A stretch of DNA of 42,486 nucleotides from a bacterium (GTDB lineage: Bacteria; Patescibacteriota; Dojkabacteria; JAKAPS01; JAJZLI01): positions 1 through 42,486 of the forward strand of contig JAJZIL010000009.1 in the NCBI GenBank assembly GCA_021810605.1, written 5' to 3'. The position numbers were made by a program, and so were the translations under genes. The notes beneath the pieces were generated by a model. That model searched no databases and had not been told where the DNA came from. It worked only from the letters and a program-made list of their open reading frames with translations. Shown one piece after another: positions 1 through 42,486 of the stretch. Within the stretch, counting starts at the first letter, position 1; each line of letters opens with the position of its first letter.

Positions 1-418
1 AGTATTAATTAATGGTGACAATCATTATATAGATCATAATTTAAGAGTAATTTTTTAAATTAAGTTTTAAAATATATATTGCTCTCGTTTGATATTAGAG
101 TTCTAACTTCGTCTACGATACCCAATTAACAAAGACAACAAAAAATTTCTTTTAGAGATGAAGTTATAGTTAAACCTTTCATAAGATAAATAGTCAAGAT
201 ATAAAAATCATAGATATATCAAAAAAATTAGAAATCTTAATAATTTAGAGAGAGTGATTACTAATCTTGTTTGAGATGTTTTACAAAGCTTCAATTTTTA
301 AATATAGGAGAAGATAGTACTTCAAAAATAAGAATATTTAGCTATAATTTTTTCAATTATTAGGATAATAGAATTTTCATATAGAATCAATACTTATTCT
401 GTAAAATATCTTACCTAC
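1..418. other. Left-edge stretch without a recognisable complete gene
   Basis: No convincing gene is visible. Bases 2-58 form an open plus-strand frame (VLINGDNHYIDHNLRVIF, then TAA) that could be the last 18 codons of a gene starting left of the window, but I cannot assign it. The rest is AT-rich and full of stops in all frames. On the minus strand this stretch lies downstream of the ABC permease gene; I see no clear stem-loop terminator. Confidence 0.35.
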
Positions 419-1978
419 TTAATTTCTAACTGCAAAATTCATACTATTTATTTTTTTCTTACCTATAGTTATAAATATCACTAATATTATTAGAAATAAT
501 AAATATATACTTAATATTGAGAATATAAATCCAAATTGAAAAAAAATATATACTGGAGTAAATATATAAAAAATAGCTATAAATGTGGATAGTAATCCTG
601 ATGGAGTAGTAGAAAGATCTTGGATATCCCTTTTAGCAAAGTTTGGATATGCTGTACCTAAAGATGTAAATAGTACCGATATTCCTAATGTAATAAAGAA
701 TGCAAAATTTATAAAATAAAGAAGATAGTTAAGATTCATATTAAAAATTAAAGCCCATATAATGACTATCCAAATAGCATGTGAAAGCATAAATATTAAA
801 GATGCTATATTTTTCTGATAAAATATTGATATTCTTTTTATTGGCGATGAAAAAATTATCCATCCTGCCTGCCCCTCTTGAGAAAAGGATGGAAATATAA
901 AATAAAGTCCAAAAAGAACCATAAAATAACCAAATGTTATACAAAAACCAGAAAATATAAAATTATAATAAGATCCAATATTTATCTTTCCAATTGAAAA
1001 TATTATAAAGACTATTACAACAAGAATAAAAAATATTATTCCAGAATTAAATATTCTTAATTCTTCAGATATAAAATGATTTAAATCTTTAGATACAACG
1101 AAATACTTTTTAAAATTAAATCTCCAAAATGACTTCTTTTCATATCTAGATAATCTCAATTCTGCAAATTTCAAAAAAATTTGAAAAAGTAGAAAAAATA
1201 TTAAAGATTCAGATAAAAGAACAATAAAATTTGTCAGATAATTAATATTTACACTCATATTAGCAATTAAATAATTAGGGAAATATACTATTGGTTTTTT
1301 TGATATCAATACATTTACAAATTGTGATACTTTCACTGACCTTAAAAGAAGTCTGAAATTGGGAATATAGTATATAAGGATCAAAAACCCTACTAGCATT
1401 ACTACAATATAGAAAAATAAAGATATATAATATAGATTAAATTTTTTAAAAACAGTCGTAATAAATACTGATATAAAGAATACTATACTTGATATTAGAA
1501 ATGATACTACTATAAGTGGAGCTATAATTAACAAATAATATATAAAATTATAGTTATAAATATAAAAGTATGAATATAGAAGTGGGAATGAAAATAATAT
1601 TATTATAAGGCTAGATATATAAAAAGTTTTAATAAATCTATAATTAACCAAATTACTTGCCTTAGACGGTAATGACAATAAAAATTCTTCTTTTCTCTGA
1701 ATAACAAAGGCATTTATTGATTGGGATAAACTAGAGAGTAAAGATATGAAAAATATAATCATTAATGAGAGTGATATCAAAGATATATACACACTAACTG
1801 GCATATTTAAGGTCTTGAAATTATAAAAAAGTGAGATAAAGATTAAGAATTCCAACAATATAACTGTAAATATGGATACTATAAAAAGAAAAATAACAAA
1901 CTTTCTTGCTATATTTTTTTCTTTAAAATATCTACTATTAGAAATATTTTCATATTTTAAAAATATATTACTGCTCAT
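419..1978 (-). CDS. ABC exporter permease subunit (ABC-2 type, multi-spanning)
   Basis: Integral membrane protein of 519 residues with roughly a dozen hydrophobic segments spread along its length. There is a charged cytoplasmic N-terminus (residues 1-25) and a Lys/Arg-rich loop near residues 275-300. It has no soluble catalytic domain. The gene overlaps the end of the upstream ATP-binding subunit gene by 11 bases, so the two are probably translationally coupled and form one exporter. Size and pairing fit the putative ABC exporter permeases found beside CcmA-type ATPases in monoderm bacteria. The substrate cannot be read from the sequence. The role rests on membrane topology and gene pairing, not on a signature motif. 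Confidence 0.75.
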   Translation of the reverse strand: MSSNIFLKYENISNSRYFKEKNIARKFVIFLFIVSIFTVILLEFLIFISLFYNFKTLNMPVSVYISLISLSLMIIFFISLLSSLSQSINAFVIQRKEEFLLSLPSKASNLVNYRFIKTFYISSLIIILFSFPLLYSYFYIYNYNFIYYLLIIAPLIVVSFLISSIVFFISVFITTVFKKFNLYYISLFFYIVVMLVGFLILIYYIPNFRLLLRSVKVSQFVNVLISKKPIVYFPNYLIANMSVNINYLTNFIVLLSESLIFFLLFQIFLKFAELRLSRYEKKSFWRFNFKKYFVVSKDLNHFISEELRIFNSGIIFFILVVIVFIIFSIGKINIGSYYNFIFSGFCITFGYFMVLFGLYFIFPSFSQEGQAGWIIFSSPIKRISIFYQKNIASLIFMLSHAIWIVIIWALIFNMNLNYLLYFINFAFFITLGISVLFTSLGTAYPNFAKRDIQDLSTTPSGLLSTFIAIFYIFTPVYIFFQFGFIFSILSIYLLFLIILVIFITIGKKKINSMNFAVRN

Positions 1979-2690
1979 TTACTACATCAAAAAATACCTC
2001 CTCTAAACTACTCTTCTTACTAAATTCTTCTACTTCCTTAATACTTCCCTCCATTCTTAAATGACCTTTATCAATAATTCCTACTCTATCACAAATTTTA
2101 GTTGCAATATCAAGACTATGAGTAGATACAAATACAGAGCCTCCATTTTTAGCAAAATCTTTCATATATTGTATAAATTTAACTGAAGCTGAAGGATCTA
2201 AACCTACCATTGGCTCATCAATTATCAAAATCTTTGGAGAATGCATTAGAGCGGAAGCTATAATCAATTTTTGTTTTGAACCTCTTGAAAAATCTTGTAC
2301 TTGTAAATTAATATCCTCATCAATAAAGAATAGATTCAAAGCATCTTCAACCTTTTTATCTATTTGTGACTTATCAATGGAATACATTTCAGCAAAAAAT
2401 TTTAAAAATTGAGTTGCATTCAATCCTTCATAAACATAAGGTTCATCTGGAATATATCCAAAATATTGTTTATATGATATATCATTTATATCAATGTGAT
2501 TTATTTTTATATTTCCTTTATCTTTTTTATAAATTCCTACAAGTGTTTTTATTGTAGTTGATTTACCAGCACCATTTGGACCCAAAAATCCATATATTTC
2601 TCCTTCTTTAACAGAAATACTAAGATTACTAACACTTTTAGTATTACCAAATGATTTAGAAAAATTCTCTATCTCAATTAAATTACTCAT
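1968..2690 (-). CDS. ABC transporter ATP-binding protein (CcmA/exporter type)
   Basis: Nucleotide-binding subunit of 240 residues that would power the downstream permease. Visible motifs in order are Walker A GPNGAGKST, a Q-loop region, the signature FSRGSKQK (a variant of LSGGQ typical of the exporter-type COG1131 group), Walker B ILIIDEP, a D-loop region GLDP and the switch histidine in STHSLD. I chose the ATG at 2690 (MSNLIEIENF). A longer frame reaches 2747, but its extra 19 residues are unlike the family and lie where the promoter should be. The gene is divergent from the FMN reductase gene at 2780. Confidence 0.9.
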   Translation of the reverse strand: MSNLIEIENFSKSFGNTKSVSNLSISVKEGEIYGFLGPNGAGKSTTIKTLVGIYKKDKGNIKINHIDINDISYKQYFGYIPDEPYVYEGLNATQFLKFFAEMYSIDKSQIDKKVEDALNLFFIDEDINLQVQDFSRGSKQKLIIASALMHSPKILIIDEPMVGLDPSASVKFIQYMKDFAKNGGSVFVSTHSLDIATKICDRVGIIDKGHLRMEGSIKEVEEFSKKSSLEEVFFDVVNEQ

Positions 2691-2761
2691 GCTTTGATTA
2701 TTATAAATATAATTATATAAATAAGCAATAATTAGAAAATTGTGCAAAATTCTATATTAAT

Positions 2762-2770
2762 TGTTATACT
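2762..2770 (+). promoter_or_regulatory. Extended -10 promoter for the FMN reductase gene
   Basis: The sequence TGTTATACT is an extended -10 element (TGnTATACT). Its last base is 9 bases before the ATG at 2780, so transcription would start at or within about 3 bases of the start codon. There is no Shine-Dalgarno sequence. Confidence 0.5.
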
Positions 2771-2779
2771 TATAAGAGT

Positions 2780-3328
2780 ATGAATAAACTAAAAGTATTG
2801 TCATTTCAAGGAAGTTTAAGAGAAAAATCTTTTAATAAGTATCTTTTAGAAAATTTAAAAGATATATCTGAAGATATCATCGATTTAAATATATTTGATA
2901 TTGCAGATATACCTTTATATAACGAGGATTTATGGAATAATCCTCCATCTTCTGTATTAAATTTTAAGAAAGATGTAGATAGATATAATTCAATAATTAT
3001 ATCTACTCCCGAATATAATTATTCTTATTCTGGAGTATTGAAAAATTCTATTGATTGGTTATCTAGAAATCCAAATATATTAAATAGAAAAGTAGTAGGG
3101 ATAATGGGTGCATCTACTGGTGCAATAGGAACAGCTAGAGCACAATTACTATTACGTTCTACATTAGCAACACTTAATACATATGTTATGCCAAAACCTG
3201 AAATATTTTTATCATTTGCAGAATCTAAATTTTCACAAGATGGTAAATTAACTGATAAAGATTCTATAGATAGGATAAGAATATACTCTGAAGAATTTGT
3301 AAAATTTAGTTCAGATTTCTATAAATGA
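2780..3328 (+). CDS. NADPH-dependent FMN reductase family flavoprotein
   Basis: Flavodoxin-like oxidoreductase of 182 residues, full length for the NADPH-dependent FMN reductase (ChrR/YieF/azoreductase) family. The phosphate-binding loop is GSLREKSFN (residues 11-19). The flavin-contact segment is PEYNYSYSGVLKNSIDWLSR, near residues 80-100, and is followed by a Gly/Ala-rich stretch (GIMGASTGAIGTARAQ). The family reduces free or bound FMN, quinones or metal oxyanions with NAD(P)H in the cytosol; the physiological substrate cannot be told here. The gene stands alone, divergent from the ABC exporter and followed by about 140 bases of non-coding sequence and a tRNA gene on the other strand. Confidence 0.88.
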   Translation: MNKLKVLSFQGSLREKSFNKYLLENLKDISEDIIDLNIFDIADIPLYNEDLWNNPPSSVLNFKKDVDRYNSIIISTPEYNYSYSGVLKNSIDWLSRNPNILNRKVVGIMGASTGAIGTARAQLLLRSTLATLNTYVMPKPEIFLSFAESKFSQDGKLTDKDSIDRIRIYSEEFVKFSSDFYK

Positions 3329-3467
3329 AGAATCCTAAAATCAAAGCCATCGTAATCTAAGCCAAACTAAAGATACCTCCTATAACTTATACTATTAATT
3401 TCAGATCATAATCCAAGATTAGTAGTGATTAGATAATATGATCTATATTATAAATATATAAAGAATT

Positions 3468-3554
3468 CGGAGAGGGCGGGATTCGAACCCGCGGTGTTAT
3501 TTCTAACACACTAGCTTTCCAAGCCAGCGCACTAGTCCACTATGCGACCTCTCC
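3468..3554 (-). tRNA. tRNA-Ser (anticodon GGA)
   Basis: On the minus strand the sequence folds as a class II tRNA. The acceptor stem pairs GGAGAGG with CCTCTCC. The anticodon stem is CTGGC/GCTAG with one G-U pair, and its loop TTGGAAA gives anticodon GGA (reads UCC/UCU serine codons). The long variable arm pairs GTGTTA with TAACAC, and the T arm is CGGGTTCGAATCCCG. The discriminator base is G, as expected for tRNA-Ser. The 3' CCA is not encoded and must be added enzymatically. Confidence 0.95.
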
Positions 3555-3563
3555 ATATGTTTT

Positions 3564-4154
3564 TTATTTTAACACTATTAAGAATAATATAATAAATACT
3601 AAAGATACTAAGGATACTCCAGCTATAAGTTGACCTATTGTATGCTTTTTAAGTACATATCTTGAGTATGATACAGTAAAAATCATTAAAAATAAAAATA
3701 CTTCTAAATATATATTACCTAATATTATTGATGATATAAAAAGAGAAGTTATCATTATTGCATGAAAACTTATTTTCCAAAAAAAAGTAACAATAAATGC
3801 TACAAATAGTATCACTGCAAAAGCTAGAAGAATACTTATAAAATGCATATTCTTATGCTCTAATATAAAAACAAAAACTACAAAAAGGATCCATATAAAT
3901 ATTGAGAATATTGAAATTAAACGAACCTTTTTACTATCCTCGAGATCAAAATCTATATTTTTAAGTCCCTTTTTCTTTATTTCTAATAATATAAAGATTA
4001 AAAATAGTATTAGAGGAATTAATATAAAAAGAAAAATATTAAAAAAAGAGAAATTGATATTATATTTGGTTATCAGTATTACTGCTATTATAGGAACAGA
4101 TATATAGAAATCAAATATACGAGAAACTATAATTGAAAAATTTATTTTATTCAT
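3564..4154 (-). CDS. PAP2-like membrane phosphatase family protein
   Basis: Integral membrane protein of 196 residues with about six hydrophobic helices. Two short motifs match the PAP2 (type 2 phosphatidic acid phosphatase) family: KISFHA near residue 127 (the SxH motif) and SRYVLKKHTIGQLIAG near residues 163-178 (the SR...H...G motif). In the second motif the usual Asp after the catalytic His is Gln, as seen in a PAP2-like subgroup with HTxxQ. A conventional basic motif 1 (KxxxxxxRP) is not obvious, so enzymatic activity is uncertain. Relatives dephosphorylate lipid phosphates or polyprenyl pyrophosphate. Its start overlaps the divergent upstream end of the SHOCT gene region. Confidence 0.62.
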   Translation of the reverse strand: MNKINFSIIVSRIFDFYISVPIIAVILITKYNINFSFFNIFLFILIPLILFLIFILLEIKKKGLKNIDFDLEDSKKVRLISIFSIFIWILFVVFVFILEHKNMHFISILLAFAVILFVAFIVTFFWKISFHAIMITSLFISSIILGNIYLEVFLFLMIFTVSYSRYVLKKHTIGQLIAGVSLVSLVFIILFLIVLK

Positions 4155-4171
4155 GTAAAGTATATACTAAT

Positions 4172-4417
4172 ATGTCAATATTATACTTAATTTTTGAAAT
4201 AATTGTAATAATATTCTCAGTTTTAACAACTGCATTGATAATAATGTTTATAGTCTTTATAGTAATTTACTCTCTAACATCAAAAGAACACATTCATAAA
4301 AAGCTATTTCACCTAACACATCCAGAAAAAGATATTAATATACACCAGAGATATGCAAATGGTGAAATTTCAAAAAGAGATTATTTAAAAATAAAACATG
4401 ATAAGTATTCTTCCTAA
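4172..4417 (+). CDS. Small membrane protein with C-terminal SHOCT motif
   Basis: Protein of 81 residues when the ATG at 4172 is used (MSILYLIFE...). An upstream in-frame ATG at 4133 would add 13 polar residues ahead of the membrane segment and overlap the divergent PAP2-like gene. Residues 1-37 form one long or two short transmembrane helices. The C-terminus contains IHQRYANGEISKRDYLKIK, a good match to the SHOCT (short C-terminal domain) consensus RYxxGEIxxxEYxxxK. SHOCT domains are thought to mediate oligomerisation; the function is unknown. It overlaps the next gene, which has the same layout, by 20 bases. Confidence 0.7.
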   Translation: MSILYLIFEIIVIIFSVLTTALIIMFIVFIVIYSLTSKEHIHKKLFHLTHPEKDINIHQRYANGEISKRDYLKIKHDKYSS

Positions 4418-4649
4418 TTTAGTACAAGGAGACTTTTTTACGTATCTATATTTGATATTCTACATGATTGTGTACTTAATACTCCTCTTTATAATAATAT
4501 ATTTGATTATGCTTATAATCGCATGGATTATCGTACCAAGAGATAAATATGCCAGAGAAAAGGCGATAGAAAGACTAGAAGAGAGATATAAGAATAAGGA
4601 GATAACAAAAAAAGAATTTGAAGAAAAAAAGAAAGATATATCCTCTTAG
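4398..4649 (+). CDS. Small membrane protein with C-terminal SHOCT-like motif
   Basis: Protein of 83 residues with a hydrophobic stretch at about residues 14-46 (one to two helices). A charged tail follows, containing AIERLEERYKNKEITKKEFE, the SHOCT-type pattern RYxxxEIxxxEF. The layout matches the gene just upstream, with which it overlaps by 20 bases, so the two are probably an ancient tandem duplication expressed together and perhaps form a hetero-oligomer in the membrane. Its function is not known. Confidence 0.7.
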   Translation: MISILPNLVQGDFFTYLYLIFYMIVYLILLFIIIYLIMLIIAWIIVPRDKYAREKAIERLEERYKNKEITKKEFEEKKKDISS

Positions 4650-4670
4650 AAATTTTATCAATTATTCTCT

Positions 4671-5228
4671 ATGAAAGATCATTTTATTAAAAATTTCAAA
4701 AGTAAAAAAGGACATGAAATTGTGATAAAAAAAATTGATTATGTATTATTATTCGAATTTAATGAATTTTTAAAAAATTTTGTTTCTAAATCTGAAGATT
4801 TTTTCCAAATAAAAAAAATCATAATTAATAAATCAGAAAATACAAATATTATAAATATAATGAGGCTTATTGAAGATAATAATTGTATACTTATATGTGG
4901 AATTCATAATGATAAAATAATAGGTTTTTCAGGACTTATTACAGATGATTATAAAAACAAAGGAATATTTGAAATATTCATACATAAAAATTATAGAAAT
5001 GCTGGTATAGGAAAAGAATTAACTCAATCAATTATAGAGTATTCAAAAAATATTGGGTTAAAACAGATTAATTTATCTGTCAGAAAAAATAATATTCCAG
5101 CTATAAAGCTATATGAAAAAATGGGTTTTATAAAACAAAGTAGAGATACAAATAGTATATTGTATAATAAAAAACTAATTACTGAACTTGTTATGGTAAA
5201 ACAAATTTTAAATTACCTCCCAGAGTAA
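4671..5228 (+). CDS. GNAT-family N-acetyltransferase
   Basis: Protein of 185 residues. The acetyl-CoA-binding motif A lies near residues 100-120 (HKNYRNAGIGKELTQSII, with the R/Q-x-x-G-x-G/A loop RNAGIG). It is followed by the motif B region NLSVRKNNIPAIKLYEKMGF, typical of RimI-like GNAT enzymes. The N-terminal 70 residues are Lys/Asn-rich and less conserved. The acceptor (protein N-terminus, amino sugar or small molecule) cannot be inferred. The gene is co-directional with the SHOCT genes at a gap of 21 bases. Its 3' end overlaps the convergent gene at 5213 by 16 bases. Confidence 0.85.
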   Translation: MKDHFIKNFKSKKGHEIVIKKIDYVLLFEFNEFLKNFVSKSEDFFQIKKIIINKSENTNIINIMRLIEDNNCILICGIHNDKIIGFSGLITDDYKNKGIFEIFIHKNYRNAGIGKELTQSIIEYSKNIGLKQINLSVRKNNIPAIKLYEKMGFIKQSRDTNSILYNKKLITELVMVKQILNYLPE

Positions 5229-5761
5229 CATTGGTGTCTAAGTTCTGACAAAACAGTAGGATTTATTCTTAACCCTCTTTTTGCAAGCTCATTAACTTCT
5301 CTATCAAACATATATATATTACCATTATGAGAAAATTCATTTATTTTTTTTATTCTAGTGGAATATTCATCTTTTTTAAGATCAATATCTTTTTTATAGA
5401 ATTTAAGTATACTTGCTAAATAATCAATTTGTTCATTATTTGCAATTGACATTTTTGAAAATTCTATCTTAGGTTCTTCTCCTAATATCTTAATATAATC
5501 TGCAACATTATTATTATTTTTATTAGAAAGTATAAAGTTATTCTTTCCTACAAGGATATTTTTAATCTCATCATTAATAAGCTCTCCATCACTTCTTCTT
5601 TGAGGAATTATATAATTTATCTGAGATATAATTTCCTTTTTCTTATTATAAGAATAAGTTAAGGAAACTAAAATACCCCCATACCTCTCTTGTACAAGTA
5701 ATGTTTTTTTATTCATCATGATAATTGAATTAAGATATAAAGACTCCCCCACCAGTCTCAT
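5213..5761 (-). CDS. Unrecognised protein, N-terminus possibly lost by frameshift
   Basis: I do not recognise this protein. The open frame gives 182 charged residues, probably cytosolic, with no signal peptide or membrane helix. It contains Lys/Asp/Glu/Asn-rich helical segments and the C-terminal sequence GLRINPTVLSELRHQCYSGR. The first residues (MRLVGESLYLNS) are doubtful. A second short frame starts at ATG 5831 (MEDISKEITKIENTL...), has a good promoter just upstream and runs to the same place in a different frame. Deleting one G from the five-G run at 5746-5750 would join the two frames into a continuous protein of about 205 residues. Either the gene is frameshifted, the read has an indel, or the short frame is a leader peptide. 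Confidence 0.5.
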   Translation of the reverse strand: MRLVGESLYLNSIIMMNKKTLLVQERYGGILVSLTYSYNKKKEIISQINYIIPQRRSDGELINDEIKNILVGKNNFILSNKNNNNVADYIKILGEEPKIEFSKMSIANNEQIDYLASILKFYKKDIDLKKDEYSTRIKKINEFSHNGNIYMFDREVNELAKRGLRINPTVLSELRHQCYSGR

Positions 5762-5853
5762 TTATTATATCTGAGAGTATTTCTGATAAAGTATTTTCTA
5801 TTTTTGTTATTTCCTTACTTATATCTTCCATAATTTTAATTCATAAAGGTGTA

Positions 5854-5882
5854 AGTATATACTAATCTACATTATTAGTCAA
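5854..5882 (-). promoter_or_regulatory. Sigma70-type promoter of the gene ending at 5213
   Basis: On the minus strand TTGACT (5882-5877) and TATACT (5859-5854) are separated by 17 bases. Transcription would begin near 5847, about 16 bases before the ATG at 5831. This supports 5831, rather than 5761, as the real translation start. Confidence 0.65.
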
Positions 5883-6008
5883 GAGTTTTTTTATATCAAT
5901 AGTAAATGTTAACTAAATTAGACTTATATTTCTAAATTTAGTTTCTGGGTTATTATCCAAATAGATAGAATTCAAAGATATTTAAATATAAAATATATAC
6001 AAAAAATA

Positions 6009-6449
6009 TTAACGTTTTGAGAATTGAGGAGATTTTCTTGCTTTTACTCTGTAGTATTTCTTCCTTTCAACCATTCTAGGATCTCTTTTAAGCATATCAT
6101 TTTTTGAAAGAGTAGTTTTATATTCAGGATTAATCTTAGAAAGAGCTCTTGATATAGCTAGTGAAATAGCTTTTATTTGAGAATTTATACCTCCACCTTT
6201 TGTTTTTACAGTAAAATAAAAGGCATCTTGAGTTCCAGTTAAAGTAAATGGTTTCAATATTGTATATTTAGAAAATAGGTCAGTATAATATTCTTCAAAT
6301 ATTTTTCCATTTATAAATGTATCACCTTTACCAGAATAAAGCCTTACTGTTGCTACAGAAGTTTTATTTCTTCCTAACGCATAATAGTAATTATCTTTTT
6401 TAGAGACCTTTACTGCTTTAACTGTTTTTTTCTTAGTTTCTTTTTCCAT
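6009..6449 (-). CDS. rpsI: 30S ribosomal protein S9
   Basis: Small-subunit protein whose C-terminal tail reaches the P-site tRNA. The protein has 146 residues. After a Lys-rich extension of about 20 residues comes the S9 core, with YYALGRNKTSVATVRLYSGK, GGGINSQIKAISLAISRAL and the universal C-terminus SPQFSKR. It is the last gene of the translation operon, starting 1 base after the stop of rplM. The rplM-rpsI pairing is standard in bacteria. Its N-terminal extension resembles the tail of RpoA in the same operon (Lys/Thr/Val rich), probably from compositional bias. Confidence 0.97.
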   Translation of the reverse strand: MEKETKKKTVKAVKVSKKDNYYYALGRNKTSVATVRLYSGKGDTFINGKIFEEYYTDLFSKYTILKPFTLTGTQDAFYFTVKTKGGGINSQIKAISLAISRALSKINPEYKTTLSKNDMLKRDPRMVERKKYYRVKARKSPQFSKR

Positions 6450-6450
6450 A

Positions 6451-6879
6451 TTATTTTAAATCTATAAATTTTATATTCTCAAATCCTTCCATATTATCTG
6501 CAAATATATGTAAATATTTCATTCTTTTATCTTTTAATTTATTTTTGGGAAGCATTCCCCCAATAGCATTATAAAGAACAAAAGTAGGATTTTCATCAAG
6601 TAATCTTTTTAAAGATTTCTCATGCAATCCACCAGGGTATCCTGAATGAGTATAATAAAGCTTCTCACTCATTTTCTTTTCTGATATCTTTAGATGTTTT
6701 GCATTAATTACAACTACATGATCAGAAAATACTAAATTTGAAGAATAATTACTCTTATGTTTTCCAATTAAAATTTTAGAAATCTTACTAGATATTTTAC
6801 CTAAGTTTTGATCCTTAGCATCTATTATAAACCAGTCTCTTGTAATATCTTTTGGTGAAAAAAATCTTGTTTTAAACAT
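6451..6879 (-). CDS. rplM: 50S ribosomal protein L13
   Basis: Early-assembling large-subunit protein of 142 residues, full length. Recognisable family segments are WFIIDAKDQNLGKISSKISK near the N-terminus, VVVINAKHLKISEKK, YYTHSGYPGGL, and GGMLPKNKLKDKRMKYLHIF, which carries the conserved GMLP motif. It lies between rplQ (2-base gap) and rpsI (1-base gap) in the translation operon. Confidence 0.97.
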   Translation of the reverse strand: MFKTRFFSPKDITRDWFIIDAKDQNLGKISSKISKILIGKHKSNYSSNLVFSDHVVVINAKHLKISEKKMSEKLYYTHSGYPGGLHEKSLKRLLDENPTFVLYNAIGGMLPKNKLKDKRMKYLHIFADNMEGFENIKFIDLK

Positions 6880-6881
6880 AA

Positions 6882-7235
6882 TTAATCTATTAATCTTATT
6901 TTAACTACCCTAGAGTTATCTCCTTTTCTTACTCCTATATGTACTATACTAGTAAAACCTGAATTCCTATCTTTATACCTTTCATTTAGGACATCAAGAA
7001 CTTTATTTGCTGAAAGTTTTGTAGGAAGCATCATATAAAGTCTTCGTCTTGCATTTAAATCATTTGCTTTTCCTACTGTTATAATTCTATCAATAAGAGA
7101 AGATACAGCTTTAGCCTTAGCTTCAGTTGTTTTAACCTCTTCATATTGAATCACAGAAGCTGCTAAATTTTTTAGCATTGAATCTCTATGTGATTTTACT
7201 TTATTTAGTTTTTTTACTTTTCTTAGGTGTCTCAT
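6882..7235 (-). CDS. rplQ: 50S ribosomal protein L17
   Basis: Large-subunit protein of 117 residues. The N-terminus MRHLRKVKKLNKVKSHRDSM and the segment TTEAKAKAVSSLIDRIITVGK match L17, and the C-terminus lies within the usual bacterial length. The start is fixed by the conserved MRH...KL....SHR pattern. It overlaps the end of rpoA by 35 bases, an unusually long overlap for this pair, so the two genes share a Lys-rich coding stretch in different frames. Confidence 0.97.
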   Translation of the reverse strand: MRHLRKVKKLNKVKSHRDSMLKNLAASVIQYEEVKTTEAKAKAVSSLIDRIITVGKANDLNARRRLYMMLPTKLSANKVLDVLNERYKDRNSGFTSIVHIGVRKGDNSRVVKIRLID

Positions 7236-7971
7236 CTTTTTCTTTTTTTACTTTTATAGTTTTTTTACTTTTTTTCTCTTCTTTTAATATTGGTATCTCT
7301 ATCTGATCAGATAAATTATTAAAAACATTACAAGCTTCTACTAAAGCATTTTTTAAAGCCATTGTAGGATTAATTGATTTTGTAAATATTTCAATAATAA
7401 GTTCATCTAGATCTGTATTTTCTCCTACTCTAGTATTTACTACTTGAAAATTAACAATTTTAACTGGAGAAAAATCTGCATCTAGTGGAATTACACCAAT
7501 ATATGATCTTTTATCATTATCAATAAGTTTATATCCATAAGAATTTTCTACTTCCATTTCAATATTCAATTTTGATTTTGAATCAGTTAAAGTAGCAATT
7601 ACTTGTTCAGGATCAAGAATTTCTATTGAATCTGAAACTTTAATATCTTTTGCTTTAACTATTTTCTCTCCCTTTTCAGAAATAGTAATTTTTTCTGTAC
7701 CAGATGATCTAGAGAATAATTTTAACTCTTTAATATTAAGCATAATATTAATAACATCTTCTAGAACACCATCTAAACTAGCATATTCATGTTCTGCACC
7801 TTCAATCTTAACTGAAGTTATTGCAGCACCTTTTAGGGAAGATAAGAGTATTCTTCTTAAAGTATTTCCTACTGTGTATCCATAACCCTTATTTAAAGGA
7901 GATATAGAGAATTTTCCATAAAAATCATTCTCTTCTATCGTTTTTATTTGTTGTAAATTATAATCAATCAT
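7201..7971 (-). CDS. rpoA: RNA polymerase alpha subunit lacking the C-terminal domain
   Basis: Alpha subunit that dimerises and nucleates RNA polymerase assembly. The N-terminal domain is complete: the segment GYTVGNTLRRILLSSLKGAA near residues 30-50, the insert subdomain in the middle, and the closing dimer-interface segment with TDLDELIIEIFT and NPTMALKNALVEAC near residues 185-210. The protein has 256 residues rather than the usual 310-330. After about residue 222 a tail of roughly 35 residues dominated by Lys, Glu and Thr replaces the helix-hairpin-helix alpha-CTD, which normally contacts UP elements and activators. The reading frame then runs 35 bases into rplQ. I infer real loss of the domain, because rplQ follows directly and no CTD-like frame is nearby. 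Confidence 0.95.
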   Translation of the reverse strand: MIDYNLQQIKTIEENDFYGKFSISPLNKGYGYTVGNTLRRILLSSLKGAAITSVKIEGAEHEYASLDGVLEDVINIMLNIKELKLFSRSSGTEKITISEKGEKIVKAKDIKVSDSIEILDPEQVIATLTDSKSKLNIEMEVENSYGYKLIDNDKRSYIGVIPLDADFSPVKIVNFQVVNTRVGENTDLDELIIEIFTKSINPTMALKNALVEACNVFNNLSDQIEIPILKEEKKSKKTIKVKKEKDETPKKSKKTK

Positions 7972-7989
7972 AAAATTTAAAATATAAAA

Positions 7990-8610
7990 TTATCTAGAAT
8001 AAAGCTCAACTACAAGATTAGGTTGTATACTTGGATCAAAGAACTCCTTTTCAGGAAAGCTTAAAACTTTACCTTTATATGTTGAAACTTCTAACCACTC
8101 TGGAACATTAGCCTCAACACCTCTCAAGGGTTCTTCAAAATGCTTATTTTTTTGACTTTTAATTTTTATCTCAATAACATCATTCTCTTTAAGAAGAGTT
8201 GATGGTATATTATTACTTTTTCCATTAATTGTAAAATGACCATGTGTTACTAATTGTCTTGCTGTAGCTCTATTAGGAGTATACCCCATTCTATATACAA
8301 CATTATCTAATCTTCTTTCTAATACTTGTAATAAATTATATCCTGTATCTCCTGATTGTTTTTGTGCAATTTCATAATATCTTTTAAATTGTTTCTCTAA
8401 AAGACCATAAATTCTTTTAATTTTTTGTTTTTCTCTAAATTGAACAGAAAAATCACTTTGTCTTCTATATGAATACCTATTTGATCCTGGTAATGCACCA
8501 TTTCTTTTAGTAAATACACATTTTTGTGTATAACATTTAGCCCCTTTCAAGTAGAGCTTTTGATGTTCTCTTAAACATTGTTTACATTTTGATTCAGTAT
8601 ATCTTGCCAT
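7990..8610 (-). CDS. rpsD: 30S ribosomal protein S4, zinc-binding form
   Basis: Primary 16S rRNA-binding protein of 206 residues. Cys9, Cys12, Cys26 and Cys31 at the N-terminus (CKQC and later CYTQKC) form the zinc site of the C+ version of S4. The S4 RNA-binding domain follows near residues 95-155, with LERRLDNVVYRMGYTPNRAT and ARQLVTHGHFTINGK. The C-terminus ELYSR fits the family. The gene lies 16 bases from rpsK and 18 bases from rpoA in the operon. Confidence 0.97.
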   Translation of the reverse strand: MARYTESKCKQCLREHQKLYLKGAKCYTQKCVFTKRNGALPGSNRYSYRRQSDFSVQFREKQKIKRIYGLLEKQFKRYYEIAQKQSGDTGYNLLQVLERRLDNVVYRMGYTPNRATARQLVTHGHFTINGKSNNIPSTLLKENDVIEIKIKSQKNKHFEEPLRGVEANVPEWLEVSTYKGKVLSFPEKEFFDPSIQPNLVVELYSR

Positions 8611-8626
8611 TTATTTATATAATTAA

Positions 8627-9031
8627 TTAAGTTCTAGGTTGTTTTTTAGGTCTACATCCATTATGAGGTATTGGTGTAGTATCAGAAAGAGAAAGTATTT
8701 TTAATCCAGCATTCCTCAAACTTTTAACTGCCATCTGTCTTCCCATACCTGGACCAGATATAAAAACATCAACCTCAGATAAACCATATTTAGAAGCCCT
8801 CACTACTGCATCTTCAGCTACTCTAGAAGCTGCATAAGGAGTTCTAGCTCTTGCTCCTTTAAAACCAACTACTCCTGCAGATGATGCTGCTAATGCTGCT
8901 CCTTCTGTATCTGTAAGAGTTACAATAGTATTATTGTATGAAGTAACAATATAAGCTCTACCTTTAGAAACTCTTCTTTTTATCTTTGATTGACTTTTTT
9001 TATTGTTACTATTATTTTTTTTAACTGCCAT
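8627..9031 (-). CDS. rpsK: 30S ribosomal protein S11
   Basis: Platform protein of the small subunit, 134 residues. After a Lys/Asn-rich N-terminal stretch of about 20 residues comes the conserved core, with AYIVTSYNNTIVTLTDTEG, GFKGARARTPYAASRVAEDA, the glycine motif FISGPGMGRQMAVKSLR, and the C-terminus TPIPHNGCRPKKQPRT. It is 2 bases from rpsM, in standard alpha-operon order. Confidence 0.97.
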   Translation of the reverse strand: MAVKKNNSNNKKSQSKIKRRVSKGRAYIVTSYNNTIVTLTDTEGAALAASSAGVVGFKGARARTPYAASRVAEDAVVRASKYGLSEVDVFISGPGMGRQMAVKSLRNAGLKILSLSDTTPIPHNGCRPKKQPRT

Positions 9032-9033
9032 AA

Positions 9034-9432
9034 TTATTTCTTATCTATCTTCTTTTTTAATCCACCAACTGCAATATGTTTACCTTTTCTAGTATGAGCA
9101 TTATGCCTAGTAATCTGACCTCTTACTGGAAGACCTAATCTATGCCTTATACCTCTGTAACATCTTATATCTCTAAGTCTCTTTATATCTTGATATACCT
9201 TTTGTCTTAAATCTCCTTCAAGTACAAACTCACCTGACTCTATAATTGACCTTATTCTAGATATTTCATCTTCAGATAAATCATATACTCTTCTTGATTC
9301 ATCTACTCTAGCAAGATTTAAAATTTTTCTAGAAGTTGATAATCCAATTCCATATATTCCAGTCAAACCTATCTCTACTCTCTTTGGTAAAGGTAAATCA
9401 ACTCCTGATATTCTAACTTGACTGTTTGCCAT
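9034..9432 (-). CDS. rpsM: 30S ribosomal protein S13
   Basis: Head protein of the small subunit that contacts the P-site tRNA and L5. It has 132 residues. The helix-two-turn-helix region has [20 protein letters not shown], followed by [20 protein letters not shown] and the C-terminal RNA-contacting tail with [15 protein letters not shown]. It begins 5 bases after the rpmJ stop. A weak AAGGAT lies just upstream of its ATG. Confidence 0.97.
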
Positions 9433-9437
9433 AATAA

Positions 9438-9554
9438 TTATCCTTGTCTTTGTTTATGCTTAGGAGATCGCTTGCAGTATACATATACTGACCCCTTTCT
9501 TCTAACAACATAACAATTACTACAAATTTTTTTAACTGAAGCTCTTACTTTCAT
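9438..9554 (-). CDS. rpmJ: 50S ribosomal protein L36
   Basis: Small zinc-ribbon protein of the large subunit, 38 residues. The translation starts [20 protein letters not shown] and ends PKHKQRQG, a close match to bacterial L36. Cys11, Cys14, Cys27 and the histidine of PKH make the CCCH zinc site, so this is the zinc-binding (C+) form, as is S4 in the same operon. It lies between infA (3-base gap) and rpsM (5-base gap). Confidence 0.97.
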
Positions 9555-9557
9555 AAT

Positions 9558-9773
9558 TTAATATCTATAAGTTATTCTTCCTCGTCCTAAATCATATTTA
9601 GAAAACTCAACCTTTACTCTATCACCTAAAAGAATTTTGATATAATGCATCTTCATTCTACCAGAAAGATAGGCAAAAACATCTTTTCCATTATCTAGAC
9701 TGATTTTAAATGAAAGATCAGGATAAGCTTCCCTTACAACACCATCAAACTCTAATTTATCTTTAGAACTCAT
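9558..9773 (-). CDS. infA: Translation initiation factor IF-1
   Basis: OB-fold protein of 71 residues that occupies the A site during initiation. The family pattern is visible: DKLEFDGVVREAYPDLSFKI, DVFAYLSGRMKMHYIKILLG and DRVKVEFSKYDLGRGRITYR. It is the first gene of the nine-gene translation operon reaching rpsI at 6009. Upstream is a strong promoter, and the gene is divergent from dnaG across 92 bases. Confidence 0.97.
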   Translation of the reverse strand: MSSKDKLEFDGVVREAYPDLSFKISLDNGKDVFAYLSGRMKMHYIKILLGDRVKVEFSKYDLGRGRITYRY

Positions 9774-9794
9774 ATTTTAAAAATCAACAAAAAG

Positions 9795-9823
9795 ATTATA
9801 GCAGACAAAAAAAATGTATGCAA
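9795..9823 (-). promoter_or_regulatory. Promoter of the infA-rpsI translation operon
   Basis: On the minus strand TTGCAT (9823-9818) and TATAAT (9800-9795) are 17 bases apart. A TG one base before the -10 makes it an extended -10 (TGCTATAAT). The predicted start is near 9788, giving a leader of about 15 bases before the infA ATG. No Shine-Dalgarno sequence is visible in this leader. Confidence 0.75.
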
Positions 9824-9850
9824 CACCACAAAATAAGTGTACAATCTTTA

Positions 9851-9859
9851 TGATATAAT
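9851..9859 (+). promoter_or_regulatory. Extended -10 promoter of dnaG, predicted leaderless
   Basis: TGATATAAT ends at 9859, only 6 bases before the dnaG ATG at 9866. Transcription would start on or beside the A of the start codon. There is no clear -35 box, as is common for extended -10 promoters. Confidence 0.65.
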
Positions 9860-9865
9860 AAAACT

Positions 9866-11557
9866 ATGATAGACAAAAGTCAAATAGAGGATATTAAAAG
9901 AAATATCAATATAGTAGACATTGCTTCTGAAAGATTAAATTTAAGAAAATCTGGGGTAAATTATTTTACTTTATGCCCATTCCATCAAGAAAAAACACCT
10001 TCATTTTCTATAAATGAAGAACTACAAATATACCATTGTTTTGGTTGTGGTGAAAGTGGAGATGTTATATCTTTAATTGAAAAAATAGACAATATAGATT
10101 TTAATGAAGCAATTGAAAATTTAGCAAAAAGAGCTCATATTGAACTCAAAAAAACAAATAATAATTATAATGAGAATAATGATATCCTAAAAATAAATAA
10201 ATATGCTATGATTTTTTTTGAAAAAACCTTAGAAAAAACACCTGAGGGTATAAATTATATAAAATCAAGAAAATTATCAGATAAAAGTATTAAAGATTAT
10301 TCTCTAGGATTTTCTCCAAAAGATAATTCTTTAACTAAAAATTTAATTTCTAAAGGAGTAAATAAAGACAAATTAGTAGAATATGGATTATCAATAATTA
10401 AAGATAATACTATCAAAGATAAATTTCGAGGAAGACTAATATTCCCCATAAAGAATATAAGAAATGAAGTCATAGGTTTTATTGGAAGAGCTATTGATGA
10501 TTATATCAAACCCAAATATTTAAATTCTCCTGAAACTAAGGTATTCAAAAAATCAGAAATACTCTATGGAATTGATCTTGCTAAAAAAGAAATATCTCAA
10601 AAAGGCTTTGTAATAATAACTGAGGGTAATATAGATGTTATACACTCACACCAGATAGGTGTTGAGAATATAGTAGGGATACAGGGAACAGCTCTCTCTG
10701 AAATGCATCTTAATATAATCAAAAGATATACTAATAAAATATATTTTGCCTTTGATATGGATTCAGCAGGATATAATGCTCTTAAAAAAAGTGTTACTAT
10801 TGCAGAAAAATATGATTTTTCAGTAAAAATAATTAATCTAAAAGAATATAAAGATATAGATGAATTCATATCAAATAAAGGAAAAGATAAATATTTAGAT
10901 ATAATAATACATGCAGAAGAGTTTCCAACATTTGCTATAAATTATGAAACGGCTAATATTGATATTTCCAAATATGATGAGAAATTAAAATTAATTGACA
11001 GCATTCTACCTATAATAAATACTATTCCAAATCAAATAAGGAAAAGTTTTTATATATCTGAATTAAATAAAATAACTGGAATTCCTTTTGACTCAATAAA
11101 TAAATATAACACAAAGGATTTTGAACTCACTCCTGATAATGAGCAAAAAGAAAATAAATTCAAAATACCTAGCAATGAGATCTATTTTTTATATCTTATA
11201 CTTGATAGTAAAATGCTAAGAAATATAGGAATAGAAGCTATACTTCCTGAATATCTAAAAGGATCTAATACTAAAAAGATATATAGCTATCTTATAGAAA
11301 CTCAATTTGAAGAAAATATAGATAAAATAAAAGAGATTATCTTTAAAAATATAAATAAAGAATATATAGATACAGAAAAAGATAAAACTATTGATGAGAA
11401 GAAAAAAGATTTACAGACAATAATAAAATCTATTAAAAATCCATACATAAAAAATAAAATACAATCATTAAAAAAACAGATCCAAAGTGAAAATAGCAAT
11501 AAAGATAACCTACTCAAAGAGATAGAAAAATTATCATCTCAATACATGGTTGATTGA
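9866..11557 (+). CDS. dnaG: DNA primase
   Basis: Synthesises RNA primers at the replication fork. The CHC2-type zinc-binding domain lies at residues 30-90 with Cys37, His40, Cys58 and Cys61. The catalytic core follows, with GFIGRAIDD near residue 205. The TOPRIM domain has the acidic motif TEGNIDVI near residue 255 and FAFDMDSAGYNAL near residue 295. The family glutamate and the DxD pair are intact. At 563 residues it is slightly short, and the Lys/Glu-rich C-terminal 150 residues are poorly conserved, as expected for the helicase-interacting region. It is divergent from the translation operon. rpoD does not follow, unlike in the classical macromolecular-synthesis operon. Confidence 0.96.
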   Translation: MIDKSQIEDIKRNINIVDIASERLNLRKSGVNYFTLCPFHQEKTPSFSINEELQIYHCFGCGESGDVISLIEKIDNIDFNEAIENLAKRAHIELKKTNNNYNENNDILKINKYAMIFFEKTLEKTPEGINYIKSRKLSDKSIKDYSLGFSPKDNSLTKNLISKGVNKDKLVEYGLSIIKDNTIKDKFRGRLIFPIKNIRNEVIGFIGRAIDDYIKPKYLNSPETKVFKKSEILYGIDLAKKEISQKGFVIITEGNIDVIHSHQIGVENIVGIQGTALSEMHLNIIKRYTNKIYFAFDMDSAGYNALKKSVTIAEKYDFSVKIINLKEYKDIDEFISNKGKDKYLDIIIHAEEFPTFAINYETANIDISKYDEKLKLIDSILPIINTIPNQIRKSFYISELNKITGIPFDSINKYNTKDFELTPDNEQKENKFKIPSNEIYFLYLILDSKMLRNIGIEAILPEYLKGSNTKKIYSYLIETQFEENIDKIKEIIFKNINKEYIDTEKDKTIDEKKKDLQTIIKSIKNPYIKNKIQSLKKQIQSENSNKDNLLKEIEKLSSQYMVD

Positions 11558-11583
11558 CAATCGGTTTTAATACATGATACAAT
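11554..11583 (+). promoter_or_regulatory. Sigma70 promoter for the lytic transglycosylase gene
   Basis: TTGACA (11554-11559) and TACAAT (11578-11583) are 18 bases apart, with TG placed as an extended -10 (TGATACAAT). The -35 box overlaps the dnaG stop codon. The predicted leader is about 90 bases, much longer than other leaders here, so it could hold regulatory structure; I see no strong stem-loop. Confidence 0.7.
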
Positions 11584-11678
11584 TGCATCTGTGTTTTTAT
11601 TTTTCCTACTCATTATAAATATAGATTAATAGTTTATATAGATATTGAGAGCTAATATTAAATAACGAAACTTAATAA

Positions 11679-12206
11679 ATGAATACAATTGGAAAACTAC
11701 CTGCGAGCTTACTGCTCGTTACTGCTTTCCTTATATCCCCAATACTATTTTTAACAAAACCAGCTATATCAAAAAATAAAACACCTAATAAAATAGGTCT
11801 TAGTTATTTTGTTGAAAAATCAGTAGTATTGACAACTAGAGTAAAACAATTACCAAAAGTTAGTGAAAATATAACTACTGGTGTGATTGATAGAGCATAT
11901 TCTTCATATACTGTAGCAATGAGTATACCTTCTAGCGCACAATATGGATCTATAATAAATGCTGCAGCTGCTAAATATAATATTAGTAGTGCTCTGATGA
12001 ATAGTATTATATCTTGTGAAAGTGGATATAATCCACAAGCATATAATCCATCTGGTGCATCTGGAATTGCACAGTTTATGCCATCTACTTTTTATTCTTC
12101 TTGGAATATATATAGTTCAGGTGGTCTATGGAATCCAACCGCACAGATATATGCCATGGCTCTAAAAATTTCTGAAGGTGGAGTTAATGCTTGGACTTGT
12201 AAGTAA
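11679..12206 (+). CDS. Secreted lytic transglycosylase (SLT domain)
   Basis: Predicted peptidoglycan-cleaving enzyme of 175 residues. A hydrophobic N-terminal segment (about residues 8-30) would act as a signal peptide or membrane anchor, and a Ser/Thr/Lys linker follows. The SLT/goose-lysozyme-like domain spans about residues 88-175, with the catalytic glutamate in SCESGYNPQAYNPSGASGIA (Glu114) and AQFMPSTF next to it. The family C-terminal Trp-Cys is present (AWTCK). Cys113 and Cys174 could form a disulfide outside the cell. The domain is compact, like those of other small-genome bacteria. It likely remodels the cell wall or helps insert surface structures, possibly acting on a host wall. 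Confidence 0.9.
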   Translation: MNTIGKLPASLLLVTAFLISPILFLTKPAISKNKTPNKIGLSYFVEKSVVLTTRVKQLPKVSENITTGVIDRAYSSYTVAMSIPSSAQYGSIINAAAAKYNISSALMNSIISCESGYNPQAYNPSGASGIAQFMPSTFYSSWNIYSSGGLWNPTAQIYAMALKISEGGVNAWTCK

Positions 12207-12335
12207 TTTCTAAAACTTTAGAGACTGCCCCTCTATATTAGTTAAATCTCAAATATACACATATTTATCCTAATTACAAATAGGGATTAAGTTAAATTTT
12301 AAATAAGATATTAATAAAAATTAAATAGTTATATA

Positions 12336-13028
12336 TTAATAATCGACATTAAAATTACTAATATCAGGAGAGAATGTATAATTTCCACCAAAAGACCCAA
12401 TCATTTCATTTAGATTAAACACAGGAGCAATATAGGTATTCTTATTAGATAATATATTAAAATTACTATTCGTTGTAATATTCGTATTATACAAAGGTAG
12501 ATTTACTAAAGTACCATTTGTTAAAACTGCAGCAACATATTTAAAGTATATTTTAACATTACTATAAATACCTACAGGAATTGAATAATGAGATAGATAA
12601 AAGACATTACCATTCTCATAACTAACTAGATTTACTAAATTACTATTTACAGGAATACTTATCCATCTTCTAGATGTTGCAGAATAAACTAAAACTTTAG
12701 ACAAAATAACTCTTAGACTACTTACTTGAAAATATGATATTCCATTATTACTACTATTAGTTCCTAAATCAGCAGTTATTCCAAAATTTAGATTACCATA
12801 TTTTATAGAATTATTACTCACTTTTGAGCTTATAGATGAAACATTTAGAGATGTACCATACTTTGCTACAAAAGCATTATTTGATGTAAATGTATTAGAT
12901 AATGAAGCACCTATTACTATACCTAAAGATAGAATTATAGATGCAAAACAAGTAAACCAAACCATCTTAAACCAATTGATTTCTAAATCATTCTCTATTG
13001 GATTATCTAACTTATGTTTTATTCTCAT
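12336..13028 (-). CDS. Membrane-anchored extracytoplasmic protein, DUF4382-like
   Basis: Protein of 230 residues. A cytoplasmic N-terminus of about 22 residues is followed by one transmembrane helix (about 23-45). The remaining Ser/Asn-rich beta-type sequence would lie outside the cell. The middle part (SSLRVILSKVLVYSATSRRW, then a Val/Leu-rich strand and IPVGIYSNVKIYF) resembles the DUF4382 pattern, in which a strand with a Trp is followed by a P-x-G-x-Y turn. That assignment is from memory of the pattern and is tentative. The gene follows 2 bases after the protein at 13031, so the two probably function together. Confidence 0.5.
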   Translation of the reverse strand: MRIKHKLDNPIENDLEINWFKMVWFTCFASIILSLGIVIGASLSNTFTSNNAFVAKYGTSLNVSSISSKVSNNSIKYGNLNFGITADLGTNSSNNGISYFQVSSLRVILSKVLVYSATSRRWISIPVNSNLVNLVSYENGNVFYLSHYSIPVGIYSNVKIYFKYVAAVLTNGTLVNLPLYNTNITTNSNFNILSNKNTYIAPVFNLNEMIGSFGGNYTFSPDISNFNVDY

Positions 13029-13030
13029 AT

Positions 13031-13528
13031 TTATTTATGTGTTTTATAGTAATTTTGTATTGCAGAATAAACACTTGATTGCTTTGAAATATTTTCTGTA
13101 AATAGAACATTTGATCTATTAATTTTCATTTCATCTAATGCTCCATATGAATATGTTGGAGTAAGGTGAACTAAAGAATATTGCTGAGATGAAGAAGTTT
13201 TAGATCCAACGGAGCTTGAATTAGCATTTAGAAAAAAAACATCTGTAAGATATAAAGATCCATTACTTTCTCCTATAACTTTTCCAAAATATATATTCAA
13301 ACTAGAATCATTCAAAACTACAGCTTGATAACCAGAACTATTACTCATTGAGTTATATGCACTATTCAAATTACTACCAGATAAAAATACTGAATTCAAT
13401 ATTAAATAAACTACTACTATAACAACTATTACTACTACTATCAAGATTCCCTTATTAAGAATCTTCTTCTCTGAAGACTCATCTTCTTTACTTGCATACT
13501 TTGAAAAATTATCTACTATATCAGCCAT
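13031..13528 (-). CDS. Membrane-anchored protein of a family seen in Candidate Phyla Radiation genomes
   Basis: Protein of 165 residues. A charged cytoplasmic N-terminus is followed by a Val/Ile-only transmembrane helix (about residues 28-48). The extracytoplasmic domain contains GYQAVVLNDSSLNIYFGKVI, then a tyrosine/leucine strand (LYLTDVFFLNANSS), a YSLVHLTPTYSYGALDEMKI segment and NRSNVLFTENIS. This order (bait-like YQAV-LxxG-xxYFGK, then DVFYL, HL and M-IN--VLF-E-L) is one I recognise from conserved hypothetical proteins of Patescibacteria, without a known function. It probably forms a membrane pair with the next gene, 2 bases away. Confidence 0.6.
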   Translation of the reverse strand: MADIVDNFSKYASKEDESSEKKILNKGILIVVVIVVIVVVYLILNSVFLSGSNLNSAYNSMSNSSGYQAVVLNDSSLNIYFGKVIGESNGSLYLTDVFFLNANSSSVGSKTSSSQQYSLVHLTPTYSYGALDEMKINRSNVLFTENISKQSSVYSAIQNYYKTHK

Positions 13529-13589
13529 AACTATTAGTTATAATACAATGTTAGTTTTAAAGTATAACAAATAAAAAAAAAAGTCAATA

Positions 13590-14579
13590 TTACAAAACTG
13601 GTATATATAGAAAAAAATCAGACCCTTTATTTTCAATAGATTCTACTTTTACACTACCTCCTAACTTCTCCATTATAAGTTTTGAGCTATATAGTCCTAA
13701 ACCTAGACCATCATAATCATAATTTAATACACTAGTTTTTCTTACAAAAGGCTTAAATATATCATCTATATCTTTTTGAGGTATCCCTATTCCTGTATCT
13801 GAAATTTTAACAACTATAAATTTATCTTCTTTATAGATTGAAACAGAAATTAGTCCTCCATCTTTATTAAATTTTATTGAATTATCAATTACACTCAAAA
13901 TACTTTTTTCAAGTAAACTTTTATCTGTACTTATATCTTGTTTTTCATCTTTAAAAGAAAATCCTACTGACAAATTACTATTATGTATTTTTTCTTCAAT
14001 AATACCTTTCAAAAAAGAGTTTATATCAAAAGTTTCTATCTTAAGCTTAAAATCAGGAGAATCTAGATACATTAAAGATAGAGTTTGTTCTATTATAGAA
14101 TTTAGAGAATTTATAGCAGTATTTATTCTTAGTAAAAGATTCTTATCTTCATCTGAAAGGGAAGAAGATGCCTGCAATATCTCCATATAACCTAATACTG
14201 TTACCACAGGAGTTCTAAGATTATGAGATACTAGATAAATAAAATCTTCTTTCATCTTATCTATTGAAGATTCATTATCTTTTTGAAAGGATAATTTTTT
14301 CTCAATATCTTTTATATTACTTTCCAAAAGAGACAAGGACTTATTTTCAAAAACTGGAGAGAAGATATAGTCTCCAGCTGAAAGTTTCTGATTTAACTCA
14401 TCTACTTTTTTTATATCCTCTAGATAAGACCAAAAAATAAAAAATATAGCAAAAAAAATCACTACAAAAAATATAGATACAATCAATGTTTTTATATTAA
14501 ATCCAAGTAACAAAAAAAATGATACAAGAAATAATATAGATAAAACAAAGAACATAGTATATATAACTTTTCTATACAT
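13590..14579 (-). CDS. Sensor histidine kinase (orphan, two membrane helices)
   Basis: Membrane-bound signalling kinase of 329 residues. Two hydrophobic helices occupy about residues 5-50 with almost no external loop, so it has no obvious extracellular sensor domain. A coiled-coil linker follows. The H-box is FIYLVSHNLRTPVVTVLGYM, with phospho-acceptor His119. The ATPase domain has the N box VIDNSIKFNKDGG, the G1 box DTGIGIPQKDID and the G2 box DGLGLGLYSSK. No response regulator gene is adjacent, so its partner lies elsewhere. The gene is 15 bases downstream of the small membrane protein and probably cotranscribed with ppa. Confidence 0.92.
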   Translation of the reverse strand: MYRKVIYTMFFVLSILFLVSFFLLLGFNIKTLIVSIFFVVIFFAIFFIFWSYLEDIKKVDELNQKLSAGDYIFSPVFENKSLSLLESNIKDIEKKLSFQKDNESSIDKMKEDFIYLVSHNLRTPVVTVLGYMEILQASSSLSDEDKNLLLRINTAINSLNSIIEQTLSLMYLDSPDFKLKIETFDINSFLKGIIEEKIHNSNLSVGFSFKDEKQDISTDKSLLEKSILSVIDNSIKFNKDGGLISVSIYKEDKFIVVKISDTGIGIPQKDIDDIFKPFVRKTSVLNYDYDGLGLGLYSSKLIMEKLGGSVKVESIENKGSDFFLYIPVL

Positions 14580-14594
14580 ATTTATATTCCTAAA

Positions 14595-14786
14595 TTATTT
14601 ACCTAAAAAGGTACTTCCACTTTTTGCATCCAGTGAAAGTAATAGGAATACTATAGATACCAATATCCAATCTGAGGGTTTAAAATAAAACCTTAATTGA
14701 TAAGATATCTGTCCTATTAATGCTAATAAAACTGAAAGTACACCTAGATAAAACAATACTTTTTGTAATTTTGTTGATTCTTTCAA
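14595..14786 (-). CDS. Small two-helix membrane protein
   Basis: Protein of 63 residues with two hydrophobic segments (about 10-28 and 38-55) joined by a short loop. It starts at a TTG codon. The start is convincing because a perfect Shine-Dalgarno sequence (AAGGAGGTGAT) lies 9 bases upstream and is fused to the ppa stop codon; this is the best ribosome binding site in the window. It lies between ppa and the histidine kinase gene, in the same direction and with 15-base gaps on either side. It may be a partner of the kinase, but the sequence shows no family. Confidence 0.65.
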   Translation of the reverse strand: MKESTKLQKVLFYLGVLSVLLALIGQISYQLRFYFKPSDWILVSIVFLLLSLDAKSGSTFLGK

Positions 14787-14800
14787 AATAAATCACCTCC

Positions 14801-15340
14801 TTATTTGTTAAATTTATTTTTATACTCTTCTAAAGTATCATTAATAAAGTTATATGTCTCATCTAAACCTTCCCAACCTAAAATCTTTACTTCTTTATTT
14901 TTCATTAATTTTTTATAATTAGCGAAATAGAACTCAATAGTTTTTATAGTATGAGCATCAATATCTTTAAAACTTTCTACATTATTATATACAGGATCAT
15001 CATTTGGAACTCCAAATACTTTATGATCTAATTCTCCTGAATCTTCCATCTTAAGCATACCGAGAACCCTAACATTTATTACTACCCCAGGATATGTAGG
15101 TATAGAAGATAAAGCCATAATATCCATAGGATCATTGTCAAATTTATTCCAAGATCTAGGAATAAACCCATACTCTACTGGATAAGGAAGATCAGAATAG
15201 CTAACTCTATCTAAAAACATTGCTCCATATTTTTTATTATATTCTATTTTTCCTCTATACCCGGAAGGATTCTCTACTACCATTAAAATTTCTTTGGGAG
15301 AATTTTCAAAATCATCTAAATCATGAAATAAATTTGACAT
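14801..15340 (-). CDS. ppa: Inorganic pyrophosphatase, family I
   Basis: Soluble Mg-dependent enzyme that hydrolyses pyrophosphate and so pulls biosynthetic reactions forward. Protein of 179 residues from the ATG at 15340; a GTG two codons upstream is less likely. Family I motifs are visible: GYRGKIEYNKKYG near residue 28, LPYPVEYGFIPRSW, the metal-binding signature DNDPMDIMAL (DxDPxD), PTYPGVVINVRVLG, and DSGELDHKVFGVPNDDP. Its stop codon overlaps the ribosome binding site of the next gene, which suggests cotranscription with the small membrane protein and the kinase. Confidence 0.96.
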   Translation of the reverse strand: MSNLFHDLDDFENSPKEILMVVENPSGYRGKIEYNKKYGAMFLDRVSYSDLPYPVEYGFIPRSWNKFDNDPMDIMALSSIPTYPGVVINVRVLGMLKMEDSGELDHKVFGVPNDDPVYNNVESFKDIDAHTIKTIEFYFANYKKLMKNKEVKILGWEGLDETYNFINDTLEEYKNKFNK

Positions 15341-15375
15341 ATACACTACTTAATAATATTAACTGATTCACCTTT

Positions 15376-15404
15376 ATTATATTATAATAAGTCCTTTTGT
15401 CAAG
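15376..15404 (-). promoter_or_regulatory. Consensus sigma70 promoter upstream of ppa
   Basis: On the minus strand TTGACA (15404-15399) and TATAAT (15381-15376) match the consensus exactly with 17-base spacing. The leader to the ATG at 15340 would be about 29 bases. This is the strongest promoter by consensus in the window and probably drives ppa through the histidine kinase gene. Confidence 0.8.
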
Positions 15405-15503
15405 AGTTTGTAAGAGTCATATATAGAGATATACAGATTTTTAACTTAGTTGATTTAGAAAAGAATATTAGATAATATAGTTTTATAATATATTACTCTT
15501 AGA

Positions 15504-16267
15504 ATGAAGAAAATATCATTAATATTAATATTCCTGACTTTATTTTTTTTAGTACCTAAAAATTATATTTATGCTGATATTTTCTCTACACAATATCCCA
15601 AAGGAGTAAGTAATATACAAAATGGATATATACTTTCATTGAAAAATGGAAAGGTATACAAATCTAATTATAATAATCTCAATTCTATTATAGGAGTATC
15701 TTCTACTAAAGGAATAATATTTACAAGTAATAAAAACTTTATAAATGTTATAGAAAAAGGAATAATAGATACATATGTATCGAATGTAGGAGGAGATATT
15801 GTATCAGGAGATTTTATAACAATATCAAATATTCCAGGAGTAGGTTCATTACTTACAGGAAATGGAACATCAGTTGGTGAAGCTCTTGCATCATTCAATA
15901 TGAAAACTGCAACAAGATATAGAAATAGTAATATCTATATAGAGAAAATCCCAGTTTCAATAAATATTATATACATTAACAATTCCACTTCAATAAATAA
16001 TATATCACCTCTGTCATATATAGAAGGGCAAATAAATAATAAAAATTTATCTTTTCTACAACTAGCCATTATATTTATAATACTTTTTTCTAGCATATTT
16101 TCTGCTATGATAATTATAATTAGAGGATCAAGAAATACAATCTCAAAAACCGGAAGAAATCCATTAAACAGTAATAATATTATAAAAAATTTCTATAAAA
16201 TAGCTATTCTCTCCTTAGGAATAATTGCATTAGGAATATTTTTAAGTTATATAATAATAATAATACT

Positions 16268-16271
<4 letters not shown>
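15504..16271 (+). CDS. Membrane-anchored fibre-type domain protein (paralogue of the gene at 24305)
   Basis: Protein of 255 residues. A signal peptide (about 1-25, ending near YADIF) precedes an extracytoplasmic domain of about 130 residues. The domain contains GGDIVSGDFITISNIPGVG and a second glycine turn NGTSVGEALASFN. Two C-terminal membrane helices follow (about 188-208 and 232-254), with the loop RGSRNTISKTGRNPLNS between them. The same domain and loop (SGD-IT-S-IPGVG...G..AxA.F, then RNPL) recur in the protein at 24305-25093. The domain alone recurs near the C-terminus of the giant fibre protein at 37168. I know this glycine-rich pattern from C-terminal parts of Patescibacterial surface and phage-fibre-like proteins. 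Function unknown. Confidence 0.68.
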
Positions 16272-18701
<2,430 letters not shown>

Positions 18702-18709
<8 letters not shown>

Positions 18710-20123
18710 TTTTACCTTTATTTTCTGGAATTAAAAATCTTACTAAGGATTCATCTAAATTATCTTTAGTAAAGTTTTCAATATAATTAATTTCTTTTAC
18801 TCTTTTCTTTATGTAATCTATATCATTAGCATTTAGATTAGGAAGATCATAATATAAAAGAAGAGTCAATAGAACTCTTTGTTCGAATAAAGAGAATACC
18901 TCCCCTACTGACTGTCTGAATAAATTTTCTATTTTTTCTCCCATATATATATCTTCTAATACATTATTTGATAGATTAGTCCCAAAATGGGAAAATTTTT
19001 CTGACTGAGAATATTTTACTAACGCAAGATTTAAATCATCTGATAGATCTTGTATATATTTATCTTGGACTCTTTTTCCAATTCTTGAAATAGATATAGA
19101 AGTATTAATTGCAGGTCTTTGTCCTTTCAAAAATAGATCTTTATCAAAAAATATTTGACCATCAGTTATAGATATTATATTTGTAGGAATATATCCAGTA
19201 AGATCATTATTATAAACTGATACAATAGGAAGTGCTGTAAGAGAACCTTTGTTATTTTGAATTCTCCCTGCTCTCTCAAGAAGATGAGCATGTTGAGCAA
19301 AAATATCTGCTGGATATGAGTCTCTACCAGGAGATGTATTCGAAAGTAAAGATAATTCTCTATAACTTTTTGCATGCTCTACTAGATCATCATAAATTAT
19401 CACAACATCTTTTTCTTTCTCCCAAAAGTATTCTGCAATTGAGCATCCTGCATAAGGAGCAAGATATGATATAACAGGAAGAGAATTAGCTTCTGCTACA
19501 ACTACAACGGTATATTCCATTGCATTTATATCTCTTAAATATGAAATTATAGAAGAAACTTCATCAATTTTTTTCCCTATTATCACATATACTATCAAGG
19601 CTTTATCTTTTTGATTTTTAATTAAATCTAATATAAATGCAGTTTTACCTGTTTTGTTATCTCCCAATATTGCTTCTCTTTGACCAAATGCAATTGGAAT
19701 AAGGTTATCAACATTAATAAACCCAGTTTCTAACTGTTTTACAATATCATCTCTTTGTATAACACTATATGCATCATGAAATATATTTCTAAAACCATCC
19801 TCTTTTATCATATTCATTCTATCAATTGGTTCTCCTAAAACATTTATTACTCTTCCTAAAAAATTAAATCCTACAGGAACTTCAAATTTATTCTTATATA
19901 AAAGTACTATTTCTCCCGGAAGAATATTATTCATCTGAATTATTAATACCAAAGCTTCATCTTCATTTATAGATTTTACAAATCCCAAAGAATCAGATTC
20001 AAATAATAGAATTGCACCTATTTGAAGATTTCTAAAACCTTTTACCTTACAAGTAATATCAGATACTGAAATTACTTTTCCAATACTTACTCCAGAGTGA
20101 AGAATATCTTTAAATTTAACCAT
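18702..20123 (-). CDS. atpA: ATP synthase alpha subunit
   Basis: Non-catalytic nucleotide-binding F1 subunit of 473 residues from the ATG at 20123; a TTG three codons upstream is also possible. The P-loop GDNKTGKT is near residues 154-161, after IAFGQREAILG. Further motifs are SPGRDSYPADIFAQHAHLLE, GSLTALPIVSVYNND, and the strongly conserved TGYIPTNIISITDGQIFFD followed by RPAINTSISISRIGKRVQ. It is shorter than the usual 500-510 residues, mostly in the C-terminal helical domain. It overlaps atpH by 8 bases (the sequence ATGGTTAA contains the start and the stop) and atpG by 8. Confidence 0.96.
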
Positions 20124-20598
20124 TTTTAACAATATCTATAATTTTATCTGTACTTGATTTTAAAACATAATCAAAAGAGAAATCAAAAAAATTTGAAGGA
20201 GTATTAATAACCAAACCTCCTCCTATGTCTGGTTTTATTTTATATCTTAAAATAATATCTTTATTAACCTTATCTTGAAAAAAACTTTTAAGTTTTATTT
20301 TTGTAGAACTATTTATATCGGTACTAAATGTAAGTTCTATCATTTTAGCATTCTTTTTTATTTTCAGAAGAGAATCATATATACTTTTAATTTTATCTTT
20401 TTTCATAAATATATCACCATAGAGGTTTGATATTATACCTCTAAGAGTTGCATTAATATTTATAGTAAATTCACCTTCTATCCCCTCTTTCTTAGATAAT
20501 TCGAAATTTTCAAGATATTCTATATATGTTTTAAGAGACATAATAAATATATCTAATTCCTCATAATCTGTTATTTTGGAAAAAAGATTATAGTCCAT
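20116..20598 (-). CDS. atpH: ATP synthase delta subunit (divergent)
   Basis: Peripheral stalk subunit that clamps subunit b to the top of F1. Protein of 160 residues, slightly short. The C-terminal domain has the family pattern of a beta segment followed by a Gly-Gly turn: ILRYKIKPDIGGGLVINTPS, then DFSFDYVLKSSTDKI (family: vDPsLiGGivi......D.Svr..L). The N-terminal helical bundle is weakly conserved. Identity rests on this C-terminal motif and on its place between atpF and atpA, which it overlaps on both sides. Confidence 0.88.
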   Translation of the reverse strand: MDYNLFSKITDYEELDIFIMSLKTYIEYLENFELSKKEGIEGEFTININATLRGIISNLYGDIFMKKDKIKSIYDSLLKIKKNAKMIELTFSTDINSSTKIKLKSFFQDKVNKDIILRYKIKPDIGGGLVINTPSNFFDFSFDYVLKSSTDKIIDIVKNG

Positions 20599-21373
20599 TT
20601 TTTATCTCATCTATATGTTTATTTAAAACATCAAATATATACTCTTCCTGCCCCTCAAGAGATATTGAAAGATTTAAAACCTCTTTTACAACTCTAGCAA
20701 TAACTAAAGCAGCATCTTTATTAAGTGAATTTATTAACTCTTGTCTCATTTGATCTGATTCTTCCTTTATTTGATCTGATAGTGCAGAAAATTTTGCCTT
20801 TTCATCTGACACCATCTCATTTATTATCTGAGTTGTTTTATCTTCTATCTCTTGTAAATCCTTATCATATAATTCTAAATTCATTTTAGAAAAATTAGAT
20901 AGATTATTTTGAGTTTTTTCTGAAATATCTTGAAAAAGCATATTTAATGAATGTTCAAAATCAGATAAAAGCTTATCATAAGTACTTTTAAAATTCTCCG
21001 ATTTAGAATTTAAATTATTTACAGTTTCCTCTAGATTTGTTATAAATTTTTGATTTATATCATCAATTGTAGTTTCTTTAATTTTAATATTTGATTCTAA
21101 TTCTTTTATTTTTCTATCATACATATTAGCTACTTCTATCTCGAATTTTTGAGATAGATTATTATATACCTCATTTATCTTTCCAGATAAAAGCTGTGCA
21201 TCTTTTATTATTTTCTCTGCATTCTCATTTGCATCATTTATAATCTGCTCAGTTTTTATAACTAATGGATCGGTTTTTTCTTTCTGTGAAGGAAATCTTT
21301 TATAAAAATAAGCAAACAATACTATCAGAAGTATCAGAATTAGAGCCAATATTATAAATATAAATATGGACAT
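20588..21373 (-). CDS. atpF: ATP synthase subunit b, extended
   Basis: Membrane-anchored peripheral stalk subunit. One transmembrane helix lies at residues 2-24, followed by about 200 residues of heptad-type coiled coil rich in Glu, Lys, Asp and Asn. The end is like subunit b: DAALVIARVVKEVLNLSISL with a closing short helix. At 261 residues it is about 100 residues longer than typical b subunits, which implies a longer stalk or a partner-binding segment. It is the first gene of the visible atp cluster. The genes for a and c, which normally precede b, are not in the window. A possible weak -10 (TATAAT, minus strand 21393-21388) lies 14 bases upstream of its ATG. Confidence 0.9.
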   Translation of the reverse strand: MSIFIFIILALILILLIVLFAYFYKRFPSQKEKTDPLVIKTEQIINDANENAEKIIKDAQLLSGKINEVYNNLSQKFEIEVANMYDRKIKELESNIKIKETTIDDINQKFITNLEETVNNLNSKSENFKSTYDKLLSDFEHSLNMLFQDISEKTQNNLSNFSKMNLELYDKDLQEIEDKTTQIINEMVSDEKAKFSALSDQIKEESDQMRQELINSLNKDAALVIARVVKEVLNLSISLEGQEEYIFDVLNKHIDEIKNGL

Positions 21374-21422
21374 AGATGCATATATAAATTATATATATAA
21401 ATCTATCATTATGTGGGATTTT

Positions 21423-22172
21423 TTACAACAAAATATATAAAAAATATATAATAGCTAAAATTAGGTTTAATGATAGGATTATTACATTAAACTCTACTGG
21501 ATCAAATATTAAAATTAATATAGAAAGTATATATAATATAGAGAAATCTCTAATAAATCTTATGACATTTTTAAATTTCCCGTTATCCTTTATCTTTTTT
21601 ATAAAGATTAGATATATCATTATAATAAGGTTAATTAAAAACAAAATAAAATTAAAAGATGTAGCAAGAACACTTGGAGATGTCAAATCTTGAGTTATAC
21701 TAGTATTACTGTAACTTGGAGATGGTAAATACTGAATGTTAACATTGCTTTTAATAATTATTGTATAATCTGTATATGTTGAATCAATTGCTAATATGGT
21801 ATATTCTTGTGATTTATTATATTTTGAATATACATATCCATATGTAGTTCCATACTTATTAGTTGGTTTTTTAGGCTGTATAATAGTTAAATTAAATTTA
21901 CTCTGAGGAGAGGATAATTCCACTTGTTGATTAATTAATGGATGATTTTTTGCTGTAAAAATTCTAATTTTTACTAATGCTTTTTGCATATAATAAATCT
22001 TACTAGGATTAACACTCATTGAACTATTATTAGAAATAAGGGACGAGTAGTTCGATAAAAGTGGGGTATAACCTTCTACCGTAACTGAACTTGCGTATAA
22101 AGGTCTAATAAATATGTATGATACTAAGAATAGTAAGATTATCTTCTCAGCATTCTTGAGATTATTTGCCAT
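21423..22172 (-). CDS. Membrane-anchored protein with an invasin-type Ig-like (Big_1-like) domain
   Basis: Protein of 249 residues from the ATG at 22172 (MANNLKNAEK); a longer frame to 22229 would extend further into the upstream gene. A signal or anchor helix (about 8-27) precedes an extracytoplasmic domain whose pattern (QKALVKIRIFTAKNHPLINQ, QVELSSPQS, then YGTTYGYVYSKYNKSQEYTI) resembles a bacterial Ig-like domain of the invasin/Big_1 type. Three hydrophobic helices close the protein. It overlaps the preceding DUF916-like gene by 34 bases and so is the third gene of the first surface module; the other two modules lack it. The Big_1 assignment is by pattern and moderate. Confidence 0.55.
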   Translation of the reverse strand: MANNLKNAEKIILLFLVSYIFIRPLYASSVTVEGYTPLLSNYSSLISNNSSMSVNPSKIYYMQKALVKIRIFTAKNHPLINQQVELSSPQSKFNLTIIQPKKPTNKYGTTYGYVYSKYNKSQEYTILAIDSTYTDYTIIIKSNVNIQYLPSPSYSNTSITQDLTSPSVLATSFNFILFLINLIIMIYLIFIKKIKDNGKFKNVIRFIRDFSILYILSILILIFDPVEFNVIILSLNLILAIIYFLYILL

Positions 22173-23101
22173 AATATAAATAATATTAACACAATTGCGA
22201 TGATAATAAACCAAAATGGTATTATCCAAAAACTAGAATCTGACTCAGTTGTAGTTATTGTATTATATCCAAAACTTACAATTAATTTTGCAGTATATTG
22301 ACCTATAAGTAGGTTATTAGAATTCCAAGTGGATTTAAAGATTCTACTATTTACACCTACTGGAAGTACTATATTTCTTGAAGAATTAAATGGTATTGTT
22401 GCTACCTTAGTTCCAAACATATTATATATATCAATTACACCTTGAGGATCAAGATGAACATTTCCAGTATCAACAAAATTAGTTGTAAAATTTATTGGAG
22501 TCTGAGTATAAAAAGCATTCTCCGCTGAAAATGTTTTAATAAAACCACTCTGGTTAGAATTACCACTTACTCTTATAAGCATTAATGATCCTACTGCTCC
22601 TGAAAGATTTACTGTACTTGAATTATTTTGTACATTTTTAGTAATTTTTGCAAAAGCTGATATGAAATATTCTCTAGGAAGAGCATAAGAAGTTGCACTT
22701 ATTGTTATAGGTATAGATATTATTTTGTGAGATGGAATATTTATATTATATGGAGAACTTACACTTATATCATTATCATTTATTTCTGCATTAGTAAGAC
22801 CTTCAAATGAAGGTTGTCCATACTGATTTGCAGAGATAAAATTTGAATACACCATACTTATGGTAACTGGATATGGATTATTATCATATACAGTTATATT
22901 ATGAACCAAACTTTGTCCTTTATTTACATCAATAGTTGAGAGAACTGGAGATACTGTAATACCCGAAAGAGTCGCTCCCTCATTTGATTTATTATTGTTA
23001 TTTAAAGATCCTACAAAAGAACTTCCTGCAGCAAAAGTTTTTATAGAAAAAGAAGTAAAACAAAATAATACAACAATAGAACCTAATACAAATTTTTTCA
23101 T
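22139..23101 (-). CDS. DUF916/WxLIP-like membrane-anchored surface partner (module 1)
   Basis: Protein of 320 residues. It has a signal peptide (about 1-24), two beta-sandwich regions and one C-terminal transmembrane helix with a basic tail (residues 294-320, ending RRMLRR-like). Near the N-terminus, ITVSPVLSTIDVNKGQSLVH and NITVYDNNPYPVTI follow the pattern of DUF916 (the peptidoglycan-binding part of WxL-interacting proteins). The second half has FVDTGNVHLDPQGVIDIYNM, which recurs as FENTGNIEFAPYGFIIIKNI in the gene at 27013. It follows the surface protein gene by 19 bases and has its own leaderless-type promoter. I infer that it holds the surface protein on the cell wall or membrane. Confidence 0.65.
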   Translation of the reverse strand: MKKFVLGSIVVLFCFTSFSIKTFAAGSSFVGSLNNNNKSNEGATLSGITVSPVLSTIDVNKGQSLVHNITVYDNNPYPVTISMVYSNFISANQYGQPSFEGLTNAEINDNDISVSSPYNINIPSHKIISIPITISATSYALPREYFISAFAKITKNVQNNSSTVNLSGAVGSLMLIRVSGNSNQSGFIKTFSAENAFYTQTPINFTTNFVDTGNVHLDPQGVIDIYNMFGTKVATIPFNSSRNIVLPVGVNSRIFKSTWNSNNLLIGQYTAKLIVSFGYNTITTTESDSSFWIIPFWFIIIAIVLILFILWQIISRMLRR

Positions 23102-23107
23102 GACTCT

Positions 23108-23116
23108 ATTGTATCA
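23108..23116 (-). promoter_or_regulatory. Extended -10 promoter inside the surface module, predicted leaderless
   Basis: On the minus strand TGATACAAT (23116-23108) lies 6 bases before the ATG at 23101, in the short gap after the upstream surface protein gene. The spacing is the same as at dnaG. It would allow the partner protein to be made independently of the surface protein. Confidence 0.5.
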
Positions 23117-23120
23117 CTTT

Positions 23121-24233
23121 TTAAAAGTTACCACTAGCTAAGTATGTTACATTATCGGTATATAGACCTGCTGGAGTGGTTACAGAGATAGATGCAAGAT
23201 AATTTACTATTACTTCCACATTATAAACTGGAGTTGTAGTAGTAGCAAGTGTAGAAGGTGTACGAGTAAGCCCTCCAACAGCATCTGATGTCCCATTATA
23301 TGGTGATGATACTGCTATAGTTCCAACTGAACCAGAAATTGATCCTACTGAACCCTGTATACCATATCCTTGAGTACCTGCTGCAAGTGTAGCTGTAGAT
23401 GAAGGAATTGTTGCAGATGCAAGTGAATTATATAAACCTGGATTAGTACCATCTCCTTGATCATAGACTGTTATCTGAGCACCATCTTTAGCATTTGTAG
23501 ATAGAGTTAGATCAGTTGCTGCTGTAGAAGTATTTACTAAACCTAGTTGTAATATTCCAAAACTAGTAGAGTTACTAGAAAGAGAAAAAGTTATTGAAGG
23601 GGTTACTCTTCCAGTTACAGTAACAGTACTATTTGTAACCATAGGAATAGCCATATAACCATCATCTCCTACTGTATCCTGAACATCAATCACATACTGA
23701 TTAGTAGAAGTTGATACATCAGGAGGATTAGTTGCAGTAATACCATTTATAACAATAGCATTCCCTGCAGCAATTGCTCCAGTTGTTGTAATTGTAACTT
23801 CAGTAAATGTATATCCTGAAAAATTACTATCTGATGCAGCTCCAGCAGTACCTACCACAGCATTTGATGATGTAGCAATAGTTGTACCTGCTGCAGTAAC
23901 AGTAAAACCTGAAGAAACAGCTACTGAGCTAAATCCAGTATTTGTCTGACCTGATCCAATTGTAGATCCATACTGCATATACACATTTATTGTATCTCCT
24001 GAAGGCATTGCTGTTGTTGCAGTATAAGTAATCTTATGTGATACCCCTGTAGTATTAATTGTCTCAGGACCAGATGTACCTATTCCTGAAGATGAAAGAG
24101 TATCTGTTATAGGAGACAGTGATGTAGCATCTAATCTAAAAAACTCTAAAAATGGAGATAGAGCTATAATTAGAGATAAAGATAACAAAACACCTAAAAA
24201 TAACGCTGGGAACTTGTTATATTTTGTTTTCAT
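23121..24233 (-). CDS. Secreted beta-rich surface protein, SGNF C-terminus (module 1)
   Basis: Protein of 370 residues, very rich in Thr, Ser, Gly, Ala and Val and almost free of Cys. The N-terminal signal sequence lies at about residues 8-30. The first half is a beta domain ending in the segment ITATNPPDVSTSTNQYVIDV and a VGDDG turn. The second half (from about 210) is a scaffold domain with LSTNAKDGAQITVYDQGDG, GTQGYGI and SPYNGTSDAVGGL, ending TDNVTYLASGNF. All these segments recur in the protein at 25156, so the two are paralogues. With no membrane anchor of its own, it probably depends on the adjacent DUF916-like protein. The composition suggests an abundant surface or S-layer-like protein. 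The fold assignment is inferred. Confidence 0.7.
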   Translation of the reverse strand: MKTKYNKFPALFLGVLLSLSLIIALSPFLEFFRLDATSLSPITDTLSSSGIGTSGPETINTTGVSHKITYTATTAMPSGDTINVYMQYGSTIGSGQTNTGFSSVAVSSGFTVTAAGTTIATSSNAVVGTAGAASDSNFSGYTFTEVTITTTGAIAAGNAIVINGITATNPPDVSTSTNQYVIDVQDTVGDDGYMAIPMVTNSTVTVTGRVTPSITFSLSSNSTSFGILQLGLVNTSTAATDLTLSTNAKDGAQITVYDQGDGTNPGLYNSLASATIPSSTATLAAGTQGYGIQGSVGSISGSVGTIAVSSPYNGTSDAVGGLTRTPSTLATTTTPVYNVEVIVNYLASISVTTPAGLYTDNVTYLASGNF

Positions 24234-24277
24234 GATATAAGAATAAATATAAAATTAATTATTAATTCAAATTTATA

Positions 24278-24298
24278 TGATTTATAATAATTTGTCAA
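24278..24298 (-). promoter_or_regulatory. Promoter of the module 1 surface protein gene
   Basis: A consensus -35 TTGACA on the minus strand (24298-24293) is followed, at shorter than usual spacing (about 15 bases), by TATAAA. This gives a leader of roughly 30 AT-rich bases before the ATG at 24233, without a Shine-Dalgarno sequence. Confidence 0.45.
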
Positions 24299-24304
24299 TT
24301 AAAT

Positions 24305-25093
24305 TTAAAAAATTAGAATAAAATACCCTATAAATAAGGTTATTAAGAATATGAAAATTAAGGATAATATTATAAAAAGAAGATTTTTTTCAATTGATGC
24401 CTTTGAAAGAGGATTACGAGAAACTCCTAGTAAAGAATGTTTCAAAGATACACTTGTTCCATAAATAAGAGTCACAATACCTGAGATTATTATTATAATA
24501 GATAGTATTATATTAAAAAATGAAATATTCTTCCCAGTAACTTTCTTTCCTAAAGATAGTATTATTCCAGAAAAATTACTACTATTAGAGAAATATGATA
24601 TTCCTATCACAACTGGTATATATTCTACATAAATAAGAGATTTTTTCCCATTAAAAGTAATATATTTTTTATATAAATAATTTTTATATGAAAAATTTGC
24701 TATTGCTTTACCTAAAATCTCACCATTATTTAGATTCAATTCTCCTACTCCAGGAATAAATGATGAGGTTATTAAATCTCCTGATTTAATAGTTCCATTA
24801 ACATTTGAGACTTCTACATTAACTATACCTGAACTTACTACTGGAACACTTTTAGTATTAGATATCCCTACTGAAATTGAACCTGTATAATCAGCAACAC
24901 CTATCATATTATTATCATTTGGACTAGTAGTAGGATGAACTCCTAGAACTATATTATTTCCACCAACAGAGACTATTTGTCCTTGACTAATCTTTCCTAC
25001 TAAACTTTGATAATATTGAGTTATTACTCCATCTGCATATACAGGTGATATAAAAAAAATTAACAAAAGTACTGATATAAAAAATTTATACAT
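24305..25093 (-). CDS. Membrane-anchored fibre-type domain protein (paralogue of the gene at 15504)
   Basis: Protein of 262 residues from the ATG at 25093. An ATG three codons upstream lies inside the -10 box and is rejected. A signal peptide (about 1-20, ending near VYADG) is followed by the domain GQIVSVGGNNIVLGVHPTTS, NGTIKSGDLITSSFIPGVGE and NGEILGKAIANFSYKN. Two C-terminal transmembrane helices are separated by a loop with SRNPLSK. Organisation and motifs match the protein at 15504, and the domain is also near the C-terminus of the giant fibre protein. It lies upstream of surface module 1 and is divergent from module 2, with a shared promoter region. Confidence 0.68.
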   Translation of the reverse strand: MYKFFISVLLLIFFISPVYADGVITQYYQSLVGKISQGQIVSVGGNNIVLGVHPTTSPNDNNMIGVADYTGSISVGISNTKSVPVVSSGIVNVEVSNVNGTIKSGDLITSSFIPGVGELNLNNGEILGKAIANFSYKNYLYKKYITFNGKKSLIYVEYIPVVIGISYFSNSSNFSGIILSLGKKVTGKNISFFNIILSIIIIISGIVTLIYGTSVSLKHSLLGVSRNPLSKASIEKNLLFIILSLIFIFLITLFIGYFILIF

Positions 25094-25100
25094 ATAGTAC

Positions 25101-25128
25101 ATTATAAAGATTTCTATACAATTGACAA
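25101..25128 (-). promoter_or_regulatory. Minus-strand half of a shared divergent promoter
   Basis: On the minus strand TTGTCA (25128-25123) and TATAAT (25106-25101) are 16 bases apart. The -10 ends 7 bases before the ATG at 25093, which predicts a leaderless transcript. Its -35 hexamer overlaps the -35 of the plus-strand promoter at 25122 by five bases. Confidence 0.65.
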
Positions 25129-25149
25129 TAATTATAGCTATAATATAAT
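25122..25149 (+). promoter_or_regulatory. Plus-strand half of a shared divergent promoter
   Basis: TTGACA (25122-25127) and TATAAT (25144-25149) are 16 bases apart. The ATG at 25156 follows the -10 by 6 bases, so the message should begin at the start codon. It would drive the four-gene surface operon 25156-30208. Confidence 0.7.
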
Positions 25150-25155
25150 AAAAAT

Positions 25156-27009
25156 ATGAAAAAGTTGCTATTTATATTTTCTTTTATATTTATTTTTCTT
25201 ATTATCCCTTTTATATTTAAAGTTTATGCAGCTCGACTTACCCCAATACAAGATATTATGAGTAATAATACTGTATCTGCTGTAAGTAACAATAACCTTA
25301 TATTTACAGCAAATGGTGGATTACCTAGTGATGCTAGTGTAACAATAATTTTCCCATCAGGATTTAGTAATATAAACGTATCTACTGCAACATCAAATCT
25401 TACAGGATCCACTTTTTCTTTATCGGGAAATACAGTAACCTTAAGTACTACTAATGTATCTGAATCTCCAGGCTACCAGGTTAATATTAATAACATATAT
25501 GCTACAAATCCTTCATCTATATCATCTTCAACAGTACAATATATAATAAATGTCTCTGATTCCGCAGGAGATAGTGCAGGAATAGGTGTAGTTATAACAT
25601 CTTATTCCTCCTATGGATCAGGACCTTCAGGAGATCAATATCAACAAACTATTACTATCAATAATACAAATACTGTAGCACTTACAAATTATCAAATAGA
25701 GTTAACTTTAAATACTGCAAGTTTAATTTCTGCAGGTCAGATGCAATCAGATTGTGCTGATATAAGGTTTACAGATTCTTCTGGAATAATTTTACCTTAC
25801 TGGATTGAGAGTGGATGTAATACAACAACAACCCAAATTTGGGTTAATGTAAATAATATAGCTGCCTCATCAAATACTCTAATATATTTATATTATGGAT
25901 CTCCTTCTGCAAATATAGGAGAAAATCCATATAACACATTTAATTATTTTGATCCAGGGAATTTATTATCTTCATGGACTACTGTAGGGTCTGCGGGACA
26001 GAATACAAACATAGGAGACCCAGCTCCATCATATTATGCTAATTCTTCAAATGGAGATTATATGTATAAAAATATACAATTACTTCCAGGAGAAGAGATT
26101 ACTTTCAATGGAGAGACTACAGCATCAGGAGATTTCTTTTTTATGACAAATTCTTCAGGATTAGGTCAAATGTACAGTTTTGGAACTAATTCTGGTGAAT
26201 TTGGTTTTGCAACAACAAATTCTTGGACTAGTTGGAATGGTCCATCAGGAACCTCCCCTATAGTTGCTAATACTTGGTATAAATTTCAAGTTATAGTAAA
26301 TTCTGCAGGAACACAGGCATCCTTATATTACAAAGCTACTACGGGAGATTCTCCTACAATTAATGGAACTTTAGTTGGAACATATAATATCACTAATAAT
26401 GGAGGATATATAGGACTTGTAGGAGCTGGAGCTGGAGGAAGTAACATCACTTATTGGAATAATATTATAGTTAATCAATATAACTCAATAAATCCAACTG
26501 TAACAATAGGAACTACAGTTACAGAACTTCAAAATAATCAAGTAGAACTATCTTTAAATGTATCTCCATATATTATTTTTGGAGTATCATCCAATACAGT
26601 TAATCTAGGACTCCTATCTTTTTCATATATTACTTCTCAATCTAATTATTTATCTTTATCTACAAATGCAGAAGATGGAGCAAATATTAGTGTTGAAGAT
26701 GAATATTCTGGATTATATAGTAGTCTAGATTCATATACTATACCTTCTTCTACACAAACACTCTCAGTTGGATCTCAAGGTTATGGTATCAATGCTTCTA
26801 GTAGTGCTATCAATATCCAATATCCATATAATTCATCAGGAGATAGTGTAGGTGGACTTACATCATCTCAAAATGTAGAACTCGCATCATCTAATAATAT
26901 AGTGCAAAATGCTAATATAAATCTAAACTATCTCTCTTCTGTATCTGTTAGTACTCCAGCTGAAGTTTATATAGATAATATAACCTATATTGCTTCAGGA
27001 AATTTCTAA
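25156..27009 (+). CDS. Surface protein with inserted DUF2341 and LamG-like domains, SGNF C-terminus (module 2)
   Basis: Protein of 617 residues with a signal peptide (1-25). Residues 28-150 and 455-617 match the first and second halves of the protein at 23121. Shared segments include IYATNPSSISSSTVQYIINV, LSTNAEDGANISVEDEYSGL, GSQGYGI, YPYNSSGDSVGGL and the end DNITYIASGNF. Between them is an insert of about 300 residues. It begins with a DUF2341-type segment (TITINNTNTVALTNYQIELT, then CADIRFTDSSG and LPYWIESGC; Cys200 and Cys221 may pair) and continues with a concanavalin/LamG-like beta sandwich (about 268-442). These domains usually bind glycans or act in adhesion. It is followed 3 bases later by its DUF916-like partner. 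Confidence 0.75.
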   Translation: MKKLLFIFSFIFIFLIIPFIFKVYAARLTPIQDIMSNNTVSAVSNNNLIFTANGGLPSDASVTIIFPSGFSNINVSTATSNLTGSTFSLSGNTVTLSTTNVSESPGYQVNINNIYATNPSSISSSTVQYIINVSDSAGDSAGIGVVITSYSSYGSGPSGDQYQQTITINNTNTVALTNYQIELTLNTASLISAGQMQSDCADIRFTDSSGIILPYWIESGCNTTTTQIWVNVNNIAASSNTLIYLYYGSPSANIGENPYNTFNYFDPGNLLSSWTTVGSAGQNTNIGDPAPSYYANSSNGDYMYKNIQLLPGEEITFNGETTASGDFFFMTNSSGLGQMYSFGTNSGEFGFATTNSWTSWNGPSGTSPIVANTWYKFQVIVNSAGTQASLYYKATTGDSPTINGTLVGTYNITNNGGYIGLVGAGAGGSNITYWNNIIVNQYNSINPTVTIGTTVTELQNNQVELSLNVSPYIIFGVSSNTVNLGLLSFSYITSQSNYLSLSTNAEDGANISVEDEYSGLYSSLDSYTIPSSTQTLSVGSQGYGINASSSAINIQYPYNSSGDSVGGLTSSQNVELASSNNIVQNANINLNYLSSVSVSTPAEVYIDNITYIASGNF

Positions 27010-27012
27010 TTT

Positions 27013-27918
27013 ATGAAATATAGGAGAATCTTAATAATATCTTTAATACTATCATTATTTTTTTTAAGAAATAATATATATGCTAAAGGGGAAAATTTTA
27101 GTAATTTAGAAGTATCTCCTGTACTTAATACATTAAACTTAAATAGAGGACAGAGATATAAAGGATTTATTACACTAATCAATAGGAGTAATACAAAACA
27201 ATATATATCCATAGGTGTATCTGGATTCAGACAATACAAAGAGACTAATAAACCTCTATTTTCCTCAAAAATAAACTCTATATCTAAATCAATACACTGG
27301 TTTATAATACAAAATAGTTCGACTATAAAACCTTTTCAGAGTATAAAAATACCTTATTCTATAATAGTACCTTCAAATGCATCTTCTGGAGGACATTTTG
27401 CTGCAATAACAATTGATCAGAGAAATAAATTTTCAAAAATCATAGAATCAATTAGACCTTTATTTATAATAAATATAAAAGGAAATATAAATATATCTGG
27501 TTTTATAAAAAAATTTAGTACAGATAATCTATTTAATTTTTCTCCAAATATTCAATTTAGTACAACTTTTGAAAATACAGGTAATATAGAATTTGCTCCA
27601 TATGGATTTATCATAATAAAAAATATTTTTGGACAAGTTGTTAAAATAATTCCTATAAATACAAAAAAATCATTAGACTTACCAGAGAGTACAAGACTAT
27701 ATAAAAGTGAGTTTATAGATAATAATTTTTTTAATACAGGAGTTTACTCAGCACAATTAATACTAAGTTTTGGTAATACTGCAAAGGTATATAATATAAA
27801 TAAATTTTCTACCTTTTATATAATTAATCCTTATTTTTCAATTCTATTGATCATAATAATGTTTTCTATTATCATATACATATCATTAAAGATAAAAAAT
27901 GAAAAGAAGTATTTTTAA
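27013..27918 (+). CDS. DUF916/WxLIP-like membrane-anchored surface partner (module 2)
   Basis: Protein of 301 residues with a signal peptide (about 1-24). The N-terminal beta-sandwich domain starts NLEVSPVLNTLNLNRGQRYK, followed by GFITLINRSNTKQYISIGVS. The middle is IPYSIIVPSNASSGGHFAAI, a close fit to the DUF916 consensus in which a P-x-x-A-x-P-G-x-x-x-A-I turn follows a Pro-rich strand. One C-terminal membrane helix lies at about 276-295. FENTGNIEFAPYGFIIIKNI parallels the partner of module 1. The gene is 3 bases after the module 2 surface protein gene and overlaps the next surface gene by 20 bases. It likely holds the module 2 surface protein at the cell envelope. Confidence 0.7.
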   Translation: MKYRRILIISLILSLFFLRNNIYAKGENFSNLEVSPVLNTLNLNRGQRYKGFITLINRSNTKQYISIGVSGFRQYKETNKPLFSSKINSISKSIHWFIIQNSSTIKPFQSIKIPYSIIVPSNASSGGHFAAITIDQRNKFSKIIESIRPLFIINIKGNINISGFIKKFSTDNLFNFSPNIQFSTTFENTGNIEFAPYGFIIIKNIFGQVVKIIPINTKKSLDLPESTRLYKSEFIDNNFFNTGVYSAQLILSFGNTAKVYNINKFSTFYIINPYFSILLIIIMFSIIIYISLKIKNEKKYF

Positions 27919-29314
27919 AATAGGATCCTTGATAGTTGTATTAGGAATTATAATATTTAATATACGTTCTGTATATGCTCAAGTACTTAGTAACTATACT
28001 TCAACATCATATATACTTTCCGATCCTATCTTTGGAGAATCTGGACCTTATTCTCAATCTACTAATTTTAAAGAGAAAGATGCACTTGGACAATTAGTTA
28101 CAGGAGTATCTCAATCTCCTAATTTTATTCTTAAATCTGGATTTGAATACTATTCAAGTCAATCTGTACCATCAATAACAATGACTATTAATACTAATAC
28201 TATTAATTTTAATAATATACTTCCTGGAACTATATATAAATCTCCCACAAATACTATTATAACTATATCTTCTAACTCAGAGAACGGATATAACCTTTAT
28301 GCAAACCAAAATAATAACCTCATTAATTCTCAAGGAGATCAAATACCTCCTGTTAATAATACAGCAACTACAACAATTGCTCAACCATATACATCATCTT
28401 CAAATACAGGATTAGGATATAATTGTTCTACTTCAAACTCATTTTATCAAGCTATATTAGCTGATTCTCCTCAAATTTTTATTCCGTTATCAGAAACTAG
28501 TGGTACTACTGCATATGATTTATCAGGAAATAATAATAATGGAACTTATTCTGGAGGATATACTCTAGGAGAGAAAGGTCCTATTTCTAATCAAAATTTA
28601 GGGTATTCTACACTATTTGATGGACCATCAACACAAGGAGAAGTCACTGGATCTTTTCCAAATGCTACAAATACTAATGTTACAATTACTCTCTGGGCAA
28701 GATATCCATCACTATCTTCTCATGGAACATTTATACATATAGGAAGTGGAAATGGTTATAGTTTAGGTATAGGTAATACTACATATGGAACTGCAGGAAA
28801 TCAATTATTAATACTTTACGATTATGTAAGGTGGATACCTACTGGATATTATATTCAGCCTGGAGCATGGCATTTTTATACATTAGTATTGAATTCAGGA
28901 CAACCTACTCTTTATGTTGATGGAGAAGAAGTATTTTGGAATACTGGAAATTCACCATCTACTCCATCACCATATTTTGCAATAGGAAATGATAATGGAG
29001 GTACTTCAGGGACAACAAGATTTTATCAAGGAAGAATTGCTGATGTTGCAATCTATAATACAGATCTAACACAAGCACAGATTCAAACTATTTTTAATGC
29101 AGGAATCAATAATACATCGCCTTTTTGTAATAATGATTTTATAAACTCAACTTACTACAGACAATTTTCTAATACTCCAACTGAATTTGCTTCTTACTCC
29201 TCTATTGCTAATAACCAATCTATTACCATAAACTATGCTGTAAGTATTAGTTCTTCACAAGCTTCTGGGAATTATACTAATACTATTAATTATACTATAT
29301 CCGGAAACTTTTAA
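27899..29314 (+). CDS. Surface protein with a LamG domain inserted between two cysteines, SGNF C-terminus (module 3)
   Basis: Protein of 471 residues with a signal peptide (about 1-27). Residues 28-85 match a recurrent N-terminal segment of Patescibacterial secreted proteins (YTSTSYILSDPIFGESGPYS, then KSGFEYY). A beta-sandwich scaffold starts at about 90 (SITMTINTNTINFNNILPGT, ISSNSENGYNLYA) and resumes at about 411, ending YTNTINYTISGNF. Between Cys176 and Cys410 lies a concanavalin-type LamG domain (about 186-403) with DLSGNNNNGTYSGG, GAWHFYTLVLNSGQPTLYVD and GRIADVAIYNTDLTQAQIQT. The two cysteines are well placed to close the base of the insert. LamG domains of this type usually bind carbohydrate, so this is a plausible adhesin. 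Confidence 0.78.
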   Translation: MKRSIFKIGSLIVVLGIIIFNIRSVYAQVLSNYTSTSYILSDPIFGESGPYSQSTNFKEKDALGQLVTGVSQSPNFILKSGFEYYSSQSVPSITMTINTNTINFNNILPGTIYKSPTNTIITISSNSENGYNLYANQNNNLINSQGDQIPPVNNTATTTIAQPYTSSSNTGLGYNCSTSNSFYQAILADSPQIFIPLSETSGTTAYDLSGNNNNGTYSGGYTLGEKGPISNQNLGYSTLFDGPSTQGEVTGSFPNATNTNVTITLWARYPSLSSHGTFIHIGSGNGYSLGIGNTTYGTAGNQLLILYDYVRWIPTGYYIQPGAWHFYTLVLNSGQPTLYVDGEEVFWNTGNSPSTPSPYFAIGNDNGGTSGTTRFYQGRIADVAIYNTDLTQAQIQTIFNAGINNTSPFCNNDFINSTYYRQFSNTPTEFASYSSIANNQSITINYAVSISSSQASGNYTNTINYTISGNF

Positions 29315-29317
29315 ATA

Positions 29318-30208
29318 ATGAGATATAAATATTCTTTTATAACAATTCTATTAATATTCTCTGTATCTTTGTTTTTTAGTAAATCTGTTTTTGCAAAAAC
29401 TATATCTAAAGAGACAATAAGGGTTACTCCTGCATATATATCTCAAACTACACTCCCTGGAAAAAGTATATCAGATAATATATCTATATTTAATGAATCA
29501 AAAATACCTCTAAATATATCTCTAACTGCTAGAAATGTAGATTATAGTGGGAAGAAAATTTATTATAATGCATCTGAATCCATTACAAATATATTAAGCT
29601 GGATTACAGTAGGAAAAAGCAATTTTATAATATCACCAAAAAGTACTATTAATATACCCATACAGATAAATATACCAAAAAATGAAAAATATGGATCTTA
29701 TAATGGTGCACTCATAATATCGAATATAACAAAAGGTGAAGCAGGGTTAAGTAGAGTAGAGGGAAGTATTGTAGATAATATATTTATAAACCTAAGAGGA
29801 AGTAACAAGGGTTATTCAAATCTTATTACAAAATATTCAAATTTTTCTTTCTTTGTATTCAATACACCATATAAATATTCTTTATATATATCAAATCCTG
29901 GACCTTATAATAATGCATCATTATCAACAATGAATATTAATTCTATATTTTTTACTAGACAAATAACTTCTAATTTAGATAATACTTTAGTTAATCAAAA
30001 AAGAAATATAGAATTTAACATACAGGATATTCCATGGGGATTATACTCAGTTATTCTAGATACTCACAATATTGGAAGTAATACTAACTTAAGTAAGACA
30101 TTTTATATGATTTATTTTCCTATATATATATATATTATAATTGGGATAATAATAATACTAATAATTTTTTTAATTATTAAAAGTAGGTCTAAAATTAAAT
30201 ATACCTGA
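29318..30208 (+). CDS. DUF916/WxLIP-like membrane-anchored surface partner (module 3)
   Basis: Protein of 296 residues with a signal peptide (about 1-26). The extracytoplasmic beta domain starts ETIRVTPAYISQTTLPGKSI and SDNISIFNESKIPLNISLTA, continues with STINIPIQINIPKNEKYGSY and NGALIISN, and ends with one transmembrane helix (about 266-288) and a basic tail. It keeps the general plan of the other two partners (VxP, a PGxS turn, an IPxxxxIPxxxxxGxYxGAL strand), but is the most divergent of the three and lacks the clear TGN...P.G motif of the second half. It starts 3 bases after the module 3 surface gene. Its 3' end overlaps the convergent methyltransferase gene by 39 bases. Confidence 0.65.
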   Translation: MRYKYSFITILLIFSVSLFFSKSVFAKTISKETIRVTPAYISQTTLPGKSISDNISIFNESKIPLNISLTARNVDYSGKKIYYNASESITNILSWITVGKSNFIISPKSTINIPIQINIPKNEKYGSYNGALIISNITKGEAGLSRVEGSIVDNIFINLRGSNKGYSNLITKYSNFSFFVFNTPYKYSLYISNPGPYNNASLSTMNINSIFFTRQITSNLDNTLVNQKRNIEFNIQDIPWGLYSVILDTHNIGSNTNLSKTFYMIYFPIYIYIIIGIIIILIIFLIIKSRSKIKYT

Positions 30209-31051
30209 TTTATCTAGATAACTTTTTCTACATTTATTACACTTATAATTAATTAGTTTAGTTTTACAATTAACACAAATCAATATTTCAGAAAAATCTT
30301 GTTTTATAAATTTTGTTTTATTCTTTTTTTCAATATATAAAAATATACTTGGGCCAAAAGACATTTTAGAAAAAAACCCTTGAAGAAAATTTTCACTCCC
30401 TATTAGAAAATTTAAGGGTAAAAATTTTTTTAAAAATTTTTGTCTAAAATTCGATACTGAATATTTATTCTTAATATCAAATTTATTATTAGACAATTCA
30501 GTTATAATAAATTTAGGAGAAAAATTTAGAAATATTTGATTATCTAGAAAACCTTGAGAATCTTTATTATGTGGGATTTCATATTTATCTTGAGATATAA
30601 ACTCTTTTGAGAATTTATGTTTCATTAGAGATGCAAAATTATTTTTATTAGCAAACTCTAGAATAAAATCTGAATTTATTATTCTTGAAAGCTCTTTTAT
30701 TGCCTTTTTAGGATCTTCAATATGATGCATTACTCTTATACACATTCCTCCCTCAATTGAATTATCAGAGAAAGGCATATTATATATATCCCCACAGACT
30801 CTAAAAACATTTTTATATTTCTGAGCTCTTTTAAGATTTTTATATGAATAATCAAAAAGAATTGAATAGTTATACTTATCTTTATAAATATCAGTAAGCC
30901 TTCCATAAGCACCACCTATATCTATAAAGTTATATCCACTAGTAATTATTTTAGATAAAATATTTCTCTCAGAAAGATTTTCATACTCTCTATCTTTCCA
31001 ATATTTCCTATAATCATAATCTAGAGAATCATAATCTTGAACTTTTGTCAT
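30170..31051 (-). CDS. Class I SAM-dependent methyltransferase with C-terminal zinc ribbon
   Basis: Protein of 293 residues. The Rossmann methyltransferase domain has motif I NFIDIGGAYGRLTDIY near residues 42-57, an acidic residue after the second strand (FDYSY), a motif II/III region with VCGDIYNMPFSDNSIEGGM, and a post-motif HHIEDPKKAIKEL. The C-terminal 35 residues contain two CxxC pairs (ILICVNCKTK and YKCNKCRKSY), a zinc ribbon. The target is unknown; similar ribbons occur in Trm112-like adaptors and rRNA methyltransferases, here on the opposite end. It follows sufU by 9 bases in the SUF operon, perhaps only by read-through. Confidence 0.8.
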   Translation of the reverse strand: MTKVQDYDSLDYDYRKYWKDREYENLSERNILSKIITSGYNFIDIGGAYGRLTDIYKDKYNYSILFDYSYKNLKRAQKYKNVFRVCGDIYNMPFSDNSIEGGMCIRVMHHIEDPKKAIKELSRIINSDFILEFANKNNFASLMKHKFSKEFISQDKYEIPHNKDSQGFLDNQIFLNFSPKFIITELSNNKFDIKNKYSVSNFRQKFLKKFLPLNFLIGSENFLQGFFSKMSFGPSIFLYIEKKNKTKFIKQDFSEILICVNCKTKLINYKCNKCRKSYLDKSGIFNFRPTFNN

Positions 31052-31060
31052 AATAATATT

Positions 31061-31444
31061 TTATAAATTGTTATCGTTTAATATAGACAGAAATGTATCA
31101 AAGGATAATCTTGCACACTTTTCTCTACTAGAGCTTAATTTTATTAAAAGTTTATCTTCTATATCTGAAAATTTCAAATTTTTTTTAATTTCCGATATAC
31201 TTCTCCCTTTTACTTCATCAGTAAGAATTGATGAAGATACACTTGATATTATACATCCTTCTGATTCAAAAGATATATCTTCTATTATATCTTTATTAAT
31301 TTTAATATAAATAGTTATTCTATCTCCGCACAAAGGATTCTTCCCTTTAAGAAAAAAATCATAATCATCAATTTTTCCATGATTATGAGGATTATTGTAT
31401 AAATCCATTACATATGCTCTTGTTATATAATTATCTCTATCCAT
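31061..31444 (-). CDS. sufU: SufU-type sulfur transfer / scaffold protein
   Basis: Zinc-dependent protein that accepts persulfide sulfur from SufS and passes it to the SufBCD scaffold. It has 127 residues. The three zinc-ligand cysteines and the aspartate of SufU are present: Cys39 and Asp41 in NPLCGD, Cys64 in SEGCIISSVSSS and Cys110 in SREKCARL. It lacks the LPPVK motif of IscU, and the insertion between the second and third cysteines is family-like but short. It starts 5 bases after the sufS stop. Confidence 0.93.
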   Translation of the reverse strand: MDRDNYITRAYVMDLYNNPHNHGKIDDYDFFLKGKNPLCGDRITIYIKINKDIIEDISFESEGCIISSVSSSILTDEVKGRSISEIKKNLKFSDIEDKLLIKLSSSREKCARLSFDTFLSILNDNNL

Positions 31445-31449
31445 AATAT

Positions 31450-32649
31450 CTAAAATAATCTAGAAATTTTAGAAAGAGAATCTACAAGTTTATCAATATC
31501 AGATTTATCATTATATATATATATACTTACTCTACAAAGGGCATAAACTTCAAACCTTTCCATCAAAACCTGAGCACAATGATGTCCTGCTCTTATTGCT
31601 ATATTATCTTCATCAAGAAAACTTGCTATATCATGAGGATGAATTTTTTTTATAGAAAAGGAATATATTCCTGATGTATTCTCTAATCCATATATTTTAA
31701 TTCCATCTACCTCTTGAAGCCTTTTATATGTATATAAAGATAAATCTTTTATATACTTCTCTATTTTACTGATTCCAATATTACTGATATATTCTAATGA
31801 CTTTGAAAAAACTATAGTATCAGCAAAATTTATAGTCCCAGCTTCAAATTTATAAGGAGTAGATTTAAAGCTACAATTATTCTGTTCTACAGAAAGTATC
31901 ATTTCTCCTCCTCCAAATATAGGTTGCATTTCATCAAGAAATTTCTGTTTTCCAAATAGTACTCCTACTCCTGTAGGTCCTAACATTTTATGAGCTGAGA
32001 AAACAAAAAAATCACAATCTAGATCAACAACATCTATTTTTTTATGAGGAATAGATTGAGCTCCATCAACTATAATAATAGCTCCATTTCTGTGGGCTTT
32101 ATTTGCTATTTCTTTTATGTTATTTTCAATTCCTGTGACATTAGAAACATGTGTAATTGATACTATTTTAGGATTTTCTGACAATAATAAATCAATATTA
32201 CTAAATTCAAAACTAGTATCATCGATATCAATATACTTTATTTTAAAACCAATTTCTTTTTGAAGAATTAGCCAGGGAACAATATTAGAATGATGTTCTA
32301 CAATTGATAATAATACTAAATCTCCTTTTTTAAGTATTGATCTAGCAAAACTTAGAACAATTAAATTAATACTTTCTGTTGTATTTTTAGTAAAAACTAT
32401 TTCATTTTCTTTTGCTCCAATAAAATCTGCTACATCTTTTCTAGATTTTTCATAAAGAGATGTAGCCTCTTCTGATAATCTATAAACTCCTCTATAAATA
32501 TTAGCATTAGAATTTTCATAGAATTGAGAAAATTCATTAATCACCACTTGAGGTTTTTGCGTTGTAGCGCTGTTATCAAGATAAACTAAATCTTTAGAAT
32601 AAAACTTAGTATTTTGAAATATTGGAAAATCTTTTTTATACCTGGACAT
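31450..32649 (-). CDS. sufS: Cysteine desulfurase SufS
   Basis: PLP enzyme that takes sulfur from cysteine for iron-sulfur cluster assembly. It has 399 residues. The N-terminal YLDNSATTQKPQVVI is typical of the class V group II desulfurases. VEHHSNIVPW near residue 118 stacks on PLP, VDGAQSIPH carries the PLP aspartate, and the Schiff-base lysine is Lys221 in FSAHKMLGPTGVG. The catalytic cysteine is Cys358 in RAGHHCAQ. Its start overlaps the sufC stop by 14 bases. Lengths and motifs are complete, so it is expected to be active. Confidence 0.96.
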   Translation of the reverse strand: MSRYKKDFPIFQNTKFYSKDLVYLDNSATTQKPQVVINEFSQFYENSNANIYRGVYRLSEEATSLYEKSRKDVADFIGAKENEIVFTKNTTESINLIVLSFARSILKKGDLVLLSIVEHHSNIVPWLILQKEIGFKIKYIDIDDTSFEFSNIDLLLSENPKIVSITHVSNVTGIENNIKEIANKAHRNGAIIIVDGAQSIPHKKIDVVDLDCDFFVFSAHKMLGPTGVGVLFGKQKFLDEMQPIFGGGEMILSVEQNNCSFKSTPYKFEAGTINFADTIVFSKSLEYISNIGISKIEKYIKDLSLYTYKRLQEVDGIKIYGLENTSGIYSFSIKKIHPHDIASFLDEDNIAIRAGHHCAQVLMERFEVYALCRVSIYIYNDKSDIDKLVDSLSKISRLF

Positions 32650-33391
32650 TTTTTAAAAATTTTTTATATCCTAAACTTTCAATTTGATCAATTAGATCCG
32701 TATTCCCAGATTTTACTATTTTACCTTTACTCATAATATTAAGGGTAGATATATCTACTTTATCAAGTATTTTTTTCTGATGAGTTATTATAAGGAATGT
32801 TATACCTTCTTTATTAAGAATATTAATTGAATCTGTAACAAATCTTAAAGCATCAATATCTAATCCTGAATCAATTTCATCTAAAATAGCTAGTTTAGGT
32901 TTCAGTATTGCAATTTGTAAAATCTCCATTCTTTTTTTCTCTCCACCTGATAAACCTTCATTAAGATTTCTGGATAAAAATGTTTCGTCAATACCAAGTT
33001 TTTTAGATTCTTTTTTAAGTTTTAATATAAATTCAAATATTGATATATTTTCTCCTGTAGTTGTTTTATATGCTGAATGAAGAAATACTCCAAAATTTAC
33101 TCCAGGAACTTCCACAGGATACTGAAACGCTAAAAATAATCCTAATTGTGCTCTTTCATAGGGTTTCTTATTAACTATATCCTGTGAGTTAAATATAATA
33201 CTCCCAGATAATATAGATGAATCGAATGACCCCATTAATACTTCTGCAAGAGTACTTTTCCCAGAACCATTTGGCCCCATTATAACCTGTATATCACCCT
33301 TAGATACTTCAAGATTAACTCCTTTAAGAATACTCTTATCTTTTACTCCCGCTTCTAAATTTTCAATTTTCAATATAGTATTTTTACCCAT
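32636..33391 (-). CDS. sufC: Iron-sulfur cluster assembly ATPase SufC
   Basis: ABC-type ATPase of the SufBCD scaffold complex, cytosolic, 251 residues. Walker A GPNGSGKST is at residues 39-47. The SufC-specific signature GLSGGEKKRMEILQ is near residue 150 and includes the EKKR extension that separates SufC from transport ATPases. Walker B LAILDEIDSGLDID and the switch histidine ITHQKK follow. The gene begins 1 base after the Rrf2 regulator gene, so the two are cotranscribed. Confidence 0.96.
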   Translation of the reverse strand: MGKNTILKIENLEAGVKDKSILKGVNLEVSKGDIQVIMGPNGSGKSTLAEVLMGSFDSSILSGSIIFNSQDIVNKKPYERAQLGLFLAFQYPVEVPGVNFGVFLHSAYKTTTGENISIFEFILKLKKESKKLGIDETFLSRNLNEGLSGGEKKRMEILQIAILKPKLAILDEIDSGLDIDALRFVTDSINILNKEGITFLIITHQKKILDKVDISTLNIMSKGKIVKSGNTDLIDQIESLGYKKFLKNVQV

Positions 33392-33781
33392 TTAATTTGT
33401 AATAAAATCTTTCATTTTAATTTCTCTAAATTTAAGTATAATTTGATCATTTAATTTTTGGAATACATTCTTAGTCATACAAACTGATGATACTACACAA
33501 GATGAATCTATACACTTAGTAATAGCTATTTTATATCCGATTTTATCTAGAATATCATATAAGGATAGATCCTCTATATTTTGCTCTAGCATATAACCTC
33601 CATTGCTACCCTCTACTCCCTTTACTAGATTTTGTTTTAATAACATATTCAGTATTTTCCTAGTAAAAGGTATTGGAAGATTTAAACTTTTACATATATC
33701 AGTAACTGATATTACTCTATCCTCTTTAGATAGAAATGAAAGAATTAATATTGCATAATCTTCAGTTTTATTAAGTTTCAT
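33392..33781 (-). CDS. Rrf2/IscR-family regulator with a cysteine cluster
   Basis: DNA-binding protein of 129 residues from the ATG at 33781 (MKLNKTEDYAILIL); a TTG three codons upstream is less likely. The winged helix-turn-helix is at residues 25-65 (VTDICKSLNLPIPFTRKILN, then wing GVEGSNGGYML). Three cysteines near residues 88-100 (TKCIDSSCVVSSVC, spaced C-x4-C-x5-C) match the cluster-binding cysteines of Rrf2 regulators such as IscR, so it probably senses iron-sulfur status. It is the first gene of the sufC-sufS-sufU operon and has a perfect palindrome over its own promoter. It is likely autoregulatory. Confidence 0.88.
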   Translation of the reverse strand: MKLNKTEDYAILILSFLSKEDRVISVTDICKSLNLPIPFTRKILNMLLKQNLVKGVEGSNGGYMLEQNIEDLSLYDILDKIGYKIAITKCIDSSCVVSSVCMTKNVFQKLNDQIILKFREIKMKDFITN

Positions 33782-33823
33782 AAAATACAAACTAATACTA
33801 AATTAGTAAAATTTAAACACAGA

Positions 33824-33839
33824 GTAGAGTATACTCTAC
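33824..33839. promoter_or_regulatory. Perfect 16-base palindrome, candidate Rrf2 operator
   Basis: GTAGAGTATACTCTAC reads the same on both strands. Its centre contains the -10 box of the promoter for the Rrf2-sufC operon, so a protein bound here would block that promoter. A second, weaker inverted repeat (ACTAAT/ATTAGT, 33791-33807) lies downstream in the leader. Confidence 0.6.
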
Positions 33840-33857
33840 GAAAGCTTATATAGTCAA
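33828..33857 (-). promoter_or_regulatory. Promoter of the Rrf2-sufC-sufS-sufU operon
   Basis: On the minus strand TTGACT (33857-33852) and TATACT (33833-33828) are 18 bases apart. The -10 is inside the palindrome at 33824-33839. The predicted start is near 33821, giving a leader of about 40 bases. Confidence 0.65.
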
Positions 33858-34062
33858 CTATTATTTTTATCAATAGGGAAATAGTCTTATAAGATAATTA
33901 AAGTAATTTTTAAAACTAAAAATTAACAATAGATGTGTACCTGATAAACAAATAATATTTAGTTACCTATTTACTCTACCTTATTATACTCTTTTAACCT
34001 TTAGTATAACTAAAAAAAACTATTAAGATAAAAATATAGATTTCATATTAGATATATAGGTA

Positions 34063-34377
34063 TTAATTAATATCTATATATACATCAGTATCTTTAATAT
34101 ACACCTTATATAATTTTATCTTATTAGTAGCTGGAAAAGATAGGACACTTCCATCATTTAATGAAAATTTTGCCCCATGATGAATACAGGTAATACTACA
34201 CTTATCTTCATTAATTATTCCATCAGATAAAGGAAATTTTTCATGAGAACATTCATTCTTTAGTGCAAAAAAAGATTTTTTACCTCTATATACTAAGATT
34301 TCTTCACTACCTAGTATAATTATATACCCTTTCCCAACAATAAAATCTTTATCTTTTCCTATAATCTTATCTTTCAT
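34063..34377 (-). CDS. Rieske-type [2Fe-2S] protein
   Basis: Small soluble Rieske domain protein of 104 residues, like those of ring-dioxygenase ferredoxins and NirD. Ligand box 1 is CSHEKFPLSDG with Cys43 and His45; box 2 is CIHHGAKFSL with Cys64 and His67. No membrane anchor or signal peptide is present, so it should be a cytosolic electron carrier. Its start overlaps the sufD stop by 4 bases (ATGA type), so it belongs to the sufB operon. A Rieske protein at this place is seen in other SUF operons and may supply electrons during assembly; the role here is inferred. Confidence 0.92.
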   Translation of the reverse strand: MKDKIIGKDKDFIVGKGYIIILGSEEILVYRGKKSFFALKNECSHEKFPLSDGIINEDKCSITCIHHGAKFSLNDGSVLSFPATNKIKLYKVYIKDTDVYIDIN

Positions 34378-34994
34378 ATAAAACCTTTTTGAATATCGAC
34401 TTTTACTTTATCTATTAATTCTTGGTTCTCTATTATATCTAATTTTGATAAAAGAAATCCTTCTGAGATAAGATTTAGTGCATTAATCTTATCAATTCCC
34501 CTTGATTCAAGATAAAAAAGTTCATCTAAATTAGGACCTGATACAGATGATGCGTGAGATGCTTTGACATTATCAGGAATAATTTCTAAGGAAGGAATTA
34601 CTTTTGAGACAACTTTATCAGATAAAAGAAGAGTTTTTTCATCAAAATAATCATTAGAATTTTGAGCACCTTTATTTATTCTTATAAGACCCCTTATAAA
34701 AGAGATAGAATCACTATACATTACTTTTCTTACAAATACCTTAGCCTGAGTATTTTTAACTTTATGTATAACTTCTAAAGATATATTAATATTCTGGTGA
34801 CTTACTCCCTTTTCTATAATATATACATAACATATACTACCTTCCTCTTTCATAAAAAACTTTAAATCTATGTTATATATACCTTCAGAAGATAGAAACA
34901 AAATATAATTAAATATTTCATCTTTATAAATGCTATATTCTTTTTTATATGATTCCCCTTTTATATTTTTTGAATTTATATAAATATTTCTCAT
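34374..34994 (-). CDS. sufD: SufD-like protein, half the usual length
   Basis: Scaffold partner of SufB. Protein of 206 residues, against about 400 or more for typical SufD. Its C-terminal 65 residues are clearly of the SufB/SufD family: HASSVSGPNLDELFYLESRG, then ISEGFLL and a closing helix. The region before it is a beta-helix-like stretch without the usual N-terminal helical domain. The histidine of the scaffold interface (KASHASS) is kept. It starts 7 bases after sufB. The neat operon fit and intact ends argue for a genuinely minimal SufD rather than a broken gene. No SufD remnant is seen nearby. Confidence 0.8.
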   Translation of the reverse strand: MRNIYINSKNIKGESYKKEYSIYKDEIFNYILFLSSEGIYNIDLKFFMKEEGSICYVYIIEKGVSHQNINISLEVIHKVKNTQAKVFVRKVMYSDSISFIRGLIRINKGAQNSNDYFDEKTLLLSDKVVSKVIPSLEIIPDNVKASHASSVSGPNLDELFYLESRGIDKINALNLISEGFLLSKLDIIENQELIDKVKVDIQKGFI

Positions 34995-35001
34995 ACTAAA
35001 T

Positions 35002-36405
35002 TTATCCTACTGATCCTTCCATCTCAAGTTTAATAAGTCTATTAAGCTCTACTGCGTACTCCATTGGAAGCTCTTTTGCAATAGGCTCAAGGAATCCAGA
35101 TACTATCATAGATGAAGCTTCATCTTCACTAAGACCTCTCGATTGTAGATAAAAAAGTTGGTCTTCTCCTACCTTACTTACAGTAGCTTCATGTTGAATT
35201 GTAGGATTTTTTGTATGATCTATATTAATTGTTGGATAAGTATCTGTTCTAGAATATTCATCCATCAGAAGTGCATCACATTTAACATCTGATTTTATAT
35301 TTTCTACTCCTTCTTTAGCATCTATAAGACCCCTATATGTAGTTCTTCCTGAATTTCTAGAAATAGATTTAGATACTACTTTAGAAGAGGTATTTGATGA
35401 GACATGTATAATTTTAGAACCTGCATCTATATGTTGTTCTGATGATGCAGATGCCATTGATAAAACTTCTCCATGAGCTCCATCCTCCATTAAATATACT
35501 GAAGGATACTTCATAGTTACTTTAGATCCAAAATTACCATCTACCCAATACATATTAGCATCACTATATGCTATTGCTCTTTTTGTAACTAAGTTATATA
35601 CATTCTTAGACCAATTCTGAATAGTAGTATACCTAACATTTGATCCTTTTTTACATATAATCTCTACTACTGCTGAATGAAGACTATTTTCATCATATAT
35701 TGGAGCAGTACAACCTTCTACATAATGAATTGATGATCCCTCCTCAGCAATTATTAAAGTCCTCTCAAATTGTCCCATAGATTTTGCATTGATTCGAAAA
35801 TATGCTTGTAGGGGTATATCTAACTTCACATTCTTTGGAACATATACAAAACTTCCTCCAGACCAAACTGCACTGTTAAGTGCTGCAAATTTATTATCTG
35901 CAGGAGGAATAACTGTTGAAAAATATTCTTTGAATATTTCTGGGTATTCTCTTAATGCAGTATCTGTGTCTGTAAATATAATACCTTTATCTTCTACCTC
36001 TTTTAGAAGACTATGATATACTACTTCACTTTCAAATTGTGCTTCAACTCCAGCTAAGAAACTTCTTTCCGCTTCTGGAATACCTAATTTATCAAATGTA
36101 TCTTTAACAGATTGAGGTACATCATCCCAACTTTTTGTATTTTTATCAGAAGAACGAACAAAATAGAAAAAATCATCAAAATTTATATCACTAAGGTCAG
36201 CACCCCAATCTGGCATTTTTTTAGATTTGAAAATTTCATAAGACTCTAACCTAAAATCTTTCATCCAGCTAGGTTCATTCTTAATCCTTGATATCTCTTC
36301 TATTATTTCCCTAGATAAACCTCTTTTAGATTTATATATATAATCTACATCACTACTAAAACCATATTCATATTCTTTTTCTCTATTATCTTTTTTTAAG
36401 GCCAT
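35002..36405 (-). CDS. sufB: Iron-sulfur cluster assembly scaffold SufB
   Basis: Main scaffold of the SufBCD complex, 467 residues, full length. The N-terminal part has [20 protein letters not shown] and [10 protein letters not shown]. The core beta-helix contains [40 protein letters not shown] and [14 protein letters not shown]. The C-terminal part has [40 protein letters not shown], the E-D family turn and a closing [20 protein letters not shown]. Cysteines at GCTAP and KCDALL are in conserved positions. It overlaps the ferredoxin gene by 10 bases. Confidence 0.96.
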
Positions 36406-36638
36406 ATCTGTTCTCCATTCTCATCTTTAAGTATAATAGCTGATACAGGACAACTTTTAGCTGCTTCTAGTATTGTCTCATAATCATCAATAGACTCATT
36501 CAATATATATGCTTTTGATTCATCATCAATTCCAAAAGTTAAAGGAGCTATTGCTATACAACTTGCAGCTCCAATACAAATATCTCTATCAACATCTAAT
36601 ATTATTTTTTTACCTTCTTTTGTAGTATATTCTTTCAT
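36396..36638 (-). CDS. Small ferredoxin with three cluster cysteines
   Basis: Electron carrier of 80 residues. The single-cluster motif reads [12 protein letters not shown] (Cys21, Cys27) with the third ligand Cys63 in KSCPVSAI. The position of the second cysteine of CxxCxxC is Ala24. Three ligands suit a [3Fe-4S] cluster, or a [4Fe-4S] with a labile iron; related ferredoxins with Asp or Ala at this place are known. A GAGGA ribosome binding site lies just upstream, formed by the end of the NifU-like gene. The gene is between the NifU-like gene and sufB, so it is probably an electron donor for, or a client of, this assembly system. Confidence 0.85.
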
Positions 36639-36641
36639 AAT

Positions 36642-36866
36642 TTATTCCTCTATTGCTCTAACTTTTACTATCTCTGGGAATTCATCTTTTATAATACTCT
36701 CAATACCATTCTTTAATGTTATTGATGAAAGAGAACACCCAACACAAGCCCCCATCATCTTAACCTCAACTGTATCTGCTTTAACAGAAACTAATTCTAC
36801 ATCACCTCCATGTTGCATAATAAAAGGCCTTATTTCATTTAATAGATTTTGTATCTTTCTTTTCAT
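36642..36866 (-). CDS. NifU C-terminal-domain protein (Nfu-type cluster carrier)
   Basis: Iron-sulfur carrier of 74 residues consisting only of the Nfu domain: IRPFIMQHGGDVELVSVKAD, VEVKMMGACVGCSLSSITLK and IESIIKDEFPEI. Cys41 and Cys44 form the CxxC that holds a bridging [4Fe-4S] cluster in an Nfu dimer. It is the first gene of the operon NifU-like, ferredoxin, sufB, sufD, Rieske, and begins close behind a leaderless-type promoter. Confidence 0.94.
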   Translation of the reverse strand: MKRKIQNLLNEIRPFIMQHGGDVELVSVKADTVEVKMMGACVGCSLSSITLKNGIESIIKDEFPEIVKVRAIEE

Positions 36867-36875
36867 AACTAGAAT

Positions 36876-36884
36876 ATAATACCA
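36876..36884 (-). promoter_or_regulatory. Extended -10 promoter of the NifU-sufB operon
   Basis: On the minus strand TGGTATTAT (36884-36876) ends 9 bases before the ATG at 36866, predicting a leader of 2-3 bases at most. No -35 near consensus is seen. Confidence 0.5.
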
Positions 36885-37167
36885 TAAAAGTATTAGTTTT
36901 GAAAACCTACTATTCCAACATCAAAATCACTAAACTTACACAAGCACTTTTAGATTTTTTTATATTTCAAAACACATTTTATTAAAGAAGAATATAAAAG
37001 ATTATATTATAAATATGGTGATAAAAGATTTTTTCAATTATAACAATATACTCTTAAATATATCCAAAATCTAAAATTCGATTACTTAAGAAGACTTCTC
37101 TTATAATTATATATTTCAAAAAGATTATAAAATAAATTGTGTTAGGAAAAACTACTTACAAAGAATG
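36885..37167. other. Gene-free spacer between the SUF genes and the giant fibre gene
   Basis: AT-rich stretch with no reading frame of note. It contains the 3' flank of the fibre gene and the upstream flank of the NifU-like gene. A short near-palindrome AGAAGACTTCT is present near 37090-37101. I see no clear terminator hairpin with a T run on the minus strand. Confidence 0.4.
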
Positions 37168-40100
37168 TTATTGTATTACTACATAATTCCATGAATAAGT
37201 ACTATTTGATATTGGAGCTTTCGTAAAGTTTAGTGAAAACCCAGTTGTAGTTTCTGATACATATGCACCTAGATTAGATGATCCTGTAAGCGAGTTATTA
37301 GGAGTAATTATAACAATTGGAGTTATTTTATATGGAGATGTAAATACCAAATTAAGCATTGATCCTAAAGAAGTGGTAGTACCTGTAGTGAGAGTAATAT
37401 TTCCAGATATATCAGTTGATCCAGTACTTAATACTGCAGAAGCCCCAACTCCAGCTGACAAATTAGGATTTATTTGAGGAAGAGTCCCTATTGGAACTAT
37501 ATGTCCTGCTATTAGTAAATCTCCTGTAATATTCAGTGTACCTGATACATTAATATTACTTGCAATATTAATTGTATTATTAGTACTATCTAAGGTAAAG
37601 ATATTTAATATACCAGAAGGAGAGACTATTGGATTATAGTATTCATTTTTAACTAACATTAATATTTCTCCTTTAAGGTAAACTTTCCCATTATATGTAA
37701 AATTTTGAACTCCTGGAGTAGAAGGTGTTAAGGAATTTAAAGCCATACCAACTACTTGTCCTTGAGAATTTGCAACCTCTCCAAATCCTGCAAATATTGA
37801 CCCTGTTATCATATCTCCAGTTGTAATATTTCCATTATAATTTGTAACTTTAACCATTACTCTCCCAGCTAATGCTAGTGGAACAGAGTTTAAAATATGT
37901 TGTTGATGTAAAGTTATACTTGGATTAGTAGATATAACTCCAAGAGTATTTGAAGAATACGGATGAGTAGTTGGAATTGCTGTAAAATTATTTACACTAT
38001 CAGATGAAGTATTTACACTAGTAATACTTACTATATCTCCAGAGGAAGCACCATTTGCACCTATTACATTTTCAGCAAGATCAGCTGGAATTCCTCCAGT
38101 AGTAATACCTCCTCCAAATATTGCATTTCCATATGGATCTAATGAAAATATATCTTGATACCCTCCATTAACATTTGAGGATATAGTAAAATCTCCTGGA
38201 GATGAAGAATTTACTATTTGAGACGAGGAATATACTATTGTTGATGTAGGGGAATAATTACCAAACCCCCCAATCTCATATACATAGCCATTATACTCTA
38301 CTGATGTAGCATAATATGTAGTATTAGGAAGAGATGTAGTTGTACTCCAAGTACCCAATGTTCCGTTACTATTGATTGGAGCATAATATACTATCGATAC
38401 AGGATTATCATTACCAATTCCACCCATCTCATATACATATCCATTATACTCTACTGATGTAGCCTCACTAGTAATCTCAGGAAGAGATGTGGTGGTATTC
38501 CATGTACCTACTGTTCCATTACTATTGATTAGAGCATAATATACTGTAGAGAAATAAGTACTACCATTATATCCACCTATCTCATACACATATCCATTGT
38601 ACTTTACTGATGTAGCATTATATGTACCCTCAGGAAGAGATGTTGTAGCACTCCATGTGCCCAATGTTCCATTACTATTGATTGGGACATAATATACACT
38701 TGATAGATAAGTACTACCGTTATATCCACCTATCTCATACACATATCCATTGTATTCTACTGATGTGGCATTATCTATAGCCTCAGGAAGAGATGTAGTG
38801 GTAGTCCATGTACCTAATGTTCCATTACTATTGATTGGAGCATAATATACCGTAGATACAGTAGTACTACCGTTATATCCACCTATCTCATATACATATC
38901 CATTGTACTCTACTGATGTGGCATCATCTGTAGTTTCAGGAAGAGATGTAGTGGTATTCCATACCCCTAATGACCCATTACTATTGATTGGGGCATAATA
39001 TACCTCCGATAAATAACTACTACCGTTATATCCCCCGATCTCATACACATATCCATTATATTCTACTGATGTACCCTGAGTAGTAACCTCAGGAAGAGAT
39101 GTGTTTGTAGGCCAAGAAGGAATTGAAGGACTTGATGTAGATTGCGAAATATAATTATTTTTCCCTAAATTTAAACTAAAACCTGAAGACTGTATATCTA
39201 ATGGAGACGATGCTGAAATTAATGTATTGTTAGGATTTGTAAGATTTATTGCAGAGCCAAAATTACTCTGTCCTAATACATTCAAACCTCCTCCTATATT
39301 CATATCTCCAGATAAATTTATATTTCCTCCATTACTTTGTGTAGTTTGAAGATTTGTCAATACACTCCCCTTAGCTATCTGTGCGAAACCTCCCTCATTT
39401 AAAGATCTAAAATAATATACACTTGATACAAAACCAGAACTATAATTATCCCCCCCAATCTCATACACATATCCATTGTATTCTACTGATGTAGCACTAT
39501 CTGTAGCCTCAGGAATAGATGTGGTAGCACTCCATGTACCCAATGTTCCATTACTATTGATTGAGGCATAATATACATTTGATACATTAGTACTACCGTT
39601 ATATCCACCTATCTCATACACATATCCATTGTATTCTACTGATGTAGCACTATCTATAGTCTCAGGAAGAGAGGTAGTGGTAGTCCATACCCCCAATGTT
39701 CCATTACTATTGATTGGGGCATAATATACACTTGATACATAAGTACTACCAGTATATCCACCTATCTCATATACATATCCATTATATTCTACTGATTTAG
39801 CATCAACTGTAGTCTCAGGAAGAGATGTAGTGGTAGTCCATGCCCCCAATGACCCATTACTATTTATTAGAGCATAATATACCGTAGATACATGAGCACT
39901 ACCATTATATCCCCCTATCTCATATACATATCCATTATACTCTACTGATGTAGCACCATCTGTAATCTCAGGAAGAGATGTAGTGGTAGTCCATGCCCCC
40001 AATGACCCATTACTATTTATTAAGGCATAATATATATTTGATACCTCAGCACTACCGTTATATCCACCTATCTCATATACATATCCATTATACTCTACTG

Positions 40101-42486
40101 ATGTAGCACCATCTGTAATCTCAGGAAGAGATGTAGTGGTAGTCCATGTACCTAATGTTCCATTACTATTGATTGGAGCATAATATACCGTAGATCCAAT
40201 GGCACCATTACCAATCCCCCCAATCTCATATACATATCCATTGTACTCTACTGATGTAGCACCAACTGTAGTCTCAGGAAGAGATGTAGTCTGAGATATA
40301 TTGGTATCTATAAATGAATTAGTATTAGATACATACTCTACTGAACTACCAAATGTACTAGAAGTAGATCTATATATATCATAATATGTTGCTCCTGGAA
40401 CACTATTCCAACTAAGAGATATTTGATTTGTATTTGTTGTTGCTGTATTTGTACTAGGTGTGAGTATACCTGTTGTTGCTATATTTCCTGAATCTGTATA
40501 TGTTATTGTAGATCCTCCAGAAACTGATGCTAGAAAAGTCTCGCCTCCTGATGTTGTAGATTTATATATTTTATACCCAGTAGCTCCTGTATCCTGTACC
40601 CAATTCAATGTTATAGGATATGCAGTTGAACCTTCTATTCCTGATACCTGAGATGATACAGTAGTCTCTCCATTTGAAGTTGTTGCTGTTATCTCATAAT
40701 AATAAGTTGTCGATGCTACTAAATTAGATCCCACTGATCCAGATGTTCCTACACTCGCACTTACTCCTGTTGGTACTGCCACTGGAAGTGTTGTTATTTT
40801 AGTTAATTGAGAAGGTAAGGATTGACCATTACTATTCTCTGCTACTACTTCATAATAATACGTACCTGCATTTAATTCTCCTCCTGAGATACTAGAAACC
40901 GCTGATAATCCAGTAGGAGTAGATAAGGATTGTATATTTAAATCTGCTTGTGTTAATAGAGTATTTCCATTTATTGTGTTTGTATCAACTCCAGAAATAT
41001 TCAAATTTCCAGATGCTGTTAGATTTCCTCCATATACTCCAGAACCTAGAAAATTTTCACTTCCTATTGATGTTATATCTCCATTCAGTGCATTTATACT
41101 CACTGATGGATTAAGTTCATTATTACCTATATTTAATACCCCTTCATTTATTTGAGAATAATATACTGAGGATAAATATGCAGTACCATTATATCCTCCT
41201 ATCTCATAAATATATCCGCCATACTCTACTGAGGTTGCACCAGTTATTCCTACTGACAATACTGTTGATTCTGTATTCCAGGTTCCTAATACTCCATTTA
41301 ATCCAATTTGTGTATAATATACTGATGATGAATATATAGTACCATTATAACCTCCTATCTCATAAATATATCCGCCATACTCTACTGAGGTTGCACCAGT
41401 TATTCCTCCTGGCAATGCTGTCGACTCTGTATTCCAGGTCCCTAAGACTCCATTTGATCCAATTTGTGTATAATATACTGATGATAATTCAGTAGTACCA
41501 TTATATCCTCCTATCTCATAAATATATCCGCCATACTCTACTGAGGTTGCCTGATCTATTCCTCCTGGCAATGCTGTCGACTCTGTATTCCAGGTCCCTA
41601 ATACTCCATTTAATCCAATTTGTGAGTAATATACTGATGATGAATATGTACTAGTAGTGCCATTATATCCTCCTATCTCATAAATATATCCGCCATACTC
41701 TACTGAGGTTGCATTAATTATTCCTCCTGGCAATACTATAGATTCTCTATTCCAGGTCCCTAAGACTCCATTTGACCCAATTTGTGCATAATATACTGAT
41801 GATAAAAATATACTTGTACTATTATATCCTCCTATCACATAGATATATCCACTATACTCAACTGAGGTTGCATAACTTATTGGTTGTGGCAATGTCGTTG
41901 ACTCTGTATTCCATGTCCCTAAGACTCCATTTGACCCAATTTGTGCATAATATACTGATGATGAATATGTACTAGTAGTACCATTATATCCTCCTATCTC
42001 ATAGATATATCCGCCATACTCTACTGAGGTTGCATAATCTAATTCTCCTGGCAATGTCGTCGACTCTGTATTCCAGGTCCCTAGATTACTAGCTTGTACA
42101 GAATTAGGATCTATTGTAAGATTACTCGATGTTAAAATACTATTTAGACTAGTATTGTTTAAATTTAATGTACCTCCAGATGCTGTTAGATTTCCTCCAT
42201 ATACTCCAGAACCTAGAAAATTTTCACTTCCTATTGATGTTATATCTCCATTCAGTGCATTTATACTCACTGATGGATTAAGTTCATTATTACTTATATT
42301 TAATATCCCTTCATTTATTTGAGAATAATATACTGATGATGAATATGTAGTACCATTATATCCTCCTATCTCATAAATATATCCGCCATACTCTACTGAG
42401 GTTGCCTGATCTATTCCTCCTGGCAATGCTGTCGACTCTGTATTCCAGGTCCCTAATACTCCATTTGATCCAATTTGTGTGTAATA
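37168..42486 (-). CDS. Giant surface fibre protein with kelch-like propellers (5' end outside the window)
   Basis: At least 1772 residues; the frame is open to the right edge, so the true start lies outside. Reading from the N-terminal side: the end of one kelch-like propeller; a spacer; a complete propeller of six repeats; fibronectin-III-like domains; a second set of six; a fibre-like linker; a third set of six; a glycine-turn domain (DLAENVIGANGASSGD, then GNITTGDMITGSIFAGFGE); and a beta-rich tail ending NYVVIQ. Each repeat is about 50 residues with TSVEYNGYVYEIGGYNG, VYYAPINSNG and LGTW, i.e. one kelch blade. There is no membrane helix in the visible part. Low-complexity Ser/Thr/Asn/Gly composition fits an exposed adhesin. 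The ligand is unknown. Confidence 0.85.
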   Translation of the reverse strand, partial: YYTQIGSNGVLGTWNTESTALPGGIDQATSVEYGGYIYEIGGYNGTTYSSSVYYSQINEGILNISNNELNPSVSINALNGDITSIGSENFLGSGVYGGNLTASGGTLNLNNTSLNSILTSSNLTIDPNSVQASNLGTWNTESTTLPGELDYATSVEYGGYIYEIGGYNGTTSTYSSSVYYAQIGSNGVLGTWNTESTTLPQPISYATSVEYSGYIYVIGGYNSTSIFLSSVYYAQIGSNGVLGTWNRESIVLPGGIINATSVEYGGYIYEIGGYNGTTSTYSSSVYYSQIGLNGVLGTWNTESTALPGGIDQATSVEYGGYIYEIGGYNGTTELSSVYYTQIGSNGVLGTWNTESTALPGGITGATSVEYGGYIYEIGGYNGTIYSSSVYYTQIGLNGVLGTWNTESTVLSVGITGATSVEYGGYIYEIGGYNGTAYLSSVYYSQINEGVLNIGNNELNPSVSINALNGDITSIGSENFLGSGVYGGNLTASGNLNISGVDTNTINGNTLLTQADLNIQSLSTPTGLSAVSSISGGELNAGTYYYEVVAENSNGQSLPSQLTKITTLPVAVPTGVSASVGTSGSVGSNLVASTTYYYEITATTSNGETTVSSQVSGIEGSTAYPITLNWVQDTGATGYKIYKSTTSGGETFLASVSGGSTITYTDSGNIATTGILTPSTNTATTNTNQISLSWNSVPGATYYDIYRSTSSTFGSSVEYVSNTNSFIDTNISQTTSLPETTVGATSVEYNGYVYEIGGIGNGAIGSTVYYAPINSNGTLGTWTTTTSLPEITDGATSVEYNGYVYEIGGYNGSAEVSNIYYALINSNGSLGAWTTTTSLPEITDGATSVEYNGYVYEIGGYNGSAHVSTVYYALINSNGSLGAWTTTTSLPETTVDAKSVEYNGYVYEIGGYTGSTYVSSVYYAPINSNGTLGVWTTTTSLPETIDSATSVEYNGYVYEIGGYNGSTNVSNVYYASINSNGTLGTWSATTSIPEATDSATSVEYNGYVYEIGGDNYSSGFVSSVYYFRSLNEGGFAQIAKGSVLTNLQTTQSNGGNINLSGDMNIGGGLNVLGQSNFGSAINLTNPNNTLISASSPLDIQSSGFSLNLGKNNYISQSTSSPSIPSWPTNTSLPEVTTQGTSVEYNGYVYEIGGYNGSSYLSEVYYAPINSNGSLGVWNTTTSLPETTDDATSVEYNGYVYEIGGYNGSTTVSTVYYAPINSNGTLGTWTTTTSLPEAIDNATSVEYNGYVYEIGGYNGSTYLSSVYYVPINSNGTLGTWSATTSLPEGTYNATSVKYNGYVYEIGGYNGSTYFSTVYYALINSNGTVGTWNTTTSLPEITSEATSVEYNGYVYEMGGIGNDNPVSIVYYAPINSNGTLGTWSTTTSLPNTTYYATSVEYNGYVYEIGGFGNYSPTSTIVYSSSQIVNSSSPGDFTISSNVNGGYQDIFSLDPYGNAIFGGGITTGGIPADLAENVIGANGASSGDIVSITSVNTSSDSVNNFTAIPTTHPYSSNTLGVISTNPSITLHQQHILNSVPLALAGRVMVKVTNYNGNITTGDMITGSIFAGFGEVANSQGQVVGMALNSLTPSTPGVQNFTYNGKVYLKGEILMLVKNEYYNPIVSPSGILNIFTLDSTNNTINIASNINVSGTLNITGDLLIAGHIVPIGTLPQINPNLSAGVGASAVLSTGSTDISGNITLTTGTTTSLGSMLNLVFTSPYKITPIVIITPNNSLTGSSNLGAYVSETTTGFSLNFTKAPISNSTYSWNYVVIQ
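37640..38090 (-). other. C-terminal fibre domain shared with two anchored proteins
   Basis: Part of the giant protein. It has DLAENVIGANGASSGDIVSI, then LGVISTNPSI, ALAGRVMVKVTN, NGNITTGDMITGSIFAGFGE and GQVVGMALNSL. The same order of strands and glycine turns makes up the extracytoplasmic domain of the proteins at 15504-16271 and 24305-25093. I infer one domain family used in two settings. Confidence 0.6.
38230..39110 (-). repeat. Kelch-like propeller C, six repeats
   Basis: Six tandem coding repeats of about 150 bases, each giving one blade with SLPE, TSVEYNGYVYEIGG and VYYAPINSNG. The fourth repeat has TSVKY and the fifth EMGG. Repeats are much closer to one another and to block B than to block A, which suggests gene conversion or recent expansion. 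Confidence 0.85.
39400..40290 (-). repeat. Kelch-like propeller B, six repeats
   Basis: Six tandem repeats of about 150 bases with the same blade motif as block C. The fourth has AKSVEY and the sixth EIGGDNYSSGF. The block ends at SVYYFRSLNEGG, where a non-kelch linker (with INLTNPNNTLISASSPLDIQ) leads to block C. Confidence 0.85.
40300..40930 (-). other. Fibronectin type III-like domains of the giant protein
   Basis: Two to three tandem Fn3-like units. Motifs include TYYYEVVAENSNGQSLPSQL, TYYYEITATTSNGETTVSSQ, ITLNWVQDTGATGYKIYKST and ISLSWNSVPGATYYDIYRST, i.e. the Trp and Tyr core residues of Fn3 strands B, C and F. They act as a spacer between propellers A and B. Confidence 0.75.
41009..41169. 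repeat. Direct repeat, copy 1 (161 bases)
   Basis: Nearly identical (two visible mismatches) to 42176-42336, offset by exactly 1167 bases (389 codons), so in frame. It codes for the spacer between a fibre-like segment and the last blade of a propeller (GDITSIGSENFLGSGVYGGN). Confidence 0.9.
41155..42085 (-). repeat. Kelch-like propeller A, six repeats
   Basis: Six tandem repeats of about 155 bases coding for blades with LPGGI, TSVEYGGYIYEIGGYNG and VYYTQIGSNGVLGTWNTEST. The wording differs from blocks B and C (GGYIYE versus NGYVYE; QIGSNGV versus PINSNGT), so this block belongs to a separate lineage of propellers within the protein. Confidence 0.85.
42176..42336. repeat. Direct repeat, copy 2 (161 bases)
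   Basis: Partner of 41009-41169. Similarity continues on the high-coordinate side into the next propeller blade with a few more mismatches up to about 42410, implying that the whole 1167-base spacer-plus-propeller unit was duplicated. Confidence 0.9.

Follow-up and report, generated by a model that had tools for sequence, protein, structure and literature searches.

Layout of the giant kelch gene and closure of its propellers

The window, i.e. the whole stretch of 42,486 nucleotides that was analysed, constitutes one entire contig (C2) of a 746 kb genome which is distributed over 19 contigs and estimated to be 96% complete. Its placement within the Candidate Phyla Radiation is sound. It harbours the 3' part of a giant gene whose frame of 1,772 codons starts, without a 5' boundary, at the window edge and reads through to the stop codon (Table 1). 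Using a slightly relaxed blade motif, 19 kelch blades are recognised within this frame in runs of 1+6+6+6, the single blade being located at residue 28 and the runs of six at residues 152-417, 743-998 and 1138-1393. This corresponds to the arrangement which the original prediction had derived from the motif TSVEY, namely six repeats in each of three blocks plus the end of a fourth one. The exact motif is present in 17 of the 19 blades, the other two reading KSVEY and TSVKY. Since Pfam Kelch_1 (PF01344) matches the frame in 14 stretches above its gathering score (E=5.2e-49), these repeats are not a product of chance. Further Pfam matches to HigB_toxin, DUF421, DUF1889 and DUF1480 lie inside kelch repeats and were thus taken as spurious. 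The encoded part of the fibre contains no cysteine, 0.7% lysine, 0.2% arginine and only ~7% charged residues altogether. The blade consensus (VYEIGG) commonly features a glutamate at a position which is often hydrophobic in other kelch blades.

Table 1. Features of the giant fibre gene in the window and of its candidate 5' part on a second contig
Feature	Position	Strand	Basis or remark
3' part of giant kelch-propeller fibre gene	37168..42486	-	1,772 codons, 5' open
Last blade of propeller block broken by contig end	42310..42486	-	motif and blade profile
Fibre-like linker (LNISNNELNPSVSINALNGDITSIG...)	42079..42309	-	internal repeat comparison
Propeller A, six-bladed kelch, with velcro strand D at its N-terminal side	41143..42096	-	
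Spacer region from propeller A to B, Fn3-like beta-sandwich	40282..40869	-	GH85_C E=1.4e-6; weak Fn3 structure matches
Propeller B, six kelch blades	39379..40314	-	AlphaFold2 pLDDT about 84-94 for the greater part
Fibre-like linker joining propeller B to C	39136..39378	-	model pLDDT mostly 26-55
Propeller C, six kelch blades	38224..39135	-	AlphaFold2 pLDDT 94.3, pTM 0.91
Fibre scaffold of the C-terminus (..ADLAENV..LGVISTNP..VPLALAGRVMVKV..GDMITGS..), plus final beta domain	37171..38223	-	fold low-confidence in model
Candidate 5' part of giant fibre gene	contig C13, L005:2-2131	-	homology

In most blocks a strand D (W..TTSLP) is found ahead of the first blade while none follows the last one, which therefore has to draw its missing strand from the N-terminus. 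Pairing of this strand with the A-B-C strands of the last blade would then close the ring. The AlphaFold2 model of residues 725-1772 displays two separate propellers with a pLDDT of around 90, the linker and most of the C-terminus being of low confidence. Propeller C modelled alone, as had been proposed for one six-repeat block, is predicted to fold into a closed six-bladed ring (pLDDT 94.3, pTM 0.91) for which Foldseek yields target-normalised TM-scores of 0.84-0.86 to the best solved six-bladed kelch domains, including 0.84-0.85 over 268-273 columns to SAKe6. At the sequence level, too, the best PDB matches of the propellers are KLHL domains and the designed kelch proteins with six blades known as SAKe6. 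An open solenoid is ruled out by the models and the strand pattern. Sequence closure, the six-fold counts in relatives described below and the two structure models together support closed, six-bladed propellers in series, in agreement with what had been proposed from the blade motif.

The spacer between propellers A and B matches GH85_C with 29.0 bits (E=1.4e-6, cut-off 27) and known Fn3 structures faintly (E about 0.1). The Pfam fn3 profile does not match in the window; in one relative (L039) it reaches 24.0 bits (cut-off 25). Of the Fn3 spacers originally proposed, a weak resemblance to Fn3 and GH85_C remains, and we regard the designation "Fn3-like" as fair but unproven. The supposed likeness of the C-terminus to phage fibres is weakly supported: four of seven homologous C-termini match the PHROG "tail fiber protein" family phrog_19602 (best E=6e-5), whereas the C-terminus encoded in the window does not match it. 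One homologous C-terminus matches H_lectin faintly, and a profile of this region finds no match in the PDB. The window also encodes, at 24305-25102 (-), a 265-residue exported membrane protein in which the scaffold domain from the C-terminus of the giant fibre recurs, and stand-alone relatives of about 260-290 codons are present in other genomes of the family. What are probably further surface proteins, containing the domains DUF2341 and Laminin_G_3 (concanavalin-like), are encoded at 25156-29314 (+).

The candidate 5' part on a second contig

On contig C13 of the same assembly a frame runs off the contig end in the same sense as the gene in the window. It begins with a signal peptide (MYTHLKIRQIIYIILVLIVGIYIALGRVYA-APSS, read by eye) and a conserved domain starting with NYQGRL, which are followed by fibre-like linkers and, at the contig end, four kelch blades. 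A genome of the same genus contains N-terminus, propellers and C-terminus in one uninterrupted frame of 3,712 codons, the N-terminal domain of which is 85% identical to that of C13 while its C-terminus is 73% identical to that in the window. Because this frame is homologous to both ends, we read C13 and C2 as one gene; most likely, judged from these sequences, the 5' part of the giant gene lies on C13. The recovery of the full gene from a neighbouring contig, which had been proposed, yields this candidate 5' part. The contig ends show no exact overlap, only the last 31 bases of C13 recurring in C2. If both parts form one gene, the protein would comprise at least about 2,480 residues plus the content of the gap. 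The broken block would consist of four blades on C13 and one on C2, to which a total of six fits if about one is missing.

Since the 3,712-codon frame holds N-terminus, propellers and C-terminus together, the fibre is evidently exported. A cytosolic protein, the outcome which would have spoken against the originally proposed surface role, is ruled out because the C13 part as well as relatives possess signal peptides. No anchor is recognised in the fibre of the window.

Contig breaks inside giant kelch-type genes are also encountered in relatives. In a genome consisting of two contigs (G006), both of them begin within the fibre C-terminal domain and one ends within the N-terminal domain, which suggests that repetitive giant fibre genes break the assembly.

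Blade counts, duplication and distribution among relatives

Blades in related genes were counted by means of a purpose-built blade profile, and the boundaries of runs were checked by reading the blades; runs truncated at a contig end were not counted. Forty-three of the 48 complete runs, which do not represent independent events because shared genomes and intragenic duplication account for many of them, comprise 6, 12 or 18 blades (37, three and three runs, respectively). Two further runs, both in L037, consist of one blade, an Fn3-like insert and then five blades. In one relative such an insert stands either between blade 1 and the remaining five blades or between strand D and blade 1, the total being six in both cases. 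One run is irregular (L062, 3+3), and because L042 and L047 contain one five-blade run each, six is not absolute. Clean multiples of six are also present in seven distant families of the phylum (L106, L107, L111-L115); in others (L102-L105, L108-L110, L116) the blades are not cleanly resolved. Taken together, six is a near-strict rule with exceptions; short-read metagenome assemblies can collapse near-identical blades.

That the exact counts are an artefact of repeats being collapsed or expanded during assembly is extremely unlikely. Contig ends do fall inside these genes and the two five-blade blocks exist, yet multiples of six recur in many independent assemblies and families, and the modelled structure itself closes at six.

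Two propeller-sized stretches of 921 bp within one giant gene of a relative (L056:8870-9790 and 11966-12886) are 100% identical, which in terms of sequence marks a recent duplication or conversion of a whole propeller. In the gene of the window, internal repeats are 82-94% identical, and its bases 1-312, covering blade and linker, share 94% identity with bases 1168-1479. An alignment of 334 blades shows conserved strands and variable columns between LP and ATS (DA loop) as well as after GG (BC loop). In Keap1 the DA and BC loops form one ligand-binding face (PMC4668279), and the propellers would, by virtue of the same loops being variable, present a changeable binding face. The variability could instead reflect relaxed constraint rather than selected diversity.

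Each of the seven other family members searched contains kelch matches, as does one of two genomes of the sister family, while outside both families a single weak case, containing stops, was found at phylum level. In a broader draw, a propeller profile matches 24 of 380 genomes of the phylum, several times in frames of 1,500-3,200 codons. The C-terminal scaffold domain is found, without kelch repeats, in 31 of 97 genomes across class and phylum. As it spans so many genomes and the kelch repeats are concentrated in the family, the propellers of this family ride on a fibre scaffold of wider distribution, while elsewhere in the phylum propellers are sparse.

Other exported scaffolds carry such propellers as well. 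In L039 and L047 they are borne by an N-terminal membrane segment (read by eye) and a collagen-like stalk, the latter matching PF01391 in L039 with 26.2 bits (E=7e-6, cut-off 27.2) and bearing at most indirectly on a homotrimeric assembly such as that of phage tail fibres. L043 combines propellers with a C-terminal membrane anchor (read by eye), and L055 possesses a different N-terminus.

Giant kelch genes of a second lineage, encoding 12 or 18 blades (L052, L055, L060, L065), belong to a conserved three-gene cassette in which the giant kelch gene is followed, always in the same order, by genes for exported proteins of ~310 and ~350 residues. The first of these partners, encoded by the next gene in L055, shows a sub-threshold WxLIP_PGBD match. 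The genome of the window itself encodes a second kelch protein on contig C1 (L006:1262-3298, -). Its 666 residues comprise a signal peptide, exactly six blades, a Ser/Asn-rich linker and RCC1-like repeats (YTFGDAKFYGS), which recall the RCC1 propeller of PilX2 from Saccharibacteria.

Known relatives and the proposed role of the fibre

The propellers share with KLHL12, Keap1 and SAKe6 the blade consensus (GG, Tyr, Trp), the number of blades and the closed fold, with TM-scores of about 0.8-0.86 normalised to the target. Unlike BTB-kelch (KLHL) proteins, the fibre shows no BTB domain in Pfam scans of both parts, and it differs from these kelch domains in being exported and in carrying several propellers in series. 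Moreover, Keap1 closes its ring with a C-terminal strand A (PMC4668279), whereas the propellers in the window do so with an N-terminal strand D. The giant SPEARE-like proteins of nanohaloarchaea resemble the fibre in that they are very large and exported, occur in ultra-small symbionts and combine propellers with Ig/Fn3-like domains (PMC10266531). Neither the WD40/PQQ-type propellers nor the VirB4/TraG ATPase domain which characterise them (PMC10266531) were found by Pfam in the window and C13 parts, the gap between the contigs being unseen. PilX2 of Saccharibacteria, a proposed pilus adhesin with an RCC1-type propeller (PMC12206443), likewise is a patescibacterial propeller protein with a presumed role in host adhesion (PMC12206443). 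It carries, however, a seven-bladed RCC1 propeller on a minor pilin instead of six-bladed kelch propellers in a giant fibre. A type IV pilus adhesin of the PilX2/PilY1 kind is not indicated, the fibre N-terminus consisting of a Sec-like signal peptide and the YQGRL domain with no adjoining pilus genes recognised. In the literature searched, mostly non-subscription papers, no description of kelch proteins in Patescibacteria was found. Both the kelch fold and giant proteins on the surface of tiny symbionts have been described before; serial and almost always six-bladed kelch propellers in Patescibacteria appear to be a new combination as far as this literature goes.

The product of the gene is, in our view, probably a giant surface fibre which is exported, consists of closed six-bladed kelch propellers arranged like beads and serves as a multivalent adhesin with loop-diversified faces. 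The Sec-type signal peptide, the conserved N-terminal domain, the series of closed propellers, the fibre-like and Fn3-like linkers and the class-wide C-terminal scaffold are those parts of this reading which are established or strongly supported. The fibre would project from the cell, each propeller combining a constant frame with a changeable DA/BC surface, and duplication of whole propellers would let it grow and add binding sites. Its ligand may reside on the surface of the cell on which the bacterium lives, which is the most speculative step; host contact, for which there are precedents in Patescibacteria and DPANN archaea, is plausible by analogy.

A fibre serving general attachment to biofilm matrix, minerals or sediment, cohesion between cells or a protective coat, rather than specific host contact, seems rather unlikely to us but deserves serious weight. 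The related records are metagenome-assembled genomes with no known host, no link between the propellers and a host ligand is apparent, and several unrelated scaffolds bear the same propellers. On the other hand, variation on the very face which binds the ligand in Keap1 fits specific recognition, and an obligately episymbiotic life is described for those Patescibacteria that have been cultivated (PMC12206443). Much less credit is due to the idea that the propellers are enzymes resembling NanM epimerase or galactose oxidase: the matches to Pfam NANM (E=3e-18) and to an NCBIfam mutarotase model (E=2e-17) cover only parts of the models, the latter with 63 bits against a cut-off of 243, and the blades are near-identical copies while an active site would normally need blade-specific residues. 

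A phage or prophage tail fibre, or recent acquisition from one, we hold to be highly improbable. The PHROG matches of homologous C-termini would agree with it, as would the presence of kelch propellers in virion proteins of jumbo phages (e.g. PhiPA3) and a weak match to one structural protein of a Paenibacillus phage. Yet the jumbo phage proteins are phage-encoded and share about 14-23% identity, and no relative of the fibre was confirmed by sequence among 2.9 million viral contigs. In addition, the fibre has a signal peptide, every member of the bacterial family that was searched has kelch relatives, and the neighbouring frames, SufB on the window contig and GuaB-, UvrD- and LepA-like ones on C13 (the last three named from sequence), do not form a virion gene neighbourhood.

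Returning to the multivalent adhesin, a broader and more tentative proposal is that it typifies a new class of host-recognition fibres in Patescibacteria. Here the closed kelch propeller would be the unit of evolution, which may be duplicated or lost while its DA/BC face diversifies, giving rise to a lineage-specific binding repertoire on a class-wide scaffold. The near-strict six-fold count along with ongoing duplication offers a neat natural example of how repeats evolve when they have to form a closed ring. As a single block of 316 residues is predicted to fold alone, it is an expressible candidate for binding tests. The means by which ultra-small episymbiotic bacteria recognise other cells and hold on to them are largely obscure (PMC12206443), and the family of duplicable propeller modules described here provides concrete candidates for this task.
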